From NCBI GenBank assembly GCA_016193585.1, contig JACPRW010000004.1, positions 62,001 through 126,000 of the forward strand: a DNA stretch of 64,000 nucleotides. Direction: 5' to 3'. The notes below the pieces were generated by a model, which was not told the origin of the DNA, searched no databases, and was given only the letters and a program-made list of their open reading frames with translations. Of the stretch, positions 1 to 64,000 are shown in pieces (the stretch's first letter is position 1; each line of letters opens with the position of its first letter). This DNA comes from Candidatus Aenigmatarchaeota archaeon. Lineage in GTDB: Archaea > Aenigmatarchaeota > Aenigmatarchaeia > GW2011-AR5. The position numbers and the translations under genes are program-made.

Positions 1-2
1 AC

Positions 3-968
3 CAGACTAAAGTAGATGAAATAAATAAACTTCAATTAGATAGTATAATAAGCAGGGCTGAGCAGAACCCAAGCCCATTACTTAAAACATTTTTTTATCA
101 AAGTGCAATAGTTCACATGAGTAAAAGTAACATGAAGGATGATACTTTGAAGGGAAAATTAACAAGACTTTTAGATGAGAACAACAAAGCTTCAGAACCT
201 CTTTTTACGAAACATGAAACATCTGTCCAAATCAAGAAAGAAGATATAAGAAAAGCTGTCTTAGAAATTCTGAAAGACGAAAATGAGTCAGACAAAATAG
301 TTAAACTAATGTCGAAGTTCTTAATACCAGAATATTCTAGAGTTGAAAAAGAAGTCAAGGAAATTAGTAAGGATAGTATTTCTCCAATATTTCCTATGAC
401 ACGTCAAAGCGGTACTCATATATCAGGAGCTATTTCTGGTGACGCAAGGGTAAAATATGACACTCTATCACACTTTGCACTATGTCTACAGTTTAATACA
501 ATTATTTTAAGAGAGTCTATAGAAATGGGTAAAATAAACATAGATGTAATTAATTCTGTCATAGATAAAAGTAAAATTAATAGTGATTCTAAAGAAATTC
601 TAAAAAGAGGCATCGAGAGATACTTTTCTTCTGACTGCATATCATCAATACATATACTAGTGTTTCAGATAGAACAATTGATAAGAGGTGTTATGGTACA
701 AAATGGTTTTTCTAATTTTGTTTTTGACCAAAAAAGCAATTCTATGATGCAAAAGGTTTTAGATACGCTAATAAGAGAGCCTGAAGTTGAAAAAATACTG
801 GGGAGAGATTTTGTTTCAGCCGTGATTAGCTGTATATCAAATATTGACCATCGTAATTTAAGGAACGAAGCCGGTCATGGTGTTATACCATTAGAGAAAT
901 TGAATCAAATAAACGCTACAATTGTGCTGTTTCTAAACTTATTTATTATATCGCATTTCCTAACTTAA
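3..968 (+). CDS. HEPN-motif protein, 5' end outside window
   Basis: The reading frame is open from the first bases of the window, so the gene begins upstream; the first internal ATG is at 117. The C-terminal part carries RNEAGH, which fits the Rx4-6H signature of HEPN ribonuclease domains, followed by a hydrophobic helix that ends the protein. The layout (helical body, late RN...H motif, hydrophobic end) is reminiscent of the DUF4209-type HEPN proteins, but I cannot verify the family. It is much more AT-rich than the gene that follows, which suggests transfer. HEPN RNases commonly act in phage defence or toxin-antitoxin systems; its partner, if any, lies upstream of the window. Confidence 0.65.
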   Translation, partial: QTKVDEINKLQLDSIISRAEQNPSPLLKTFFYQSAIVHMSKSNMKDDTLKGKLTRLLDENNKASEPLFTKHETSVQIKKEDIRKAVLEILKDENESDKIVKLMSKFLIPEYSRVEKEVKEISKDSISPIFPMTRQSGTHISGAISGDARVKYDTLSHFALCLQFNTIILRESIEMGKINIDVINSVIDKSKINSDSKEILKRGIERYFSSDCISSIHILVFQIEQLIRGVMVQNGFSNFVFDQKSNSMMQKVLDTLIREPEVEKILGRDFVSAVISCISNIDHRNLRNEAGHGVIPLEKLNQINATIVLFLNLFIISHFLT

Positions 969-1050
969 AGTATATTCTGGAGTATACATTTAAGCGTTCA
1001 AAAATAGAGGGATACATATAACCCAGCATCAGTGCTTCATCTGTTTTCCG

Positions 1051-1485
1051 TTACTTCTTTGTTTCGTGTTCTGCCCAGAGGCTGTAGCCGAAGCCTATGG
1101 CTGTGTAGAGAATAATCATCTGCGGAAAGCTGGTGATAAGCCTGACACCAAGGTAATCGGCGAAGAAGATGAGCGTGTCGTGAACCGCGAAGATGATGAC
1201 GAGCGCCGTGAAGAGGATTTCTTCCACGTGAGGGACCGGGTCGGTCTTTTGGACAACCATGCCGACAAACTTCACCACTGCATAGAAGAATGCGAGTGCA
1301 AGCGGCACGAGGAGCGGAAACGCCCAGATGCCGAATGCGTTTTCGATGGGCTTGAAGAGCGGGTTCCCCTGCGTGCCGCGCAGGACATCAAAGATGGTGT
1401 CGAGCAGGAGGAGCATGCCAAGCCCGATGAGTGCAGGTTTTTTGGGCAGGAACGCCGCGCGCCTCATGGCCGCCATGGTAATCAT
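1051..1485 (-). CDS. small polytopic membrane protein
   Basis: Unrecognised protein of about 145 residues with four predicted transmembrane stretches (around the LIGLGMLLLL, FPLLVPLALAFFYAVV, ILFTALVIIFAV and FPQMIILYTAIGFGYSLW segments). A start at 1530 is also possible, but the ATG codons at 1485, 1476 and 1467 sit closer to the first hydrophobic segment and a charged cytoplasmic leader. No catalytic motif is visible. It lies alone between the foreign-looking HEPN gene and a lipoprotein gene on the same strand. Confidence 0.7.
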   Translation of the reverse strand: MITMAAMRRAAFLPKKPALIGLGMLLLLDTIFDVLRGTQGNPLFKPIENAFGIWAFPLLVPLALAFFYAVVKFVGMVVQKTDPVPHVEEILFTALVIIFAVHDTLIFFADYLGVRLITSFPQMIILYTAIGFGYSLWAEHETKK

Positions 1486-1553
1486 TGAAGCCGAACGCCT
1501 ATAAAGCTGCGGCGAGGCGATATGTAACATTCAACAAATATGGCAAGCCGGTC

Positions 1554-2828
1554 TTACGCTAATTCCTTCCCGCCGCCGAGCCTTCTGAAAACCTCTTCCT
1601 CAAATTCCTTCCCGCGCTCGACGGCATCTGATTCCGCGACGATGGGGAGCAGCCTGTTAGCTACTATGGTCTCGTATTGCGGGGTGGTGAGAAATATCAC
1701 TTGCACCGACTGATCTCCCGTATCGAGTAGGTAGAAATTGCCATCGACCTTACTTTCATTGAGCGCCCGCGTGATGAGGTCGATGAAAGAGAGGTCGAGC
1801 CAGTCGCCGGATGATGTCAAGTTTGTTTCATATCGTTTACCGTCAAATACAAAAGAGAAAGGCGTTGGCTCATCCATCGTAAAGTTGTCTGTAATATTCA
1901 TCGGCGTGAATGCTCCGTGTGAAACATCCACCAGCCCGAGCGTAATTTCCTCGTACGGGTTCTCGAAGTTGCTCGTCTCGGCATCAAACCAGTACGTCAC
2001 GTTTGAAAATGATGATAGTATCGGGAGCGGATTGGTATATGTATATCTGAAGAGTTCCTGCCTTTCTCTCTCGAACGATTCCTCGTTTAAATGGCTGAAA
2101 AGCCCTGTTTTTTTGAACGTGGCAACAATGTTGTTCATCGTATCAGTGCTTAAAATATCGTGTTCTCCGTAGCTGATATCCAACAGCTTCGCTTCCCGCA
2201 GCACGTATGCCTGCTGCTCGGTCAGCGAGATGACACCAAATGTGTGCCAATCGGTCGTTTCAAATCCAATCGATGAGGGCTTCCGGTAGTATACGTAGTA
2301 AAAGCGGTACGGTGAATTTTTATCAGCGAGAACTCTGTTCATAATTTTGTAGAAGCTGCTGTCGATAAGAAAGTTTTCCGAGTAGTAATTGACTGTCTGG
2401 TACGCTGTTCCATTGGCGGTAAATGAGACGAGAATCCTGTCTTCCTCGCCATCGTAGCCCTGAACCTTGATAAAGGTGGCATTGAACGACTCGAATACCG
2501 CTTCATTATTCAAGGTGCTCAGTTGTTGGTAGAGGCGCGCATAATGCTGAGGCGGTGCAACTGCTGTCTCGTTTGTCTTGAATACAAGAGCTCTGTTGGC
2601 TGCAATGAAAACATCGAATGGCGTTTTCAACTCGTTGGTTTTGATTTTGTTGGCAATTGCATTAAATTCAGCGTCTGATATATCCCCCAATGTCCCCATA
2701 GTACGAAGTTCTCCGGCAACACTAACCAGATTTGCTGATTGGGATTGCTTTGCACAGCCGCTGAGAAGCAGGACTGCCAGAATTAGACATGCCACACGTG
2801 CTGTAGCGGAATCGGGTGAGAGGGTCAT
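1554..2828 (-). CDS. secreted lipoprotein, unknown function
   Basis: About 424 residues. The start at 2828 is chosen because it is followed by a signal peptide with a clear lipobox (ACLILAVLLLSGCAKQ); the open frame continues upstream to 2999 but that part is low-complexity and Arg/Ser-rich. The mature protein is rich in Asn, Thr and aromatic residues with several N-x-S/T sequons, as expected of an extracytoplasmic archaeal protein. I recognise no enzymatic domain. The C-terminus is acidic and charged. Probably anchored to the outer face of the cytoplasmic membrane. Confidence 0.75.
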   Translation of the reverse strand: MTLSPDSATARVACLILAVLLLSGCAKQSQSANLVSVAGELRTMGTLGDISDAEFNAIANKIKTNELKTPFDVFIAANRALVFKTNETAVAPPQHYARLYQQLSTLNNEAVFESFNATFIKVQGYDGEEDRILVSFTANGTAYQTVNYYSENFLIDSSFYKIMNRVLADKNSPYRFYYVYYRKPSSIGFETTDWHTFGVISLTEQQAYVLREAKLLDISYGEHDILSTDTMNNIVATFKKTGLFSHLNEESFERERQELFRYTYTNPLPILSSFSNVTYWFDAETSNFENPYEEITLGLVDVSHGAFTPMNITDNFTMDEPTPFSFVFDGKRYETNLTSSGDWLDLSFIDLITRALNESKVDGNFYLLDTGDQSVQVIFLTTPQYETIVANRLLPIVAESDAVERGKEFEEEVFRRLGGGKELA

Positions 2829-2886
2829 ACAAAGACCTGTGTATTGCAAGAAGATAATAGATGCGGATAAAAAGTGATATTGTGAG

Positions 2887-3066
2887 CTACCAGTAATGCC
2901 TGATGATGCCGACCATGACGAGGAACACGAGGAGCCACGCGACCGCGCTGCCGACGACGCCGAACAGGTCGGCCATCGCACCCGCGAACGCGGTGCCAAA
3001 GAAATAGAGAATGATGGCTATGATGATGAGGATGACTGCACTGGTGAGATTGTCGAGCGCTGCCAT
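2887..3066 (-). CDS. 59-residue two-helix membrane protein
   Basis: Begins MAALDNLTSAVILIIIAI and ends MVGIIRHYW. It has two hydrophobic helices separated by a short loop (FAGAMADLFGVV). Codon usage is GC-rich like the backbone, with hydrophobic residues placed in the way expected of a real membrane protein. It lies on the same strand just after the MscL-like fragment and may be co-transcribed. Function unknown. Confidence 0.55.
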   Translation of the reverse strand: MAALDNLTSAVILIIIAIILYFFGTAFAGAMADLFGVVGSAVAWLLVFLVMVGIIRHYW

Positions 3067-3085
3067 AGCGTAGCACCGTCTGCCG

Positions 3086-3283
3086 TCATTTCTTGCTTGC
3101 CTTCTTCTCCCTGAGCATTTTCTTGGCGATCAGGAACGCGACGAGCGCGATGATCGCGAAGTTGATGAGCGCGCCCAGGAATGCGCCCCACCTGATGGCT
3201 ATCGGCCCTATTGACGAGAACCGCGGTTTCCCATGAGCCACCGGGAATGAAGAAGCGGCGCTGGGCTGGTATGCGCACCTCAT
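3086..3283 (-). pseudogene. C-terminal fragment resembling MscL channel
   Basis: The 65-residue frame ends with IRWGAFLGALINFAIIALVA followed by a Lys-rich tail. This matches the last membrane helix region of the large-conductance mechanosensitive channel (G-x-F...NF-x-IIA-x-V-x-F-L-x-x-K). The first helix and periplasmic loop of MscL (normally 120-150 residues in total) are absent; the upstream residues look unrelated. It is either a decayed gene or a short membrane protein that kept one helix. The start ATG is 7 bp after the stop of the zinc-ribbon ORF. Confidence 0.45.
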
Positions 3284-3289
3284 GTATAC

Positions 3290-3415
3290 CTACGCGAGGT
3301 AATGCGAAAATCTCTTGACGTACAGGAGATCGCCGCATTTCTGGCACTGGTATTCAGTAAACCGTGTAAGTTCGGTCACCGTCTTCATGGTCAAATTACA
3401 GCAAATGGGGAGCAC
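3290..3415 (-). CDS. tiny zinc-ribbon protein (CC...CxxC family), copy 1
   Basis: A 41-residue ORF with a GTG start just upstream of the first cysteine pair (LPICCNLTMK) and a second pair in YQCQKCGDLLYVKRF. Three other copies of the same design occur in this window (15244-15369, 16488-16679, 50988-51131), all with CC near the N-terminus, a conserved Arg/Glu-Phe-x-E stretch, then QCQxCG and a basic or aromatic end. Four cysteines spaced this way should bind one zinc ion. Function unknown. The ATG at 3388 would lose the first cysteine pair, so it is not preferred. Confidence 0.6.
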   Translation of the reverse strand: MLPICCNLTMKTVTELTRFTEYQCQKCGDLLYVKRFSHYLA

Positions 3416-3474
3416 GGAGAACAACCCCTGCACACATTCACCAGAACCAAAAACATGCTGCTAAAAAAACACCG

Positions 3475-4254
3475 TCAGCCGGTAATGCCGGCACTGCCTC
3501 CGATTCCTGCTGAACCGCTCGCTGAACCACCGGCTGATCCTGCAGTACCGATGCCGGAACCGACAATGATGGTAGAGCCTGATCCGATAGAGAGGTTTGC
3601 ATTTGCCGGGATACCCAAGCCGACACCCACCCGCCCCTGGGCATCCATGCCGACCTTGACGTTCGTCACGACGCTGCCGCCGGATACGGCCACGTCAGCC
3701 GAGCTTCTGACCGTAACGTCCGCGTTCTGGCGTGTCTCGAGCTGAACTACCGGCGCCATGATGTACTGCCCTTCGCCGGTGACGTGCAGTGATTCGTCAG
3801 CCTTGAAATCGAACACCGCTGCCGCGGTCGAGTTCGCCTTGACGACGAGGTCCCCGACAATTTTCAGCTCGCCGGAAGGCAGCTTTGCCTGGTGGCTGCC
3901 CTGTGCGTCAGTGACGACGACACTTGATATATCGAGGCGCAACTGGTCGTAGGTTCCTGCATCCAGCTTGGTGTCTGCCAGCAGGGCCTGTTTGCCTTCT
4001 GCTTTGAGCTGGAGCAGGTCGTAGGTGTGGGGTGCCGAGGATATCGTAACCCATCCTTCGGTAGCGCTATGCACGCGCACGCTGTCAACCGTTACCTTGA
4101 CGCTGCTCACCGCGCCCATGTCAGCAGCTGCGTCCGCCATCGTCGCCACAGCCCTCCCCTCCTGGTTTCCTCCTGTAGATTGCCCTGTCCCTGTGCAACC
4201 AGCCACGAGGAGCACCAATACCATCAGCAAAGATGCCGTCAAGATCATGCGCAT
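3475..4254 (-). CDS. DUF4382-like lipoprotein
   Basis: The start at 4254 is followed by a signal peptide with lipobox LLVAGCTG. The next part, with VSSVKVTVDSVRVHSATEGW, YDLLQL and LDAGTYDQLRLDI, matches the DUF4382 pattern of secreted proteins that begin with a 'valVTIxxVxVh...W' strand and an 'L...LpaGxYxqirl' motif. The C-terminal 50 residues are Gly/Ser/Ala-rich low complexity. Expected to be a membrane-anchored extracytoplasmic protein. No enzymatic role is known for this family. Confidence 0.75.
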   Translation of the reverse strand: MRMILTASLLMVLVLLVAGCTGTGQSTGGNQEGRAVATMADAAADMGAVSSVKVTVDSVRVHSATEGWVTISSAPHTYDLLQLKAEGKQALLADTKLDAGTYDQLRLDISSVVVTDAQGSHQAKLPSGELKIVGDLVVKANSTAAAVFDFKADESLHVTGEGQYIMAPVVQLETRQNADVTVRSSADVAVSGGSVVTNVKVGMDAQGRVGVGLGIPANANLSIGSGSTIIVGSGIGTAGSAGGSASGSAGIGGSAGITG

Positions 4255-4318
4255 TATCTTCCACCTCAGTAGTATCAAAAAGTATAGTACTATATCTATG
4301 AGTACGCTTAAAAAACAA

Positions 4319-4426
4319 TCAGTGAGTGGGATAGAGAACCGGCAAGTGGCGACAAATTGGTATTGGGAGGAGCGTACCCCCGATGACCATCACGACGCCG
4401 CAGAAGAAGAGCACCGCAAATGGCAC
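4319..4426 (-). CDS. possible 35-residue membrane peptide
   Basis: Downstream of the metal transporter, a short frame encodes a strongly hydrophobic helix (PFAVLFFCGVVMVIGG) and ends at 4319. No ATG is available; GTG at 4426 is the only nearby start, and the frame is open further upstream without an initiation codon. It may be a remnant of a longer membrane protein or a leader-type peptide. Confidence 0.3.
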   Translation of the reverse strand: MPFAVLFFCGVVMVIGGTLLPIPICRHLPVLYPTH

Positions 4427-4460
4427 AAGAAACGGGAACGCCCCTATCTCGTCAAGCGGG

Positions 4461-5156
4461 TTATCCTCCCTGCCCTGCGAGCATCATGAACCCGTACACG
4501 ATGCTCATCAGGCCGGCGATGATGGTTACAGCAAGCCGCACCTGCTCGGTCTTCCCTTTGAGCAACGGCCATGTGATGAGCGTGCCGAACAGCATCATGC
4601 CTGCCATCACACCCACGGTGAAGACGGCAAGGCCGGCGAGCAGCATGCCGAGCGAGCCGGTGCCGAGACCGGCGACGAACAGCGCGAGCAGCTCGTCGTT
4701 GCTCGCGAGACCGTGGATGATGCCGACGCCGAACAGCGGCGGATGCAGGTGCGCCTTGCGGGCGAACGTTCCCAGCCTGCCGAAGCGGTGGCTGTGGCGG
4801 TGGGCGTGCACCCGCCTGCCAATATGATGGTGCACGTGCCGGTGGACAATAGGAACTTCCAGAAGTATGCCGACAGTGCCGATGAGGATGAGCATGACCG
4901 CCACCGCGGTCTCGAAATGCTCGAGGATGCCGCTGAGCGATTTTGCCTGGATGGCAACAGTGAACAGGATGATGGTGATGACCGCCGCAGTTATCATGTG
5001 CCCGAGCGCCCAGCTCACCGTCATCTTGGCCGTGTCGCGCATGCCTGTGCTGCGCGCGAGGAAATTCGAGACCGCGACGAGGTGGTCCGCGTCGTACGCG
5101 TGCTTGATGCCCAGTGCCAACGACAGCACGAGGAAAAACGCTGTGTCGAATGCCAT
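4461..5156 (-). CDS. NicO/UreH-type nickel/cobalt transporter
   Basis: 231 residues with about six membrane helices. Near the N-terminus it has LGIKHAYDADHLVAVSNF, the H-x4-D-H metal-binding signature of the HoxN/NicO/UreH superfamily. A His-rich cytoplasmic loop (VHRHVHHHIGRRVHAHRHSH) and a second motif GIIHGLASNDELLAL follow. Imports Ni2+ or Co2+. A need for cobalt fits the cobalamin-dependent ribonucleotide reductase and cobalamin adenosyltransferase further right; specificity cannot be read from sequence. A TATA-like box (GTTTATAAGG at 5211-5220) precedes it. Confidence 0.85.
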   Translation of the reverse strand: MAFDTAFFLVLSLALGIKHAYDADHLVAVSNFLARSTGMRDTAKMTVSWALGHMITAAVITIILFTVAIQAKSLSGILEHFETAVAVMLILIGTVGILLEVPIVHRHVHHHIGRRVHAHRHSHRFGRLGTFARKAHLHPPLFGVGIIHGLASNDELLALFVAGLGTGSLGMLLAGLAVFTVGVMAGMMLFGTLITWPLLKGKTEQVRLAVTIIAGLMSIVYGFMMLAGQGG

Positions 5157-5224
5157 ACGGAACCTCTGAAATGAATGCAGAAAACGCCGTCCTTACGTAT
5201 CTTTCCCCGTGAGTTTATAAGGCT

Positions 5225-5374
5225 TCAGCCGGTACCGCTGAGGCCTCTCGCCGTCGCGCTCAATGATGCGCTGGGACCGGCAATCTCCGCTCCGTGCCCC
5301 CCGGGCGCGGTGAGCGGGACGAGCGCTGCCACTGCCGCCGCGATGACGGGGACGGCAAGAAGCGGCTGTTCCAT
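5225..5374 (-). CDS. possible 49-residue hydrophobic peptide
   Basis: Starts MEQPLLAVPVIAAAVAALVP only 4 bases after the 3' end of tRNA-Arg on the same strand. One hydrophobic segment followed by a Gly/Ala/Ser-rich tail. Could be a real small secreted or membrane peptide co-transcribed with the tRNA, or a chance frame in GC-rich DNA. Confidence 0.3.
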   Translation of the reverse strand: MEQPLLAVPVIAAAVAALVPLTAPGGHGAEIAGPSASLSATARGLSGTG

Positions 5375-5377
5375 GAG

Positions 5378-5478
5378 TGAGCCCTGCGCGATTCGAACAC
5401 GCAACCCCTTGGTCCGAAGCATCACCACGAGACTATGTGCATCTCATACAAGTGCTCTATCCGTTGAGCTAAGGGCCC
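5378..5478 (-). tRNA. tRNA-Arg(UCG) with 28-nt intron in the anticodon stem
   Basis: Acceptor stem GGGCCCT/AGGGCTC with discriminator A, D-arm GCTC...GAGC, T-arm GCGTG-TTCGAAT-CGCGC. The anticodon arm only folds if 28 nt (5421-5448) are removed between positions 30 and 31, giving stem CTTGG/CCAAG and loop CTTCGGA with anticodon TCG. The mature tRNA is then exactly 73 nt. The intron contains its own hairpin (ATGAGA/TCTCGT). This is not the canonical 37/38 intron site; non-canonical introns spliced at bulge-helix-bulge motifs are known in archaea. CCA is not encoded. Confidence 0.85.
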
Positions 5479-5557
5479 GTCTGACTTACCTATTCGCAGT
5501 AAGGTATTAGAATGTTGTATGGCAGGTTGCAGGCTTTGGGGAAAAGACAGGAACTGA

Positions 5558-6961
5558 TTAAGCCAGATACTTCGTGAGCAGCTTCCGTATCGTTTCGGAG
5601 TCTCCCCTGCCCTCGGTCTTCTTCATGACCGCGCCGACGAGGAAGTTGAGCGCCTCCTTCTTGCCTGATTTGTAGTCGACGATGGCTTTCGGGTTTTCAT
5701 TGAGCACTTCCTTGACCACCGGCTCAAGTGCCTTCGGGTCGAATATGCGTTGTGGTGCAATATTGATCAACTTCTCCACTAATTTTAAATCACTTGCCTC
5801 TTGTCCCTTTTCCGAGAGCTCTACAAGATCCCGTAATATCAAATCAGCTGTCCTTTCTGTTGTTTTACCCTCTCGGATTCTTCTGAGGAGCATTACGATG
5901 TTCTCGGCTTTGATTAACGTGTCATTTATTTTGAGATTGTTGAAATTGAGTGTTTTGAGAATGTTGCCGGCGAACCATTTTGCCGCGAACTGGGAGTCGA
6001 TTTCCTTGACAACCTGTTCAAACATTTTGGCGAGATTCGGTTCGGATGTTATCGCTTCTGAAAGTTCTTTGGCGATGCCGAATTCCTTTTTGTACCGCTG
6101 CACTTTCTGGTGCGCAAACTCGGGCAGCGCCTTCTTCAGGGATGCGGCGCTTTCGGTGGTGATGAACGGCAGGTCGGGCTCGAATATGTAGCCGTACTCG
6201 TCCTCTCCTTCCTTCATGCGGAGTGAGCGCGTCACGCCTGCCGGCGCGTCCCACGCTCTCGTTTCGCGCGCAACCGACTGGCCGCGCTTGATGAGGTTCT
6301 GCTGCCGTATGATCTCGTACTGCAGCGCCTTCTCCACGTCCTTGAAGCCGGAGATGTTCTTGACCTCGACTCTCGTCTCTGCGACGGAGATGTTCGCATC
6401 GACGCGCATCGAGCCCTCGGTGTTGGAGTCGTACACGCCCAGATATTCAAGTATGGAGGAAAGCTCCTGCAGGAACACGCGCGCCTCCTTCGGCGAGGAG
6501 AAATCGGGCGCCGTGACTATTTCACAGAGCGGCACGCCGCTCCGGTTGTAATCGACGAGCACGTAGTCCGCATGGGTGATGGTACCGGCGTGCACCATGC
6601 GCGCAGGGTCCTCCTCGACCTGTATCCGGGTTATGCGTATTTTCTTCCCGTTGACATTCAGGAAGCCGTCCTTCGCTATCGGTATCTCGTACTGCGTGAT
6701 CTGGAAGTTCTTTCCCATGTCAGGGTAGAAGTAGCTTTTTCTTGAGAAAAATGTCTCCTTCGGGAACGAGCAGTCGAGCGCCAGTCCGATTTTCAGCGCG
6801 TACTCGACCGCCGTTGCGTTGAGCCGCGGCTTGCTCCCCGGCAGGCCGGTGCAGTAATCGCACGTGAGCGTGTTCGGTTCCTTCGCAACCCTGTTCGGGC
6901 ACCTGCAGAAGAGCTTCGTCTGCGTGAGCAGCTGACAGTGCACTTCAAGTCCTATTTTCAT
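5558..6961 (-). CDS. gatB: Asp-tRNA(Asn)/Glu-tRNA(Gln) amidotransferase subunit B
   Basis: 467 residues starting MKIGLEVHCQLLTQTKLFCR, the conserved GatB N-terminus with zinc-binding cysteines (CRC...CDYCTGLPGS). Binds mischarged tRNA and ATP and transamidates using ammonia from GatA. The C-terminal YqeY-like tail ends VRKLL-type (SETIRKLLTKYLA). The start at 6961 overlaps the stop of the phosphatase gene by 4 bp; longer frames upstream are out of character. Last gene of the gatC...gatB operon. Confidence 0.96.
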   Translation of the reverse strand: MKIGLEVHCQLLTQTKLFCRCPNRVAKEPNTLTCDYCTGLPGSKPRLNATAVEYALKIGLALDCSFPKETFFSRKSYFYPDMGKNFQITQYEIPIAKDGFLNVNGKKIRITRIQVEEDPARMVHAGTITHADYVLVDYNRSGVPLCEIVTAPDFSSPKEARVFLQELSSILEYLGVYDSNTEGSMRVDANISVAETRVEVKNISGFKDVEKALQYEIIRQQNLIKRGQSVARETRAWDAPAGVTRSLRMKEGEDEYGYIFEPDLPFITTESAASLKKALPEFAHQKVQRYKKEFGIAKELSEAITSEPNLAKMFEQVVKEIDSQFAAKWFAGNILKTLNFNNLKINDTLIKAENIVMLLRRIREGKTTERTADLILRDLVELSEKGQEASDLKLVEKLINIAPQRIFDPKALEPVVKEVLNENPKAIVDYKSGKKEALNFLVGAVMKKTEGRGDSETIRKLLTKYLA

Positions 6962-7692
6962 AGCATCAGCCAGTTCTTGAATCCGCCGTGGAGCGTTCCG
7001 TTCGACGCGACGATGAGGCGGCCGGCGATCTCGGCGACGCCCCCTGCTTCGGGGATGAGCACGAGCCCGGCGCTGTAGTCCCATGGCTTCAGGCTGAACT
7101 GGAAGTACGCATCGAACCGTCCGGCAGCGATGTACGCAAGGTCAAGGGCTGCCGAGCCCGTGTTGCGGAAGACGCGGCGATTGCCGATAATCTGCCTGAC
7201 GCACTCGACACTTTTCCGTCGTTCTGCGTCATCCATGTAAGGCGAAAATTCGGTGGCGAAGAGCGCCCTGTCGAGGGCGTTCGTCTTCGACACGCGCATG
7301 CGCGTGCCGTTGAGGAAGGCGCCCTTCCCCTGTTCGGCGACGAACAGTTCATTGAGCATCGGGTCGTAGATGACGCCGGCGAGCGGTTCGCGTCCGACGA
7401 GCGCAATCGAAACGCAGAAATGCGGATTCTCGCGGCTGAAGTTGGTCGTCCCGTCGAGCGGGTCGATGACCCACGTGAGCTCTCCGGGCCGGTCGACGTT
7501 CTCCTCCGCGAGAACGCCGTGCCCGAAATGCTTCAGCTCCCTGATGATGATGCGCTGGCTGGCGAGGTCTGCCTTGGTGAGGAAGTTGGCGCGTCCTTTC
7601 ATGGTGACGCCCTTGTTCCTGCCCCAGTACGAGAGTATGGCCTTTCCTGCCTTCCTGGCTGCCTGCGCTGCTGCCTTTGTTTCTTTCATCAT
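6958..7692 (-). CDS. inositol-monophosphatase family phosphatase
   Basis: 244 residues. Motifs of the IMPase/FBPase superfamily are present: LAEEN (metal-binding Glu), WVIDPLDGTTNF (DPxDGT) and KPWDYSAGLVLIPEAGG (WD...G). Hydrolyses a sugar or inositol phosphate, and may make myo-inositol for archaeal lipids or act as fructose-1,6-bisphosphatase/NADP phosphatase as in other archaea; the substrate cannot be assigned. The start overlaps the stop of RNase HI (ATGATG over TGA) and the end overlaps gatB, so it is translationally coupled in the gat operon. Confidence 0.9.
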   Translation of the reverse strand: MMKETKAAAQAARKAGKAILSYWGRNKGVTMKGRANFLTKADLASQRIIIRELKHFGHGVLAEENVDRPGELTWVIDPLDGTTNFSRENPHFCVSIALVGREPLAGVIYDPMLNELFVAEQGKGAFLNGTRMRVSKTNALDRALFATEFSPYMDDAERRKSVECVRQIIGNRRVFRNTGSAALDLAYIAAGRFDAYFQFSLKPWDYSAGLVLIPEAGGVAEIAGRLIVASNGTLHGGFKNWLML

Positions 7693-8108
7693 AGCACCAT
7701 ACGTCGTCGGCTAGCCTTAACAGCTCTGTTACACAGCGCATCTGCTTCCTTGTTCTTCTCACGCGGTATATGAATGAATTTCATATCCCTGCCTCCAATA
7801 AGGGCTTTGATGCGGGGGACAAATTCTGTGGATGTTGCCGACTTTACTTTGTACGTTCCGTTGAGCTGCTCTATGACCAGTTTGCTATCGCCTTTTATTT
7901 CTATAGCGTCTCTGAAATCCGCTTTGTTTACAAACTCCAGAGCTTTCAAAACCGCCGTGAATTCGGCTCTGTTGTTCGTTGCGTGTCCTCCGGGTACGAC
8001 ACCGTTGCCTTCGTGTACTTTTTTTCCATCCCTGTACAGAGCATACCCGTATCCTGCCTTTCCGGGGTTTCCCTTCGAGCATCCGTCAAAATATATGGTG
8101 ACCGTCAT
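7689..8108 (-). CDS. rnhA: ribonuclease HI
   Basis: 139 residues, start MTVTIYFDGCSKGNPGKAGY. Catalytic residues are visible: Asp in FDGCSKGNPG, Glu in NNRAEFTAV, Asp in KGDSKLV and the late acidic residue in REKNKEADALCN. Removes RNA from RNA-DNA hybrids. It has no hybrid-binding or reverse-transcriptase domain. The start ATG overlaps the gatA stop, so it sits in the middle of the gat operon. Confidence 0.93.
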   Translation of the reverse strand: MTVTIYFDGCSKGNPGKAGYGYALYRDGKKVHEGNGVVPGGHATNNRAEFTAVLKALEFVNKADFRDAIEIKGDSKLVIEQLNGTYKVKSATSTEFVPRIKALIGGRDMKFIHIPREKNKEADALCNRAVKASRRRMVL

Positions 8109-9499
8109 AGCATCGCCCTCTCGAATGCGCCTGCTATCTCGATGAGCTTTGGCTCGGCGAGGTGGTCGCCGAGCACGTGCAGGCCTACCGGCGTTTTCGG
8201 CTTGCACGGCACCGAGATGTGCGGAATGCCGGCGAGGTTCGCAGGCACGGTGAGTACGTCCATCTGGTAGTGCTCGAGCGGCTTCAGTTTTTTGATTTCG
8301 GAAAATTTCGGCGGCAGGATGGGCATGGTCGGCGCCGCAATGACGTCGTAGCGCCTGAAAATCTTCTTGAAGTCCTGTATGATGACCGTGCGCACCTGCA
8401 TCGCCCTGAGGTAGTACGCCTTCCGGTAGCCGGACATGCGCGCAAAGGTGCCGAGGATGATGCGCCGCTTCGCCTCGTCGCCGAAGCCTTTCGAGCGCAC
8501 CGCAGCGAAGTATTCGTTGAAGTTGCCCTCGAGCGGCAGGTGAAGCCCGTAGCGCATGCCGCAGTACCTGGCGAGATTCGTCGACGCTTCGGACGTTGCT
8601 ATGATGTAATAGGCAGCGAGCGCGTACTTCGTGCTCGGCAGCGATACCGTGGTGCAGGCAGCGCCCAGGTCCTCGAGCGTTGCAATTGCCCGCGAGACCT
8701 GCTTTTCGACGTTCTTGTCGACATGGGAGAAATATTCCTTCGGCACCGCGATTTTCACGCCCTTGAGGTCGTTGCGCTTCTCCGTGTGGGCGGTGTAGTC
8801 GCGGCGCTCCTGCGTAAGCGACGTGGAATCGCGGCTGTCGTGGCCTGCGATGACCGACAGGAGCAGCGCGACGTCATAGACGCGCTTGCCGATGGCTCCT
8901 ATCTTGTCGAGGCTGTTCGCATAGTCGATGAGCCCGTACCGCGAGACAAGGCCGTACGTCGGCGTGAGGCCGACGACGCCGCAGAATGCGGCTGGTGCCG
9001 AAATCGAGCCGCCCGTGCTCTCGGCGAGCGCCACGTGCGGCTGGTCGAGCGCTGCGACAAGGCCTGCTGCGCCGCCCGAGGACCCGCCGCAACTCCTGGT
9101 AGGGTCAAGCGGATTTTTAGGAATGCCATAGCCGCTGTTGACCGAGAAGGTACCGAAGCCGAATTCGTCCTGCTGTGTCTTGCCGATGGCCACGCCGCCT
9201 TCCTTCTTCACCCGCGCGACTACCGTCGCGTCGAACGTCGGCCTGTACCCCTCAAGAATCCGCGACCCTGCGGCGCTCTGCACGCCTTCAACGCAGATGC
9301 AGTCCTTGGCGCTCACCGGCAGCCCGTAGAGCGACGGCGAAGGCTGCGCCGGCTGGTCTGCCAGGGTAACGAGCAGATGGTACCGCTTGTTCGCCTTCTG
9401 CACGTCTGCCATGAAGCGTCTGGAGAAATCAGCGTAATCGATGCCGCCTGCGGCCGATGTGGCGAGGAACTCCTTGACCGACATGTCACGCTTCTTCAT
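8105..9499 (-). CDS. gatA: Asp-tRNA(Asn)/Glu-tRNA(Gln) amidotransferase subunit A
   Basis: About 464 residues from ATG 9499 (ATG 9484 gives five fewer). Amidase-signature enzyme: catalytic Lys about 65 in LYGLPVSAKD, cis-Ser about 141 in TRSCGGSSGGAAG, nucleophile Ser about 165 in ESTGGSISAPAAF. Releases ammonia from glutamine for GatB. With gatB and gatC it shows that Gln-tRNA and/or Asn-tRNA is made by transamidation through the GatCAB route rather than only the archaeal GatDE route. The ATG at 9499 overlaps the preceding gene by 14 bp. Confidence 0.95.
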   Translation of the reverse strand: MKKRDMSVKEFLATSAAGGIDYADFSRRFMADVQKANKRYHLLVTLADQPAQPSPSLYGLPVSAKDCICVEGVQSAAGSRILEGYRPTFDATVVARVKKEGGVAIGKTQQDEFGFGTFSVNSGYGIPKNPLDPTRSCGGSSGGAAGLVAALDQPHVALAESTGGSISAPAAFCGVVGLTPTYGLVSRYGLIDYANSLDKIGAIGKRVYDVALLLSVIAGHDSRDSTSLTQERRDYTAHTEKRNDLKGVKIAVPKEYFSHVDKNVEKQVSRAIATLEDLGAACTTVSLPSTKYALAAYYIIATSEASTNLARYCGMRYGLHLPLEGNFNEYFAAVRSKGFGDEAKRRIILGTFARMSGYRKAYYLRAMQVRTVIIQDFKKIFRRYDVIAAPTMPILPPKFSEIKKLKPLEHYQMDVLTVPANLAGIPHISVPCKPKTPVGLHVLGDHLAEPKLIEIAGAFERAML

Positions 9500-9869
9500 G
9501 TGCCGTACCCTCGAGGAGCACGATAAGCTCATCCGTCGTGTCGACGATGTAGTCGAAAAAGTTGCGGACGATGTTGCCGACCGGCTTCGTCTCGCCGGTC
9601 TTGAGACCGATGAGCTTTTTGCCGAGCGCCTTCGCATAGCCTGCTTCCAGGTATATGCCGCGCGTTTCCGAAAGGATGACAATGACGCCGTCCGCCGCTG
9701 ACAGCGCCTTGATGTTTGCGGCGAAGATGCGCTTTGGTGGCTGCTGCTGGTCGGTGTCGCGCTGCGGCAGGTACACGGTGATGCCGGCCTTCTCGAGCTT
9801 CCTGGCTACGCGCGCGCTGAGCTGGTACGCCTCGCTTTCCGTATCGATGGGTGACGTGATGTAGTACAT
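9486..9869 (-). CDS. nucleoside 2-deoxyribosyltransferase-like protein
   Basis: About 127 residues (ATG 9869; a GTG at 9890 would add seven). Starts MYYITSPIDTESEAYQL, and has the family arrangement of an N-terminal YxxxP strand, a DGVIVILSETRGIYLEAGYAKALGKKLIGL segment with the Asp and Glu typical of the nucleoside deoxyribosyltransferase/DUF4406 fold, and then a C-terminal helix. It could transfer or hydrolyse nucleoside glycosidic bonds. It is placed between gatC and gatA, an unusual position for this family. Confidence 0.75.
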   Translation of the reverse strand: MYYITSPIDTESEAYQLSARVARKLEKAGITVYLPQRDTDQQQPPKRIFAANIKALSAADGVIVILSETRGIYLEAGYAKALGKKLIGLKTGETKPVGNIVRNFFDYIVDTTDELIVLLEGTAHEEA

Positions 9870-9890
9870 ACCCAACCTCGTATCCCGCAC

Positions 9891-10181
9891 TTACACGGCG
9901 CGCGGGCCTTTGAAAAAGCCGTGTTCCTTGTGTCTCGTGTTCCTGAGGCTGTCCTCCTGGGTGAGGCATGGTTCAGGGACATCGGCATGCATGACGTTCT
10001 TCGCTTCAATCGGCTGGAACGAGGGCTTGACGTTGCCCGTGCGGCACGTGTCAAGGACTTTGAAAGCTCTGAGAATGTCGTTGAGCTCGGCCTGGAAGCG
10101 CGTGACTTCAGCATCGGTGAGCTCAAGGCGTGCAAGTGCGGCGACATGCCGCACCGTCTCGGCGGTTATGGTGGCAGCCAT
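9891..10181 (-). CDS. gatC: Asp-tRNA(Asn)/Glu-tRNA(Gln) amidotransferase subunit C
   Basis: 96 residues, MAATITAETVRHVAALARLE, the standard GatC start, followed by TDAEVTRFQAELNDILRAF. Near the C-terminus it has MHADVPEPCLTQEDSLRN, the loop that threads into GatA. First gene of the gat operon; a TATA-like box lies 25 bp upstream of the ATG. The longer open frame upstream is not coding-like. Confidence 0.93.
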   Translation of the reverse strand: MAATITAETVRHVAALARLELTDAEVTRFQAELNDILRAFKVLDTCRTGNVKPSFQPIEAKNVMHADVPEPCLTQEDSLRNTRHKEHGFFKGPRAV

Positions 10182-10205
10182 AGCAGTAATTACTTGCGGG
10201 GAAAT

Positions 10206-10214
10206 CTTATAAAG
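10206..10214 (-). promoter_or_regulatory. TATA box of the gat operon
   Basis: CTTTATAAG on the minus strand, about 25 bp before the gatC ATG. This spacing implies a leaderless or nearly leaderless transcript, common in archaea. Confidence 0.6.
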
Positions 10215-10255
10215 CGGTGCAATGCGTGTCCGCATTCGTAAACAGTGCATCCCGC

Positions 10256-11044
10256 TCAGGACGGCGGGTAGCGCTCCAGATAGGCCGCGATGATTGGTTC
10301 CATCGGGCTTCCGGTAACAGGCATCACGGGCGTGCTCGAAACCACGAGCGTCGCGTTGCCGGAGACCCACCACGCGCAGCAGCCCTGCTGGTAAAGAACG
10401 GTTGCGTTTGCTGTCCGGGCAGGAACAAATGCCGAAGGCGAGAGGCGCCGGCTGGCGGCAAGCTTTTCGCCGGCAGCTGCGCCCGTCGTGAACGTATAGA
10501 CGAAGACCGTGGCGTGCTCGGTTCCTTTTGTGTACGACGCAGTGTACAGCGTATATGCCAGAGAGCGGCCGGCGGCAAAGCTGTCGTAGTGATATGCCCC
10601 GATATCCTGGACAACAGCAACCCGGGCCGCGGTTTCAGGGCCGTACACCAGCAGCGATGCGGCAGCTTGTCTGCCGTTGAACGTGCCGGCGACGGTGTAG
10701 ACGCCCTCGGCGTAGGCGTTGTGGTAGGTGCCGTGGAAGGTGCCGTTGCAGTAGTACGCCGAACAATCGAGCGTGCTGCCAGGCGCCAGTACCAGCTCTT
10801 CGGTGTAGCTGCCGGGACCGGTAACCGAAACGGCAAGCGGGTGGTAGAGAGCCTGCCGCTCGTCAAGGGTGATGCGCGCCTGCGCCTCAACCAGTACCTC
10901 TTCACCGAGCTGCACCGCAGAGGGCGCAACCGCGAGAGCGAACGTGTCATTCGCGGCCCTGAGTGCAGCCGGCGGCTTGACCGCCACGTAGAGCACGCCA
11001 GTGACCGCGAGTGTTACGAGCGCGACGATGAGCCACTTGTCCAT
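10256..11044 (-). CDS. membrane-anchored extracellular protein, unknown function
   Basis: 262 residues. An uncleaved N-terminal anchor (MDKWLIVALVTLAVTGVLYV) is followed by a Thr/Ala/Tyr-rich ectodomain with several N-x-S/T sites and beta-strand character (VSVTGPGSYTEEL, GVYTVAGTFNG), reminiscent of an Ig-like fold. Cys pairs YYC...QGCCAWW may form disulphides. No enzymatic motif is seen. Confidence 0.7.
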   Translation of the reverse strand: MDKWLIVALVTLAVTGVLYVAVKPPAALRAANDTFALAVAPSAVQLGEEVLVEAQARITLDERQALYHPLAVSVTGPGSYTEELVLAPGSTLDCSAYYCNGTFHGTYHNAYAEGVYTVAGTFNGRQAAASLLVYGPETAARVAVVQDIGAYHYDSFAAGRSLAYTLYTASYTKGTEHATVFVYTFTTGAAAGEKLAASRRLSPSAFVPARTANATVLYQQGCCAWWVSGNATLVVSSTPVMPVTGSPMEPIIAAYLERYPPS

Positions 11045-11106
11045 AGGTATCTGTTGTGTGGCTGTTCCTTAAGAAGATGTATCGTCGGACGTCCCTGTAT
11101 GATAGC

Positions 11107-11195
11107 ATGTTCAGTTGATTTTGGAACATTTTATGCTGAACATACAGTATAGCAGGTTCGAATGAAAAGTTCCAGTAGTATTCGAACCTACTATG
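11107..11195. repeat. twin palindromic element
   Basis: Two adjacent hairpins. The first has arms ATGTTCAG/CTGAACAT around a loop with GATTTTGGAACATTTTA. The second has arms TATAGCAGGTTCGAAT/ATTCGAACCTACTAT around GAAAAGTTCCAGTAGT. The first loop recurs, with different arms, at 43769-43806. Belongs to the TATA-ended palindrome family described in the findings. Confidence 0.7.
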
Positions 11196-11224
11196 AGATA
11201 GAGAACGGACTGCTGCGGGGTATT

Positions 11225-11389
11225 ACGACGCGCGGAGCGCTGAGGGAGGGAAATTAAAAATAATATGGGCTACGACGCGCGGAGCGCGGGGTAGAAAGAG
11301 GAGGAGCGGCTTGGTGAATCGAGGTTTGGGCTCTCTCCGCCTTACCGCTCCTTTCTTTCATTGGGGTGTGGTCAGGATAAATGGCCTCT
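11225..11389. other. structured intergenic region downstream of ftsZ
   Basis: No ORF. A 16-mer, ACGACGCGCGGAGCGC, is repeated directly at 11225 and 11272. It is followed by a long imperfect stem (11294-11309 with 11345-11359, GAGGAGCGG against CCGCTCC plus flanks). It may be a small RNA, or a 3' processing or termination structure for ftsZ. Nothing recognisable as a known RNA family. Confidence 0.35.
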
Positions 11390-12469
11390 TTATCGCCTCA
11401 GGCGAGGCGCATCGATGACCTCGATGCCTAATTCCTTGGAAATTCTGCTTGCCGGGACTTCCGGCTGGTGCACCGGGCCGAGGATGTACGGCGACTTCAC
11501 GCCGGTGATGATGGTGATTACCTGTATCTTGCCGCGGTACTCGGGCAGCACGCGCGCGCCCCAGATGACCTGCGCCTCAGGGTCGAGATGCGACTGGATG
11601 GCCTCGCCGATGACGTTGATTTCGTCGAGCCGCATGTCCTCGCCGCCGATGATTTGTATGAGCGCCCCTCCGGCGCCGGTGTAGTCTATGTCAAGCAGCG
11701 GATGGTTGAGCGCTTTGGTGACTGCGTCGAGGGCGCGGTTTCCTTCCTCGCTCTCGCCGAAGCCGATGCTGGCAACGCCGCCGAGCCGCATGATGGCGCG
11801 CACGTCAGCGTAGTCCAGGTTGACCAGCGACGGCATCGATATCGTCTCGGTGATGCCCTTGATCATGGTGGCGATCAGGTCGTCTGAAACGCCGAACGCC
11901 TTCTTGAGCGGCATATTGCCGGCCAGCTGGAGCAGTTTCTGGTTCTCGATGACAATGACCGTATCGCACGACTGGCGCAGTTGCTGCAGCCCTTCCTCGG
12001 CGCGCAGCACGCGCGAGCCTTCGAGCTTGAACGGCAGCGTGACGACCGCGATGGCGATGGCGCCCTGCTCCTTGGCGATGCGACCGATGACCGGCAGCGC
12101 GCCGGTACCGGTGCCGCCGCCCAGGCCGCAGGTGAGGAAGACGAGGTCGACGCCTGACAGCAGCGCCTTGAGGTCGTTCTTGTTTTCGAGCGCGGCGTTC
12201 TTGCCGACGTCAGGATAGCCCCCTGCGCCGAGGCCGCGCGTCAGGTTTTTCCCGATGAGAATCTTCTGCTGCGCCTTGGTCATGGTGAGGTGCTTCACGT
12301 CCGTATTGACAGCGACGGTCGTTGCGCCGTCGATGCCGCGCTCGGTGAGCGTCGCGATGGTATTGTTTCCGCCGCCGCCTGCGCCGATAACCATGATGCG
12401 TGCCTTGTGCACCTCAAAATCCTCTACGTTCGAGAAGTCCTGTTTCGGTTCCGAAAGCGATGCCATCAT
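11390..12469 (-). CDS. ftsZ: cell division protein FtsZ
   Basis: 359 residues. Has the Rossmann-like start VIGAGGGGNNTI, the tubulin signature GLGGGTGTGALPV (residues about 116-126) and the T7 synergy loop LVNLDYADVRAIM. Full length for the globular GTPase; the C-terminus is short, with a basic end (IDAPRLRR) in place of a long linker. It polymerises into the cytokinetic ring. The N-terminus begins at two consecutive ATGs. Stands alone on the minus strand. Confidence 0.96.
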   Translation of the reverse strand: MMASLSEPKQDFSNVEDFEVHKARIMVIGAGGGGNNTIATLTERGIDGATTVAVNTDVKHLTMTKAQQKILIGKNLTRGLGAGGYPDVGKNAALENKNDLKALLSGVDLVFLTCGLGGGTGTGALPVIGRIAKEQGAIAIAVVTLPFKLEGSRVLRAEEGLQQLRQSCDTVIVIENQKLLQLAGNMPLKKAFGVSDDLIATMIKGITETISMPSLVNLDYADVRAIMRLGGVASIGFGESEEGNRALDAVTKALNHPLLDIDYTGAGGALIQIIGGEDMRLDEINVIGEAIQSHLDPEAQVIWGARVLPEYRGKIQVITIITGVKSPYILGPVHQPEVPASRISKELGIEVIDAPRLRR

Positions 12470-12669
12470 CTCACCCCAAAGCTATAGGTTGCACAAGCGA
12501 AATGCCTTTATTCGGCGTCGTGCAATCATTCGCTATCATTATCGTGTCCGCGATGATGGTCCAAGAATTAGTCCAATAAGTAAGTTGTCCAGATTCACAG
12601 AAGTTGTCCAAACTTCCAATGCTTCTCCATTGCACCTTGTCCAAGGGTGTAATGATAAATTACTCTATG

Positions 12670-12915
12670 TTACTCCAACCGCTTTAAAAGCCTTTTCGAT
12701 GCTGCGGAATAGATTTTCGGCTTTAGTGGATGAGGATTTGCACAAAAACTATCAGCATTAACTTCCACTCCGGCTCGGACAAAGCCGAAATTTTCCGCAT
12801 CACCCGTTACCTTTCGTTCGATTGAAAATCTGTACGCCAAGAGCAAGGCACTTATGGTATCGTGCCACAAGGCGACAAGCTTTGCTTGCATGCCTCCTGC
12901 TGGGTTGGTAAGCAC
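12670..12915 (-). CDS. short AT-rich ORF, possible gene remnant
   Basis: 81 residues (MLTNPAGGMQAKLVALWHDT...), no recognised family and no complete domain. It lies in a 460-bp AT-richer stretch between ftsZ and the next ORF; the rest of that stretch (12470-12669) holds only the ftsZ promoter region and scattered short direct repeats (GTTGTCCA/TTGTCCAA). It may be the tail of a decayed foreign gene. Confidence 0.3.
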   Translation of the reverse strand: MLTNPAGGMQAKLVALWHDTISALLLAYRFSIERKVTGDAENFGFVRAGVEVNADSFCANPHPLKPKIYSAASKRLLKRLE

Positions 12916-12934
12916 ATAGAGACTTGATGGATGA

Positions 12935-13414
12935 CTATGACCTTAATGACTGGGAGCCATCCATAACTAATAATGCAATCCACACATTTGCGAATTTTGC
13001 TATTATCCTTTCTCCTCGATGAGTCAGCTTTAGTTGATCAATCTTTTCGTCATTTGGTTTTGCAGCGTAAACAGCGATAGTGACAAATGGCTCTTGGCAT
13101 TCAAATGAATCTACATTAATAATTTGATAATTTGGTAAGCTCTCTTCAGAAAGCGAGTCATCCAAGTATCCTATGTGCATTTGATCGATTAACACAGGAG
13201 ATTCCAAGTTTTCTATTGGTGGCAGGTTTGCCCAAGAGATTTTCTCCCCAGTTGGATGCCGTGTAGTATGAAGTCTGCCATCTTTAGGATAGTAATTATG
13301 AGTGGGAGTAATAGCATCTGCTACAATAATACCATCCTTTGCTAAGGACAACGTAACGAGTTTAAACAACTTCCCCTTCCACTTCATTCCGAATTTCTTG
13401 TTTTCTCCATGCAT
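12935..13414 (-). CDS. hypothetical protein, AT-rich
   Basis: 159 residues starting MHGENKKFGMKWKGKLFKLV. Predicted mixed alpha/beta with no transmembrane segment, no cysteine motif and no family that I recognise. A conserved-looking centre (HTTRHPTGEKISWANLPPIE) suggests a real soluble protein. Base composition is AT-rich relative to ftsZ and the rhomboid gene on either side, so it was probably acquired. The 13415-13676 gap that follows has no ORF; it contains a partial copy (about 13629-13653, CAGTTTTCAAGGCATTCA) of the 63-bp repeat found at 16511 and 29847. Confidence 0.55.
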   Translation of the reverse strand: MHGENKKFGMKWKGKLFKLVTLSLAKDGIIVADAITPTHNYYPKDGRLHTTRHPTGEKISWANLPPIENLESPVLIDQMHIGYLDDSLSEESLPNYQIINVDSFECQEPFVTIAVYAAKPNDEKIDQLKLTHRGERIIAKFANVWIALLVMDGSQSLRS

Positions 13415-13676
13415 TCTTAACCTACCTCTCTAAACTTTAAATCCACTTTAAGCTCGAACATCGCCGTGCATAGAACTGACAAGTTGTGACACACGACCTT
13501 GCATAGCATCTCGTTGTATTGTGCCTGCTCAGACTTGCTCCTTACTTAAAAATCGTATAGTTACATCAAAATTTCCGACTTTTTGTGCAATCGGGGGTTT
13601 TGTGCAAAGCTGTGAACTGCTTGCAGGAGCAGTTTTCAAGGCATTCAGATAAGAACAAGCCCGACAATGTATCCTC

Positions 13677-14321
13677 ATGCGACTCACGCTCGTTCTCGTG
13701 CTGCTCTGCGTCGCGGTTTTCCTGTACACGCTGGCGCTGCCGGAAAAGGAGTATGAGGCGTTCCTTGAATACTACGGCTTTTCAGGGAAAAGCATGCTCG
13801 AGCGTCCGTACGTCGTCGCGACGTCGGTATTCCTGCACGCCGGCGCTGCGCACCTGCTCTCGAACATCTTCGTGCTGTTCTTTTTCGGCGTCGCGGTCGA
13901 GGCGGAGCTTGGCAGGAAGAGGATGCTCGCCATCTTTTTCGGCGGCGCGCTCGCCGGCGACCTGCTCTCGCTGCTGGTCTATCCGTTCGATTCGCTGTCC
14001 GTCGGCGCGTCGGCTGCCATTTTCGCCCTTATCGGCGCAGGCATGCTCGTGAGGCCTGTAGACCTCTCGATGTACCCGCTCATCGTCCCGATACCGCTTG
14101 CGCTGCTCGGCATCGTCTACGCGGTGTACAACGTCTATTACTTCTTCTTCGACGCGCACAGCAACATCTCCTATATAAGCCACATCGGCGGCCTCGTCGT
14201 CGGCCTGTTCTTCGGCGCGAAAGCGGTCGGCATCAAGCGGTCGCTTGCCATTCTGCTCGTCGCGCTCGTCATCCTGCTGCTCATCCCCATCGTGCTGCGG
14301 TACGCCGGCGTCGTGGCGTAG
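13677..14321 (+). CDS. rhomboid-family intramembrane serine protease
   Basis: 214 residues with six or more membrane helices. Shows HAGAAHLLSNIFVLFFFG (helix 2 His and Asn of rhomboids), the nucleophile in SVGASAAIFALIGA (Ser about 112) and the catalytic His in SYISHIGGLVVGLFFG (about 169). Cleaves membrane-protein substrates within or next to the bilayer. Full-length core fold without extra domains. Confidence 0.92.
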   Translation: MRLTLVLVLLCVAVFLYTLALPEKEYEAFLEYYGFSGKSMLERPYVVATSVFLHAGAAHLLSNIFVLFFFGVAVEAELGRKRMLAIFFGGALAGDLLSLLVYPFDSLSVGASAAIFALIGAGMLVRPVDLSMYPLIVPIPLALLGIVYAVYNVYYFFFDAHSNISYISHIGGLVVGLFFGAKAVGIKRSLAILLVALVILLLIPIVLRYAGVVA

Positions 14322-14337
14322 CGGCGAACGTACCTGC

Positions 14338-15147
14338 TCACAAAGGCAGGGCAACAGTGACGCGCTGCTCCGGCTGCAGCGTCGTCTGGATGGTAATCGA
14401 CTTCGGCGCGGGCTTGTCTTCTTTATCCTTTTTGCCTTCCTTGGTCTCCTTTTCTGCCGGGGGCTCTTCCTTTGCCGGGCCGGTTTCCTGCTGCGGCTTC
14501 TCTTCCGTGGCCGGCTTGTCCAGTGTTGTTGACGGTGTTTTTTCCCGGGGCGCAGCTATGGTCGTGGTCGTCTTTGGAATCTCGATGCGCGCTTCGCTTT
14601 CGCGTGCTTTTTTGTTGCGCTGGATTTTCTCCTTCTCTTCGAGGGAAGCGTTGAGCACGGCCTGCAGCGCAGGCGTTGCCTGCTCCGGTGCCTTCTCAAT
14701 AAGCGAGCTGATGACGATGGCGCTCTTCTCGAGCACCATGCGGCCCTCTGCTGCAAGGCTGCTGCTGGCTGCGCCGCTGAACTGGCTCAGTTCTTCTTTG
14801 TACGCGGCAAGCGATGCCTCTGCAACCCGTGTCTTGTTGCGCGCTACCAGTTCTCTCGCTTCAGAGAGCCGCTTCTGCGCAAACGTCAGGTGAAGCTTGG
14901 CTTTGGCATCCTTGTCGAATGCGAGGAACAGGTCGAAACGTTCCTTCACCTGCTTGAAGACGTAGAGCGGATGGTCGGGCAGCATGCCGGGATTGGAGAA
15001 GGACGTTTCAGCGGCTTCGAGCTCCGCATCGGAGAGCGTGTCATCAGTGAAATCTATCGACGGGAACGACTGTGAGCCGAGCTGCGCATGGGCAGGGCCC
15101 AGAAGGAATGCAACAACAAAAAGGGCAGTGAAAATTTTCTGTTTCAT
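14338..15147 (-). CDS. secreted DUF5667-type protein
   Basis: 269 residues. Signal peptide MKQKIFTALFVVAFLLGPAHA, then a DUF5667-like helical region (PGMLPDHPLYVFKQVKERFD, with KAKLHLTFAQKRLSEA). A long Lys/Glu/Pro/Thr-rich, low-complexity C-terminus ends in VTVALPL. The domain is common in surface proteins of archaea and actinobacteria; its role is unknown. The following minus-strand gene (15400-16356) shares the helical 'LTFDEKAKxxL' theme, so the two may be functionally related. Confidence 0.8.
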   Translation of the reverse strand: MKQKIFTALFVVAFLLGPAHAQLGSQSFPSIDFTDDTLSDAELEAAETSFSNPGMLPDHPLYVFKQVKERFDLFLAFDKDAKAKLHLTFAQKRLSEARELVARNKTRVAEASLAAYKEELSQFSGAASSSLAAEGRMVLEKSAIVISSLIEKAPEQATPALQAVLNASLEEKEKIQRNKKARESEARIEIPKTTTTIAAPREKTPSTTLDKPATEEKPQQETGPAKEEPPAEKETKEGKKDKEDKPAPKSITIQTTLQPEQRVTVALPL

Positions 15148-15243
15148 TCATTTCACCGTTTCATTGACAGGCTTTGCACGTAACGTGATCATCTCATGCC
15201 AATAGATTTCTTTACGTGCAAAGCTTCATTGACCGTAACTTCT

Positions 15244-15369
15244 TTATAGGGCAAATTTTTTAACGTAGAGTATGTCGCCGCAAACCTGGCACTGATACTC
15301 GATGAACCGCATGAGGTCTGCCATCACGTGCATGGGTGCGTTGCAGCACGTCGGGTCGTTCATTTGCAT
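15244..15369 (-). CDS. tiny zinc-ribbon protein (CC...CxxC family), copy 2
   Basis: 41 residues, ATG start, MQMNDPTCCNAPMHVMADLM then EYQCQVCGDILYVKKFAL. Same layout as the copies at 3290, 16488 and 50988. One four-cysteine zinc site is predicted. It sits between two secreted-protein genes on the same strand. Confidence 0.65.
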   Translation of the reverse strand: MQMNDPTCCNAPMHVMADLMRFIEYQCQVCGDILYVKKFAL

Positions 15370-15399
15370 CACCTGGGGAAAAATAAAAAAGGAAGGCGG

Positions 15400-16356
15400 C
15401 TAGCGGATGTTCATGCCGACGCCGGTTTCGAGACGAGCTCCTGAACCATCGCTGGTTTCGACGCCAGCGGATGCGCTGCCGGAAGCGCTTCCGCTAGTGC
15501 CGGATGATGTGCTTGTGCCGGATGATGTGCTGCCGCTCGTTTCGGTCGAGACGCTGGTGGTTGTTCCCGAAGAAGCGCCATTTGCCGTGTGCGCCTCGAT
15601 GTGGGCATCGAGGTCGGCCGACGTTATGACGCCGCTGTCTGCGCGGACCCATACTACAAAGCTCTTGACAAGGCTGTAGCTGCCTGCCGTCTGGGTTTCT
15701 TCACCGGTCACGACATAGAACGTGGCGCCGTCCTTTGTTTCCGTGCGCACATCAGTTGCTGAAAAGCCCAGGTCCTCCTGGACACTTGCCTGCGCTTCCT
15801 CGGCGGTGAGCGCGCGGCCTTCGGCGGCTTCACCGCCTAGGGTGAGAAACGCTGTGCCTCCTGCACCCGCGGCAAGACCTGAGGATGTTTCCGAGCCTTC
15901 GACCTCTTCCACAGCTGCTTCTGCCTGTTCCTCAACGTCTGCCTTGCCGTGCATTTTCGCGCTCATCTGCAGTTCCCTGACCTGGCTTGTCAGCTTCAGG
16001 TGCTCCTTGATGATTGCCGTGTGCTCCGCGTGGAGCATGTCAAGCACTTCCCTCTTCTGCTCAGGGCTCATGTCGCCCGACTCGAAAGCCGCAAGAGCTG
16101 TTGCCTTGGTTTCGAGCCACGACTGCTGGCGCGCCTTCAGCTCCTCGTTCCTTTCCTTGAGCAGGTTTACCTTTGCTTTTTCGTCAAACGTGAGTGTTGA
16201 CTTCACCTGAAAGACGAAATCGCCGAACGCCTGCCCTATCTGTTTGAAACGCAGGTCGAGTGTGGACACCGACCGCGCCTGCGCTCCTGCCTCGTCAGCA
16301 AGGACCAGTGGCATCGACAATACCACCGCTGCCAAAAAGGCTCCGATCCATTTCAT
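15400..16356 (-). CDS. secreted helical protein with Ser/Thr/Gly-rich tail
   Basis: 318 residues. Signal peptide (MKWIGAFLAAVVLSMPLVLA), then a helical segment with FQVKSTLTFDEKAKVNLLKE and a Spy/CpxP-like 'SPEQKREVLDMLHAEH' helix. Next comes a small domain (EEAQASVQEDLGF...YVVTGEETQ...VVWVRADSGVIT) that resembles a PepSY-type fold. The last 70 residues are Ser/Thr/Gly low complexity, as in glycosylated cell-surface stalks. Probably an envelope stress or surface protein; the function is not known. Confidence 0.7.
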   Translation of the reverse strand: MKWIGAFLAAVVLSMPLVLADEAGAQARSVSTLDLRFKQIGQAFGDFVFQVKSTLTFDEKAKVNLLKERNEELKARQQSWLETKATALAAFESGDMSPEQKREVLDMLHAEHTAIIKEHLKLTSQVRELQMSAKMHGKADVEEQAEAAVEEVEGSETSSGLAAGAGGTAFLTLGGEAAEGRALTAEEAQASVQEDLGFSATDVRTETKDGATFYVVTGEETQTAGSYSLVKSFVVWVRADSGVITSADLDAHIEAHTANGASSGTTTSVSTETSGSTSSGTSTSSGTSGSASGSASAGVETSDGSGARLETGVGMNIR

Positions 16357-16408
16357 TCAGACCACCTCTTGTTTTCGATATTGTTTTCAAAATGATATGC
16401 CCTTGTAT

Positions 16409-16430
16409 ACCACCGACCGGAGTCGGTGGT
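16409..16430. repeat. perfect hairpin ACCACCGAC/GTCGGTGGT
   Basis: 9-bp arms and a 4-base loop in the gap between the secreted-protein gene and the zinc-ribbon ORF. Similar in style to the hairpin at 49825-49847. It could be a decayed insertion-sequence end or a terminator. Confidence 0.4.
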
Positions 16431-16487
16431 TTCCGTGGGGCATGGCATCCCGAATGCCTTGTGTTGTATCTGCTGCCTGACTTGAGG

Positions 16488-16679
16488 TTAATCGAGGATT
16501 AACCTAAGTCGCCAAAAGACTTCACGGAAGTCTTTTGTACGAAGGCAGCAGTTTTCAAGGCATTCAAGATAAAGCCGTTTAACGTACAGAAGGCCGCCGC
16601 ACTGCCGGCACTGGAATGCCGCGTACTCCTGCATGCCTCTGGCGACGGTTACTGTTGTTCCGCAGCAAAGGAATTTCAT
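16488..16679 (-). CDS. tiny zinc-ribbon protein, copy 3, extended by a repeat
   Basis: MKFLCCGTTVTVARGMQEYA, then FQCRQCGGLLYVKRL as in copies 1, 2 and 4. Here no stop follows the conserved core; the frame runs on through the 63-bp repeat (16511-16573), which adds an unrelated tail LYLECLENCCLRTKDFREVF.... The repeat insertion has therefore rewritten the C-terminus. The ATG lies inside the end of the gene at 16579-16938 in another frame (101-bp overlap). Confidence 0.5.
   Translation of the reverse strand: MKFLCCGTTVTVARGMQEYAAFQCRQCGGLLYVKRLYLECLENCCLRTKDFREVFWRLRLILD
16511..16573. repeat. 63-bp exact dispersed repeat, copy 1
   Basis: Identical over 63 bp to 29847-29909. Starts GCCAAAAGACTTCACGGAAG, where AAAAGACTTC/GAAGTCTTTT forms a hairpin, and ends CAAGGCATTCAAGATAAA. 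A partial copy is at about 13629-13653. The flanks differ, which indicates a mobile or recombined element. Confidence 0.75.
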
Positions 16680-16938
16680 CAGACCACCCCTGGCTCTTTT
16701 CCTCTGCAAACACCACGCGGTGCACGGGCAGTTTAACCGGGTGCATGTGCTTCTTAATCCGGGTAGATTCGCAGAGCGGGCATCTGAGGACAGTATAATA
16801 AAATGCATGTGCACAACGTCCGCAGTCCCATGTGCTGTACATCTGCTTGACGCCGCTGACGGCAGTCGCGTCACGCGCGCCCGAAATCGCTTCGTCTTTC
16901 TTGATAATTTTCATAATCGCTTGCAGCATGCGCATCAC
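16579..16938 (-). CDS. zinc-ribbon protein of unknown function
   Basis: 119 residues. After a short leader (MMRMLQAIMKIIKKDEAISG), a four-cysteine ribbon WDCGRCAHAFYYTVLRCPLC is followed by a basic segment (ESTRIKKHMHPVKLPVHRVV). Resembles archaeal nucleic-acid-binding or rubredoxin-like ribbons, but no specific family. The last third overlaps the ATG and core of zinc-ribbon copy 3 in another frame, so either the true stop has been lost or the two genes genuinely overlap. Confidence 0.5.
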   Translation of the reverse strand: MMRMLQAIMKIIKKDEAISGARDATAVSGVKQMYSTWDCGRCAHAFYYTVLRCPLCESTRIKKHMHPVKLPVHRVVFAEEKSQGWSDEIPLLRNNSNRRQRHAGVRGIPVPAVRRPSVR

Positions 16939-17077
16939 CTGTAGAACATAGTATGTTTCAGGAACTAATTGGTGCCGTGAAACGTTCGTGAAACAGTCAG
17001 CAGCAACTGATAAGAAGTAACAATGAAGCTTGTGCAGATGTCTGTACCAGAGGGAAAGACATTTGCAGTAATTGGGA

Positions 17078-17923
17078 TTACTTCAGCCAGAACAACTTGT
17101 TCGTCCTGCCGTAGCGCTGCTTGCGCACGAGCCCGCGTTCCTCGAGTTTCATCACGACCCTCGTGGCTTTCGCGCGCGAAAACTTGAACTCGGTTTCCAG
17201 GTCGCGCTGCAGCGCGACCTTGCGCTCCTTCAGGTAGGCGATGGTCTTCTGCTCGTCTTCCCTGAACCCCGTGAGGAATGCCTGCTGCTCTTTTTTCTTG
17301 AACTTGGTGTACGCGATGACCAGTACGCCCGCGAGGAGGACTGCCGCGGCGATGAGCAGGCCGTTCTCCTGGGTCAGCCGTGAGAATTTGACCGAGAAGA
17401 GCACGGGGCCCTGGACGTCAGTTGCATTCCATCCGAAGGTTATCCTCGTGCCATCGGACCCGATTTTGGCGTCAGGAGGCTTGAACGAGTTCTGGTAGAC
17501 GCCGTAACCGACAGGCAGCCAGATGGTGACATCCAGATGCTCGACCCGACCGTCAAAGGAGAACTCGGTGAAGAAGTGATGCACTGAATCGCTCGTGAAA
17601 ACAAGGGCTTTCGCATCGTAGCTGATGTCCAGCGTGCTTGCCGGTTCAGTGACCATAATCTGGAGCGTATAGGTGCCGTTGGTGCGGACAAGTTCGTGGC
17701 TGAACTGCTTCTCGCCGTCTGACACGCGGATATTCGTGACGGGTTCGGTGAGCGTATAGTTGACGAAACCGGCGAGCGGCGTCAGGAACCGGTAGTGCAT
17801 CGTCTGGTGGACTGACGTAACGTCGTCTATGTCAAACCTGATGACAAGTCCCGAAATCTCGTTGCTCTGTGCCCGGGCGGCTGAAACGAGCAGCAGCATG
17901 AGAAAAATGTATACCACCCTCAT
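17078..17923 (-). CDS. membrane-bound winged-helix regulator with ectodomain
   Basis: 281 residues. Signal peptide MRVVYIFLMLLLVSAARAQ, an extracytoplasmic beta-rich domain of about 170 residues, one transmembrane helix (LLIAAAVLLAGVLVIAY), then a cytoplasmic winged helix (EDEQKTIAYLKERKVALQRD, FKFSRAKATRVVMKLEERG). This one-component transmembrane arrangement (signal outside, HTH inside) is common in archaea. It probably senses an envelope signal. It shares its upstream region with the divergent HAD gene. Confidence 0.8.
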   Translation of the reverse strand: MRVVYIFLMLLLVSAARAQSNEISGLVIRFDIDDVTSVHQTMHYRFLTPLAGFVNYTLTEPVTNIRVSDGEKQFSHELVRTNGTYTLQIMVTEPASTLDISYDAKALVFTSDSVHHFFTEFSFDGRVEHLDVTIWLPVGYGVYQNSFKPPDAKIGSDGTRITFGWNATDVQGPVLFSVKFSRLTQENGLLIAAAVLLAGVLVIAYTKFKKKEQQAFLTGFREDEQKTIAYLKERKVALQRDLETEFKFSRAKATRVVMKLEERGLVRKQRYGRTNKLFWLK

Positions 17924-17945
17924 GCTACCATCTTTTCCGGGATGC

Positions 17946-17958
17946 TTTTTAAAAGCAT
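17946..17958. promoter_or_regulatory. divergent TATA-containing palindrome
   Basis: GCTTTTTAAAAGC lies midway between the leftward membrane regulator gene and the rightward HAD gene. A symmetric AT core can serve as a TATA element for both directions; it lies 17 bp before the HAD ATG and 23 bp before the regulator ATG. Confidence 0.45.
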
Positions 17959-17974
17959 GGAATAAACTGTACGT

Positions 17975-18673
17975 ATGCGCATCAAAGCGGTCATCTTCGA
18001 CCTCGACAACACGCTCCTCGACTTCATCAAGATGAAGAAGCTTGCGACGAAGGATTCGGCGAAGGCGATGGTGCAGGCGGGGCTGAAGATGCAGGAACAG
18101 GAAGCATACCGGCAGATGCGCGCCTTTTGCTATAAAAATTACAGGAACATGGAATCAGACACGGCGTTCATCAAACTCATGAAGCAGATGAGCAGCGGCA
18201 ACGTCAGGGTGTTCGCTGCGGGCGTCCATGCGTACAACACGACGCGGTCGATGCACCTGCGTCCGTATCCGCAGGTGAAGGAAACGCTCAGGATGCTGCG
18301 GAAAAGGGGCATCAGGACAGGCGTCATCACCGACGCGCCGGGCGTCAAGGCATGGCAGCGGCTCTTCGCATGCGGCATCGGCGGCTACTTCGACGTCGTC
18401 GTGACGCGGGACGACACGCGGCGCAGGAAGCCGCACCAGTTGCCGTTCAGGGCGGCGGTGCGGAAGCTGAAGCTGCGGCCGAACGAAATACTGTTCATCG
18501 GCGACCAGCCGCACCGCGACATCCGCGGCGCGCGGCGCGCCGGCATGCAGACGTGCCTCGCGGCTTACGGTCTCCAGAATGAATTCGCTCATTACGCCGA
18601 GAAGTACCGGGCAGACTACGTCATCGGGAACGTCAGGGATATCCTCAAGCTTGTGGGGCGCAAACGCCGATGA
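17975..18673 (+). CDS. HAD-superfamily phosphatase
   Basis: 232 residues. Motif I VIFDLDNTLLDF (nucleophile and general acid Asp), motif II GVITDAPG, the motif III Lys in RRKPHQLPF and motif IV LFIGDQPHRDIRGARRAG. A helical cap lies between motifs I and II (residues about 20-90), typical of subfamily I HADs. Substrate unknown; a small phospho-metabolite phosphatase is most likely. Overlaps the following transporter gene by 4 bp, implying co-translation. Confidence 0.88.
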   Translation: MRIKAVIFDLDNTLLDFIKMKKLATKDSAKAMVQAGLKMQEQEAYRQMRAFCYKNYRNMESDTAFIKLMKQMSSGNVRVFAAGVHAYNTTRSMHLRPYPQVKETLRMLRKRGIRTGVITDAPGVKAWQRLFACGIGGYFDVVVTRDDTRRRKPHQLPFRAAVRKLKLRPNEILFIGDQPHRDIRGARRAGMQTCLAAYGLQNEFAHYAEKYRADYVIGNVRDILKLVGRKRR

Positions 18674-19518
18674 CGTGGGAACTGTACGCGCTGGTGGCTG
18701 CACTGGGATTTGGAGTGCAGGCGCTCCTCTTGCGGCGCATCATGCTCAAGGCCGATGCGGTGACATTTTTCTGGGCGTTCAATGCCCTGCTGGCAGCGTT
18801 CACGCTGCCGCTGCTTGTCATTGATGCGTCGCTTCCGTCAGGTATCGTGCCGTGGCTCATACTGCTCGCCGGCGTCGTGCTCTGGATATTCGAAGGGCTT
18901 CTCGTATTCGAATCGTATAAGCATACGGAAATCTCGCTGCTCAAGCCGCTCTCAACCATCTCTGTGCTGCTCGTATTCGTGCTTTCTGTCGTGTTCCTCA
19001 ACGAAGCTGCGACCGTGCAGAAAATACTCGGCACGCTCGCTGTGTTTGTTGGCATTGCCGTGCTCACGTGGGAGAAGCGCCTCTTTGCAAAGTTTTCGGC
19101 AAAAGGCGTCAGGCTTGTCATTGCATCAACATTTCTCACTGCGCTCGTCGTCATTGTTGACAAGGTGGCGATGAGCTATTTCCATCCCATTCCGTATACG
19201 TTTCTGGTGACGCTTGCTCCGGCAGTGCTCCTTGCTCCATTCATGAGGGCACGGCAGCACCATGTACGGGTATTGTTCAAGCAAAAGCATGCCATGCTTG
19301 CGGTCACCTGCTTGGGAATTGTCGCATACCTTGCCACACTCACCGCATATACGCTGACCGACGCGAGCAACGTGATGCCGGTCATACAGCTGTCAGTCAT
19401 CGTTGCAGTCGCAGGCGGCTTCATCCTCCATAAAGAAAAAGACATCGCGCTCCGGCTCCTCGGCGCGCTGTTCATGATCGCCGGAGCGGCGCTCATACTG
19501 AAGCCGGGCATTATCTGA
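18670..19518 (+). CDS. EamA/DMT-family transporter
   Basis: 282 residues with ten hydrophobic helices in two similar halves, typical of drug/metabolite transporters with two EamA repeats (ILLAGVVLWIFEGLLVFESY and VIQLSVIVAVAGGFIL...ALFMIAGAALIL). The characteristic 'xPLxxxxxxLxxxxFLxExxT' signature appears as LKPLSTISVLLVFVLSVVFL NEAAT. Substrate unknown. Translationally coupled to the HAD phosphatase. Confidence 0.85.
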   Translation: MTWELYALVAALGFGVQALLLRRIMLKADAVTFFWAFNALLAAFTLPLLVIDASLPSGIVPWLILLAGVVLWIFEGLLVFESYKHTEISLLKPLSTISVLLVFVLSVVFLNEAATVQKILGTLAVFVGIAVLTWEKRLFAKFSAKGVRLVIASTFLTALVVIVDKVAMSYFHPIPYTFLVTLAPAVLLAPFMRARQHHVRVLFKQKHAMLAVTCLGIVAYLATLTAYTLTDASNVMPVIQLSVIVAVAGGFILHKEKDIALRLLGALFMIAGAALILKPGII

Positions 19519-20644
19519 CAAACCGCTCCATCCTGTCCATTGCCTGCTTAATGAGCGGCAGCTTGGTCGCGAAGGACAGCCGTATGTAGCCTTTCCCTGC
19601 AGTACCGAACTCGCTGCCGGGAACGACAGCCACGTGTGCTTTTTTCAGCAGGTCGAATGCAAACCGCCGGTCGTCCTTCCCGACGTGCGCAAAGGCGTAG
19701 AACGCGCCCTCGGGCTTGACGGTGCGCAGCCCTGTTTCGTTCAGGCGTTTCACTATATAATCTCTGCGCTTCCGGTATTCGGTGACCATCGCGCTCGTGT
19801 ACTTCTCTGGCAGCGACAATGCCTTGATGCCGAGCATCTGCGACACGGTAGGAGCGCATATGCTCGTGTACACGTGTATTTTCGTTATGGCTGCGGCAAG
19901 TTTCGGCGGCGCGGCGCAGTAGCCGAGCCGGAAGCCGCACATCGCATAGCTCTTGGAGAACGTCTGGAACGTGACTGCGTATCGCTCCATGCCATTCAGG
20001 GACGCGATGGACACGTGCTTTTTCCCGTAGATTATTTTCTCGTATGCCTCGTCGCTGAACATGTAGAGGTCGTTGTCAACAGCGATGTCGGCAAGCTCCT
20101 CAAGCGTTTTCCGTTTCAGGACATTGCCCGTAGGGTTTCCGGGCGTGTTGATGATGAGCACTTTCGTTTTCTTTTTGTCGATGCGCCTCCGCACCTCGTC
20201 AGGGTCGAGCTCCCATCCGGTTGACGCAGCGGTGTCCGCAAAAACAGGGGCCGCGCTGAGCAACTCAACGGTCGGCAGGTAGGCGAGGAAACTGGGGTTC
20301 GGGACGATTGCCTGCTCCCCGACATCGAGTGCGCACGCGGCCGCAAGCAGCAGCGCTTCCTGGCTTCCGCCGGTTACGACTATGTTTTCAGGCTCGGCGT
20401 GAATCCTGTTTTCTTTCCTCAGTTTTTTTGCTATCGCGATTTTCAGCTCAGGGATGCCGCCGGGAGGGGAATATTTGTTTGTTTTGTTTGCAATTCTTTT
20501 CAGGTATGCGACGAGCGGTTTCGGCAGGTCGAAGTCCGGCTCTCCTGCTCCCAGCGAGATGACGCGCTTGTCGTGCAGCAGGGAAATAAGCTTGCCGATG
20601 ATGGCATCGGGCAGTTCCAGTTCACGCTCGGCGATGTGCGGCAT
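19511..20644 (-). CDS. class I/II PLP-dependent aminotransferase
   Basis: 377 residues. The start at 20644 (MPHIAERELELPDAIIGKLI) fits the family. The N-terminal substrate motif VISLGAGEPDFDLP, NTPGNPTGNVL and SDEAYEKIIY are all present; the Schiff-base Lys is in FSKSYAMCGFRLGY, and the C-terminal Arg in GYIRLSFAT binds the substrate carboxylate. Probably an aspartate- or aromatic-type aminotransferase. The tail overlaps the convergent transporter gene by 8 bp. The frame upstream of 20644 runs into palindromic repeats and is not coding. Confidence 0.92.
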   Translation of the reverse strand: MPHIAERELELPDAIIGKLISLLHDKRVISLGAGEPDFDLPKPLVAYLKRIANKTNKYSPPGGIPELKIAIAKKLRKENRIHAEPENIVVTGGSQEALLLAAACALDVGEQAIVPNPSFLAYLPTVELLSAAPVFADTAASTGWELDPDEVRRRIDKKKTKVLIINTPGNPTGNVLKRKTLEELADIAVDNDLYMFSDEAYEKIIYGKKHVSIASLNGMERYAVTFQTFSKSYAMCGFRLGYCAAPPKLAAAITKIHVYTSICAPTVSQMLGIKALSLPEKYTSAMVTEYRKRRDYIVKRLNETGLRTVKPEGAFYAFAHVGKDDRRFAFDLLKKAHVAVVPGSEFGTAGKGYIRLSFATKLPLIKQAMDRMERFVR

Positions 20645-20746
20645 ATGTACTATATATAGGTAAAAGCAGGATATAATTATTTCTGCCGGCCGGGATTTGC
20701 ATAAAAGTACCCCCATCACCGTTCTTGTATGGTGAATTGCACTGGT

Positions 20747-20895
20747 TATAGTGGAACAACAAAAGAATACCGACATATTACTTTTGTTGTCCGCTACACG
20801 CGGAAAACAACGTTTTCCGGTGCACCAAAAAGCTTTGCTTTTTGCGTGTAAGTGAACCAAGATATAATACCTGATTATTTACTTGGTTCACTATA
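20747..20895. repeat. composite palindrome array P-U-Q
   Basis: P (20747-20796): TATAGTGGA...GTCCGCTA arms around AATACCGACATATTA. U (20797-20848): CACGC/GCGTG stem enclosing two hairpins (GGAAAAC/GTTTTCC and AAAAAGC/GCTTTTT). Q (20849-20895): AGTGAACCAAG/CTTGGTTCACT. The same P and Q are adjacent without U at 33295-33391 and 51994-52090. A half-palindrome R (GGTGAATTGC) precedes it. The 20645-21031 gap holds no gene. Confidence 0.8.
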
Positions 20896-20950
20896 TCTGT
20901 ACAGGAGAATCTTCGATTCTCCTCATATCGTGTTTATTTCCTTGTATTGC

Positions 20951-20983
20951 TATAATACGACATAAGCTGCGCAATTATCTATA
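20951..20983. repeat. right half of palindrome S
   Basis: TATAATACGACATAAGCTGC followed by GCAATTATCTATA; matches the right half of the element that is complete at 49614-49661. The left half is missing here. Between Q and this half is another hairpin, GGAGAATC/GATTCTCC (about 20904-20922). Confidence 0.6.
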
Positions 20984-21031
20984 ACAAGAAAAAGATTGCT
21001 ATAAAAAGATATCTGAAAACTGTTTCGTTCT

Positions 21032-21523
21032 ATGCATCATCTCGACGTGTTGTTTTCAGACGCAGCAAGACTCCTTGATAAAGGAAGGGTGGGCGATGCA
21101 CTCGCTGTGTACAGGCAACTTGCATCAGAAGGCGACTACCGGGGCTATGAAGGCGCCTTGGCCATTGCAACGGGAGGGAAACTGGACCCGTATGCAGGGG
21201 TTGTCGTAAGAACTATCGCCGCCGTAATGGGTGACATGCGCACGATACAATCGATGTATCCCCCAGGATTCTCTTTTGGAGGCCTTGTGGCAACAATGGA
21301 TAGCAGGTATAAGCAAGAGGACGGCACAGGTGAGCTTCTCGGTGCCCTCCGGACAGCGCCGCACAGGCACCCGATGCTTGCGTTCGCGCATTGTGCGCGC
21401 GCCGCAGGAGAAAGCGGGAGAAATGGCGATTCTGCTGCCAGCCAGTTTCTGCATTCACTTGCAGACGAACTAGGACTCGATGAGAATGCAGTAACGTGGA
21501 TGGTCAATGAGTATTGCAGGTAA
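21032..21523 (+). CDS. hypothetical soluble protein
   Basis: 163 residues, predicted all-helical. The start (HLDVLFSDAARLLDKGRVGD then ALAVYRQLASEGDYRGYEGA) looks like a tetratricopeptide-type helical hairpin, but further repeats are not clear. No family recognised. It converges on the thrC-like remnant. Confidence 0.6.
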   Translation: MHHLDVLFSDAARLLDKGRVGDALAVYRQLASEGDYRGYEGALAIATGGKLDPYAGVVVRTIAAVMGDMRTIQSMYPPGFSFGGLVATMDSRYKQEDGTGELLGALRTAPHRHPMLAFAHCARAAGESGRNGDSAASQFLHSLADELGLDENAVTWMVNEYCR

Positions 21524-21525
21524 CC

Positions 21526-21860
21526 TTATGCTGCAGCAGCTTTTACCCCTTCGATGTACTGCCTGATAGCCAACGGGTCGTTGTCGACGAGTTCCGGTCT
21601 GTTTGAATAGCTGTGCTCTCCGAGGTGGTATTCGATAGTCCTCGCGGGATCCTTGTTTCCCCCGGTAAGCACGCCGGCAACACATGCGCTGCGCGGTATC
21701 ATCCCGCTTTCGCGGGCCTTCTTCATGCCCGCAACCGTTGCAGCAGAAGCGAGGTCGACCTCGCCCAGTACGCCGTTTCGTGCAATGACTGCTGCGGCAT
21801 CAGCCATTGCTTCGTCGCTCACCTCCATCACAGTGCCGCGTGTTAATTTCAAGGAACTGA
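21526..21860 (-). pseudogene. threonine synthase C-terminal remnant
   Basis: The frame encodes VMEVSDEAMADAAAVIARNG, then GEVDLASAATVAGMKKARES and VAGVLTGGNKDPARTIEYH. This matches the last 110 or so residues of threonine synthase-type PLP enzymes (SDEE...EPASAASLAGL...VLTGHGLKDP). The N-terminal 300 residues with the PLP-lysine are absent; upstream lies the Nudix gene. The open frame continues 70 bp into the Nudix gene, which is chance. Confidence 0.75.
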
Positions 21861-22226
21861 TCACACCTTCTGTGCTATTCCACGTATCCACATCGGATAG
21901 CTTTCCTGTATTTCTTTGAGCGGCACCCATGCGTACGTCTTATGCTCGTCGCTCAGTCGTATCGTGCCGCTGGCAGCGCACAGGTACACGGTTGCGGGAA
22001 TGGTGAGCGAAGAAAACGGTATTGCTGCTTTTCCGAGCAGCCGCACGACGGTGACATCGAGATGCGTCTCTTCCTTCACCTCGCGGAGGAGGCAGGTGAC
22101 TTTGTCTTCGCCGCGGTGTATCTTGCCACCGGGAAGGTCAGGCGTGCCGGCGGCGTTGTTCCGCATGAGGACGAGTATCTTGCCGTCCCTGAGGATGAGC
22201 GCCTTGACAGCGGGGATGACGGTCAT
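21861..22226 (-). CDS. Nudix hydrolase
   Basis: 121 residues from ATG 22226 (MTVIPAVKALILRDGKILVL). Nudix box GGKIHRGEDKVTCLLREVKE followed by ETHLD, fitting GX5EX7REUXEEXGU. Short single-domain enzyme that hydrolyses a nucleoside diphosphate derivative; substrate unknown. Confidence 0.88.
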   Translation of the reverse strand: MTVIPAVKALILRDGKILVLMRNNAAGTPDLPGGKIHRGEDKVTCLLREVKEETHLDVTVVRLLGKAAIPFSSLTIPATVYLCAASGTIRLSDEHKTYAWVPLKEIQESYPMWIRGIAQKV

Positions 22227-22263
22227 AAAAATCAGCATGCATGATGTGTAACGCTCAAGGCAT

Positions 22264-23169
22264 TTACGAAACGGGTTCCCATACGAGATCTTCGGCATTT
22301 CTGATGATAAGAGGGTATGGAGGCTGCAGAGACGTATAAGCGAACTTTTTACCGTCGTGGCTGAACGTAGGGCCGTTGAGCACGTTGTATTTTTCCTTTA
22401 ATTGTAGATGCTTTGTTTCATCGAGCGTTATCATGCGAATAACGACTTTTCTGGAGAGCCCTGTTTCAAGGACTGCTCCGTACACAATACTCTTTCCATC
22501 AGGAGTGAATTCAGGTGCATGGCTCTGGACTGTTTGGTCAGTGAGTACTTGAAGCCCGGTGCCATCGGCGTACATCCATGCTATTTCAGCTGACGTGTAT
22601 ATAGAATCTGGAATGTTTCTTCCTATGACAAATGCTATCTTGGCCCCGTCACTGCTGAATACGCCTTCGCTTGCATATGATACGTTCGTTATTTGTTTCT
22701 GGTTGTTTCCGTCAACATCCATAATCCATAGTTGTCCGCTGTTCCCTCTAAATGAGCTAAATAAGATTTTCGTTCCATCGGGACTAAAAACTGGATCAAA
22801 ATCATCTGTCGTATTTGCCAGCATTCTCAGATGAGAGCCATCGGAATTGATTATTGCGATATTGCCTTCAGACGAAAATATTATTCGTTTCCCATCAGGA
22901 CTGAACGAAGGCATCGTTTTTTCAGCATCATCGCCGAGCAGTGCCTGGATATTTCCTGTTTGGATGTCCATGATGTATAAATCTGGCTTAGCGAAGTCCC
23001 CCGCCTGAAAAACTATTTTTTCTCCGTTGGGAGAAAATGAAGGATGTCCATTCCATTCAAGCGCTGTGTCTATTTCTCCCGACGCAAGCATGGTAGTTTC
23101 GCTGGTAGTTTGATTCACGCATGCTGCAGTAAAAACGAGTATGATAAAATACGCGACAAGGGATTTCAT
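22264..23169 (-). CDS. TolB-like beta-propeller lipoprotein
   Basis: About 301 residues from ATG 23169. Signal peptide with lipobox VFTAACVNQ. At least five PD40/WD40-like repeats are seen (HPSFSPNGEKIVF, MPSFSPDGKRIIF, DPVFSPDGTKILF, APEFTPDGKSIVY, GPTFSHDGKKFAY), giving a six-bladed TolB-type propeller. A surface-exposed binding or scaffold protein. Start chosen to include the signal peptide and exclude the upstream palindrome. Confidence 0.88.
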   Translation of the reverse strand: MKSLVAYFIILVFTAACVNQTTSETTMLASGEIDTALEWNGHPSFSPNGEKIVFQAGDFAKPDLYIMDIQTGNIQALLGDDAEKTMPSFSPDGKRIIFSSEGNIAIINSDGSHLRMLANTTDDFDPVFSPDGTKILFSSFRGNSGQLWIMDVDGNNQKQITNVSYASEGVFSSDGAKIAFVIGRNIPDSIYTSAEIAWMYADGTGLQVLTDQTVQSHAPEFTPDGKSIVYGAVLETGLSRKVVIRMITLDETKHLQLKEKYNVLNGPTFSHDGKKFAYTSLQPPYPLIIRNAEDLVWEPVS

Positions 23170-23217
23170 ACAGTCGTATACACGCGTATGCTTATTAAAA
23201 AACAATAAAAGGGTAGT

Positions 23218-23311
23218 TATAGTAGATGACATTAGTTTTTATACAAAACAATGTCATCTGCATATAGCAGTGACATCATAATATGTTTGATTACTTATGT
23301 CACATGCTATA
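23218..23311. repeat. twin palindromic element
   Basis: Two palindromes sharing TATA at 23263-23266. The first has arms TATAGTAGATGACATT/AATGTCATCTGCATATA; the second has arms TATAGCAGTGACAT/ATGTCACATGCTATA. Same design as the pair inside the cytidine deaminase gene (43992-44083), including TGCATATA at the right end of the first arm. Fills the gap between the propeller lipoprotein and the adenosyltransferase. Confidence 0.8.
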
Positions 23312-23323
23312 GTTTATTGTCGA

Positions 23324-23848
23324 TCAGCCTTTCCATTCCTGCTCGTCGAGCCCGATGCGGCTGTTGACGAGCCGCGCAATGATGAAGAACATGTCCGAAA
23401 GGCGGTTGGCGTAGCGGAACGCCTCGCTGTTTATTTCCCCGCGCTCGCTGAGCGCTGCCAGTATGCGCTCGGCGCGCCTGCACACGGTCCTGCAGACGTG
23501 GAGCGCGGCAGCGGCGTCGCTGCCCCCGGGAAGGATGAAACGGCGCAGCGGGCTGAGCTCTTTTTCAGCTGCGGTTATCACGGATTCAAGCTGCTGCACA
23601 TCAGCAGCCGTGATGCGCTGCACGTCCCTGCCGAGCGGCGTCGCGATGTCAGCACCGAGCCTGAACAGCCCGTTCTGCACGTCCGTCAGCAGCGCGTAGA
23701 TTTCTTTGTCGGCAATCTCCGCTTTCGCCACGCCAACAAATGCGTTGAGCTCGTCGACCGTTCCGCATGCGTCGACGATGGCGGACGCTTTGCTCACGTC
23801 GGGGCCGCGATGAACGGATGTTTTGGTCGAATCCCTGTATTGTTTCAC
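23324..23848 (-). CDS. cob(I)alamin adenosyltransferase, PduO type
   Basis: 174 residues. Family signatures are VDACGTVDELNAFVGVAKAE and RRFILPGGSDAAAALHVCRT followed by VCRRAER. Converts cob(I)alamin and ATP to adenosylcobalamin. This is the cofactor of class II ribonucleotide reductase, encoded 1.5 kb to the right, so the two form a metabolic pair. A TATA-like GTTTAAAAC (23860-23868) is shared with the divergent small gene. Confidence 0.92.
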   Translation of the reverse strand: MKQYRDSTKTSVHRGPDVSKASAIVDACGTVDELNAFVGVAKAEIADKEIYALLTDVQNGLFRLGADIATPLGRDVQRITAADVQQLESVITAAEKELSPLRRFILPGGSDAAAALHVCRTVCRRAERILAALSERGEINSEAFRYANRLSDMFFIIARLVNSRIGLDEQEWKG

Positions 23849-23890
23849 GCTATAGTATGCGTTTAAAACTTTTTAAGAAAAGTAAGTACC

Positions 23891-24079
23891 GTGCGTTTCC
23901 TCACTGCACTGGCTGTCATCGCCATGACCGTCGTCCTGCTGGCCGCGACCGCGGTGTTCGCGCTCGTGCTTATTCCGCTCGCCGTTGCCGGCATCCTGTA
24001 TTTCTATCTTCGCGGGAAAGTGAAAGCTGCCAAGAAAGGCAGGCAAAAAGAATTCGTATACTACTTCGAGCATCGCTAG
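23891..24079 (+). CDS. 62-residue two-helix membrane protein
   Basis: GTG start. MRFLTALAVIAMTVVLLAAT, then a second hydrophobic stretch (VLIPLAVAGILYFYLRG) and a basic tail (KVKAAKKGRQKEF). No family recognised. Divergent from the adenosyltransferase and tail-to-tail with the Nudix gene (4-bp overlap). Confidence 0.55.
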   Translation: MRFLTALAVIAMTVVLLAATAVFALVLIPLAVAGILYFYLRGKVKAAKKGRQKEFVYYFEHR

Positions 24080-24693
24080 CCAAGGTAACTGATGAGCGGC
24101 CCGAGCGCGATGCGCGACCAGTCCTCGACATCAGCTGTTGCACACAGCACCTGCAGCTCGTCAATGCTCATGAATGTTCCATGGTCTATCTCAGGAGCTT
24201 TGGGCATCACCGCGCCCTGGCGTGTTTCGATAACGTACAGGATGCCGAAGTGCACCTTGCCAACATCATCAGTATCGGAATTGATATAGCCGAGAACTCG
24301 TAGTGCGTCAACCGTTACCTCAGCTTCTTCAGCCAGTTCCCTGCGCATGCTCGCACGGATGGGGTTGTCGTCTGCCCCGTCAATCTTGTCGATGTGCCCG
24401 CCGAGCCCCCACGACCACTTGCCCTGCAGCCGTTTCTCTGAATACTGGCTGTCATGCGATGCACGCTGGTACGCAAAGACCTTTTTCGTCTGCGGATTGA
24501 CGATGATGATGTACGCAATCGGCTGCTTGTGGCCGGGGTCGTGCTCTGCAAGGCCCCGCTTCATGTAGCGGTGATGTTTCAGAATGCGTGACTCAAAATC
24601 TATGTCATCTTTCGGCTTGAAGCCATCAAAGTGGTCATCGGCAAGGAGCACTTGGCGCTTGACAACCATGATGAGCTTGTCAAACTTGTTCAT
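24076..24693 (-). CDS. Nudix hydrolase (larger type)
   Basis: About 205 residues from ATG 24693. A long N-terminal region (FDGFKPKDDIDFESRILKHH) is followed by the Nudix box GGHIDKIDGADDNPIRASMR with RELAEEAEV. The arrangement with 'GLGGHxxxxD...P' resembles the NUDIX proteins related to phosphoesterase DR-type or IPP isomerase-like enzymes that act on larger substrates. Substrate not assignable. Confidence 0.82.
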   Translation of the reverse strand: MNKFDKLIMVVKRQVLLADDHFDGFKPKDDIDFESRILKHHRYMKRGLAEHDPGHKQPIAYIIIVNPQTKKVFAYQRASHDSQYSEKRLQGKWSWGLGGHIDKIDGADDNPIRASMRRELAEEAEVTVDALRVLGYINSDTDDVGKVHFGILYVIETRQGAVMPKAPEIDHGTFMSIDELQVLCATADVEDWSRIALGPLISYLG

Positions 24694-24712
24694 ATGCATC
24701 AGCAGAGGGACG

Positions 24713-25228
24713 CTAGCCCGGCGGCGCGACTAACATGAACTGCGCAATGTCCGCTGCATACCGCTGGTGCAGCAGCGCGTCATACGGCATCGTTTCCGAG
24801 GAAAGGGCAACGGTCACGACTGTAGTTTGTCGCATGCACGCCACTGTCAGGAGGAACGTAAACCCGGAGGCATTCGTATTTTCATGGAAAAAGCATTCCG
24901 CTTGCGCTATGCGCGACACGCTTTTGTTTCCTCTGTAAAGGTTGTCGAGGTATTGGAACGATGATGCCGCCGATTCCGGCGAAGCATGCGTGACGGCACC
25001 AATAAGAGCGGTGATGTTCTCTCCTTTTTTTTCCAGAAGGTACACCGAGCGTATCGAATCGGACTTTTCGTGAACGATAGTCCATGTCCCGGGGAGCTCT
25101 TCTATCCGCAGTCGGCCTTCGGCGGCAGCCACGGTGGTGGAAACAGGCGCGGCGGCAGCCTCCTGTCGCTCAGCACAGCCGCTTACCAGAAGGACAAAAA
25201 GGATTGCAAGGAGGATGCCGCTCTTCAT
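24713..25228 (-). CDS. lipoprotein, unknown function
   Basis: About 171 residues. Signal peptide with lipobox LFVLLVSGCAERQ. The mature part is of mixed type with two Cys (ECFFHE, VACMRQ) that could form a disulphide, and YDALLHQRYAADIAQFML at the end. No known family. Last gene downstream of the reductase operon, 21 bp after the small zinc protein. Confidence 0.65.
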   Translation of the reverse strand: MKSGILLAILFVLLVSGCAERQEAAAAPVSTTVAAAEGRLRIEELPGTWTIVHEKSDSIRSVYLLEKKGENITALIGAVTHASPESAASSFQYLDNLYRGNKSVSRIAQAECFFHENTNASGFTFLLTVACMRQTTVVTVALSSETMPYDALLHQRYAADIAQFMLVAPPG

Positions 25229-25249
25229 ACGCACCACTGGTGAGGTCCG

Positions 25250-25378
25250 TCAGTCGCACACGCCGTACCCGCACTCGGGGTTGATGCATTCGTGGCAGCC
25301 CGCGTGGCTCTTGAGCGTGTGCTCGCCGCACGACGGGCACTTCGCGAGCGCCATGTCCTTCGGCTCGAGCATTTTCAT
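25250..25378 (-). CDS. detached C-terminal zinc tail of class II ribonucleotide reductase
   Basis: 42 residues. KCPSCGEHTLKSHAGCHECI followed by NPECGYGVCD. This is the pattern found at the very end of many NrdJ proteins (CPxCG...L...GCxxCxxCGxSxC), where the cysteines bind zinc and the last pair regenerates the active-site disulphide. Here it is a separate ORF 43 bp after the nrdJ stop, and the nrdJ product itself lacks any such tail. It most likely acts in trans as the reductant-relay domain. Start ATG 25378 (a second ATG at 25372). Confidence 0.75.
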   Translation of the reverse strand: MKMLEPKDMALAKCPSCGEHTLKSHAGCHECINPECGYGVCD

Positions 25379-25421
25379 ACGCAATCTGTTCTCGCTATAA
25401 TCTTAAAAAGCGATGCAGCCC

Positions 25422-28256
25422 TCACGCATGCGCGACAGCTTTCGGCACCTCGCCTTCACTTTCTTTGACACGGAGCATGCCGCTCTTGATGGCGTGGTAG
25501 ACCGTGGTAACCGCCCCGTTGGGCATTGTGATGAACTCGTCCCCTCGCATCAGCTTGGTGTCGCCGTTGACCACCTCGAACACCTTGTCCTTGTACGTCT
25601 GGAATTCGGTGTGCTTGGTTTCGGTGCTGAGGATGGGATAGCGCGAGCCAGCCCTGTAGACGGTGATGCCTTTGAGTTTGTGCTTCCACGCGTCAAGGTA
25701 AATGGAGCTTATCGTTTCCGGCTCGATGTCCTCCGGAAGGTTCACTGTCGACGAAATCGAGTGGTCGATGTATTTCTGCCAGATGCCCTGGATGCGCACC
25801 CGCTGCTTCGGCTCGATGTAGTGCGCGGTGCGGAAGAAGTGGCCGGGCAGTATTTTCCGAAGCTCATCCTCGTTGCTCTCCTGGGCTTTCTCCATGAGCC
25901 CGTGCTGGTCAATGTACGCTGCGACGGTCGCATGGAACACTTTGAAGAGCTGGTCGCCAAAGCTCTCTGAGCGTCGCGTATAGTAGAGCGCAAAGACCGG
26001 CTCGACACCCCCGCTCACGCCGATGTAGTGCGTTTTGCCGAGCTTGTAACCAAGCACGATACTGCTGATAGTCCCGGTGGGCGCGATTGACAGGATGGCG
26101 ATGTTGCGGAGCCCCTTGTTCCTGATGAGCTCCTTGGTTTCCTGATCAAGTGCTTCATGGAAGAATGGGCACCTGCTGTACGGCTCGTATTCGAAAACAG
26201 GCGAGGGGCCGCGCTCCTCAGCAAGCATGGCGGATGCCTGGTATGCGGCATTGACTATCGTCCGCCCGAGCTGCTCGGACAAGCCGAGTGCTTCGCCGCT
26301 ATCGTAGCCGATGCCGAGCTGGTTGAGCATGTCTGCGATGCCCATGATGCCGAGCCCGAGCCGGCGCGTTTCCTTTGCCGCCTGCCGCTGCTTTTCGAGC
26401 GGATTGAGAAGCTCGTTCCAGATAACAACCGAATCGAGAAACCGCACGACCGTTGCCGCTGCGGCTTTGAGCGAAGCCCAGTCGATGCGCGCGTGGCCGG
26501 TGTAGCCGTCGGTGACGAACCTCGAAAGATTGATGGACCCAATATTGCAGGCGCCACCGTCTTCAAGCGGGACCTCGGCGCATGGGTTCGTGCCCGCAAT
26601 GGGTCTGCCTATGTAGTTTGACGGCGAATAGTTGCTCATCGTGCTCCAGAAGATGAGGCCGGGTTCTGCGGTGCGGTAGTTGCCTTCAACAAAAGAATTC
26701 CACAGCTCGCGCGCCTTGATGAGCCGTTTGATTTCCCCTGTTTCGCGCGAGTTGAAGTACAGCATGAAGTCGCCGGCGTACCGGACGGCGAAGTCTGTTG
26801 CATCAGCTGGAATCACGTAATCACCGAACATGTCACGCTTCTTCGCGTCTACAATGTCATTGCTGTTGAGCGGCGGCAGCCCTTTCGAGATCAGAAAGCC
26901 GTTGAGCTCATCGATGCTGTCGAATGTTGCTTCAAGCGCATACTTCTCTATGGGCTTCGAGGGGATGCCGAACGAATAGTGCGTCTTCTTTGTCTGCATG
27001 ACGCCGAGGCCTGACACGTCCTTGTCCTTCCGGTACACGAGCAGCTTGTGCGGCCCGTGTAGGGTCTGCTCCTCGACCGCCTGCATGAACTCGTCGCTCA
27101 CCTTGAGGCTGATGTTCGCGAAGCGCACTTGGGTATTTTCCAGCACTTGGCGCATGATTTCGCGGAGCTGTTCCTCGCTGAAGGCGCCTGACCATTTGCA
27201 TTGCTCGACAATCTGCTTCGTGACCCAGTTGGGTATCTTCTTGACGTTGACGAAGAGCGGCGCATCAGGATGCTTGACGTCAATGGTGAGCATGAGCGCG
27301 CCGCGCCTGCCTGACTGGCCAATGAGACCGGTGGTGAGGGAGAATATCTCCATGAACGAGACGCTGCCGGTCGAGCTGTCAGCTGCATTGTGCACAATTG
27401 AATTTTTAGGCCGCAGGCAGGAGATGTCAACGCCGATGCCGCCGCCGTATGAATACGTCCGGGCGCACTCGTATGCAGTCTTGTATATCGACTCGAGGTT
27501 GTCCTCGTCGATGAGTGTGAAAAAGCAGTTCGCCATCGTCTTGAGGCGGTACAGGTCGCCGGCGCCGGCGATGACGCGGCCTCCCGGAAGGAACCATCCC
27601 TCGTAGAGGGCGATGTAATATTTCTCCGCCCACTCCACCTGCCGTTTTGCGTCCGGCTCGACCGCAGCCATGAACGCAGCCATGCGGCAGAAAACGTTCT
27701 CGGGCCGCTTCTCGATGAGCTTGTTGCCGAGGTCCTTGAGGTAATATTTCTTCTGGTAGATGTTCATCGCGAGCTCGGAGCCATTGAGGTAGTCGCCGCT
27801 GAGCGGCAGCTTGCCTGATTTGATGGCATCCTTGAGATGGAAAAGCAGGTTCTTGTACGCTTCGATGCGGTCGTAGCCGATGAGCGAGGCGAGCTTGCTC
27901 TTGTGCGCGAACATGTCGGACAGCGCGATCTTCTCCCCGTCCATGGTCTTTGCCGCTTCTACGGCAGCGGCCCTCATTTCCGCGCGCTTCTGGCGGTAGA
28001 GGATGTACGCTTTGGCGGTCTTGGCATGGCCTTCCTCGATGAGCACTTTCTCGACGGCATCCTGGGTCTCCTCGACGGTTGGTACCGCGGCGCCGTTCTG
28101 CTCGAGTAAGGAAATGACTTTGTCCGTAAGCTGCTCCGCGGTCTGCCGGTCCTGGCCCCCGACCGCGCGCGCGGCCTTGAATACCGCTTCGGCAATCCTC
28201 AGCCGGTCAAAATCAACAACCCTGCCGTCCCGTTTCTGTATCTTGGTGATTTTCAT
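25422..28256 (-). CDS. nrdJ: adenosylcobalamin-dependent ribonucleoside-diphosphate reductase
   Basis: 944 residues from ATG 28256. An N-terminal ATP-cone (MKITKIQKRDGRVVDFDRLR to about residue 95) for allosteric control is followed by the ten-stranded barrel with active-site sequence NPCAEVPLEDGGACNIGSIN and IAPTGTISSI. Makes deoxyribonucleotides. Class II is preferred because no small subunit gene is present and the cobalamin adenosyltransferase is nearby. It ends VKESEGEVPKAVAHA with no cysteine tail; that part is encoded separately downstream. Third gene of the nrdR operon. Confidence 0.93.
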   Translation of the reverse strand: MKITKIQKRDGRVVDFDRLRIAEAVFKAARAVGGQDRQTAEQLTDKVISLLEQNGAAVPTVEETQDAVEKVLIEEGHAKTAKAYILYRQKRAEMRAAAVEAAKTMDGEKIALSDMFAHKSKLASLIGYDRIEAYKNLLFHLKDAIKSGKLPLSGDYLNGSELAMNIYQKKYYLKDLGNKLIEKRPENVFCRMAAFMAAVEPDAKRQVEWAEKYYIALYEGWFLPGGRVIAGAGDLYRLKTMANCFFTLIDEDNLESIYKTAYECARTYSYGGGIGVDISCLRPKNSIVHNAADSSTGSVSFMEIFSLTTGLIGQSGRRGALMLTIDVKHPDAPLFVNVKKIPNWVTKQIVEQCKWSGAFSEEQLREIMRQVLENTQVRFANISLKVSDEFMQAVEEQTLHGPHKLLVYRKDKDVSGLGVMQTKKTHYSFGIPSKPIEKYALEATFDSIDELNGFLISKGLPPLNSNDIVDAKKRDMFGDYVIPADATDFAVRYAGDFMLYFNSRETGEIKRLIKARELWNSFVEGNYRTAEPGLIFWSTMSNYSPSNYIGRPIAGTNPCAEVPLEDGGACNIGSINLSRFVTDGYTGHARIDWASLKAAAATVVRFLDSVVIWNELLNPLEKQRQAAKETRRLGLGIMGIADMLNQLGIGYDSGEALGLSEQLGRTIVNAAYQASAMLAEERGPSPVFEYEPYSRCPFFHEALDQETKELIRNKGLRNIAILSIAPTGTISSIVLGYKLGKTHYIGVSGGVEPVFALYYTRRSESFGDQLFKVFHATVAAYIDQHGLMEKAQESNEDELRKILPGHFFRTAHYIEPKQRVRIQGIWQKYIDHSISSTVNLPEDIEPETISSIYLDAWKHKLKGITVYRAGSRYPILSTETKHTEFQTYKDKVFEVVNGDTKLMRGDEFITMPNGAVTTVYHAIKSGMLRVKESEGEVPKAVAHA

Positions 28257-28260
28257 AGTA

Positions 28261-28407
28261 CTACACCTTCTCTTTACCATGATAATGGTGGATGACGATA
28301 GAGAACAGAGCACCTGAATATGTATCGAGAGGGTCACCAGACAGCAATGAACCTGAAATCATCATGTTGTTTTCTTTTACTTCGTTGAACATTTTTTCAT
28401 CTTCCAT
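28261..28407 (-). CDS. 48-residue protein ahead of nrdJ
   Basis: A perfect Shine-Dalgarno sequence GGAGGTGA (28415-28422) lies 7 bases before the ATG. The peptide MEDEKMFNEVKENNMMISGS... has no recognised domain, no cysteines and no membrane helix. Its stop is 4 bp before the nrdJ ATG, so translation may be coupled. It is strikingly AT-rich compared with nrdR and nrdJ on either side. Could be a small regulator or inhibitor of the reductase, or a translational leader. Confidence 0.6.
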   Translation of the reverse strand: MEDEKMFNEVKENNMMISGSLLSGDPLDTYSGALFSIVIHHYHGKEKV

Positions 28408-28533
28408 GTATTGGTCACCTCCATTCAGCACGCGCAGAGCCGTATCGCTGCGTGCGCCTCGTCAAAGCAATGAACGCAATTCCTCCGCTTCGCCTGCGGC
28501 TGGTGCATCGCATCCCAGTGGATTCTCATCGTC

Positions 28534-28974
28534 TCATCGCCTGATCGCCTTGAGTTCCTGCTCGAATTCCTTGGCGCTGCCGAAGCTGCGGTACACGGAC
28601 GCAAACCTGATGTACGCGACCTCGTCCAGTTTCTTGAGCTTCTTCATGACGAGCTCGCCGATGGCTTGCGACTGTATCTCCGTCGAATCCATGCTCTTGA
28701 CCTGCGCCTCAATCTCATCGACGGTGCGCTCGATGTCCTCGCCGGTAACCGGCCTGTTCTTGCATGCCTTGAGAATGCCGTCCTTGATTTTTTCCCGGTC
28801 GAACTGCTCCTTCGCTCCGTCCTTCTTGATGACGACGATCGAAATTTCGGGCTTTTCGTAGGTCGTGAAGCGCTTCTCGCATTTGAGGCATTCGCGCCGG
28901 CGGCGCGTCACCTCTTCGTTGTCCCGCTTGTCAACGACCTTCGTTTCCTCGAAAAAACAGTACGGACACCGCAT
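28534..28974 (-). CDS. nrdR: transcriptional repressor NrdR
   Basis: 146 residues. N-terminal zinc ribbon MRCPYCFFEETKVVDKR...RRRECLKCEKRFTTYE, then an ATP-cone (VIKKDGAKEQFDREKIKDGI). Senses ATP/dATP and represses ribonucleotide reductase genes. It heads the operon with nrdJ. Two NrdR-box-like palindromes lie directly upstream, so it probably controls its own operon. NrdR is mainly bacterial, so its presence in an archaeon is notable though not unique. Confidence 0.95.
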   Translation of the reverse strand: MRCPYCFFEETKVVDKRDNEEVTRRRRECLKCEKRFTTYEKPEISIVVIKKDGAKEQFDREKIKDGILKACKNRPVTGEDIERTVDEIEAQVKSMDSTEIQSQAIGELVMKKLKKLDEVAYIRFASVYRSFGSAKEFEQELKAIRR

Positions 28975-29015
28975 CCCGATACCCCGTATAGCCCTGTTAT
29001 TGTCCCCACTCGGGT

Positions 29016-29064
29016 ACTACAATATGTTGTAGGTTAGATACTTAAAACCACAACCTGTTGTGGT
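29016..29064 (-). promoter_or_regulatory. tandem NrdR boxes around a TATA element
   Basis: Palindromes CTACAATATGTTGTAG (29017-29032) and ACCACAACCTGTTGTGGT (29047-29064), centre to centre 31 bp, i.e. about three helical turns, the arrangement typical of NrdR operators. An AT-rich TATA-like sequence (TTTTAAGTAT on the minus strand) lies between them. Binding here would block nrdR-nrdJ transcription. Confidence 0.7.
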
Positions 29065-29200
29065 CGCGTGCACTATTATCCCCCCTGTTATAAAAAGCTT
29101 TTCTGTAATGCAGAAGTGAAATGACCGGGAAGGGACTAAACCAACCGGAGGGCGCTTGCTCATGCTTAAATAAATTTGAAGCGAATACAATTCGGGTTCA

Positions 29201-29806
29201 ATGAAGGTTGCACAGCAAATCATCAGTCGCGACAAACTCTACATAGGCATCATCGTGATGCTCGCAGCCATTGCCGGCTATCTCTTTCTGCAGGCGCCGG
29301 CGGCAGAAGCGGTGCCTTCGGTTACGAGCAGCGTGAAGGATGTCTATTCGCTCCTTACCGAGCGCGAAGCAGAAATAATGGCGGTCAAGGAGGAGAGCGG
29401 GCTGTACAAGGTCACGGTGAAATATCCCGACACGCGCGGCCAGAACGTCGTCCAGGACGTGTACCTGACGAAGGACGGCGCGCTCATGGCGAACCCGCTG
29501 TCCCCGAATGCGCTCGTTCGCGTCAATGAGACCACGCGCGGCCTGACGGTGGCGAAGCAGTTTGCAGAATGCCTCAGTGATAAGAAGCTCATTGTGTTTG
29601 GCAAGGACAACGACCTCCTGTCGCTCCAGCAGCTCCTCGGTTACTACGCATACAAGATATATGTCGACTGTAGCCAGAATACCCAGCTCTGTCAGCAAGT
29701 CGGCGTCACGCAGACACCGCTGACGATGTACGGCAACACAACATACAGGGGACTGCCGCTTGCGCGGGAAGCGGCAGAACTCACCGGCTGCCAGCCCCAA
29801 GGATGA
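29201..29806 (+). CDS. membrane-anchored thioredoxin-fold protein lacking CxxC
   Basis: 201 residues. N-terminal anchor (LYIGIIVMLAAIAGYLFL), a 60-residue spacer domain, then a segment matching archaeal DsbA/VKOR-associated thioredoxin domains: FAECLSDKKLIVFGKDNDLL, YAYKIYVDCSQNTQLCQQVG, VTQTPLTMYGNTTYRGL (cis-Pro) and ELTGC. Where relatives have a WCPHC-type active site directly after the first strand, this protein reads FGKDNDLLS, so the redox pair is missing. Three other Cys remain. Perhaps a chaperone-like or structural relative. Confidence 0.65.
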   Translation: MKVAQQIISRDKLYIGIIVMLAAIAGYLFLQAPAAEAVPSVTSSVKDVYSLLTEREAEIMAVKEESGLYKVTVKYPDTRGQNVVQDVYLTKDGALMANPLSPNALVRVNETTRGLTVAKQFAECLSDKKLIVFGKDNDLLSLQQLLGYYAYKIYVDCSQNTQLCQQVGVTQTPLTMYGNTTYRGLPLAREAAELTGCQPQG

Positions 29807-29846
29807 GCAGCTCACTTTCTTGCGGTTTCAATCCTTATAGCAGGTT

Positions 29847-29909
29847 GCCAAAAGACTTCACGGAAGTCTTTTGTACGAAGGCAGCAGTTTTCAAGGCATT
29901 CAAGATAAA
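29847..29909. repeat. 63-bp exact dispersed repeat, copy 2
   Basis: Identical to 16511-16573. Here it lies between half-arms of a TATA-type palindrome: TATAGCAGGTT just before it (29837-29846) and GTTCACTAACCAACAGAACA plus TACTATGA just after, as if inserted into such an element. Confidence 0.75.
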
Positions 29910-29958
29910 ATGTTCACTAACCAACAGAACATACTATGATAATATATACTGAAGCCTT

Positions 29959-30015
29959 CATATGATTAGCAATGGTATATAGTGCATATCTTCGCAATTC
30001 ATTGGTAATCATATG
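29959..30015. promoter_or_regulatory. long inverted-repeat operator
   Basis: CATATGATTAGCAATG (29959-29974) and CATTGGTAATCATATG (30000-30015) are inverted repeats 25 bp apart; the right arm covers the ATG of the following winged-helix gene. An AT-rich stretch lies between them. Likely an autoregulatory site of that gene. Confidence 0.55.
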
Positions 30016-30198
30016 AGCAGGGAACAGCGCATTCTCGAGATGCTCAGGAAAAGGGCGCTCAACATCGAGGGAGTTGCCGGAGCCACCGGTATGAGCAGGA
30101 TCACTGCCTCGAAATACCTTGCAATACTGGAAGCGAAAGGGCTCGTACATCACTCGGAAGAGGGGCGGTCGAAATTGTATTCGGTGACAAAAAAATGA
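30013..30198 (+). CDS. 61-residue winged-helix regulator
   Basis: MSREQRILEMLRKRALNIEG, then VAGATGMSRITASKYLAILE and AKGLVHHSEEGRSKLYSVTK, a minimal ArsR/MarR-like winged helix with recognition helix and beta wing but no effector domain. The start lies within the right arm of an inverted repeat, and its stop overlaps the next ATG (ATGA), so it is coupled to the secreted-protein genes downstream and probably regulates them. Confidence 0.8.
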   Translation: MSREQRILEMLRKRALNIEGVAGATGMSRITASKYLAILEAKGLVHHSEEGRSKLYSVTKK

Positions 30199-31508
30199 AT
30201 AGGGCGTTCCATGCGGCATGCGCGCTGCTGCTTGTTATGCTGCTCGTCATCGTCGGCCGTGGCAGCGCAAAAATGACGTGCGAAATCGCGACATCGTGCC
30301 AAGCAGGCTATGTCGACGTATTCCATCTGTCCTCGTCGGCGAACGCGCACGGCGAGCTTTCGTCGCAGAGCAGCTATGCGAACCGCGTGTGCTGCACGGA
30401 AAACAACTACGGAACGCTCGGCACCTCGTGCACAGGCAATTACATCCCCGTGATCAACCTGTCGAAAGTAACGAACGCGCATGCGGAGCGGTGGAGCCAG
30501 GGACGATACAGCAACGGAGCATGCCTCAACTCGACGACGAACGTGACGGTCGACTACCAGGGCAGCTGCTCCCCTGACGGCGCGTGCCTTGCATCGATGT
30601 CCGGCACAATAAACGCGCACCTCGGCAACTGCACTGCCTATTCGACGCGCGTGTGCGGCTTTACGCAGAATATCACGATAACAACCAAGGAAGGGAACGG
30701 AACGATGATCGGCACCGCCGGGTTCGGGGGAGCTTCCATCACGCTCAATTTCTTCGACAATGTGCAGCGCACATTCCCGAACAACGTTTCGGGAAGGGTG
30801 TGGGTCGAGAAGTCACCGGGGACGTGGGACGGCGGCCACAACTGCACGACAAACTCGCAGGGGAACTGTTCTATTGAATTCATTCCGACCTGCGATTACA
30901 CCAACGGCAGGCACCTCTTCCGCGGCGGGCCGTTTCAGGATGATATTTACGATGACAGGAACTCGACTGAAGGGGAAGTGACCATCGATATTTCCGCCTT
31001 CTGCTTCGACAGGGTGACGCTGTCGCTCGAGTTCAACCTTTCCGGCAACTCCGGCGACGTGGCAACGGTCGGCACCGACAAGGGCACCGGATTCTACGAG
31101 CAGTACGATCTGCCGAATCCGTACGTCTGCGTGCACGACACGTCGGTCACGAACACGCCGACGTTCGGCATCATTTTCGCGGGGACGTCGCTGAGCTACA
31201 TCAATCTTTCTACAGGAGACTCGTTCGTGATGAAGATGTCGCAGCGCCTGTCCGGAAACAAGTTCATCATTCCTGTCACGAGGGACGGCTGCAGTGTCGT
31301 CGCAGACAACATAGCTGAGATCAAGGCACACGGCTTCATGCCCCATGCATTCGTGAGTTTCGTGAACGCGTTCAAGAACGTCATCGAAATCACGATCGTA
31401 TACCACGAGGTCGATATCGTCGGTAGTTTTTCGAAGACTGGCTCGTTTACCGTGAATCTCGACCGCATCGAAGCGAACGTGACGCGCATCAACATAACGG
31501 AGGCGTAA
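30195..31508 (+). CDS. large Cys-rich secreted protein
   Basis: 437 residues. Signal peptide MNRAFHAACALLLVMLLVIV.... The N-terminal third has three copies of a Cys-rich module with 'NAHxE...SxYxxxxC' (FHLSSSANAHGELSSQSSYANRVCC, NLSKVTNAHAERWSQGRYSN, SGTINAHLGNCTAYSTRVCG). Next come beta-rich domains with many N-x-S/T sites and a Cys pair in FNPxx-like loops. No known family. The context (HTH gene, pilin-like genes, next gene 3 bp away) suggests a surface adhesin or pilus-associated protein. Confidence 0.75.
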   Translation: MNRAFHAACALLLVMLLVIVGRGSAKMTCEIATSCQAGYVDVFHLSSSANAHGELSSQSSYANRVCCTENNYGTLGTSCTGNYIPVINLSKVTNAHAERWSQGRYSNGACLNSTTNVTVDYQGSCSPDGACLASMSGTINAHLGNCTAYSTRVCGFTQNITITTKEGNGTMIGTAGFGGASITLNFFDNVQRTFPNNVSGRVWVEKSPGTWDGGHNCTTNSQGNCSIEFIPTCDYTNGRHLFRGGPFQDDIYDDRNSTEGEVTIDISAFCFDRVTLSLEFNLSGNSGDVATVGTDKGTGFYEQYDLPNPYVCVHDTSVTNTPTFGIIFAGTSLSYINLSTGDSFVMKMSQRLSGNKFIIPVTRDGCSVVADNIAEIKAHGFMPHAFVSFVNAFKNVIEITIVYHEVDIVGSFSKTGSFTVNLDRIEANVTRINITEA

Positions 31509-31511
31509 GCA

Positions 31512-32240
31512 ATGGGAAAAGGCTCGGTAGTAACGGCGGTTGTTGCAGTAGCCATCATCGTCACGTCGTCGCTTGTCGTTATCAACACCATCAACCCGAC
31601 GCTTGAGCAGGGGCAGGCGTACACCGACCTCGCCAAGGCGAAAGAGGTGATGACGGTTGTTGACAGCGTCGTCCGCGAGCTTGCATTCGAGGCTCCGGGA
31701 GCGCGGCGGTCGGTGCGGGTCAGTGCGGATGCCGGCGTGTTCGAAGTTTCCGGCAGCGAAGACAGCCTGAAGCTGAGGCTTGAGCAGAAGGCTGAGGTGC
31801 TTGCGGCAGGCACTGCGGTCAGGGAGGGGAACATGCTCATCACGTCCGGCAGCGCGATGAAAGCGTACGAAGGCGATATCAACAGCGACGGCACGACCGA
31901 CCTGGTGATGGAGAACGACGCGGTGCTGTTCGCCGTGCGCAAGGTCGGTACGGCAGGAAGCTGGAGCTCGATAAACCTCACGTCGATAATAACGAGGATA
32001 GGCAACAAGCGCGGCCACGTGAATGCGACACCGATAGTAGCAATCTACATCGAGGATATCGCGAATACGACGTACGGCACGGGGTACACCCAGCTGACGT
32101 CCACAGGTTCGAGCCTCCAGAGCGCAGGGATAAAAATCTTCGTAAACTCGACAGGGGGCACCGAGTACGAAGCCCTGTTCACGCTGCGGGCCGACCAGGA
32201 TTTCCTTGAGATGGAAGTCAAGAACGTCAGGAGAATATAG
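31512..32240 (+). CDS. pilin-like membrane-anchored protein
   Basis: 242 residues. Begins MGKGSVVTAVVAVAIIVTSS with a basic start followed by one hydrophobic helix, as in archaeal class III signal peptides; a beta-rich extracellular part follows with an EGDINSDGTTDLVMEND segment that looks like a calcium-binding FG-GAP/dockerin-type loop. Directly follows the secreted protein gene, so probably one operon. Confidence 0.6.
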   Translation: MGKGSVVTAVVAVAIIVTSSLVVINTINPTLEQGQAYTDLAKAKEVMTVVDSVVRELAFEAPGARRSVRVSADAGVFEVSGSEDSLKLRLEQKAEVLAAGTAVREGNMLITSGSAMKAYEGDINSDGTTDLVMENDAVLFAVRKVGTAGSWSSINLTSIITRIGNKRGHVNATPIVAIYIEDIANTTYGTGYTQLTSTGSSLQSAGIKIFVNSTGGTEYEALFTLRADQDFLEMEVKNVRRI

Positions 32241-32317
32241 GCATTATGCCTCCGTGCAGTACCGTACGCCCGGATCCTAATATAAAGGTGCAGGCGAACT
32301 AATAAATAACGGCAAAG

Positions 32318-32710
32318 GTGGCGGATACGAAACGCTTTAGGATATACAGCCGCGAGGAGACCGCGTACAAAGTAGCCGCCGTGATGCTCCTGGCAACGGT
32401 AGCCCTGATATTCACCGACCCGAATACCGGCTTCGCCGTGCACGCCGGCGCAAAGGACGGGCTGCGGCAGGCGGCGCTCGAGGATGCGGCGGCGCGGGCG
32501 TTTGCGGAAAAGCACCCGGATTATGCGATGCAGGTGCTGCTGATTGACGCAGACGAGCTTGCATACCTGGAAAAGAAATACCCAGCCATCTATTCGTCGC
32601 TGCCGGCGCCCCTGTATGAGCTGCGGCTTGAATCCGGAACGCATGGACTGCTCGTTCTCATGAGCGATGCAACGGTGTACCGGACGTTCGCCTATGAGCC
32701 TGATGGTTAA
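32318..32710 (+). CDS. hypothetical membrane-anchored protein
   Basis: 130 residues, GTG start (MADTKRFRIYSREETAYKVA). One transmembrane helix near residues 18-35 (AAVMLLATVALIFT), then a small alpha/beta domain with ELAYLEKKYPAIYSSLPAPL. No family recognised. Third gene of the surface cluster on the plus strand. Confidence 0.6.
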   Translation: MADTKRFRIYSREETAYKVAAVMLLATVALIFTDPNTGFAVHAGAKDGLRQAALEDAAARAFAEKHPDYAMQVLLIDADELAYLEKKYPAIYSSLPAPLYELRLESGTHGLLVLMSDATVYRTFAYEPDG

Positions 32711-32789
32711 CCGGACAGATAGCTTTTTTATATCGTTGCCGGCAGGCAGGTTACAATCTTTAAATAGGGGGAACTCCAATAACTTCTAC

Positions 32790-33194
32790 ATGAAAGGTAT
32801 CACGCCGGTCATTGCAATTATTCTTTTGCTGCTGGTCACCGTTGCCATCGTGGGCCTGACGCTCGGCTACTTCCAGCGCATTTTCACGACAACCAGCAAC
32901 GAGGGCGAGCGGAGCGTTGAAAACGTCATCAACAATACCGGCCAGGTCATCTTCATCGAGAACGCCCTCGCAGGAAGCCCGGGAACAGTGACCATACGCA
33001 ATCTGGGGAGTGCGCCAATCCAGACCAGCACCTTCAGCGTGTATGTCAACAATGTCATCCAATCGCCGCAGCCTTCGTGCACCCCCACGTCCGTCGCCCC
33101 GAACCAGGTGACGAGTTGCACCGTTACCTGCGGCGCAGGCAGCACGGTCCGCGTTGCCGGAGTAGGCTCAGAATCACGGGAAACGTGTCGCTAG
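32790..33194 (+). CDS. archaeal type IV pilin
   Basis: 134 residues from ATG 32790. MKGITPVIAIILLLLVTVAI is a class III signal peptide: a short basic leader, Gly before the hydrophobic pilin helix. The ectodomain (NTGQVIFIENALAGSPGTVTIRNLGSAPI...) has the N-terminal archaellin/pilin beta pattern and four Cys near the end. A TATA-like CTTTAAATAG lies about 25 bp upstream. The prepilin peptidase at 46136-46942 could process it. Confidence 0.8.
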   Translation: MKGITPVIAIILLLLVTVAIVGLTLGYFQRIFTTTSNEGERSVENVINNTGQVIFIENALAGSPGTVTIRNLGSAPIQTSTFSVYVNNVIQSPQPSCTPTSVAPNQVTSCTVTCGAGSTVRVAGVGSESRETCR

Positions 33195-33232
33195 CTCGCC
33201 ATGGTTTTCTCGTACATCTCTGCAAGGAAATA

Positions 33233-33420
33233 TGGTGAATTGCACTGGTTATGTTCTGATATTATTTGCAATTCACCTATAGAAAATTGCGCGTTATAGT
33301 GGACCAACAAAAGAATACCGACATATTACTTTTGTTGTCCGCTATAAGTGAACCAAGATATAATACCTGATTATTTACTTGGTTCACTATAATACGACAT
33401 AAGCTGCGCAATTATCTATA
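33233..33420. repeat. nested palindrome array: R, then S carrying P-Q in its loop
   Basis: R (33233-33280, GGTGAATTGC/GCAATTCACC) adjoins S (33278-33420, TATAGAAAATTGCGCG ... GCGCAATTATCTATA). S is interrupted by P (33295-33346) and Q (33345-33391). Removing 33297-33389 and one TA leaves GCGCGTTAATACGACATAAG, which matches the uninterrupted S at 49614-49661. Fills the gap between the pilin gene and the next ORF. Confidence 0.85.
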
Positions 33421-33483
33421 ATAACCGTCAAGATGGCATAGGCGGCTTTGTAAACAAAGCCGGTTGGGTACTAATCTTTTTGA

Positions 33484-33900
33484 TTGCTCGTTGGTGTGCA
33501 TTCTTGGAGTCGAATTTTCTATCAAGATGCGTATTTGAATAGACATGAATCATATGCGAATGACTGTACAAACGTTGTTTATCGTCGCAGTATTTTCATA
33601 GTAGTATTCATTGTAGCGGACTACTACTTGATAAGGATCCACCCGGATCCTGGTGATACAACTGTACCTCGGGCTTTCTCGGATGGATGTACGGCCTTGG
33701 TCTCCCTGCATAAATGCGCCAAGAATCCAGACGAGATAACAATCAAAGGCTTCAATCCAGACAACGACCCATTAAAAGAAGACAATGGTGATACGCTCGG
33801 CAGGGCGTGTGAACTCTCGTTCGGTTGGTACAGAGGTACCGCACGGACTGATCCTGAAAGACAGCAATGCAAGCTGAGATGTGGCTGTCCGCCCGAGTGA
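33484..33900 (+). CDS. Cys-rich secreted protein, doubtful start
   Basis: 138 residues if started at TTG 33484. The part from SIFIVVFIVADYYLIRIHPD onward looks genuine: a membrane helix, then an ectodomain with five Cys (DGCTALVSLHKCAKNPDE, GRACELSFGW, QQCKLRCGCPPE). Just upstream, a different frame has MRMTVQTLFIVAVFS then a stop, which would make a natural signal peptide; a one-base shift near 33596 may have broken the gene. It lies right after the palindrome array. Confidence 0.5.
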   Translation: MLVGVHSWSRIFYQDAYLNRHESYANDCTNVVYRRSIFIVVFIVADYYLIRIHPDPGDTTVPRAFSDGCTALVSLHKCAKNPDEITIKGFNPDNDPLKEDNGDTLGRACELSFGWYRGTARTDPERQQCKLRCGCPPE

Positions 33901-34100
33901 ACGGGCAGCCAGAGTACCTGGACACGCGAGTTCCCGGAACCAGTAGAACAGCTCTTTCCTCTGCGTTTTCAGTTGGTCTCGTCCGTGTCCAGCTTCTCGC
34001 CAAGACTCATTACCCAGTCCTGCCGTATACATCATCCGTTAAGGTACGAGCATCATTTTTTAGTAATAATCTTTATTAAGCGGGACGGAGAAGGAGTATC

Positions 34101-34478
34101 ATGCGCGGTATATCATCCGGTATCGCGATTCTCGCCACGCTTGTCATGGTCATCGTGCTCCTCGGCATTGGGTTGACAGCGATGAAGCCGGGTCAACCGT
34201 CGGTCGCGAGCACGACGACAACGCTGCCGCTGCCGGACGCAATTGCATTGGTGAACGCCGCCGGCGAGCTGGTTGTCATTCAGAATATCGGGATGATTGG
34301 CGTGCAGACGTCTGAGATATTCGTCTACCTTGACGGCATATACGTCGAATGCCTGTGGGACAAACCAGTCGTGGAGCCGAAGCAGGCGGCTTCCTGCATT
34401 CTCCAGGGCCTGACGTGTTCAGACAAGACCGTGCGTGTCGTCGGGCCTTCGAACGAGGAGAGCAGCCGCTGCCCATAG
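34101..34478 (+). CDS. pilin-like protein
   Basis: 125 residues. MRGISSGIAILATLVMVIVL is a class III-type signal with a Gly before the helix. A Thr-rich linker (ASTTTTLPLPD) is followed by an ectodomain with VVIQNIGMIGVQTSEIFVYL and three Cys, similar in plan to the pilin at 32790 (ending in C...CSDKTVRV...SSRCP). Likely a minor pilin or pseudopilin. Confidence 0.7.
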   Translation: MRGISSGIAILATLVMVIVLLGIGLTAMKPGQPSVASTTTTLPLPDAIALVNAAGELVVIQNIGMIGVQTSEIFVYLDGIYVECLWDKPVVEPKQAASCILQGLTCSDKTVRVVGPSNEESSRCP

Positions 34479-34562
34479 CCGTTTTCTTGAGAAGCCTGAG
34501 CAAGAAGTAACAATTTAAGTTCCCGAAGTTATTAGAATTAGATTTCTGGGGATGTATCATAC

Positions 34563-34952
34563 ATGGAAAAGCGTCAGGTTGAAATAAAAACGCTGAAGCC
34601 GGGCAGCTTCTGCCTCATTGAGGGCGTGCCGTGCAAGGTGGATGCCCTGCAGACATCGAAGCCAGGGAAGCATGGCGGCGCCAAAGCGCGCCTCGTTGCA
34701 TCAGGCATTTTCAACAGCCAGAAGATGACCATCGTCAAGCCCGCCGACACGAAAATCGACGTCCCTATAATAGAGAAGAAGAACATGCAGGCTATCGCGT
34801 TCGTGGGAAACCATGTGCAGCTGATGAACCTGGAAGACTATTCGATGATCGAGATCCTGATGCCTGACGACCTCAAAGGGGAGATACATGAGGGTGACGA
34901 GGTTCTCGTCTGGAAGTTCGGTCCGCATATCATGATTAAGGGCAAGAAATAA
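34563..34952 (+). CDS. eif5A: translation initiation factor 5A
   Basis: 129 residues. The hypusine loop TSKPGKHGGAKARL (Lys about 36) and the C-terminal OB fold (MQAIAFVGNHVQLMNLEDYS, GDEVLVWKF) are complete. Helps the ribosome with poly-proline stretches. Deoxyhypusine synthase is not in the window. Stands alone ahead of the DUF460 gene. Confidence 0.96.
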   Translation: MEKRQVEIKTLKPGSFCLIEGVPCKVDALQTSKPGKHGGAKARLVASGIFNSQKMTIVKPADTKIDVPIIEKKNMQAIAFVGNHVQLMNLEDYSMIEILMPDDLKGEIHEGDEVLVWKFGPHIMIKGKK

Positions 34953-35017
34953 CTGCCAGATTGCTCTGTGTGTGAAAAATGGGATGCGGCGCGTTCATGA
35001 AGTAAAGGCAGGGCATT

Positions 35018-36034
35018 ATGAGGCTTATTGTCGGCATAGACCCCGGTGTGACAACCGGAGTAGCGGTCACCGATCTTCGTACCGACTACTATGAAACTTT
35101 TTCTGCCCGGCATATGTCGCCGGGCGACGTGTGCCATGCCCTCTCCCAGAAGGGGGAGCCGATACTGATCGCGACCGACGTGCAGCGCGTTCCGCGCGGC
35201 GTCAGGAAAATCGCTGCGGCGTTCAACGCGCGGCTCGTGCATCCGGCGTACGACCTTACCTCGGCTGAAAAGCACAAGCTTGTCAGCGGCCGGAGCTACG
35301 GCAACACGCACGAACGGGACGCCCTCAGCGCAGCGCTGTTCGCGGGGAAAAAATGCGCTCCGGTCTGCAGGAAAGTCGATTTCAGCCTGAAACAGCGCGG
35401 CATGCTGGAACGTGCCGAAGACGTGAAGGAACTGCTCATACAAGGGAATGCAGGGAACATAGAACAGGCGGTGGCGCTGCTCACCGCCGGCGGCAAAGAA
35501 GTGCCGGTGCAAAAAGCGCCGCGGCAGCGCACGCAGCGCATGCCGTCCGCCGATGACGTGCGCGTGAAGAGGCTTGCAAGGCGGCTGCGGGAGCTGGAGG
35601 AGGAAAACAGAGGGCTCAGGCACGAGCTGTATGCCGCGAAACACCGGCCAGAGAGTGCGGCAGTGCAGAACCTTCGAAGAAGCATCGCGGCGCTCGTCAG
35701 GGACAGGAAACGCCTTGCAGACGAATACGAGCTGTACAGGAACCTGAGCCAGCGCTACGAGATCATCGTTCCTGCGGACGCCGAGGATATCACGGACAAG
35801 GTGGTGCTGCTGCCGAAAGGCGTGAATCCCGGGGTCGTCGAGGCACGGAACCCGAAAGCGCTCATCGCCGGCACGTACGTCGATACCGACATTCCGGTAA
35901 TTCCGGCTGACAGGATACGGATAGAGAAAATTGGAGATTTCCTGGTGGCGGACAAGAAGGACGTGGAGTCGCTGCTGGCATCCTCGTTCATCGACTGGCT
36001 AAAAAAGTATAAGGAAGCGAGAAGAAATATCTAG
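35018..36034 (+). CDS. DUF460 family protein, RNase H-fold with coiled coil
   Basis: 338 residues. N-terminal RNase H/RuvC-like half (MRLIVGIDPGVTTGVAVTDL, ATDVQRVPRGVRKIAAAFNA, NTHERDALSAALFAGKK, with Asp residues in the expected places). A coiled coil lies in the middle (LRELEEENRGLRHELYAAKH), and a C-terminal beta domain follows (IPADRIRIEKIGDFLVADKK). DUF460 is nearly universal in archaea; a role in nucleic-acid metabolism is inferred from the fold. Ends one base before the archaeosortase gene. Confidence 0.9.
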   Translation: MRLIVGIDPGVTTGVAVTDLRTDYYETFSARHMSPGDVCHALSQKGEPILIATDVQRVPRGVRKIAAAFNARLVHPAYDLTSAEKHKLVSGRSYGNTHERDALSAALFAGKKCAPVCRKVDFSLKQRGMLERAEDVKELLIQGNAGNIEQAVALLTAGGKEVPVQKAPRQRTQRMPSADDVRVKRLARRLRELEEENRGLRHELYAAKHRPESAAVQNLRRSIAALVRDRKRLADEYELYRNLSQRYEIIVPADAEDITDKVVLLPKGVNPGVVEARNPKALIAGTYVDTDIPVIPADRIRIEKIGDFLVADKKDVESLLASSFIDWLKKYKEARRNI

Positions 36035-36035
36035 C

Positions 36036-36584
36036 ATGGCGCAGAAGCGCAGGAAAGCCCTCGTGGAAAAGGAGACGGTCCGGCGCCTTGCCGTGTTTCT
36101 CGTGAAGCTTGCCGTCTTTTCGCTGCCGATATACGCGATTCTGCTGACCGGCTACCAGTCGGCGCTGCTCATGCATCTCACGACCGATATCTCGTTCTGG
36201 TTCCTGAAGGCAACCGGCATGCAGGCAGAGCTTGTAGACGGTACAATCGTCATTCCGGTGGAGAACGGCTCGTGGGGGGCGTATGTTTCCTGGGACTCGA
36301 CCGGCTGGAAGTCCGCACTCGCATTGCTCAGCCTTATCTTTGCCACGGATTTCACGCTCAGGAAGAAGCTGATGGGCTTGCTGCTCGTGCCTGTCGTCTA
36401 TGCGGCGAATATCCTGCGCATCTGGTTTATGTTTTTCGCCGTGTCCACGTACGGCATCGAGGCCTTTCCGGTGCTTCACCTGACGGTCTGGAGTTGGGGA
36501 CTCGTCGCCGTGGTGCTCGTGCTCTGGGTCGTCTGGATGAAGTACGTTGATGCACCACATGCTCAAAGAACCAAAGGTGACTGA
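36036..36584 (+). CDS. archaeosortase/exosortase-family protein with Cys to Ser change
   Basis: 182 residues, four to five membrane helices. Keeps the family Arg in NILRIW (about 128) and His in FPVLHLTVWSWG (about 148). At the catalytic Cys position the motif reads YVSWDSTGWKSALALL, where relatives have WDCTGWK: Ser 88 replaces Cys. Family members cleave and transfer C-terminal sorting signals of surface proteins. No protein in this window carries an obvious sorting tail. The codon is TCG, one transversion pair away from TGC. Either an inactive relative or a serine variant. Confidence 0.75.
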   Translation: MAQKRRKALVEKETVRRLAVFLVKLAVFSLPIYAILLTGYQSALLMHLTTDISFWFLKATGMQAELVDGTIVIPVENGSWGAYVSWDSTGWKSALALLSLIFATDFTLRKKLMGLLLVPVVYAANILRIWFMFFAVSTYGIEAFPVLHLTVWSWGLVAVVLVLWVVWMKYVDAPHAQRTKGD

Positions 36585-36661
36585 TAATTTGCCTGAATAA
36601 CTATATATGGTGAAACGACCAAATACTACCAGCTACTGGAAAAGTGAATGAAGGACCGCAT

Positions 36662-37936
36662 ATGGCAGAAACGATTGAAATGGCACGTGATGAGCAGCAA
36701 CAGGACAGTGCGCAGCCTCAGAAGACCGAACAGCATGAAGAAGAACCAAGGGTGACCGAACAGCATCCTGGGCAGGAACCGCACGATGCCGGGCAGCATG
36801 CACAGGAAGGCGCTGACAGCGCAGTGCCAAAAACAGAGGACCGCAGTGAAGACGTCGGCACAGGAACCCCGGCGGATGCCAAAGAACGCTTTCTCGAGAT
36901 TGAGGACCTGCTCCTGCTGCTGCAGGCGGAAAACGTGAAACTCAAGGAACTCGTCGGCAAGGAGCCGCTCACGCGCGCTGCACGCGAGGACAACATGCTC
37001 GCTTCCGCGCAGGAGAAACTATCAGCGTGGGAATCGCGCGCGGCCGATATGCAGGCGCCCCTGCACAACGACCTGAAGGCGCTTGCCGGCCGGATGGCAC
37101 CACTTGAGGAGGCTGCAAAGAAGAATGAGAAACTCGCCGCGGAACTGGAGAAGTGCAGGGCAGACATCGCGGCGAACATGAGGAACTACCTCGAGTCCCA
37201 CGACAGGCTGCGCGAGTTCAGGAAGGCGGTCGAGGAGCGGCTTGCGGTATTCGAATCGCTGGTCGAGGAGGCACGGTATCTGGTGAAGGAAAAATCAGCA
37301 GTGCTGGAATTGTCAAAAGGCGTCGAGCTCAATGCAGAAAAGGCGAAGACGTATCTGGAGAAAATCAGGACGACCAATGAACGGGTCGATAGTGAGCTGT
37401 CGAGCATAGCGAAGTACAGGACATCTGTCGACGCGCGCATGGGCAGCATGGAAAAAGCAGCTGCCGACTACCGGAACGCGGTCGAGGAGCGGCTTGCGGC
37501 CGTGCAGAGCGCCGCTGCCAGGAGTACGCAGGAAGCCCGTGCACAGCAGAACGCAGCAGCGGAAGCTGCCGACAAGCGGATGAAAAGCATCGAGGAGGCA
37601 ATCGCTACGATGAGTATTGCGATGCGGCAGCAGCCGCAGGAGCTGAAGGGGCTCACGGCTTTGGTAGACGATACGAGAAGCAAGCTGGCAACAACAGAGC
37701 GGCAGCATCTGGAACGTGCCGAGAGGCAGATGGAGGAGCTGAAGGGGCTCACGGCTTTGGTAGACGATACGAGAAGCAAGCTGGCAACAACAGAGCGGCA
37801 GTTGCAGGAGCTGAAGGGGCTCACGGCTTTGGTAGACGATACGAGAAGCAAGCTGGCAACAACAGAGCGGCAGTTGCAGGAGCTGAAGGGGCTCACGGCT
37901 TTGGTAGACGATACGAGAAGCAAGCTGGCAACATAG
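36662..37936 (+). CDS. coiled-coil protein with tandem repeats, truncated frame
   Basis: 425 residues from ATG 36662 (MAETIEMARDEQQQ; a GTG at 36644 is possible). Acidic Gln-rich leader, then a motif shared with the next gene (DAKERFLEIEDLLLLLQAEN), then heptad-rich coiled coil. The C-terminus has four near-identical repeats LKGLTALVDDTRSKLATTER. In the last copy a two-base change puts a stop (ACA TAG) in frame; the other frame continues the same coiled coil to 38220. Cytoplasmic structural protein by appearance; function unknown. Confidence 0.75.
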   Translation: MAETIEMARDEQQQDSAQPQKTEQHEEEPRVTEQHPGQEPHDAGQHAQEGADSAVPKTEDRSEDVGTGTPADAKERFLEIEDLLLLLQAENVKLKELVGKEPLTRAAREDNMLASAQEKLSAWESRAADMQAPLHNDLKALAGRMAPLEEAAKKNEKLAAELEKCRADIAANMRNYLESHDRLREFRKAVEERLAVFESLVEEARYLVKEKSAVLELSKGVELNAEKAKTYLEKIRTTNERVDSELSSIAKYRTSVDARMGSMEKAAADYRNAVEERLAAVQSAAARSTQEARAQQNAAAEAADKRMKSIEEAIATMSIAMRQQPQELKGLTALVDDTRSKLATTERQHLERAERQMEELKGLTALVDDTRSKLATTERQLQELKGLTALVDDTRSKLATTERQLQELKGLTALVDDTRSKLAT

Positions 37937-37951
37937 TAGAGCAGCAGCATC
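37640..37951 (+). repeat. coding tandem repeat, 72 bp (first unit 96 bp)
   Basis: Unit starts at 37640, 37736, 37808 and 37880, each beginning GAGCTGAAGGGGCTCACGGC, almost identical in DNA. The first unit carries an extra 24 bp (HLERAERQ). The sequence after the last unit (CATCTGGAACGTGCCGAGAG) repeats that insert but is shifted by two bases. Identity at DNA level implies recent expansion or slippage. Confidence 0.85.
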
Positions 37952-38220
37952 TGGAACGTGCCGAGAGGCAGATGGAGGAGCTTGCCGAGAGGCAGGCACG
38001 GGCAACGGAGCAGGCAGAAAATGCCCTGAAGGCTGAAATCAAGGCAGGGCATACACAATACGCACATCTAGAAAAGACGGTCAGCGACATAGCCGGCAGA
38101 CTGAGCCGTATAGAGAAGGTGCTCTCCCGCGTGACGGCAAGCAAGCAGGAAGTCGAGGGGATAGCACGCGATGCGCTGGTGAAAATAGAGAAAAAAATGA
38201 CAGAGCCTTTACATTTATAA
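37939..38220 (+). pseudogene. out-of-frame C-terminal part of the coiled-coil gene
   Basis: Continues the coiled coil in the next frame: EQQHLERAERQMEELAERQA, then EKTVSDIAGRLSRIEKVLSR to KMTEPLHL. No convincing independent start (ATG 37972 lies inside the helix). Either the joined gene is frameshifted, or expression needs a frameshift at the repeat. Confidence 0.6.
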
Positions 38221-38303
38221 GCCAAGAAGTGAATAGTAATAAATCGGACAAAATAGCTAGAAGGCGCATGCTTTCTGAACGCGACGCACGGGGTACGGGT
38301 ATT

Positions 38304-40142
38304 ATGGGAGAAACAATTCAGGAGCACATTGGCCGGCTGGAATCAAAGCTGAAGACCGCGCTCTTTGATATTGAAAAGCGCCTCGTTGCGCTTGAGTCGA
38401 GAGAAGGCCATGAAGAAGGTGTCAGCGGGGGGGTTCCTGCAGACGTCAACGAACGACTTCTTGAGCTCGAAGACCTGCTCATGCTTACGCAGGTCGAGCA
38501 GACGAAATTGAAAGAAACAAGAGGAGGCACTGAACCGCTGCACATTCCTGAAGACATCACGCCGCGCCTTGCATCACTCGAGGCGCGAGTTGCTGCTTTT
38601 GGAGCATCTTCTGAGCCGCCTCAAAACGAAGAAGAGACCAAGGCAATGACGGCAAAGATTGCTGCAGGAGATGAACATATCAAAGCAGTCGAGACACGAA
38701 TTGCCGAACTCGAGCAGAAGTTCGGGGAAACTATGAAAGCCTCTCAGGATATGGGAGCTGCGGCGCAAAAGATTGCCGAGATAAAGAAGGATATTGAAAC
38801 GTATGACGTACAAGTCCAAACGCTCAAGAACGAGCTCGACCATCTCACGAAGGAACGGACCGACCTCCTTGAGCGGGCATCGCGCATCGAAATCAATACG
38901 GAGCGCGCATCGACGTACCTCGAGAAAATGAAAACGCTCGAGGAGCGGATGGAAGCCGGCATCGACAAGGTCGGCAGTTTGCGTGACTCGATGGAAGCCA
39001 AGCTCAAGTTCGGCATCGAGCGGATGGACCTCGCCAAAAAGGACGTGGATGTGAAGGTCCAGAACCTTGACGAACGCTTCAACCTCAAGATGGACAGGCT
39101 CGAATCGCTCAGGGAATCGCTCGAAAACAAGATACGCGTCGTCGATGAACAGACGCGCGACCTTGGTAAAATCGAGGATCTCACCTACCTCAAGCGGACC
39201 CTCGAGGAAGAATCGGTAAGCAGGATTTCCATGGAAAAGCATGTTGCGGACATAGGTAAGAGGCTCGGTGAGCTCGAGCCGCTCGCTGGGGTGGTAGAAG
39301 AAGAGTCGGTGAGCAGGGCTTCCCTCGAAAAGCATGTTGCGGACATGGGTAAGAGGCTCGGTGAGCTCGAGCCGCTCGCTGGGACAGTGAAAGATGAATC
39401 GATGAAGCGTACTTCGCTTGAAAAAAAGCTGCAGGATGTGCACACAAAGGTTTCAGAAATCGAAAAGATGAAAGGCGCAATGCAGGCGATGAAGCACGAT
39501 GTGGGAGAAGCGGCAAAGAAAGGTGTCGCCATGCTCGAAGGGGAAATGCAGTCATACCGGGAATCCATGCGCAATGAAATAGCGGATGTTCAGTCACTCC
39601 AGAAGGCGGTGCAGGAAGAGGCTGCACGCCGACAGGAGCTTGAAAGGAGATGGACCGAAACCGAGAACAGGGTCGCGTCGTATCATCCGGAGGACGTGAA
39701 GGAAAAGCTTGAGAAGGAGTACAACGAGCGGCTCGCCCGCATCCAGGCTGATATTGAACGCATGAGGGCTTCAATCCACGAGGAGGCGGAGCAGGTAAAG
39801 CAGATCCTGCACGCCGACGAGGTCAGAAAGCTCCGGGACGAACTTGCGTATCAGAAGACTGCCATCCAGAACATCGAGAAGAACCTCGAATTGAGCGCGA
39901 CGCGCTTCTTCGCATCAAACCTCGAGGAGTTTTCGAAGGCGCTCGACAGGAAAGTGCCTGAGCTGGTGACGCGCGACGAGTATATGCGCGACATCAGGGA
40001 AATGGCGTCGAAGATGCGGGGCATTGAGGCTCCCGACCTCACGGGATTCGCGCGCAGGGTCGACTCGCTTGAGAAACGAATCAACGACATCTACCAGATG
40101 ACGCGGAACGTCTCGTCGAGGATGCCGGTCGTCGTCGAGTAA
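38304..40142 (+). CDS. long coiled-coil protein, paralogue of the preceding gene
   Basis: About 612 residues from ATG 38304 (MGETIQEHIGRLESKL, aligned with MAETIE of the neighbour; a GTG at 38229 is open too). Shares DVNERLLELEDLLMLTQVEQ with its neighbour. Almost entirely heptad-repeat coiled coil, with a 31-residue tandem repeat in DNA and protein (EESVSRxSxEKHVADxGKRL followed by GELEPLAG) at about 39205-39390. Ends with a short structured tail SLEKRINDIYQMTRNVSS. Resembles SMC-like or filament-forming proteins but has no ATPase domain. Confidence 0.8.
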   Translation: MGETIQEHIGRLESKLKTALFDIEKRLVALESREGHEEGVSGGVPADVNERLLELEDLLMLTQVEQTKLKETRGGTEPLHIPEDITPRLASLEARVAAFGASSEPPQNEEETKAMTAKIAAGDEHIKAVETRIAELEQKFGETMKASQDMGAAAQKIAEIKKDIETYDVQVQTLKNELDHLTKERTDLLERASRIEINTERASTYLEKMKTLEERMEAGIDKVGSLRDSMEAKLKFGIERMDLAKKDVDVKVQNLDERFNLKMDRLESLRESLENKIRVVDEQTRDLGKIEDLTYLKRTLEEESVSRISMEKHVADIGKRLGELEPLAGVVEEESVSRASLEKHVADMGKRLGELEPLAGTVKDESMKRTSLEKKLQDVHTKVSEIEKMKGAMQAMKHDVGEAAKKGVAMLEGEMQSYRESMRNEIADVQSLQKAVQEEAARRQELERRWTETENRVASYHPEDVKEKLEKEYNERLARIQADIERMRASIHEEAEQVKQILHADEVRKLRDELAYQKTAIQNIEKNLELSATRFFASNLEEFSKALDRKVPELVTRDEYMRDIREMASKMRGIEAPDLTGFARRVDSLEKRINDIYQMTRNVSSRMPVVVE

Positions 40143-40146
40143 CTCT

Positions 40147-40235
40147 TATAGTAGGTTCACGTAACAACCAGACTTTTCACCTGAACCTGCTCTACGGTAT
40201 GTTCAGCATGAAATGTTCACTAATCAACAGAACAT
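40147..40235. repeat. twin palindromic element
   Basis: First: TATAGTAGGTTCA/TGAACCTGCTCTA around a loop with AACAACCAGACTTTTCACC. Second: ATGTTC/GAACAT around AAATGTTCACTAATCAAC. The loop of the second recurs at 29909-29935. Placed just after the coiled-coil gene. Confidence 0.65.
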
Positions 40236-40319
40236 TACCGGTCCGTCATAGACGTTTCCAGGAGTGACTTTTACGCGAAGCGGAAAACCTTCCTGATTCA
40301 CAGTACTATGAAGCTTGTA

Positions 40320-40660
40320 TCAGCAAAACCAGCCTTTGCTGGTTTTGCCCCACTTCGATTCTTTGTCTGTTTCATCCCCAAGAGTAGTAGAATCTGTATG
40401 CAGTTCTGTTATACCCATGATTTCTGATATCAGATCAGCTGCGTCCGGTCTGGCAATCTCTCGAAACCAAGCTCTTTCCAGACACCTGTTTCCTGTAAAT
40501 GCCTGTAAAGCTCCAAGTCGTTGTCAAGACACTTTATCTGCTCATAGACGTGCAATCTTGTTATCAGAACAAGCCCGTAACCTATTCTGCCTCTTCGCTT
40601 TTCATGAGGCATAATGTTTTTATTGATGATTTTACAAATCATCTCAGCCGGTTTCTTCAC
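40320..40660 (-). pseudogene. decayed DDE transposase fragment
   Basis: The minus strand encodes CLDNDLELYRHLQETGVWKE, LGFERLPDRTQLI then a stop, and in another frame HTDSTTLGDETDKESKWGKT, SKGWFC then a stop. The second part matches the catalytic 'DST...DExDxxAxWGxTSKGWFxGxK' region of IS4/IS5-like transposases. The two pieces are joined by a deletion and frameshift, and the C-terminal half is absent. The remainder of the 40236-40756 gap has no gene. Confidence 0.65.
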
Positions 40661-40756
40661 AAAAACTCAGCTACGTCTGGAGCACATGAAGACTTTGAGA
40701 TTTCAAAGTCTGTGTTCCAGACTATACTTCTAATTTGCACAAGGCTCTAACGTAAA

Positions 40757-43702
40757 TTAACAAAGTCTCTTAATCTCCTCAAGAACATCATTCATATCGT
40801 CATTTATTCTGGCTGCACGATATCTTCTGATCTTCCAACCTAGACCTCTTATATGATTATTTCTAAGAGAATCTTGTTCTTTTCTTTCTAGATGTACTGT
40901 GTCGCCGTCCACTTCTATATCATAATTTGATGTGTCTTTGAAAAGCGCAAAATCCAGTCTATAGAACTTGCTGCCAACTTTCAGATTATATTGTGGTTTC
41001 ACAAAGATGCCTATTTTCTCAAGCCCGTTAAACAATGTCTCTTCAGCAGGAGAGTCAAAACGTAACTTATTCTCATTTTCCTCAGCATAATCAGCTAGTT
41101 TCTTTAGGGGCCCATCATATTCACGGCATTTATCAATGTCCCCAACTATAACCAATAGACTTCGTGCACGAGTAACAGCCACATTTATCAGTTCTGGAGT
41201 TGAATCGTTTATCCACTCCATGGTTCGCTTACTAACACCCTTGGATACGCCCGGTGAAAATATGATTATATCCCTTTGATCTCCCTGAAATGTATGTGCA
41301 GTTCCAACAGTAACATCAATAATTTTCCTAATGTCGCTTTTTTCTATTTCTTCCTCTATTAGATCGGCCTGGGATCTAAATAGCGTTACAATCCCAAAAG
41401 ATTTGTTTCTGAGCTTAGACTTACTATATTTTATCAATGTGTCCAAGACGACCTTAGCTTCTTCTATGTTTATGGAGCTTCCGAAGGATTTTGTTGTGCC
41501 AGAAACATTTACCCATTTTATTCTACGAGGCTCATCTATGTTTCTATCACGTGTCTTTATTTTGAGTTTATTTTCATAAAAGTGAATATTAGAATAGTCA
41601 ATTATGTCTCTGTGGGATCTGTAATGTTCATTAAGCAGTAGAGGTGACTGATTACAGGATCTAACAACTCTCTCAGAAACATCGTATATACTATTTTTGC
41701 TGTAAGAGAAATCTACGAAATTTTTGACCTTGTTTTTTGAGGCTATTTTCGTGTCCTCAACATAATTCATAGTACAAACGTGTCTAAGTTGTTTTGGATC
41801 GCCTATTATGACAGTACGTTTTGCACGGTACAATAGCGGAAGCGTTGAGGCAATATCGTTCTGAGAAGATTCGTCTATAATTAATAGATCAAAAAAGGCT
41901 CCGCTTAAAGGAAAACTATTCTTTGCAGAGAGATTGGTTACGACCCACACAGGCAATGTCTTTAGCGCATGAACTATCTCCTTCTCCCATTCAGAAGAGA
42001 GATTCTTCCATATATCCCTATCTATGAAGCCTTCTTCAAGTTTTTTAGTAATATCAATATATCTAGTTATGTGATTTATGTCTGACTCACTTAGGGTTTT
42101 TATCTTTTCTATTATGGTTCCCTTAACAATTGCCTTCGAGATCTCAATTTTCCTTTTCTTCATATCATGTATTTTTACATCAAAAATGTCTTCAGAGTCG
42201 ATTTTCTGAATTTCATTAAATATATCCTCTCGCTTCTTCATCAAATCCGTCAGTTTATCAAGCACCTTGAAATAGCTCTCCATAAGTCGTATAAATTTTT
42301 CCAGTCGTTCATCACTATCCCAAAAATCATTGATGTATCTAAGAATCTTTTTCGATATCTTGCCTTTCTGATTTCTGAAATTCTTGCACACGAAACTCTT
42401 GTAATACCAAGGCAATAAAATCCTTATTATCTTCTTTAAAATTCCGTCACAGTCTCTGAAAAATTCAAGATCCTTTTCGAGCAAATTATGATTAAAGTTT
42501 CCGTACTTGTCAGTATAAATTTCTCTTAGTTTTTCGGGTATTATATCAAGAGATGAGTCTATTTTACTTTGGTATGTTTCTAATTCATTCTGCAAATCCA
42601 TTATTTTCTTCATGGAAGCCATTTTTTCGTTTTTTATCTCAATTATAGAGGAATTTACGGCTTTTAATTCTTCTGTGAGTTTTTTGATGTTTGGAACCTT
42701 TAGGCTTCTTCTCGTTGCAATTATACTTTCTATTTCAGAAAATGCGTTTCTTCGCTTTTCTCTATGACCCATTCTAACTATAAAATCCATACCAAATACG
42801 GACTTTAGGTCGTTTACAACAACGTCCACTGCTTTATTGTTTTTACTTGCCAGAAGAACTGTCTGGTTGCTAAAAACAGCATTAGCAATAAGATTTTTGA
42901 CTACCCATGACTTTCCAGTTCCTGGAGGGCCTGTTATGACTGTGACGAGGTTTGAAAGCGACTCTTCAACAGCATTTTCTTGTGAATCGTTCATCTCTAA
43001 AATTTCAATATCAGGGGACTTGACGAAACTTCTTTTTTTAGTTTCAGAAGGATTCAGAATATGATGTAATGCTGTTGATTGGTGGCTGCGCCCTTTCAGG
43101 ACATCAAGTTCTTTTATAAGACTCCTTGTATATCCTGTATTGACACCACTGTATATGATTGCCTTATTGATTATTTTTGGGGTTTCTTGGTATCTTACAT
43201 TATCCTTTGAAAGTAGTCTAGAAGCTTTGAAATCGCTACCCAATAGAGTACAAATTTTTCTTAATTTTGTGTCAAAGCTTCTCTCCTCATCAATATCGGC
43301 TGCTATGCCATCAATTTCAGAAGAAAATTTGTTCTTTACCAGTACGTAGCGATTCAATTCCATCCCTGTGTTTTGTCTGACAAAGGTCATTTTGCCGTCT
43401 TTTTCGTTTACGAGAATCTCAACAAAAAATAATGGGGCTATTTCACCTTTATCTACATATACCGGATAGCCATAGAAAACACGTATGGAATTTGTCTTTA
43501 TTGTAGAACTCAATTTTTCACTGGGGTTTACAGAAAATTCCTCATGACCTCTCTGAAATAAAGATTCCTCAGTAATATTTTCAGGGAAGAATTTTTTACC
43601 TTCTTCATGGAGGTTAAATCTGAGGTTTCTATAGTCCTCTTCCTTTAGGCATTCGATGTAATAATTTATCAAATTACCAAACTCAACTCTAGATACGTTC
43701 AC
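40757..43702 (-). CDS. SF1 helicase fused to a Vsr/DUF559-like nuclease
   Basis: 981 residues. Q-motif-like NDSQENAVEE, Walker A GPPGTGKSWV (about 258-265), a long coiled-coil insertion (about 320-560), motif II LLIIDESSQND, motif III GDPKQLRH and motif V/VI GTAHTFQGDQRD...NVAVTRARSLLVIVGD. The C-terminus carries a PD-(D/E)XK-type domain: SPAEETLFNGLEKIG, KFYRLDFALF, YDIEVDGDTVH, LGWKIRRYRA. Helicase-Vsr fusions occur in single-gene antiviral systems. Very AT-rich relative to its neighbours, so acquired. It stands alone, bordered by a transposase remnant and palindromes. Confidence 0.85.
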   Translation of the reverse strand: MNVSRVEFGNLINYYIECLKEEDYRNLRFNLHEEGKKFFPENITEESLFQRGHEEFSVNPSEKLSSTIKTNSIRVFYGYPVYVDKGEIAPLFFVEILVNEKDGKMTFVRQNTGMELNRYVLVKNKFSSEIDGIAADIDEERSFDTKLRKICTLLGSDFKASRLLSKDNVRYQETPKIINKAIIYSGVNTGYTRSLIKELDVLKGRSHQSTALHHILNPSETKKRSFVKSPDIEILEMNDSQENAVEESLSNLVTVITGPPGTGKSWVVKNLIANAVFSNQTVLLASKNNKAVDVVVNDLKSVFGMDFIVRMGHREKRRNAFSEIESIIATRRSLKVPNIKKLTEELKAVNSSIIEIKNEKMASMKKIMDLQNELETYQSKIDSSLDIIPEKLREIYTDKYGNFNHNLLEKDLEFFRDCDGILKKIIRILLPWYYKSFVCKNFRNQKGKISKKILRYINDFWDSDERLEKFIRLMESYFKVLDKLTDLMKKREDIFNEIQKIDSEDIFDVKIHDMKKRKIEISKAIVKGTIIEKIKTLSESDINHITRYIDITKKLEEGFIDRDIWKNLSSEWEKEIVHALKTLPVWVVTNLSAKNSFPLSGAFFDLLIIDESSQNDIASTLPLLYRAKRTVIIGDPKQLRHVCTMNYVEDTKIASKNKVKNFVDFSYSKNSIYDVSERVVRSCNQSPLLLNEHYRSHRDIIDYSNIHFYENKLKIKTRDRNIDEPRRIKWVNVSGTTKSFGSSINIEEAKVVLDTLIKYSKSKLRNKSFGIVTLFRSQADLIEEEIEKSDIRKIIDVTVGTAHTFQGDQRDIIIFSPGVSKGVSKRTMEWINDSTPELINVAVTRARSLLVIVGDIDKCREYDGPLKKLADYAEENENKLRFDSPAEETLFNGLEKIGIFVKPQYNLKVGSKFYRLDFALFKDTSNYDIEVDGDTVHLERKEQDSLRNNHIRGLGWKIRRYRAARINDDMNDVLEEIKRLC

Positions 43703-43740
43703 TTTGCCCCGCCTAAAAAAGGTTGTTTAAAAGATTAGGT

Positions 43741-43806
43741 GATTATTTACTTGGTTCACTATATATGGAAAGAACATTGTAAAATGTTCCAAAATCAATG
43801 TTCTTT
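43741..43806. repeat. half Q palindrome plus a second hairpin
   Basis: GATTATTTACTTGGTTCACT at 43741-43760 is the right half of Q without its left arm. It is followed by AAAGAACATTG/CAATGTTCTTT (43769-43806) around TAAAATGTTCCAAAAT, the same loop as at 11107-11143 but with different arms. Lies between the helicase start and the broken deaminase gene. Confidence 0.7.
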
Positions 43807-43810
43807 ACTA

Positions 43811-44300
43811 TTAGAATTTTTCGTCCCATGGATGCGGGAGTAAGTCTTTAAGTTTCACTACTTTTGTTCTCCCGATTATAATCTCTGTATCCATATTTTT
43901 TCCATGAATCTGGTGCATGAGTTCCCTGCATCTTCCGCATGGGGGCCCTGCTATCCCATTTTTGAAAACCGTCACAATTTTTTTGATTATATAGTAAACT
44001 GCGTTACTTAGGTTACATAATACAACGCAGTTTGCATATAGATAACTGCTAATAATACGTCACATAAACTACGCAGTTATCTATATATTCGCCGTGCGTA
44101 ACCATTGCTGCAATGGCGCTATGTTCGGCGCAGAATCCCATTCCAGAACACGCATCAATACAAACACCGAGGTACATAGTGCCTTTATCTGTAACCAGTG
44201 CGCATCCGACATCTCCAACAGTAAATCCATGTGCAATCTTTCTCGGCCTTACTACTGATTTTGCTTTTTGAATGAGTTGTTCATTGGTGACCTTTCCCAT
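43811..44300 (-). pseudogene. cdd: cytidine deaminase interrupted by a palindromic element
   Basis: The 5' part (44300 leftwards) encodes GDVGCALVTDKGTMYLGVCI and the zinc motif CAEHSAIAAM; the 3' part encodes GIAGPPCGRCRELMHQIHGK (second zinc motif PCxxC) and ends DLLPHPWDEKF. Between them lies a 92-bp twin palindrome (43992-44083) plus a duplicated TA. Excision restores GEY-II-KKIVTVFKNG in frame. As it stands, the product stops after GEYIDNCVVYVTYY and lacks two zinc ligands. The two exon-like halves are otherwise intact, so the insertion looks recent. Confidence 0.85.
43992..44083. mobile_element. twin palindromic insertion inside cdd
   Basis: Two palindromes share TATA at 44037-44040: TATAGTAAACTGCGTT/AACGCAGTTTGCATATA and TATAGATAACTGC/GCAGTTATCTATA. 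It is flanked by TA on both sides (43990-43991 and 44084-44085). The open frame of the host gene is restored by exact removal. No coding capacity. Confidence 0.85.
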
Positions 44301-44366
44301 ACCATAACGTTAGGGTTCTCGTCTTAATAAGTTTACCTTTTTAACCTTCCGTGCGGTACTTCTTCT

Positions 44367-45320
44367 ATGGCAGTGCTTGTTACGGGCGGCACGGGATTCG
44401 TCGGCAGGCGGCTCGTGCACAAGCTGCTTCGCGGCGGCAGGGTCGTCGTCTTTTCGCGCCATGAAGACGCGGCATTGAAGCAAAGGGGCGCCAGGTTCGT
44501 CCTGGGAACTATAACCGACAAGGATGCGCTGGAAAAAGCCTTTCCCGGCGTGAAGCTCGTCTACCATCTTGCCGCGAATCTCGATGAAAGCGACCCGGCG
44601 ATGGTCCGCGACAACGTCACCGGCACGAGGAACGTGGTCGAGCTGTGCAGGAAGCACGGCACGAAGCTCGTGTTCATGTCGTCCTGCGGCGTGCTCGGCG
44701 ACGCGCCGCTTGCGCGCGAGGACGCGCCGGTCAACCCAAAGACGCTGTACGAGAAATCGAAAGCTGAAAGCGAGCGGCTCGTCATCGAATCCGGCGTACG
44801 GTATAGCATCGTCCGCGCACCGGTCATCATCGGGCCGAACGACACGTGGCTCGATATCTTCAGGGCTGCGCAGCAGCAGTACCCGGTCATCGGTTCCGGA
44901 AAGAATCACTTCCATCTCGCGTACGTTGACGACGTCGCCGAGGTCCTCTACCGCGCATCCAGGGTAAGGCATGCCACAGGAAAGGTCTTTCACGTCTCGA
45001 CGAAAGATTCCCCGACATATGAGGAGGTCTATACCACACTGTGCAGCGCAATGAGAGCGGAAATGACACCGAAAAAAATCCCGCTCGCCGTGATGCTGCT
45101 TGTTTCATCAATCTATTCGGTATATTGCGCGGTGTTGCGGAAGAAGCCCAAGCTTACCATGATGAAATCGAGCATACTGAGGCTCACACGGGACAGGATT
45201 GTGGACATGTCCAACACGAGAAAAATTCTCAAGTTCACGCCGCGCTATACGACGAGGCGGGCAATCGAGGCGACGGCGCGCTTCTTTTCGAACAGGAAGA
45301 TGCTCCAGCCGTTGCAATAA
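44367..45320 (+). CDS. NAD-dependent epimerase/dehydratase (extended SDR)
   Basis: 317 residues. Cofactor motif MAVLVTGGTGFVGRRLV, catalytic Ser in VFMSSCGVLG and YxxxK as TLYEKSKAESERLV. Probably acts on a nucleotide sugar or a steroid/isoprenoid-like substrate; unassigned. A hydrophobic patch near LAVMLLVSSIYSVYCAV could associate with the membrane. It is followed 45 bp later by GGGP synthase on the same strand. Confidence 0.87.
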   Translation: MAVLVTGGTGFVGRRLVHKLLRGGRVVVFSRHEDAALKQRGARFVLGTITDKDALEKAFPGVKLVYHLAANLDESDPAMVRDNVTGTRNVVELCRKHGTKLVFMSSCGVLGDAPLAREDAPVNPKTLYEKSKAESERLVIESGVRYSIVRAPVIIGPNDTWLDIFRAAQQQYPVIGSGKNHFHLAYVDDVAEVLYRASRVRHATGKVFHVSTKDSPTYEEVYTTLCSAMRAEMTPKKIPLAVMLLVSSIYSVYCAVLRKKPKLTMMKSSILRLTRDRIVDMSNTRKILKFTPRYTTRRAIEATARFFSNRKMLQPLQ

Positions 45321-45365
45321 AGGTCGTGGTAGTGGGATTTTAAGCTTTCGCCGCCAAGTTTCTCT

Positions 45366-46139
45366 GTGCATATAGGCAAAATAGAACAGCTGGTCAATGA
45401 TACGATAACGGGCGACGGCGCGCTGCTGTCAGTCATCATTGACCCGTGTGATTATCCGAGCGCCGAAAAGGCAGCGGCAACAGGCATTGCTGCGGTCAGG
45501 GCAGGCGCCGACATCATTGCAATCGGCGGCAGCATCGGAGCACAGGGCAGTCTGCTCGACACGGTGACCAAATCGATAAAGGACCGGACAGGCGCCCCTG
45601 CCGTTTTGTTTCCCGGCAACGTGGCGACCATTACGCCGCATGCGGACGCTATTTACTTCATGACGCTGCTCAATTCGAGGAACCCGTACTGGATATCGCA
45701 GGCGCAGACCATTGCAGCGCCGCTCATCAGGCAGCTGCGCATCGAGGCGCTTCCGGTCGGCTATATCGTCGTCGAACCGGGCGGCACCGTGGGATGGGTG
45801 GGCGATGCGAACGTCGTGCCACGGAAAAAGCCGAAGATCGCCGCAGCGCTCGCGCTCGCCGGCCAGTTGTCAGGGCACCGGATTATCTTTACCGACGCCG
45901 GTTCTGCTGCCTTTGCGCCGGTGCCGCTCGATATGGTGCGCGACGTGAGCAGGGTAATCGATGTCCCGTACCTCGTGGCAGGCGGCATACGAACGCCGCA
46001 GCAGGCAGCCGCCATCGTAAAGTCAGGCGCCGACTGGGTGCAAATCGGAACCGCGGCAGAGAGGTCGAAGAACCCGCAGGCGCTCATAGCGAAGTTCGTC
46101 AGGGAAATAAAGAAGGCGGGAAAGGCGAAACGCAGCTAG
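45366..46139 (+). CDS. geranylgeranylglyceryl phosphate synthase
   Basis: 257 residues, GTG start. TIM-barrel prenyltransferase: VIIDPCDYP at the N-terminus, ADIIAIGGSIG, the phosphate-binding YIVVEPGGTVGWVGDAN and VAGGIRTPQQAAAIVKSGAD. Makes the first ether bond of archaeal lipids from GGPP and sn-glycerol-1-phosphate. It depends on the polyprenyl synthase encoded at 57269-58258. Overlaps the convergent peptidase by 4 bp. Confidence 0.93.
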   Translation: MHIGKIEQLVNDTITGDGALLSVIIDPCDYPSAEKAAATGIAAVRAGADIIAIGGSIGAQGSLLDTVTKSIKDRTGAPAVLFPGNVATITPHADAIYFMTLLNSRNPYWISQAQTIAAPLIRQLRIEALPVGYIVVEPGGTVGWVGDANVVPRKKPKIAAALALAGQLSGHRIIFTDAGSAAFAPVPLDMVRDVSRVIDVPYLVAGGIRTPQQAAAIVKSGADWVQIGTAAERSKNPQALIAKFVREIKKAGKAKRS

Positions 46140-46942
46140 TACAGCCCGAGCATCACAAAAAACACATTCCCGTAGAGAAGCGTGACGAGCAGTGTAAGGG
46201 GAAATGCCGGAACAAAGCGCACGCCCTCCTTCACGACGACGTACTTCTTTTCCTTTCGCAGGCGGCGCAGCTCGTCCTCGGCTATCCCGCGCCAGATCAT
46301 CCCCTCGAGCACGTCGCCGACCTTGACCTCTGATGGGGAAACCCGTTTCCTGAAAATCTGGTGCTCGATGACGCGGGCGTAGCGCCAGAAGATCACCAGC
46401 AATGACATCGAGAGAAACAGCTGCAGTGCCAGCATGCCGATGCCTGCACGCGCGGCGAGGAGGGAGACGATGCCGCAGCCGGTGATGAGCAGCAGCACCA
46501 TGCGGCTGTTCTTCCTGAGGTCGTCGAGGAACAGCCCGAACACGCGCCGGTGCAGCACGCCGAGGCCGAGCGCATAGAGGATCATGTACGCCGAGGAAAC
46601 CACAAGGAAATTCAGGAGGTATGTTGGCGCGAGGAAATTCCCCTGGTATACGGGCAGCGCATAGACGATGCCGGCCAGGATGAACGCGTCGGCGCCGCCC
46701 CACTGTCCCCGTGTATAGAGCACCCAGCCGAGGCCGAGCACGAGCGTGCCGGCAGCAAGCGAATAGAAGAGCGGCAGGAAATCGCCGGTCGACAGCGCGT
46801 AGGCGTACCACAGGAACACGCCGAAGGATATCATGAGCGCCGGAATCTCGTCGGGGACTTCGGTCGTCCTGAGGTCCCAGATGCCCGCAGCAGCCGACCC
46901 CAGCAGCGCTATGGCAGCAGCGAGCAATTCAATCATGCTCAT
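46136..46942 (-). CDS. A24-family prepilin/preflagellin peptidase
   Basis: About 268 residues from ATG 46942 (a TTG at 46957 is also open). First aspartate in GIWDLRTTEVPDEIPAL and second in YTRGQWGGADAFILAG (GxGxxGxAD-like), plus six or more membrane helices. Cleaves class III signal peptides of archaellins and pilins; probable substrates are the products at 31512, 32790 and 34101. The C-terminal cytoplasmic domain (GDVLEGMIWRGIAEDELRRL) is as in archaeal TadV/FlaK relatives. Confidence 0.88.
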   Translation of the reverse strand: MSMIELLAAAIALLGSAAAGIWDLRTTEVPDEIPALMISFGVFLWYAYALSTGDFLPLFYSLAAGTLVLGLGWVLYTRGQWGGADAFILAGIVYALPVYQGNFLAPTYLLNFLVVSSAYMILYALGLGVLHRRVFGLFLDDLRKNSRMVLLLITGCGIVSLLAARAGIGMLALQLFLSMSLLVIFWRYARVIEHQIFRKRVSPSEVKVGDVLEGMIWRGIAEDELRRLRKEKKYVVVKEGVRFVPAFPLTLLVTLLYGNVFFVMLGLY

Positions 46943-47014
46943 CCTACTGGCTGCCAAGCTTTAAAATCGTTAGATTTAAACATTGCTTATCCCAATAGTA
47001 GCAAGGTGTACCAA

Positions 47015-47722
47015 ATGATTCCATCGCACTTAGCTATCATCATGGACGGGAACCGCCGTTTCGCCCGGCACCTGATGAAAAGCCCGTGGATGGGGCACGA
47101 GTACGGCCTCAAGAAATCCCGCGAGGTGCTCGAGTGGGCATGCGAGGCGGGCATCAGGTACATGACTGCCTACACGCTGTCGCTGGAAAATATCACCAGC
47201 AGACCGAAAAAGGAACTCGCGATCATCCTGAAATACATCGAAGAAGAAGCGGACACCATTCTCACGGACGCTGCGCACTCCATACACCGGTTCCGGGTGC
47301 GCGTGCGGTTTATCGGAAGGACCCATATCCTGCCGGAAGGGCTCCAGAAGAAGATGAGACGCGTTGAGGAGCGGACATGCCAGTACAGGAATCACGTCCT
47401 CAACATAGCCGTCGCGTACGGCGGGCAGCAGGAACTGGTCGACGCGGTGAAGCAGATTCTTGAGAAAGGGCTCAGGGGGGTCATCAGGCCGTCGGACCTC
47501 AACGAGGAGATCATCAAGGAGCATCTCTACACGAACGGCCAGCCGTATCCCGATCTCATCATCAGGACCGGCGGCGAGCAGCGTCTCTCGAACTTCCTGC
47601 CGTACCAGAGCGTCTACGCAGAGCTCATATTCACCGACAAGAAATGGCCTGAAGTGACGAGGAAAGATTTCCAGAACGCGCTCAAGGAGTTCGACCGAAG
47701 GAAGCGAAGGTTCGGCAAGTAA
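47015..47722 (+). CDS. uppS: cis-prenyltransferase (undecaprenyl diphosphate synthase family)
   Basis: 235 residues from ATG 47015. Signature start MIPSHLAIIMDGNRRFARHL, then MTAYTLSLENITSRPKKEL, VAYGGQQELVDAV, DLIIRTGGEQRLSNFLPYQS and YAELIFTDKKWPE. Extends an allylic diphosphate to the long polyprenyl lipid carrier used for N-glycosylation and the cell surface. Confidence 0.95.
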   Translation: MIPSHLAIIMDGNRRFARHLMKSPWMGHEYGLKKSREVLEWACEAGIRYMTAYTLSLENITSRPKKELAIILKYIEEEADTILTDAAHSIHRFRVRVRFIGRTHILPEGLQKKMRRVEERTCQYRNHVLNIAVAYGGQQELVDAVKQILEKGLRGVIRPSDLNEEIIKEHLYTNGQPYPDLIIRTGGEQRLSNFLPYQSVYAELIFTDKKWPEVTRKDFQNALKEFDRRKRRFGK

Positions 47723-47767
47723 CCGTTGCGTAATGCTTGTTTCTTGTTCCTCTGGAAGAGATGATGT

Positions 47768-47992
47768 ATGACAGAAATCAATCTGGTTACTGTCGGCGTG
47801 CTGCTGATGTTCATAGGCTTCGCGGCAGTGATCGCCGGCAGCATGCTCGGCAAGGGCGACGCGAAGGTTGCGGTGGGCGGGTTCATCGGGCCGATTCCAT
47901 TTGGCTGGGCGAATGACCCGAAGATGCTGCAGTGGATTATCGCGCTCGCGCTTTCCATTGCGGTGATATTTATTCTTTTTTCGCCAAGATGA
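47768..47992 (+). CDS. DUF131 family membrane protein
   Basis: 74 residues. MTEINLVTVGVLLMFIGFAA, then GGFIGPIPFGWANDPKMLQW and a second helix. DUF131 (TIGR00304) is an archaeal two-helix protein of unknown role. Between uppS and the methyltransferase gene, likely co-transcribed (5 bp to the next ATG). Confidence 0.88.
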   Translation: MTEINLVTVGVLLMFIGFAAVIAGSMLGKGDAKVAVGGFIGPIPFGWANDPKMLQWIIALALSIAVIFILFSPR

Positions 47993-47996
47993 GCAT

Positions 47997-48719
47997 ATGA
48001 AAAAGCTTCTGCTCGTCAGCAAAGAAGCCTCCTTTATTGTCGACACGCAGCAGAAACAATTCTCCTGCCAGTACGGCGTTCTTGACCTCACGAAAGCTCG
48101 GGCGGGCAAGATGCTGAAATCGTCGACAGGGCATGCCTTTATGGTCGTGGAGCCAACCATCATCGACCTGCTCAGGAAGTGCAGGCGCATGCCGCAGGTC
48201 GTGACGCCGAAGGACGCGGCGCAAATCGCCGCAGTGACCGGGCTGCGCTCGGGCTGGAAGTGCCTCGACGCCGGCGGCGGCTCGGGATTTCTTGCGTTGT
48301 TTATCGCATCGCTCGTGAAGCCGGGAACCGTGACCACGTACGAAAAAAACAAGCAGTTCGCGGAGAACATCGTGCGCAACGTGCGGTTCTGCGGCCTCGA
48401 CAACGTCGTCGTCAGGAACAAGGACGCACGACGGTTCACTGAAAAAAATCTCGACCTCATCACGCTCGACATGATAGGCGCCGAGAAGCTGGTGAAGAAG
48501 TGCCACAAGGCGCTGGAGCCCGGCGGATGGCTCTGCGTGTACAGCCCGCACATCGAGCAGCAGGTAAGCGTGCGGCAGGCGATGGCCAACACGTTCGTGC
48601 AGCAGCGTACCATCGAGTGCACGGTGCGCGACTGGAAGATCGACGACCACGGCTACACGAGGCCGGCGTACGGCAAGCTAGCGCACACCGGCTTCCTGTC
48701 GTTCGGCAGGAAGGCATGA
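47997..48719 (+). CDS. tRNA (adenine-N1)-methyltransferase, TrmI-like
   Basis: 240 residues. A short N-terminal beta domain (MKKLLLVSKEASFIVDTQQK) and TrmI-like linker (STGHAFMVVEPTIIDLLRKC...MPQVVTPKDAAQIA) are followed by a Rossmann methyltransferase (LDAGGGSGFLALFIASLVKP, VTTYEKNKQFAENIVRN). Archaeal TrmI methylates A57/A58 of tRNA with S-adenosylmethionine. Confidence 0.85.
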   Translation: MKKLLLVSKEASFIVDTQQKQFSCQYGVLDLTKARAGKMLKSSTGHAFMVVEPTIIDLLRKCRRMPQVVTPKDAAQIAAVTGLRSGWKCLDAGGGSGFLALFIASLVKPGTVTTYEKNKQFAENIVRNVRFCGLDNVVVRNKDARRFTEKNLDLITLDMIGAEKLVKKCHKALEPGGWLCVYSPHIEQQVSVRQAMANTFVQQRTIECTVRDWKIDDHGYTRPAYGKLAHTGFLSFGRKA

Positions 48720-48737
48720 TACCCTGAGAATAGGTTT

Positions 48738-48989
48738 CTATCCGTAGATGTTTTGCATGTGGCCGACTTTTATCACGAGAATAGTGAGTGTGTCATCGCG
48801 TATGTCGAGGATTACCCGGTAATTTCCTGCCCGCAGCCTGTAGAATGGGGTCCCCGTCACTTTTCTAACGAAACTATAGGGGCGCACACGGATTCTGTCC
48901 AGTGCAGAAAGAATCCGCTCTTGAGTATTTTTATCCAGATCTTTGAGCTGGCGCTGCGCAATCGGCGCGATGATGATGGCATAGGTCAT
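48738..48989 (-). CDS. RelE/ParE-type toxin
   Basis: 83 residues from ATG 48989. YAIIIAPIAQRQLKDLDKNT, PYSFVRKVTGTPFYRLRAGN then YRVILDIRDDTLTILVI, the RelE fold with its basic Arg/Tyr ends. Likely an mRNA interferase acting at the ribosome or a gyrase inhibitor. The start overlaps the antitoxin stop by 4 bp. Confidence 0.87.
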   Translation of the reverse strand: MTYAIIIAPIAQRQLKDLDKNTQERILSALDRIRVRPYSFVRKVTGTPFYRLRAGNYRVILDIRDDTLTILVIKVGHMQNIYG

Positions 48990-49204
48990 AGCCCAAGCTC
49001 CTTTCTGACCTGCCGGAGTGCCTTCCCCTTTCCTTCGCTCAGTTCCTTCTGCGCCTGCGCAATTTCTCGTTTGGTTTCCTCGGAGAGTTCCATAGAATCC
49101 TCCAAGATGTCCCACAGCACATCCTCATAGCTCTCGCTGTCATAGAGCTTCCTGCTGTTCAGTTTCTCCTTAAGCTTCTCGCTTATCTGTATTGTTGTTG
49201 CCAT
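48986..49204 (-). CDS. ribbon-helix-helix-like antitoxin of the RelE pair
   Basis: 72 residues. MATTIQISEKLKEKLNSRKL is a ribbon-helix-helix-type start, followed by a helical toxin-binding tail (EDVLWDILEDSMELSEETKR...). It neutralises the toxin and represses the operon. A palindrome overlaps its promoter. Confidence 0.82.
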   Translation of the reverse strand: MATTIQISEKLKEKLNSRKLYDSESYEDVLWDILEDSMELSEETKREIAQAQKELSEGKGKALRQVRKELGL

Positions 49205-49208
49205 AGTA

Positions 49209-49236
49209 TACTATAGTTACTTATAGTATTTAAAGA
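49209..49236 (-). promoter_or_regulatory. operator and TATA box of the RelE-type pair
   Basis: TACTATAGTTACTTATAGTA (49209-49228) is a 7+7 bp inverted repeat adjoining TATTTAAAGA (TATA element) just upstream of the antitoxin ATG; a typical site for autorepression. The same AT-rich stretch may also serve the divergent tRNA-Pro. Confidence 0.55.
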
Positions 49237-49267
49237 TTTAATCTCTGCGAAGCAAATAACAGCTTTC

Positions 49268-49403
49268 GGGTCTGTAGTCTAGCTTGGTAGGACTCCGGCT
49301 TCGGGACCAATCCCTTTTCTTGTAAGAAAAGGTCTTGGTGAACCCCAAAAGAACACCAAGAGCGAGAAAGCCGGGAGCCTGAGTTCAAATCTCAGCGGAC
49401 CCA
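49268..49403 (+). tRNA. tRNA-Pro(CGG) with an intron of about 63 nt
   Basis: Acceptor GGGTCTG/CGGACCC plus A; D-arm GTCT...GGAC; anticodon stem CCGGC/GCCGG; loop TTCGGG|A with anticodon CGG; T-arm CTGAG-TTCAAAT-CTCAG. The intron lies between positions 37 and 38 (the canonical site) and contains two hairpins, CCTTTTCTT/AAGAAAAGG and CTTGGTG/CACCAAG. No encoded CCA. Confidence 0.88.
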
Positions 49404-49417
49404 TGAGCAAATCGGTT

Positions 49418-49824
49418 TATAGTGAACCAAGTAAATAATCCGGATATTATAACTTGGTTCACTATAGGTGACCAACTTGTGTAATACCTGAATATTAAGT
49501 TGGTCAGCTATAAACCGCGCAATTTTTCGCGGAATTGGATGGTGCACGCGCTCTGCGCTTGCGGTAATTATTTTGTGCGGCGCACCTGATATTGATTTCT
49601 ATGGAAGAAGAATTATAGATAATTGCGCAGCTTATGTCGTATTAACGCGCAATTTTCTATAGGTGAATTGCAAATAATATCATGACATATAGTGAACCAA
49701 GTAAACAATCAGGTATTATATCTTGGTTCACTTACACGCAAAAAGCAAAGCTTTTTGGTGCACCGGAAAACCTTGTTTTCCGCGTGTAGCGGACAACAAA
49801 AGTAATATGTCGGTATTCTTTTGT
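49418..49824. repeat. palindrome array: Q', T, structured spacer, intact S, R half, Q, U, partial P
   Basis: Q' (49418-49466), T (49463-49512, TATAGGTGACCAACTT/AAGTTGGTCAGCTATA) and a structured spacer. S intact (49614-49661, TATAGATAATTGCGC/GCGCAATTTTCTATA). R half (49658-49687), Q (49688-49734), U (49735-49786), P without its far arm (49787-49824). The order is the reverse complement of the array at 20747. The 49404-49906 gap has no ORF. Confidence 0.85.
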
Positions 49825-49890
49825 CGACCCACCCCTGAGGTGGGTCGTCCTTAAGTAGTTTCACGCCCACTAGATACGTGGGTGGTTTGA
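49825..49890. repeat. two hairpins resembling insertion-sequence end structures
   Basis: CGACCCACC/GGTGGGTCG (49825-49847) and CCCAC/GTGGG (about 49864-49880) lie immediately before the AbrB-like ORF and replace the missing arm of palindrome P. Similar in style to subterminal hairpins of IS200/IS605 elements, but no transposase is present. Confidence 0.4.
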
Positions 49891-49906
49891 TACGCCAATC
49901 GTAAAG

Positions 49907-50146
49907 ATGGATGAGAAAGGGCGCATTCAGCTTCCGCCGGCATTGCGCAAGTCATGGCATCTGAAGCCAAGACAGTCACTCGAACTCGAAGTGCAGACGG
50001 AAGCCGCGGTGCTGCGCAAAGCTCGCAAGCCTGACCCGAAGACCGACCCCGTGCTGCGCGACATCATGCTGAGGCCAGGCAAGTCCAGGATGAAAGTGAC
50101 GAGAGCACTCCTCAGGAAGCTCGAAAACGAGGCATGGAATCCATGA
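49907..50146 (+). CDS. AbrB/MazE-type antitoxin (VapB-like)
   Basis: 79 residues. MDEKGRIQLPPALRKSWHLK followed by PRQSLELEVQT, the swapped-hairpin AbrB fold. The first beta strand of such proteins usually lies before this Met; the frame upstream reads TPIVKM, so the original start may have been lost when the hairpins at 49825-49890 arrived. Overlaps the PIN gene. Confidence 0.75.
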   Translation: MDEKGRIQLPPALRKSWHLKPRQSLELEVQTEAAVLRKARKPDPKTDPVLRDIMLRPGKSRMKVTRALLRKLENEAWNP

Positions 50147-50538
50147 TCGTTGTCGATTCGAACGTGTGGATTTACGCGGAGAACCAGACATCCGTGGAAC
50201 ATGCCGCAGCGGTTCAGGCCGTGCGCAAAGCGATCGACGAGAACTTTGGCATCAACCCAATCGTCGTATCAGAAGTGTTTCATGCCCTGTGCCGGCTGCT
50301 CGGGCCTGCCGAAGCGGTGGCGCGTGTCAGCAACATCCTTCGACATCCGTCAGGAGAGTGGCTCCTGATAAGTACTGCAACCACCCAGGCTGCCATGGCG
50401 CTCTCCGCGCACGCCGGCATCCGCATCAACGATGCCCTCATCGCCACCCAGGCACTTGAACAGGAAGCGAGCGTCCTCACGGACGATGTCAGGGACTTCC
50501 GGAAGGTCAAGGGTCTGAAGGTCGTGGCGCTGCGATAA
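50143..50538 (+). CDS. PIN-domain toxin (VapC-like)
   Basis: 131 residues from ATG 50143. Acidic residues of the PIN nuclease: MIVVDSNVWIYAEN, VVSEVFHALCRLL, IRINDALIATQAL and VLTDDVRDF. Mg2+-dependent RNase, commonly cutting tRNA or rRNA. Its start overlaps the antitoxin stop. Confidence 0.88.
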   Translation: MIVVDSNVWIYAENQTSVEHAAAVQAVRKAIDENFGINPIVVSEVFHALCRLLGPAEAVARVSNILRHPSGEWLLISTATTQAAMALSAHAGIRINDALIATQALEQEASVLTDDVRDFRKVKGLKVVALR

Positions 50539-50593
50539 ATAAGCCCTCAATGGATTTGAACGAATTTGACCTCAGGTGCCAGCGGACCCACTT

Positions 50594-50839
50594 CTACCCA
50601 AGCGGGTAGCCCCTCCACTGCAACCGTACAGGCAACGGGTGCAAAGACGGGAAACCGGTCATATGCACGTCCGGTTTATGCCCGTTCGACCGGCGCCCCA
50701 CATAAGCAACAGCGTCGCCGACAGAGTGTGCAGCATATCCACCTATTTTGTTGCCGTATGGGTTGAAGCAATCAATAGTGAACCACCCTCCCATGTTTGT
50801 AATGTTGATTCTCGTTGTCGTTGCCCCGTCGCTGAACAT
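50594..50839 (-). CDS. hypothetical 81-residue protein
   Basis: Good Shine-Dalgarno GGGGGTGA just upstream of the ATG. MFSDGATTTRINITNMGGWF then TIDCFNPYGNKIGGYAAHSV looks like a beta-rich secreted or structural fragment. The upstream ORF (50772-50915) overlaps it in another frame and could be the N-terminal part of the same gene separated by a frameshift. Confidence 0.45.
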   Translation of the reverse strand: MFSDGATTTRINITNMGGWFTIDCFNPYGNKIGGYAAHSVGDAVAYVGRRSNGHKPDVHMTGFPSLHPLPVRLQWRGYPLG

Positions 50840-50915
50840 CCCGTTTCACCCCCTCGTTAGTTTCACCGGCAAGCATCATCGTCGTGTAGCCGTCGGGAAA
50901 GACTGATTTCCGCAC
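50772..50915 (-). CDS. possible 47-residue ORF overlapping the previous one
   Basis: GTG start with GGAGGG upstream. MRKSVFPDGYTTMMLAGETN followed by a basic, less protein-like tail. The first half reads naturally, then switches to a poor sequence exactly where the other frame (50839) becomes good, which suggests a frameshift. Confidence 0.35.
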   Translation of the reverse strand: MRKSVFPDGYTTMMLAGETNEGVKRDVQRRGNDNENQHYKHGRVVHY

Positions 50916-50987
50916 GCGCCCTCCATTCACTCGCCCAAGAAAGAAACCATTGGCCTAGCTGCTGGGTCTGCGCTCAATGCTATCACC

Positions 50988-51131
50988 TCAGTCGTCAATC
51001 AGTATTGTCTTCGTGAAGGAATAGTTCTTGGTGTAGACGATGTCGCCGCATTTCTGGCACTGAAGCTCGGTGAATCTGCCCAGCTCGAGCTTCATGGTCA
51101 TGCGCGTTCCGCAGCATTGTGCTTCTGACAT
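50988..51131 (-). CDS. tiny zinc-ribbon protein (CC...CxxC family), copy 4
   Basis: 47 residues: MSEAQCCGTRMTMKLELGRF, TELQCQKCGDIVYTKNYSFT, KTILIDD. Same cysteine layout as copies 1-3 and intact. Overlaps the end of the upstream ORF by 34 bp. Confidence 0.65.
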   Translation of the reverse strand: MSEAQCCGTRMTMKLELGRFTELQCQKCGDIVYTKNYSFTKTILIDD

Positions 51132-51385
51132 ACCACATACACCTTCCACGGCAGCAAACAAGCAGTCACGCACCCCCGTAGCTTGATGCTTTCTTGTAGC
51201 AGTGCAGTTGTATCCCTAAGATCAGCTAATCGCTTTCTGAGCGAGGCGGCTTCCGCATCGCTGCCTTGAGCATCATATCGGCCGATGTGGCGTTGCAATC
51301 GTGCAGCCTCGGCGCTTGGGCTGAGGATACCGTTCACAAATATCCGGTGAGCTACACTGCCAGGACGCTGCACATACATAACCAC
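51098..51385 (-). CDS. hypothetical helical protein
   Basis: 95 residues. Preceded by Shine-Dalgarno AGGAGGGAT 8 bp before the ATG and by an AT-rich TATA region (51402-51416). The middle part (SAEAARLQRHIGRYDAQGSD, AEAASLRKRLADLRDTTALL) is a predicted coiled coil; two Cys occur near the end. No known family. Divergent from the Lrp gene and upstream of zinc-ribbon copy 4. Confidence 0.55.
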   Translation of the reverse strand: MVMYVQRPGSVAHRIFVNGILSPSAEAARLQRHIGRYDAQGSDAEAASLRKRLADLRDTTALLQESIKLRGCVTACLLPWKVYVVCQKHNAAERA

Positions 51386-51531
51386 ATCCCTCCTGTATGC
51401 TTTTTATATATATTCGCAGATGAATATATAGATATGTCGAGAATCGATAGACGTTTGTCTCATTTGTTGAAAATAAATAAAACAAATAACTTATTTTGTG
51501 GGGTAAAAAATGACCGGGGGTGGACAGGTGT

Positions 51532-51969
51532 ATGGGTCACGACACAGAACTGCTCAGGGAGCTTTCCAGGGACTCGAGGAAGTCGTTTCGCGAGATAGCG
51601 CGCAAGCTCGGCATCGCGACAACGACGGTCATCAAGCGGTACAACAAGCTCGTGAAGGACGGCGTGATAAAGCATACGACGATCGCCGTGGACCACGAAA
51701 AGCTCGGCTATTCGCTTTCCGGTGTCATCGAGCTCGTTGTTTCGAAGGGCAAGCTCATCGAGGTCGAGGAGAAGATAGCGAAGAAGCACAACGTCTACGG
51801 CGTGTACGACATCACCGGCGACAGCGATGCGCTCGTCCTTGCCCGGTTCAGGAACAGGGAGGAGATGAACGATTTCGTCAAATCGCTGCTTGCCATGGAA
51901 TACGTCGAGCGGACGAACACGCACCTCATACTGAACGTGGTCAAGGAAAGCATGAGCGCGTTCTGGTAG
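51532..51969 (+). CDS. Lrp/AsnC-family regulator
   Basis: About 145 residues. N-terminal HTH (DTELLRELSRDSRKSFREIA, RKLGIATTTVIKRYNKLVKD), then a RAM-type ligand domain (VIELVVSKGKLIEVEEKIAK, VYGVYDITGDSDALVLARF). Typical archaeal feast/famine regulator; effector not known. GTG and ATG starts upstream at 51520 are possible. It shares its promoter region with the divergent ORF at 51385. Confidence 0.9.
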   Translation: MGHDTELLRELSRDSRKSFREIARKLGIATTTVIKRYNKLVKDGVIKHTTIAVDHEKLGYSLSGVIELVVSKGKLIEVEEKIAKKHNVYGVYDITGDSDALVLARFRNREEMNDFVKSLLAMEYVERTNTHLILNVVKESMSAFW

Positions 51970-51993
51970 TCGATTCGGTAAATTAGTGAACTT

Positions 51994-52148
51994 TATAGTG
52001 GACCAACAAAAGAATACCGACATATTACTTTTGTTGTCCGCTATAAGTGAACCAAGATATAATACCTGATTGTTTACTTGGTTCACTATATATTTACCAA
52101 ATCTCCTTCATGGCAAGTTCATGTAAAGTCTAATCAACAACTGAACTT
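51994..52148. repeat. twin palindrome P-Q plus one hairpin
   Basis: P (51994-52045) and Q (52044-52090) share TATA and match the pair at 33295-33391 with few changes. Downstream is AAGTTCA/TGAACTT (52115-52148) around a loop with TGTAAAGTCTAATCAACAA, related to the loops at 40147-40235. Lies between the convergent Lrp and Hel308 genes. Confidence 0.85.
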
Positions 52149-52177
52149 ACTATGAGTAGCCGTCTGTAACGAAACCG

Positions 52178-54391
52178 CTAGTCGTCATACCGGTAGCTTC
52201 GCTTGACGCGCTTCATCTTCTCCTCGAGGCTTGCCGCACTGTCCTCCTTGAGCTGCAGCGCGAGCCTGGCACCGAGCAGCGCAGCCAGCTTTTCAGCCGG
52301 GGCGTTCCTGATGTCCGCCGCATTCGTGACGCCGGCCTTGTAGAGCATGCGCGCGCGGACCCTGCCGATGCCTCGTATCTGGACGAGATGGAGCAATTCC
52401 TCCTTCACGCCATGCTGCATGCGCAGCCGCAGCCTGTTTGCATGATTCGCCTCGCTCTTTTTTGCCGCGAGCGCCGCCAGCTCCTTCGCGCTGTACAGGA
52501 GCCATTCAGCACTCGTCGTCTTCGCGTAGAGCTCGCCGGGAGTTATGCCGTACGTTTCGAGCAGCGCATGCTCGTTCTTCTCGTCAATCCAGTCGCTGAA
52601 CACGAGCGACGTCTTGAACGCGTCAAGGAAGTCTTCGTAATCGACATCCCACACGTCAGGGTAGGTAATGCCCGTGTCTGCCAGTTTGTTCTCGATGGCA
52701 TCGTATTCCTTCTGTTTCACTCTGACGAGCGGCCGCATCTCGAGACACTGGCTCACGACAAGGAGATGCTCGATGTCGCTCTGCGGCTTATTCGTGATGA
52801 TGAAGTGCGCCGAACGCGGGTCCAGGTACAGTTCGGAAACCCTTTTGCCCAGCGTCGTTGCAGCAAGGTGCACGTCCTTGCCGATTTCAAATGCCGGGAC
52901 AAACTCCGAGGAAATGAATTTCCCCTGCCCTGCAGCAATGAAAGCGTACGATTCCAGCTCCTTCAGTATCCTCTCGACCTTTTCCATGACCTCCTCGATG
53001 TCGCCGTACTGGTGCGCGAAAAAGGTCTGCGCAAGGAACTCCTGCAGCCCGTTCTTCGTCTTCACCGCTTCGCTCGCGATGAGCGCAAGCACGTGCATGC
53101 GCAGCATGGGCTCGACGGAAAGCTTCGAATAAATCGGCTCGGGCTCGCCGAAGATGTAGCGCGCCTTCAGCTCCTCTGCCTCAGCCTTTGCTTTGGCAAC
53201 CAGTATCGCCTCCCCTTCGTTGTCGTACTTCGGCCGGCCTGCCCGCCCAGCCATCTGCTGCACCTCGAGCACCGGGATATAGTCAGCCCCGTAGCCGCCG
53301 TAGCGCTTCGTGTCCCGGATGAGCACGCGCCACGCGGGAAGATTTAAGCCAAATGCCAACGTAGACGTTGCCGTAAGTATCTTGATTGTCCCTGCACGAA
53401 AATGATCTTCAATCAGCTTCCGCTGCTGCGCCACCAGACCTGCATGGTGGAATGCGGTGCCGCCTGCGACGGAAGCGGCGAGGCGCTTGCATTGTTTGGT
53501 CGGCACGTGCAGCGCGTTCTCGACGTCCTTGGCAATCTTCTGGAGCAGCGCCCTTTCTGTGGTGGAAAGAAGCGCCACGGTGCTGGCTGCAAGCCGCTCG
53601 GCGAGCGCTTCCGCGTTCCTGCGCGTCGAGACGAAAAAGAGCGCCTGCTTCTTTCGCTGCACCGTGTCCTTGGCGATGGCAGCTTCGCTTTCTTTGTCGC
53701 CGCTAATGACAAGGGACTCTTTTTCCGCGTAATCAATGACATGCGCTTTGCCGTTCGGATAGCTCGTCCCGTAATGCAGCTGCACCGGCCGGTAGTCGCT
53801 CCGCACAAGGCCGGCGCCGAGCCACGCTGCTATTTCGTCCGCGTTCCTGATGGTCGCGCTCAGCGCGAGCAGCTGCGCGTTGCACAGCTTCCTGAGGCGC
53901 GTGAGCACCACCTCGAGCGTCGGGCCGCGCGATGCGTCGTTGAGCAGGTGCACCTCGTCGGCGATGATGAGCGAAATGCGGCTGAGCCAGTCCGCATTGT
54001 GCCTGAGGAGCGAATCCATCTTCTCGTTGCTCGCGACGATGACATCGTAGCGCTGCAGCCAGCCGTCTGAAGAGTCGAGGTCGCCGACCGAGAGCGCTAT
54101 CCGCATGCCCAATTGCTCGTATTTTTCCTTGAAGTCGCGGTACTTCTCGCTGCCGAGCGCCTTGAGCGGAACCAAATAGATGATTTTGCCGTTGGCAAGG
54201 AAATGCTTGAGGAGTGCGAGCTCGGCGATGAGCGTCTTTCCCGAGGCTGTCGGCGAGGCGACAACGAGATTCCTGCCGTCGAGCAACCCCTGCTTCACCG
54301 CATCTTCCTGCGGCGGGTTGAGATGCTCAACCCCGCCTGCTTGCAGAGATTGGAGGACGTTTGCAGGAAACGGCAGTTCGGAGAGGCGCAT
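52178..54391 (-). CDS. hel308: ATP-dependent DNA helicase Hel308
   Basis: 737 residues. Q-motif area LNPPQEDAVK, Walker A ASPTASGKTLIAELALL (about 45-53), DEVH in IADEVHLLND, motif VI QQMAGRAGRPKYDNEG. Winged-helix and ratchet domains follow, and the C-terminal helix-hairpin-helix IRGIGRVRARMLYKAGV. An archaeal 3'-5' helicase acting at stalled forks. Complete length. Confidence 0.94.
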   Translation of the reverse strand: MRLSELPFPANVLQSLQAGGVEHLNPPQEDAVKQGLLDGRNLVVASPTASGKTLIAELALLKHFLANGKIIYLVPLKALGSEKYRDFKEKYEQLGMRIALSVGDLDSSDGWLQRYDVIVASNEKMDSLLRHNADWLSRISLIIADEVHLLNDASRGPTLEVVLTRLRKLCNAQLLALSATIRNADEIAAWLGAGLVRSDYRPVQLHYGTSYPNGKAHVIDYAEKESLVISGDKESEAAIAKDTVQRKKQALFFVSTRRNAEALAERLAASTVALLSTTERALLQKIAKDVENALHVPTKQCKRLAASVAGGTAFHHAGLVAQQRKLIEDHFRAGTIKILTATSTLAFGLNLPAWRVLIRDTKRYGGYGADYIPVLEVQQMAGRAGRPKYDNEGEAILVAKAKAEAEELKARYIFGEPEPIYSKLSVEPMLRMHVLALIASEAVKTKNGLQEFLAQTFFAHQYGDIEEVMEKVERILKELESYAFIAAGQGKFISSEFVPAFEIGKDVHLAATTLGKRVSELYLDPRSAHFIITNKPQSDIEHLLVVSQCLEMRPLVRVKQKEYDAIENKLADTGITYPDVWDVDYEDFLDAFKTSLVFSDWIDEKNEHALLETYGITPGELYAKTTSAEWLLYSAKELAALAAKKSEANHANRLRLRMQHGVKEELLHLVQIRGIGRVRARMLYKAGVTNAADIRNAPAEKLAALLGARLALQLKEDSAASLEEKMKRVKRSYRYDD

Positions 54392-54443
54392 GCATACTGT
54401 TCAGGAGGAAAGTTAAAAAAAGTGCGTTATCGGTACGATGACT

Positions 54444-55859
54444 CTATCGCCCATTATTTTTGGAGTCCTTTTTGCCGCCTAACGCATCCTGGACATTTTG
54501 TAAAACTCCAAGGCCGGGTATCCCTTCCGGCGGTGGCTTGCCCTCATTTACCGCCTTTTCAATCTTTTGGACAACACCAGCACCGGGTATTCCCTGCGGC
54601 GGAGGCCATGGCAGCGGCGTCGGATTTGCTCTATCCGAACTCTGGCCACTCGCTGTGTTTCCAGGGCTGGTTGAACCACGTGAAGGAGCTGAGCTGCCCG
54701 CGGCCTGCACGCCTCCTTGCGCACTTCCCGGTGATCCCGCTGCCATCGACGATGCGAGCGCGTTCCGTGCAATGAGCGCGCTGACGACAGAACCCATCAC
54801 ATTCCCCTGCGCAAGCTGCTCTCCGGCATTCCGGGCAAAGAACCAGTACAGCTCCTCGCCTGCTGTCCGCTGGTATTCCGCGTCGAAGGCGCTGCCTGTG
54901 GTGGCGCGGAGGGCACTTACAGTCGCTGCAGTGTCGCGCTGGTATGCCTGCATGATTTGCCGCTGCTTTTCCTGCGGCGACACGCTGCTGGCTGCGATGG
55001 AGGCGAGTTGTTGTGTCGTATTTCTTAATTGTGCTGTCAGTGGAGGGCTCACAACAAACTTGTCGCCTTTCTTCTCGAACACCACAACTCCCGGTGCATA
55101 GTCGTTGAGCGCATTGAGAGGTTGCCCCTCGTAATAAAGTCCTCTCCCCATTGCAATTATCTCCTCAGCTCTGCCGTCGCCATTCACATCGGCAAAAGAG
55201 AATTGTATTTGGTTGTCGTCGGTGTACCGGGCTGCGGCACTAAAGGCGATACTGGGCTGATTTCCAGCAAACGTCTGCCCTAGGACATAGCCGTTCATTT
55301 TGCATCTTCCAGTATCCCGTTTGATGAGCATCGCCGTGCCATCAACTATCTCGCCAGAAATGCTTTCCTGCCCCCTGCACTTTTCATTCACCGAAACATC
55401 GTCATCCACAAACCACACCGGCTCTCCGTTGTGTGTATCCAGGTAACGGACATCAGTCGATGTACCGTTGCTGAGGGCGGCAACGTAGGTAACCACGGGA
55501 GCCTCGTACATATCCTGACTTCTGCCGCCCATAGGAACTATTTTTTCTCTTTTTGACACTCTGAGCACCGCGTCTTCAGTGCCGTCGCGGTTGAAATCAA
55601 GGAAAACGCCGCCGCGTATTTGCAAACCGGGAACAAGCGCGCCATAGCGCTGCGCCTCTTCTGGTGTGAGCGTTCTGTACACTCCCTGCTGGCTCGGCAT
55701 GCTGCCCTGCTGCACGTAGGCAGGACGGTTCTTGGAGAATTCAAGCGCGACCTTGTCGGCAGTGACGGAGAGCGACGGCACGCCCCACTGCGCCAGCAGC
55801 GACGCGGCAATGCCGCCGAGGCTTCCGACAACTCCTGTGACGTATGCCAGTTTTCCCAT
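54444..55859 (-). CDS. secreted protein with FG-GAP-like calcium loops
   Basis: About 471 residues. An N-terminal hydrophobic anchor (LAYVTGVVGSLGGIAASLLA) is followed by a beta-rich domain with two calcium-loop motifs, FLDFNRDGTEDAVLRV and FADVNGDGRAEEIIAM, as in VCBS/FG-GAP repeats. A helical domain comes next, then a long Gly/Ser/Pro/Ala-rich tail with two copies of EGIPGLG/QGIPGAG-type motifs (PPPQGIPGAGVVQKIE, PPPEGIPGLGVLQNVQ). Surface protein; function unknown. Confidence 0.75.
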   Translation of the reverse strand: MGKLAYVTGVVGSLGGIAASLLAQWGVPSLSVTADKVALEFSKNRPAYVQQGSMPSQQGVYRTLTPEEAQRYGALVPGLQIRGGVFLDFNRDGTEDAVLRVSKREKIVPMGGRSQDMYEAPVVTYVAALSNGTSTDVRYLDTHNGEPVWFVDDDVSVNEKCRGQESISGEIVDGTAMLIKRDTGRCKMNGYVLGQTFAGNQPSIAFSAAARYTDDNQIQFSFADVNGDGRAEEIIAMGRGLYYEGQPLNALNDYAPGVVVFEKKGDKFVVSPPLTAQLRNTTQQLASIAASSVSPQEKQRQIMQAYQRDTAATVSALRATTGSAFDAEYQRTAGEELYWFFARNAGEQLAQGNVMGSVVSALIARNALASSMAAGSPGSAQGGVQAAGSSAPSRGSTSPGNTASGQSSDRANPTPLPWPPPQGIPGAGVVQKIEKAVNEGKPPPEGIPGLGVLQNVQDALGGKKDSKNNGR

Positions 55860-55982
55860 ACCGACCAAGAACAGTTGTTATCCTACTGTCTTAACCGTTT
55901 GGTGGGAACATAATGGGAAAATAGTGGGCGCAGAATGGTGTAGGCGTTCCGTACAGCGTCTCGCGCCAGTCTCATAGCTAAC

Positions 55983-56010
55983 AAATAGTTAACCAAAAGG
56001 TTAACTATTT
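55983..56010. promoter_or_regulatory. 28-bp palindromic operator
   Basis: AAATAGTTAACC-AAAA-GGTTAACTATTT, 12-bp perfect arms, about 25 bp upstream of the AbiEi-like ATG and overlapping the TATA-like TATTTAATC. AbiEi-type antitoxins bind inverted repeats at their own promoter, so this is the likely site. Confidence 0.65.
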
Positions 56011-56035
56011 AATCTTGCAATTCAAAGAGGTACGT

Positions 56036-56632
56036 ATGGAAACCGCAACTGAAAAAGTAGTGAGGCTATTGCTGCTGTACCCAAAAAGGAGATGGCGGCA
56101 AAAGGAGTTAGCCTTGCGGGCAGCATGCTCGAAAGCTTTTCTGAGCAAACTGACGAAAAAGTTCGCGGCAGGAGGCATGGTTGTAAAAGCCGGAAGAGAC
56201 GTGGTCCTTATAAACCCGACAAAACTGATAACGTACTGGTGCAGCATAAGAAAACTTCCGAAGCCGGTGTACATACAAACGGCTGCGAGTAAAGATACAA
56301 TCCTAGAAAAAGTCAAAGGAAGAAAAGACATCTGCCTCACGCTTTTCAGCAGCGCGTGGCTCAGGGTGCAACTCATGAAAACGAGTACGGTGGAACTGTA
56401 CGTTTTACAAAGCGGACTGTCTTCTGTAGCCAAAAAGCTCGGTCAGAAATCAAAGATGCCGACGAATGTGGTGCTTTTTCCGACAGACAAAGACATTTTC
56501 GAAGGCGCAAAAACTATACAGGGGATCGCTGCTGTTTCGCCAGTCCAAAACTACGTTGATTTAATGGTGTACGGAGGGAGTGGCTCAAGAGTTGCCACAA
56601 AACTTGCTGAACAATACAAACTATTGGGATAA
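56036..56632 (+). CDS. AbiEi-like winged-helix antitoxin
   Basis: 198 residues from ATG 56036. N-terminal winged helix (ATEKVVRLLLLYPKRRWRQK, ELALRAACSKAFLSKLTKKF), then a larger domain ending VYGGSGSRVATKLAEQYKLL. Placed 2 bp ahead of a nucleotidyltransferase toxin gene, as in AbiE-type (type IV) systems. AT-rich compared with the flanks. Confidence 0.65.
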   Translation: METATEKVVRLLLLYPKRRWRQKELALRAACSKAFLSKLTKKFAAGGMVVKAGRDVVLINPTKLITYWCSIRKLPKPVYIQTAASKDTILEKVKGRKDICLTLFSSAWLRVQLMKTSTVELYVLQSGLSSVAKKLGQKSKMPTNVVLFPTDKDIFEGAKTIQGIAAVSPVQNYVDLMVYGGSGSRVATKLAEQYKLLG

Positions 56633-56634
56633 CT

Positions 56635-57267
56635 ATGGACATCTACCACAAATCTCTTGACATATTGAAAAAAATAGTTGAAAACCAAGAAAAATTCAAT
56701 TACAAAGTCTATCTCGTCGGGGGCTGGTCTGTCTGGATGTACAACCCTTACATGAAATCGAAAGATATAGACATCCTTGTAAAAAAAGAAGACTTCTGGA
56801 AGCTCAGGAATCTTCTTCTGAACGAGGGCTTCAGGGAAACCTCGAGGGTTCTGGAAAAACACGGCTTTGCAATGCTCTGGGGAGATGATAAGATAGAAAT
56901 AGATGTGTACGATGACAAGATAGGAAAATTCAGCATTGACGAATTTGTTACCAATGCTATTGTCAAAAAAATGAACAGATGGGACGTGCGTGTTGTTTCT
57001 GTTGATGATCTGTTCTTGATGAAAGTCTACACTGCTGGTGAAAGACTCGGCACTGCAAAAGGCGAAAAGGACCTCTCCGACCTGCTCGCGCTTCTCGATA
57101 CACATTACAAACAGATAGATTTCAAAAGGATTGCGAAAACGATAAAAATTGCCGAGATAGTGCGTATACTTTTTGCAGACTACCGAAGCGCTTCGAAAAT
57201 ATACCCGATTTCCTACGAAAAATACCATCAGATAGCAGCATATATGAAAAGTTTGGGCATCTTGTAA
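56635..57267 (+). CDS. nucleotidyltransferase, AbiEii-like toxin
   Basis: 210 residues. Minimal nucleotidyltransferase core: YLVGGWSVWMYNPYMKSKDI then DIL (GGxxxx...DxD) and KIEIDVYDDKIG as third acidic site. Then helical DLFLMKVYTAGERLGTAKGE. AbiEii toxins bind or transfer nucleotides; some modify tRNA. Paired with the upstream regulator. Confidence 0.72.
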   Translation: MDIYHKSLDILKKIVENQEKFNYKVYLVGGWSVWMYNPYMKSKDIDILVKKEDFWKLRNLLLNEGFRETSRVLEKHGFAMLWGDDKIEIDVYDDKIGKFSIDEFVTNAIVKKMNRWDVRVVSVDDLFLMKVYTAGERLGTAKGEKDLSDLLALLDTHYKQIDFKRIAKTIKIAEIVRILFADYRSASKIYPISYEKYHQIAAYMKSLGIL

Positions 57268-57268
57268 C

Positions 57269-58258
57269 CTACCGCTTCCGGTGTATCAGAAAGTCGGCGA
57301 ATTCGTCGAGCACGCTCCTGAGAGCCGGCGGCGTTGCTGCGATGCGCTGCTTCGCCTGCCCGATGAGCTCTTCGGCCCTCTTCTGTGAGTACGCGATGGA
57401 GCCGTGCTTTTCGAAGAGCTGCACTGCCCAGCGCACGTCGGCATCAGGCGTCTTGTCAGCAGGCCTGTTGAGGATTTCAAGTAATTTTTTCTTTTCAGCT
57501 GTGCTGCATTTTGTCAGGCAGTGCACGACGAGCAATGAGCGCTTCCCTTCCTTGATGTCTCTGCCGATTTCCCGCCTCCCTTTGCCTTCGGTGAGGTCAA
57601 GCACGTCGTCGGTGATCTGGAACGCAGGGCCGGCGTGCACGCCGAATTCCCTGATTGCACCGACGATGGTACGGTCAACGTTCGCGATGATCGCGCCGCC
57701 GAGCATAGGCAGCGTCAGGTAATGCGCGGTTTTGGCGGTGACCATATCCATGTACTCGTGCTCTGTCGGCGCGTTGCTGTTCCTGAGGTTCATGTCCTTC
57801 GTCTGGCCCTCCGCGGTCTTGAGCGCAGCGTCAATAAGGATTTCAGAGAGACGGAGCGTCGTCTGCTCATCGACGCCGTAGGCGCGCGAACTGAGGATGA
57901 GCTCGAAGACCTTGTGCGCCATGTAGTCGCCGACGTTGATGGCGTGACCGGTGCCGTATTTGACCCACAGCGCAGGCTGATTCCTCCGGACGGTGTCATT
58001 GTCCTCGATGTCGTCGTGGACGAGCAGCCAGTTGTGCATGATTTCGCAGGCCGCTGCGAACGGCAGTATTTTGTGCGAATCGCCGCCTAATGCTTCACAG
58101 GTGATGATGCCCAGTATGGGACGCACGCGCTTGCCGCCGGTGCCGAGATGGTACCAGACGGCGTCGTTCAGGTTGGGCGTGCCCTTTTTCGGGAAGACGC
58201 GCTCAAGCTCCTTGTCGATGAGCTTCGCCTTCTCGGTGAGGACCGCCTCCAGATCCAT
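57269..58258 (-). CDS. geranylgeranyl/farnesyl diphosphate synthase
   Basis: 329 residues from ATG 58258. First Asp-rich motif VHDDIEDNDTVRRNQP (DDxxD) and second FQITDDVLDLTEGKGRREIG, with GTGGKRVRPILG at the N-terminus. Makes the C15-C20 allylic diphosphates used by GGGP synthase and the cis-prenyltransferase. Product length is not certain from sequence. A 99-bp insertion sits just upstream of its TATA box. Confidence 0.94.
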   Translation of the reverse strand: MDLEAVLTEKAKLIDKELERVFPKKGTPNLNDAVWYHLGTGGKRVRPILGIITCEALGGDSHKILPFAAACEIMHNWLLVHDDIEDNDTVRRNQPALWVKYGTGHAINVGDYMAHKVFELILSSRAYGVDEQTTLRLSEILIDAALKTAEGQTKDMNLRNSNAPTEHEYMDMVTAKTAHYLTLPMLGGAIIANVDRTIVGAIREFGVHAGPAFQITDDVLDLTEGKGRREIGRDIKEGKRSLLVVHCLTKCSTAEKKKLLEILNRPADKTPDADVRWAVQLFEKHGSIAYSQKRAEELIGQAKQRIAATPPALRSVLDEFADFLIHRKR

Positions 58259-58279
58259 ACGTACCCTTTCTCGGGAAAA

Positions 58280-58289
58280 TCTTATAAAG
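58280..58289 (-). promoter_or_regulatory. TATA box of the polyprenyl synthase gene
   Basis: CCTTTATAAG on the minus strand, 22-31 bp upstream of the ATG. The insertion at 58301-58399 lies directly upstream, where the BRE and upstream control sites would be. Confidence 0.55.
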
Positions 58290-58300
58290 GGCAGGAAGGG

Positions 58301-58399
58301 AGCTTTGTTGCAAAAGTACCCATCACCCACCTTTATGTCGGTGATGGGTTCCCGTTAGCCTACGGCAGAATGCCGTAGGCGGCTTTTGCAACAAAGCCT
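58301..58399. mobile_element. 99-bp three-stem palindromic element with 8-bp target duplication
   Basis: Outer stem AGCTTTGTTGCAAAAG/CTTTTGCAACAAAGCCT encloses ACCCATCACC/GGTGATGGGT and GCCTACGG/CCGTAGGC. AGGAAGGG lies directly before (58293-58300) and again directly at the right end (58400-58407). Non-coding, MITE-like. Partial sequence matches (TTGCA...AAAGTACCC, CATCACC) lie at 20695-20720, and GGCGGCTTTG...CAAAGCCG at 33440-33465. Confidence 0.75.
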
Positions 58400-58464
58400 A
58401 GGAAGGGGAAATCTTCTTATATTTGTAAAATAAATGTATAACATAAATTTAACAAGGTGGTTGT

Positions 58465-58671
58465 ATGCCGGAATTAACGGTAAGAAGAATAGGAAATTCT
58501 CTGGGCATCCTGTTTCCCAAGGATTTAGTGAAGGAAAAAAAACTCAAGGAAAACGAAAAGGTTTTCGTCCAAGTGGCAAAAAAGGGAGACGTGGGTAAAC
58601 TGTTCGGTTCCCTCAAATTCAAGGACAGCGCCCAACATATCAAGGATGAACTGAGAAAAGGCTGGAGGTAA
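58465..58671 (+). CDS. AbrB/MazE-type antitoxin (VapB)
   Basis: 68 residues: MPELTVRRIGNSLGILFPKD, LVKEKKLKENEKVFVQVAKK, then a helical tail that binds the toxin. SD-like AAGGTGGT upstream. The stop overlaps the VapC start by one base. AT-rich island. Confidence 0.85.
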   Translation: MPELTVRRIGNSLGILFPKDLVKEKKLKENEKVFVQVAKKGDVGKLFGSLKFKDSAQHIKDELRKGWR

Positions 58672-59030
58672 TGTATTACTTTGATACGTACGCGTTTATC
58701 GAAGTACTTCGGGGGAACCCCCGGTACGGTCGCTTTAAAACGACTGAGATTGCTACGACGAAACTGAACCTGATGGAAGTCTACTACTGGCTGCTGAACA
58801 ATTTCGGCAAGCAAACCGCTGATTCATTCTACGACGAGACCGTTCAATACGCTATAGAAGTTCATGACGAGGTCATAAAAGAAGCCATGGTGTTCCGAAT
58901 GGGCAATAAAGCAAAAGGACTTTCCTATGTTGATTGCATCGGCTACGTGCTGGCCAAGGCAAACGGCCTGAGGTTTCTTACGGGAGACATCCAGTTCAAA
59001 GGCATGGATAACGTCGAATTCGTTCAGTGA
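58671..59030 (+). CDS. PIN-domain toxin (VapC)
   Basis: 119 residues. MYYFDTYAFIEVLRGNPRYG, LNLMEVYYWLL, GLSYVDCIGYVLAKANGLRF and LTGDIQFKGM give the four PIN acidic positions (FDTYAF, Glu in LMEVYYW, VDC, GDIQF). Coupled to the antitoxin. Confidence 0.88.
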   Translation: MYYFDTYAFIEVLRGNPRYGRFKTTEIATTKLNLMEVYYWLLNNFGKQTADSFYDETVQYAIEVHDEVIKEAMVFRMGNKAKGLSYVDCIGYVLAKANGLRFLTGDIQFKGMDNVEFVQ

Positions 59031-59052
59031 GGTAGCGAGAAAATCTTTAAAT

Positions 59053-59070
59053 AGTATTACTGGTAATACT
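59053..59070. promoter_or_regulatory. operator of the second VapBC pair
   Basis: AGTATTAC-TG-GTAATACT, perfect 8-bp arms, between the TATA-like TCTTTAAATA (59044-59053) and the ATG at 59076. The usual place for antitoxin autorepression. Confidence 0.65.
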
Positions 59071-59075
59071 CTATC

Positions 59076-59312
59076 ATGAAACCGAAGGAAACGAAAGTAA
59101 CAACAAAATACCAGACGACGATACCGGAAGAGGTCAGGAAACTGCTGGGCGTTGAAGCCGGCAAAGAAGTCGAATGGAGCGTCGTCAAAAGCATGGTTAT
59201 TGTGGACGTAGCACGAAAGGTCAAAAACCCTGTGAAATTCCTTACATCCCAGACTAAACTCGATATTGACGCAGTTAAACTGGTGAAGGAAGCCCGCGAG
59301 GACTTTCGATGA
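59076..59312 (+). CDS. AbrB/SpoVT-type antitoxin (VapB)
   Basis: 78 residues: KETKVTTKYQTTIPEEVRKL, LGVEAGKEVEWSVVKSMVIV then a helical tail. Classic swapped-hairpin antitoxin. Stop overlaps the toxin ATG by 4 bp. Confidence 0.9.
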   Translation: MKPKETKVTTKYQTTIPEEVRKLLGVEAGKEVEWSVVKSMVIVDVARKVKNPVKFLTSQTKLDIDAVKLVKEAREDFR

Positions 59313-59734
59313 TATATCTTGACACGAACGTCATCGTTTATGCGATTGAAAATCACCCGAAGTATGGGAAAAAGTGCAAACAGATTCTTGAGGACATAGC
59401 ATCAGAAAAGCTGAAAGCGCACTGTTCTGTCTTGGTTCTCGCAGAACTCATCAATGTGCTCACCAGACTGAACAGAATCCTCCGGGAGCGACGAGAAAAG
59501 GCTCTCGATATACGACACAACATTGATGCTGTTTTGTCGCTGCCTATCACATGGGTAGACCTGAATTTTGCAGTCATCAGAAGGGCATCCGAATACGATT
59601 ACGCTACTGCCGGCGCAGATTACGTACATGTTGCAACCATGGAACTGGACTCCATCACCAAGGTTATTTCTGCGGATGCGGATTTCGACCACGTGGAATT
59701 TATAAAAAGGATAGACCCTCTTGGCTATAAATGA
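59309..59734 (+). CDS. PIN-domain toxin (VapC)
   Basis: 141 residues. MIYLDTNVIVYAIENHPKYG, VLVLAELINVLTRL, ATAGADYVHVATMELDS and VISADADFDHVEF carry the PIN acidic residues. Second VapC in tandem with the first, sharing little sequence beyond the motifs, so not a recent duplication. Confidence 0.92.
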   Translation: MIYLDTNVIVYAIENHPKYGKKCKQILEDIASEKLKAHCSVLVLAELINVLTRLNRILRERREKALDIRHNIDAVLSLPITWVDLNFAVIRRASEYDYATAGADYVHVATMELDSITKVISADADFDHVEFIKRIDPLGYK

Positions 59735-59757
59735 AAACTTCTATAATCTCTCGCTCG

Positions 59758-60090
59758 TCAGCTTTCTATTTCTATCACGACTTTTTTCTTTGATACGGGG
59801 TACAATGTGACATCTCCCCCTTCTTTTAGTTCAAGTGCCTCTCGTATCTCTTTCGGAATTGTTATTACTACTGTTTCTCCCACTTTTCTGAGTTTGAGCA
59901 AAGCGCCCTTCTTCTTGAATTTTTTGATCGTTAGCACAACATTCATATCATCTGAATAGTCTATCCTGTGACACTTCAGGCATTGCCACCCACGAACATC
60001 GAAACCCTCCACGTTAAATAGCTTTGGCTTCATTGCTCCGCCACATTCGCATTCAAGCTCATCTTCGTATATTGTTTTTGCTTTTGCCAT
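59758..60090 (-). CDS. zinc-ribbon plus AbrB-domain protein, likely antitoxin
   Basis: 110 residues from ATG 60090. N-terminal four-cysteine ribbon (ELECECGGAMKPKLF...WQCLKCHRIDYSDD), then an AbrB hairpin (LLKLRKVGETVVITIPKEIR, EALELKEGGDVTLYPVSKKK). The ribbon-plus-DNA-binding layout recalls MqsA/YgiT-type antitoxins. Second gene of a two-gene operon, 4 bp after its partner. Confidence 0.75.
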   Translation of the reverse strand: MAKAKTIYEDELECECGGAMKPKLFNVEGFDVRGWQCLKCHRIDYSDDMNVVLTIKKFKKKGALLKLRKVGETVVITIPKEIREALELKEGGDVTLYPVSKKKVVIEIES

Positions 60091-60094
60091 ACAA

Positions 60095-60355
60095 TCACCC
60101 CACAAACCCTATCTGTCTTATTCGCCAATAGTCAAAGCCGCTTTTGCTTGTTTTTAGTTCAGTAACAATCTTCAGTATCCTGCCGCCTGTTCTTACGCAT
60201 CTTTCTTCGATGCCTTTTCTGCGTTTGCCTTTCCCGCAATCGTAACTGTCAGCTAAGAGGCTGGCAATATCGTCAAGGTTTAATCCCACTTCCTCCGCCT
60301 CTCTTGATGCGCTTTCTGTTATTGCTCGTACGGGTATATTTCTGTAGACAGCCAT
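60095..60355 (-). CDS. possible toxin partner of the zinc-ribbon AbrB protein
   Basis: 86 residues: MAVYRNIPVRAITESASREA, EEVGLNLDDIASLLADSYDC, GKGKRRKGIEERCVRTGGRI, then KIVTELKTSKSGFDYWRIRQ. Small, basic, with a helix-helix-beta-beta order like DUF4258/MqsR-type toxins ('...A..R..E.Gl...di..ll......G.r..r......V......W.I'). Encoded before the antitoxin. Confidence 0.5.
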   Translation of the reverse strand: MAVYRNIPVRAITESASREAEEVGLNLDDIASLLADSYDCGKGKRRKGIEERCVRTGGRILKIVTELKTSKSGFDYWRIRQIGFVG

Positions 60356-60369
60356 TACTATCTTCCTAT

Positions 60370-60388
60370 GATATCTTTATAAGATATC
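60370..60388. promoter_or_regulatory. palindromic operator of the zinc-ribbon AbrB pair
   Basis: GATATCTT-TAT-AAGATATC, 8-bp perfect arms, 15 bp upstream of the minus-strand ATG and next to the TATA-like TTTAAAGATA. Confidence 0.6.
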
Positions 60389-60476
60389 TTTAAATAGGCA
60401 TCGTGGTGTGTCCGGACAATTAATTTCTGTCAGCCACGATAAAATCTTTATATCCCGCCGGCGTGTATATTAATTT

Positions 60477-61184
60477 ATGGCTGCTTCGAAATCCAAGGAA
60501 ACGGCAAAGCGCGAAGCAGACCGCGTTTCCTCCGGCATCCCCGGCCTCGACAAGCTCATCGGCGGCGGCTATATCGTCAACGACATCTATCTGGTCACCG
60601 GCGGCACGGGCACCGGCAAAACCTTGTTCTGTTGTCAGTTCCTCTGGGAGGGCCTGCAGAAGGGCGAGAAAAGCATCTTCTTCTCGCTCGAGGAGCTGCC
60701 CGATGACGTGCTCCACGACGCAGCAGTCTTCGGCTGGGATTTCCAGAAGTACATCAGCAGCGGCATGTTCTCCATCGAGTACCAGGACCCGTTCGAGATG
60801 GTCGACATCGCCTCGATGGTGCGGGAAAAGATACAGAAATTCGGCGCCAAACGCATCGTCATCGACTCCACGAGCATCTTCGGCATGGTCTTCGAGAAAG
60901 AACATGAATTGCGCAAGTCACTGTACAACCTCATCAAGCAGCTCAAGGGGATCGACTGCGTCGTCTTGATGACGGCGGAAGTGGTCGAAGGGTCAAAAGG
61001 TCTTTCTCGTTATGGTGTCGAAGAATTTGTTGTTGACGGAGTGATTACATTAGCATCCACAAACGTTGGCGGAGAATTTTTCCTGAATCTCCAAGTTAAA
61101 AAAATGAGGAGAACACCTCACGAAAAAGGACTTTATCCGTACGAAATCAGCACTAAAGGCATAGAAATTCTTTCATCTAAGTAA
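60477..61184 (+). CDS. KaiC/RadA-family ATPase
   Basis: 235 residues. RVSSGIPGLDKLIGGGYIVN, Walker A GGTGTGKTLFCCQFLWEG (42-49), SIFFSLEELPDDV and Walker B-like RIVIDSTSIFGMV. A single RecA-like domain, as in archaeal KaiC-like regulators of signalling and motility. TATA-like CTTTATAT about 28 bp upstream. The base composition changes inside the gene: GC-rich up to about 60990, AT-rich after that. Confidence 0.88.
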   Translation: MAASKSKETAKREADRVSSGIPGLDKLIGGGYIVNDIYLVTGGTGTGKTLFCCQFLWEGLQKGEKSIFFSLEELPDDVLHDAAVFGWDFQKYISSGMFSIEYQDPFEMVDIASMVREKIQKFGAKRIVIDSTSIFGMVFEKEHELRKSLYNLIKQLKGIDCVVLMTAEVVEGSKGLSRYGVEEFVVDGVITLASTNVGGEFFLNLQVKKMRRTPHEKGLYPYEISTKGIEILSSK

Positions 61185-62402
61185 AGTATCACTGACTGTA
61201 ATTCCGACAACGGTTTGACAAAAACTTCCGCAATTTCCATTCGGCAGAGTTGATTGTTCTGAATAACTATAAAAGCCGATGAAAGGTTTATTTCCAAACT
61301 TTTTTTTCATTATTTCTGCCTCTTTATAAATTTCATTCTGAAGATACGCAAATCTTCCTGCACAACTGATTATTAAGGAAAAAGCTGGATTTGGTAGTCT
61401 ACCTAATGTATTTGCAATCCTATCCGTCGCTTTCAAAATATCTTCCTTTGACCCCTCTAATAAGGTCAAAACACTTCTTTTTGGAACAGGTGAGAAAAAT
61501 AATAGAGATCCATCTGGCATAACTGCCTGTGGATTTTTAATCCAAAAGTTTCCCATTCCATCTGAAAAACCGAATGGATATTTCGCTATATAGGGGACTA
61601 TATTTTCCTTAAGACTATCTAAGGAAGTACCGACAAGTTCTGCATAAACTTGAGCAGCCGGTTTTCCGTCTAAGGTTTTAACAATTTTACCATCACTATC
61701 GGTTACAACAACAACTTTCTTTGTTGGATGATAACCATGATCGACAATATGTGCAGTTTTTAATCTGGAGAATAAGGCGCATACAATAGTCGCATCTTTG
61801 TATATTTTTCCATTAGCAAATTGATATGTCTGTTCAAACTGAATATCATCACCAGCTGAACCGCCAGAAATAATTGTTTCAGGCCCTACAGCCTCAAGGA
61901 CTCCTGCCAAAGCTTCTTCTTCATGACCTAATTCTTTCTTTGTCGTTCCTGGAAATAGCGTAATGACATATGTCGGGTTGAGTATCTTAAATTTCTTACT
62001 AGCCGTTCTCAACTTTTTGACAGCGGCAGAAGTGGCAGCTTTTCCTGCTTTATATGGATTTTTAGAGACTTTATCCCCAACTCCCACGCCAGTAGAAATA
62101 AAATCGGACGACACGACCATTGCCACACAAGTTCCAGTAGAAAAACCGTAATTTGAAAATTCACCTGCTGTGGTACAGCCGATCCAATTACAATTGAAAG
62201 CTTTATCGGCTGAAGCAACTAGCTTTTTAAGTGAACTTTCGTCTTTAGCATATTTCTTTGCTGAACAGAAAACGATGCCAAAGGTAGGTTTTTTCCCACC
62301 TGCTTTTTTCATATCAGTTATTGCCATTTTTACAGCTTCTTGTCCTGCCTTAGCTGGATTATCCAGCTTGCTTACACCGATTCCTGCAAATGCATTCTCC
62401 AC
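61173..62402 (-). CDS. FIST-domain sensor protein
   Basis: 409 residues. FIST_N part (TFGIVFCSAKKYAKDESSLK, NWIGCTTAGEFSNYGFSTGT with a conserved Cys) and FIST_C part (GFYSYSEQSTLPNGNCGSFC, QTVVGITVSDTLL). FIST modules are predicted small-ligand sensors in signal transduction. AT-rich. Overlaps the tail of the convergent KaiC-like gene by 12 bp. Confidence 0.88.
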   Translation of the reverse strand: MENAFAGIGVSKLDNPAKAGQEAVKMAITDMKKAGGKKPTFGIVFCSAKKYAKDESSLKKLVASADKAFNCNWIGCTTAGEFSNYGFSTGTCVAMVVSSDFISTGVGVGDKVSKNPYKAGKAATSAAVKKLRTASKKFKILNPTYVITLFPGTTKKELGHEEEALAGVLEAVGPETIISGGSAGDDIQFEQTYQFANGKIYKDATIVCALFSRLKTAHIVDHGYHPTKKVVVVTDSDGKIVKTLDGKPAAQVYAELVGTSLDSLKENIVPYIAKYPFGFSDGMGNFWIKNPQAVMPDGSLLFFSPVPKRSVLTLLEGSKEDILKATDRIANTLGRLPNPAFSLIISCAGRFAYLQNEIYKEAEIMKKKFGNKPFIGFYSYSEQSTLPNGNCGSFCQTVVGITVSDTLLR

Positions 62403-62433
62403 GATAATTTTTGTCGACGATATTACTTAAAGA

Positions 62434-63555
62434 TTATCCCCTTAGAGCTCCTTTCATTCTGTATAAAGCCTCCGACAAGACGCCTTTTGAGGAAGTTGAG
62501 TAGGTAAGTCTAATATTTCCGTCATTTGAAGGTCCGAAGATTATCCCAGGAGCAACAAGTACTCCATTTGCAGCTATTCGCCTGGATACATCAACAGAGG
62601 AACCGTAACGGCTTATATCAGGGAAGATGTAGAATGCACCTGATGGGGGTTCACACTCAACACCGATATCTCTAAGCCCATCGACAAGATAATCTCTTCT
62701 TTCTCTATATCCTGAAAGAATGGATGGCATTCGATCATTTCCTCCCCTTAGTGCACCCAAAGCTGCGTATTGACTTACAGAAGACGGGCAAGTTACCATT
62801 GCTTGATGAATCTTTGACATCTCGCCTATTAGGTCCGATCTGCCTAGTGCCCAACCGACTCGCCATCCAGTCATGTCATGCTCTTTTGAAACGGCGTCAA
62901 CAACGACAGCTGTATCAAGATAATTTCCAATAGAATGATGGCTCCCATCATAAATGAATCTTCTATAAACTTCATCTGAAATTACTATAATATCCTTTCC
63001 CTTCAGCAATTTTGCTATGCCCATAACATCATCCTTAGTAGACACACTACCGGTAGGGTTATTTGGGGAATTTAATATGATTACTTTTGTTTTCGATGTA
63101 AGTGCAGATTCAACATCCTCGGGAGTCATTCTGAAGTTATCTTCTCTCCTAAGGCGAACGAAAACGGGAGTAGCACCTGCCACAAGTACCTGAGATCGGT
63201 ACAAAGGGAAACCTGGATCTGGCAAAATAACCTCATCGCCTGTATTCGAAAAAGCGAGAACAGCAGACATGCATGCCTCAGTAGCGCCCGTAGTAACAAG
63301 TACATTTCCCTTATTGTATGATTGCCCTGTCTCGTTTCTGTATTTTTCTGCAATTAATTCTCTAAGCTCTGGTATGCCATCAGAGGGGGTATATTTCGTA
63401 TAGTCTTGTTGTATAGCCTCTGTCGCTGCTCTCTTGGCACCTTCTGGTGTACCGAAATCTGGTTGACCTAAAGCTAGATTAATAGAATTCGCAAGAACGG
63501 AATTAAACAGATCATCGATCAGGGTGTTATCTGCATCAGATAATCGTGCCTTCAT
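62434..63555 (-). CDS. class I/II PLP-dependent aminotransferase
   Basis: 373 residues from ATG 63555 (MKARLSDADNTLIDDLFNSV). Contains INLALGQPDFGTPEGAKRAA, ILNSPNNPTGSVS, VISDEVYRRFIYDG, and the Schiff-base Lys in VSKEHDMTGWRVGWALG, with the C-terminal Arg in GNIRLTYST. The start overlaps the stop of the upstream gene (ATGA), so the two are translationally coupled and may act in one pathway. AT-rich; not a close copy of the aminotransferase at 19511. Confidence 0.92.
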   Translation of the reverse strand: MKARLSDADNTLIDDLFNSVLANSINLALGQPDFGTPEGAKRAATEAIQQDYTKYTPSDGIPELRELIAEKYRNETGQSYNKGNVLVTTGATEACMSAVLAFSNTGDEVILPDPGFPLYRSQVLVAGATPVFVRLRREDNFRMTPEDVESALTSKTKVIILNSPNNPTGSVSTKDDVMGIAKLLKGKDIIVISDEVYRRFIYDGSHHSIGNYLDTAVVVDAVSKEHDMTGWRVGWALGRSDLIGEMSKIHQAMVTCPSSVSQYAALGALRGGNDRMPSILSGYRERRDYLVDGLRDIGVECEPPSGAFYIFPDISRYGSSVDVSRRIAANGVLVAPGIIFGPSNDGNIRLTYSTSSKGVLSEALYRMKGALRG

Positions 63556-64000
63556 TGTCTGACCGTTATGCTTATAGAAACTGGGGTTGTCCACTCCTCA
63601 AATGGATATATTCCTTGATGGGGAAGAGCTAGATTATGGTATCTCGTATTGGTTCCAATATTAACATGTGCAGATGGAAGGCTTGTTGCCAATTCGAACG
63701 CTCTATTTCTATCGTTTTTACCATCACCATAATATGAAACGCAAAGAGGGCTTGGTAACTGAGAGGAACCTATTTCTCGGACAGCTGTATCGAAAGACTG
63801 AACCTCTCTGAGCATTACCATATACAGATTATAATCCCCACTCATAAGAGGTGATTCCATATTATGCGCCCTTAAGATCATTGGCTGTGCTTGATACTCG
63901 CCTACTCGAACAAGATACGGATTTCCCGTTTCAGGATAAAGCAACTCTTCTGAGCCTTGCTTCACGCCATGATCGATTACATTTAAAGTCCTTGTTAAAT
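63552..64000 (-). CDS. gene cut by the window end, unknown function
   Basis: The frame is open to the right edge, so the N-terminus is missing. The visible part (NPYLVRVGEYQAQPMILRAH, LCVSYYGDGKNDRNRAFELA, TNTRYHNLALPHQGIYPFEE, VSISITVRQ at the end) is soluble. I do not recognise the family. Coupled to the aminotransferase by a 4-bp overlap. Confidence 0.65.
   Translation of the reverse strand, partial: LTRTLNVIDHGVKQGSEELLYPETGNPYLVRVGEYQAQPMILRAHNMESPLMSGDYNLYMVMLREVQSFDTAVREIGSSQLPSPLCVSYYGDGKNDRNRAFELATSLPSAHVNIGTNTRYHNLALPHQGIYPFEEWTTPVSISITVRQ

Follow-up and report, generated by a model that had tools for sequence, protein, structure and literature searches.

A 93-bp twin-hairpin element inserted at the loop TA of another twin-hairpin element in a Candidatus Aenigmatarchaeota genome

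The closest described system to the repeats analyzed here is the repeat unit of pneumococcus (RUP) with IS630-Spn1. RUP is a gene-less element of ~107 bp that uses TA targets, exists in many highly conserved copies, has ends similar to those of an IS630-family insertion sequence (IS) and was found within other mobile elements (PMC2229807). Within the IS630/Tc1/mariner group, the ISY100 transposase alone inserts at TA in vitro, and the TA is duplicated (PMC2170065). Two further kinds of repeat are relevant for comparison, namely the Correia elements (CREE/NEMIS) of Neisseria, TA-bounded units of about 107-155 bp that start TATAGTGGATTAACAAAAA (PMC5039591), and the paired hairpins of REPIN/BIME units, which reach high copy numbers. 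The three families described below, P-Q, R-S, and V, are like RUP in size, lack of genes, TA target and IS630-like ends, in having many highly conserved copies and in their occurrence within other mobile elements. They also share with IS630/Tc1/mariner ISs (ISY100, IS630) the TA target and its duplication, and DDE_3 genes with matching ends are present in relatives; unlike these ISs, they carry no gene. On the other hand, RUP is bacterial and has a proposed cognate IS, whereas the host of our families is a DPANN archaeon whose assembly contains no IS630 transposase; here, each unit consists of a pair of complete hairpins, and the nesting among several of the families is recursive. IS630-type MITEs are a known kind of element, but twin hairpins, three-level nesting and insertions at loop or central TAs are unusual. 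In the literature outside subscription papers, we found no description of MITEs from Aenigmatarchaeota or other DPANN archaea.

The window is a stretch of 64,000 nucleotides, part of an assembly of 1.17 Mb in 10 contigs (90.75% complete), and it encodes archaeal genes, such as a helicase with archaeal domain 4 and DUF460. Its features, in window coordinates, are as follows.

33231-33420, plus strand: R-S twin MITE with P-Q in the S loop (C1:95231, 190 bp; empty length TA+91+TA)
33231-33281, plus strand: hairpin R, uninterrupted, loop ...CTGG-TTATG-TTC...
33278-33296, plus strand: left half of S, ending with one copy of the duplicated TA (33295-33296)
33297-33389, plus strand: P-Q twin-hairpin MITE, 93 bp (P 33295-33346 and Q 33345-33391, including the flanking TAs)
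33390-33420, plus strand: second copy of the duplicated TA (33390-33391), then the right half of S
49614-49661, minus strand: hairpin S without insertion, the empty site for P-Q
49662-49824, minus strand: R half of the 49614 R-S copy, with P-Q in the R loop at 49688
49688-49824, minus strand: P-Q in that R loop, comprising Q (49688-49734), a 52-bp double-hairpin insert (49735-49786) and truncated P (49787-49824)
49418-49512, plus strand: another twin, hairpins 49418-49466 and 49463-49512 with a common central TATA
20728-20983, plus strand: three-level composite of the R left half, P-Q with the 52-bp insert, V remnants and the S right half
51994-52090, plus strand: whole P-Q in an unrelated context
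44037-44085, plus strand: S-like hairpin TATAGATAACTGC...GCAGTTATCTATA, with the ends of the IS630 element of relative G021
43740-43763, plus strand: lone truncated Q end

The occupied S site reads GCGCGT-TA-[33297-33389, 93 bp]-TA-ATACG, and the empty S site at 49614-49661 (minus strand) reads GCGCGT-TA-ATACG. With wider flanks, positions 33276-33422 are CCTATAGAAAATTGCGCGT-TA-[TAGTGGACC...GGTTCACTA]-TA-ATACGACATAAGCTGCGCAATTATCTATAAT, where the inner bracket is 33297-33389 (93 bp), and positions 49611-49663 on the minus strand are CCTATAGAAAATTGCGCGT-TA-ATACGACATAAGCTGCGCAATTATCTATAATT. When placed on the empty site, the prefix and suffix of the occupied site share exactly two bases, TA; therefore, the target duplication is TA, as originally predicted, and there is no other difference at the junction. 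Deleting 33297-33389 together with one TA joins flanks that equal 49611-49681 (minus strand) over 71 bp with 0 mismatches, which places P-Q inside S at precisely the coordinates of the original prediction. The predicted unit length of 93 bp is borne out by the same comparison, and the ends are seen again in other genomic copies. Two observations could have spoken against this reading, a junction difference beyond TA and a lack of uninterrupted S copies elsewhere; no empty S deviates at the junction, and 30 S sites are uninterrupted at the same TA. Insertion of the 93-bp P-Q into the S loop with duplication of TA is thus confirmed, and the genomic copies, in which both the ends and the empty state recur, support the claim that one element inserted into another.

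The nature of the host element had to be revised. S was proposed as a palindromic element, and it does form a whole hairpin at 49614-49661; however, it does not stand alone but is half of the 91-bp R-S twin. The right arm of R continues into S in 37/37 copies across the genome, and therefore the host of the insertion is R-S rather than S. This twin reads TATGGTGAATTGCAC...CACCTATAG...CTATA, with 91 bp between its two TAs, and contains 12 TAs. The site at 49614 is indeed empty at S, but the R loop of the same R-S copy holds a truncated P-Q; the copy at 33231 has P-Q at S and is empty at R. The genome contains 41 S sites (30 empty, 10 with V and one, at 33297-33389, with P-Q), and all S insertions, whether V or P-Q, use the same TA. 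The insertions of V and of P-Q into S must be separate events at this one TA out of the 12.

P-Q itself is real, as predicted, but it is far more abundant than the original prediction had it: 14 copies are whole and ~30 are split. The whole copies are 96-100% identical, lie in unrelated contexts and always have TA on both sides, whereas the split copies are interrupted centrally by the 52-bp double hairpin. The outer ends of P-Q are TAGTGGACCAAC and TAGTGAACCAAG. As expected of a MITE, it is short and non-coding, has terminal inverted repeats, occurs in multiple copies and targets and duplicates TA. Folded as DNA, a P-Q strand reaches -25.2 kcal/mol, compared with -4.7 +/- 1.7 for shuffled sequences (z = -12), which excludes a chance origin of its hairpins. 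Relative to whole P-Q, the 52-bp insert shows no net TA duplication; our reading is that the founding composite had lost one of its TAs. The start of P, TATAGTGGACCAACAAAAG, matches the Correia start at 16/19 bases when compared by eye (PMC5039591), a likeness that may reflect a common IS630-like end design or chance. The 26-bp repeat pair of Correia elements is missing from P-Q, which shares no interior with them either, and common descent is not claimed; assignment of P-Q to CREE was rejected, as the 26-bp inverted repeats were not found at both ends and the Q end diverges.

The third family, V, is another twin of ~92 bp and occupies the S loop in 10 copies, all in one orientation; P-Q occupies the R loop in 10 copies, at a single TA and in a single orientation. 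The single orientation within each set fits amplification of composites and suggests a single founder composite for most copies of V in S and another for most copies of P-Q in R, each of which would have moved as a unit; repeated independent insertion of V into S or of P-Q into R is not claimed. The V copy at G000:C3:203902, in the center of a different hairpin (AAAGGACTTCT-TA-AGAAGTCCTTT), is an independent loop insertion. All of these elements are built of two adjacent hairpins with a common central TATA (or CTATAG). Their outer ends are mostly TATAG..., as in P-Q, V, element 49418-49512 and many elements in relatives, and R-S starts TATGG. Elements of a second class, whose ends are TACATGG...CCATGTA or similar and whose center is TGTACA, insert at V's central TA and duplicate it. 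Nesting reaches up to three levels, for example in the composite at 20728-20983.

Joining the flanks of the copies produces a hairpin across the insertion point in 12/33 R-S, 9/31 P-Q and 5/7 V copies; when shared composites were collapsed by hand from printed flanks, the proportion was ~13/58. The background for such hairpins is 129/2529 TAs in the window (5.1%), or 57/2379 outside known elements (2.4%). These figures suggest that insertion prefers hairpin loops. It is possible, although we hold this only tentatively, that TAs located in the loop of an extruded hairpin, or at its base, are the preferred targets of this clade's transposase and that the twins serve as mutual landing pads, forming composites that can still transpose. 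Selection, or survival of harmless insertions, would yield the same loop pattern. With loop TAs used repeatedly, it becomes testable whether structure guides the choice of target in the Tc1/mariner/IS630 superfamily.

Where could the transposase come from? A search of the genome's own assembly (90.75% complete) returned 0 DDE_3 matches, and its best NF033545 match (E = 0.0047) was at noise level; a cognate transposase gene in the same genome, which is not strictly needed for a MITE, was not found there. Ends of the same kinds occur on two DDE_3 elements of the IS630 family in other Aenigmatarchaeota, namely TATAGATAACTGC for the S type and TATAG....CCAAATAAATAANCCG for the Q/V type. The first of these elements belongs to G021, a relative from the same order that is rich in the same repeats. 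Its IS630 transposase (DDE_3 8e-34, HTH_33, HTH_32, NF033545 1.2e-67) starts after TATAGATAACTGCGAAACTT, and two 3' copies of the element diverge directly after AACTTATGCAGTTATCTATA, exactly past CTATA. The first 13 bases of this element's end are identical to those of hairpin 44037-44085 (13/13) and nearly so to those of S (12/13); agreement between the G021 ends and the left end of R-S is weak (9/13). The second, a 992-bp element of G109 with HTH_33 and DDE_3 in split frames (a frame change), has ends TATAGTACTCCAAATAAATAACCCG and TATAGCTTTCCAAATAAATAATCCG. Its end pattern is TATAG....CCAAATAAATAA(C/T)CCG, and the same 16-mer occurs in a MITE of G006, a genome of the archaeon's own family. 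Q starts TATAGTGAACCAAGTAAATAATC, V starts TATAGTGAAGCAAATAAATAATACC and the G006 twin starts TATAGTGAACCAAATAAATAACCCG; the G109 element ends are similar but non-identical to those of P-Q. Ends in common with IS630-family ISs (DDE_3) were thus found in relatives for the S type (G021) and the Q/V type (G109), and both hairpin types are tied to ends of the IS630 family, although neither relative supplies a partner that is both identical and intact. A DDE_3 fragment in G021 C72 beside a TATAGTGGACCAAC end was rejected as the cognate transposase, as the MITE sits within that pseudogene, and the IS630 genes L132 and L133 were rejected as partners because they showed no TATAG-type ends.

We therefore consider it very probable that P-Q, R-S, and V are non-autonomous IS630-type MITE families that are moved in trans by an IS630-family transposase, duplicate TA and nest into composites. 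The unit ends, TA duplications, empty sites, copy numbers, nesting and matching ends in relatives can be read at the level of sequence. From the lack of an IS630 transposase in the genome's own assembly we infer mobilization in trans. The substrates would be gene-less units of ~91-93 bp, with two hairpins joined at a central TATA and ends mostly TATAG...; a Tc1/mariner-like DDE transposase would bind their ends, excise the element and join it to a TA dinucleotide, which would become duplicated. P-Q would have landed in this way at the loop TA of hairpin S (33297-33389). Elements bearing an insertion retain intact outer ends and presumably moved on as composites, each transposing as a single unit, up to three levels.

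Other explanations have points in their favor. The absence of an IS630 transposase from the assembly would fit TA-duplicating MITEs served by a different enzyme, of the IS5 family (IS427 group) or an unrecognised one in the missing 9%, and a multicopy rve_3-type IS is present at several contig ends; however, the ends of this IS, TGTTAACCGACAG, are unlike TATAG, and the end motifs fit the DDE_3 elements of two relatives, so we regard such an enzyme as unlikely. The strong stems also invite the view that the hairpins are kept mainly for a function as signals in RNA or DNA, such as terminators or processing sites, and that their mobility is only apparent. No Rfam family matches them, and any such role would be an undescribed one; presence or absence at identical TAs, near-identical copies and mutual insertion are marks of transposition and make a main role as signals improbable, while a side role is possible.

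Paired hairpins with strong single-strand folding also resemble REPIN/BIME units, that is, REP/REPIN-type palindromes mobilized as single-strand hairpins by an IS200/IS605-like Y1 transposase (RAYT). That mechanism leaves no target duplication, whereas TA is duplicated here; the units are bounded by TA with no GTAG tag, and their ends match IS630 elements rather than being RAYT-type. REPIN/RAYT identity would entail insertion without target duplication; we rejected this identity because of the TA duplication, which leaves it highly improbable. Finally, the assembly is fragmented and its contig ends lie in repeats, as might be expected if assembly or recombination had artificially fused two repeats; however, many copies, with flanks that are unique, show this type of junction, which also has parallels in other genomes, and an artifact is hardly credible. 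Read as IS630-type MITEs, these repeats document a large, young burst in the 1.2-Mb genome of a DPANN archaeon, with units, targets and empty sites defined to the base. This reading also accounts for contig breaks and for odd palindromes that await annotators of these metagenome-assembled genomes (MAGs).

Contig ends were also seen to lie in ISs. Six contigs (G000:C2 end, C4 start, C5 end, C6 start, C7 end and C9 start; loci L162, L074, L167, L168, L171 and L174) halt ~140 bases into one rve_3-type IS with the end TGTTAACCGACAGCCCATACTGAGCC, which at the C7 end falls within a P-Q copy. The C3 end and C5 start of G000 hold another IS (TGTTATGCGACAGCGGATATTGAGCC). At G000:C8:12500-14500 (L177), 1340 N adjoin an R-S copy; this is about the size of an IS630 element, and a scaffold gap or a masked stretch is possible.

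Twins of the same architecture were found in several Aenigmatarchaeota. Exact-pattern matches came from the Candidatus Aenigmatarchaeota MAGs JACRMW, JACPJV, JAGVVU, and JACPAH, from GW2011_AR5 and from one Pacearchaeota genome (JACQLL), and the ends are present in 9/31 genomes of the order; the genus is represented by this genome only. The plasmid and viral collections gave no match, and a Bacilli match from the GTDB pattern scan (L110) was dismissed: it lacks a second hairpin arm that ends in CTATA and lies in coding sequence, where it seems to have arisen by chance. JACQLL carries short TATAGTGAACCAAC...GTTGGTTCACTA palindromes (L109, L111 and L129), a pattern hinting at horizontal spread of the ends to another DPANN group; a search for a DDE_3 gene in that genome found none. 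The reading given above ties twin-hairpin repeats across Aenigmatarchaeota, and apparently in one Pacearchaeota genome, to IS630 transposases.

Rfam identified only two tRNAs in the window. Their genes, at 49268-49403 (136 bases) and 5378-5478 (101 bases), have lengths that suggest introns, and the former lies ~15 bases upstream of a twin-hairpin element. The minus strand at 40757-43702 encodes a 981-aa AAA_11/AAA_12 helicase fused to a DUF559/MTES_1575-like nuclease domain, a layout seen in some defence proteins. A further multi-stem repeat (TTTGTTGCAAAAGTACCCATCACC...GGCTTTTGCAACAAAG) occurs at 58302-58397 and 20690-20730, with apparent fragments elsewhere in the window. In JACRMW (loci L107, L112, L113 and L121), second-class inserts bear more double hairpins at their central TGTACA; this center is empty in L121 and filled in L113, resulting in arrays of short hairpins with TA duplications.
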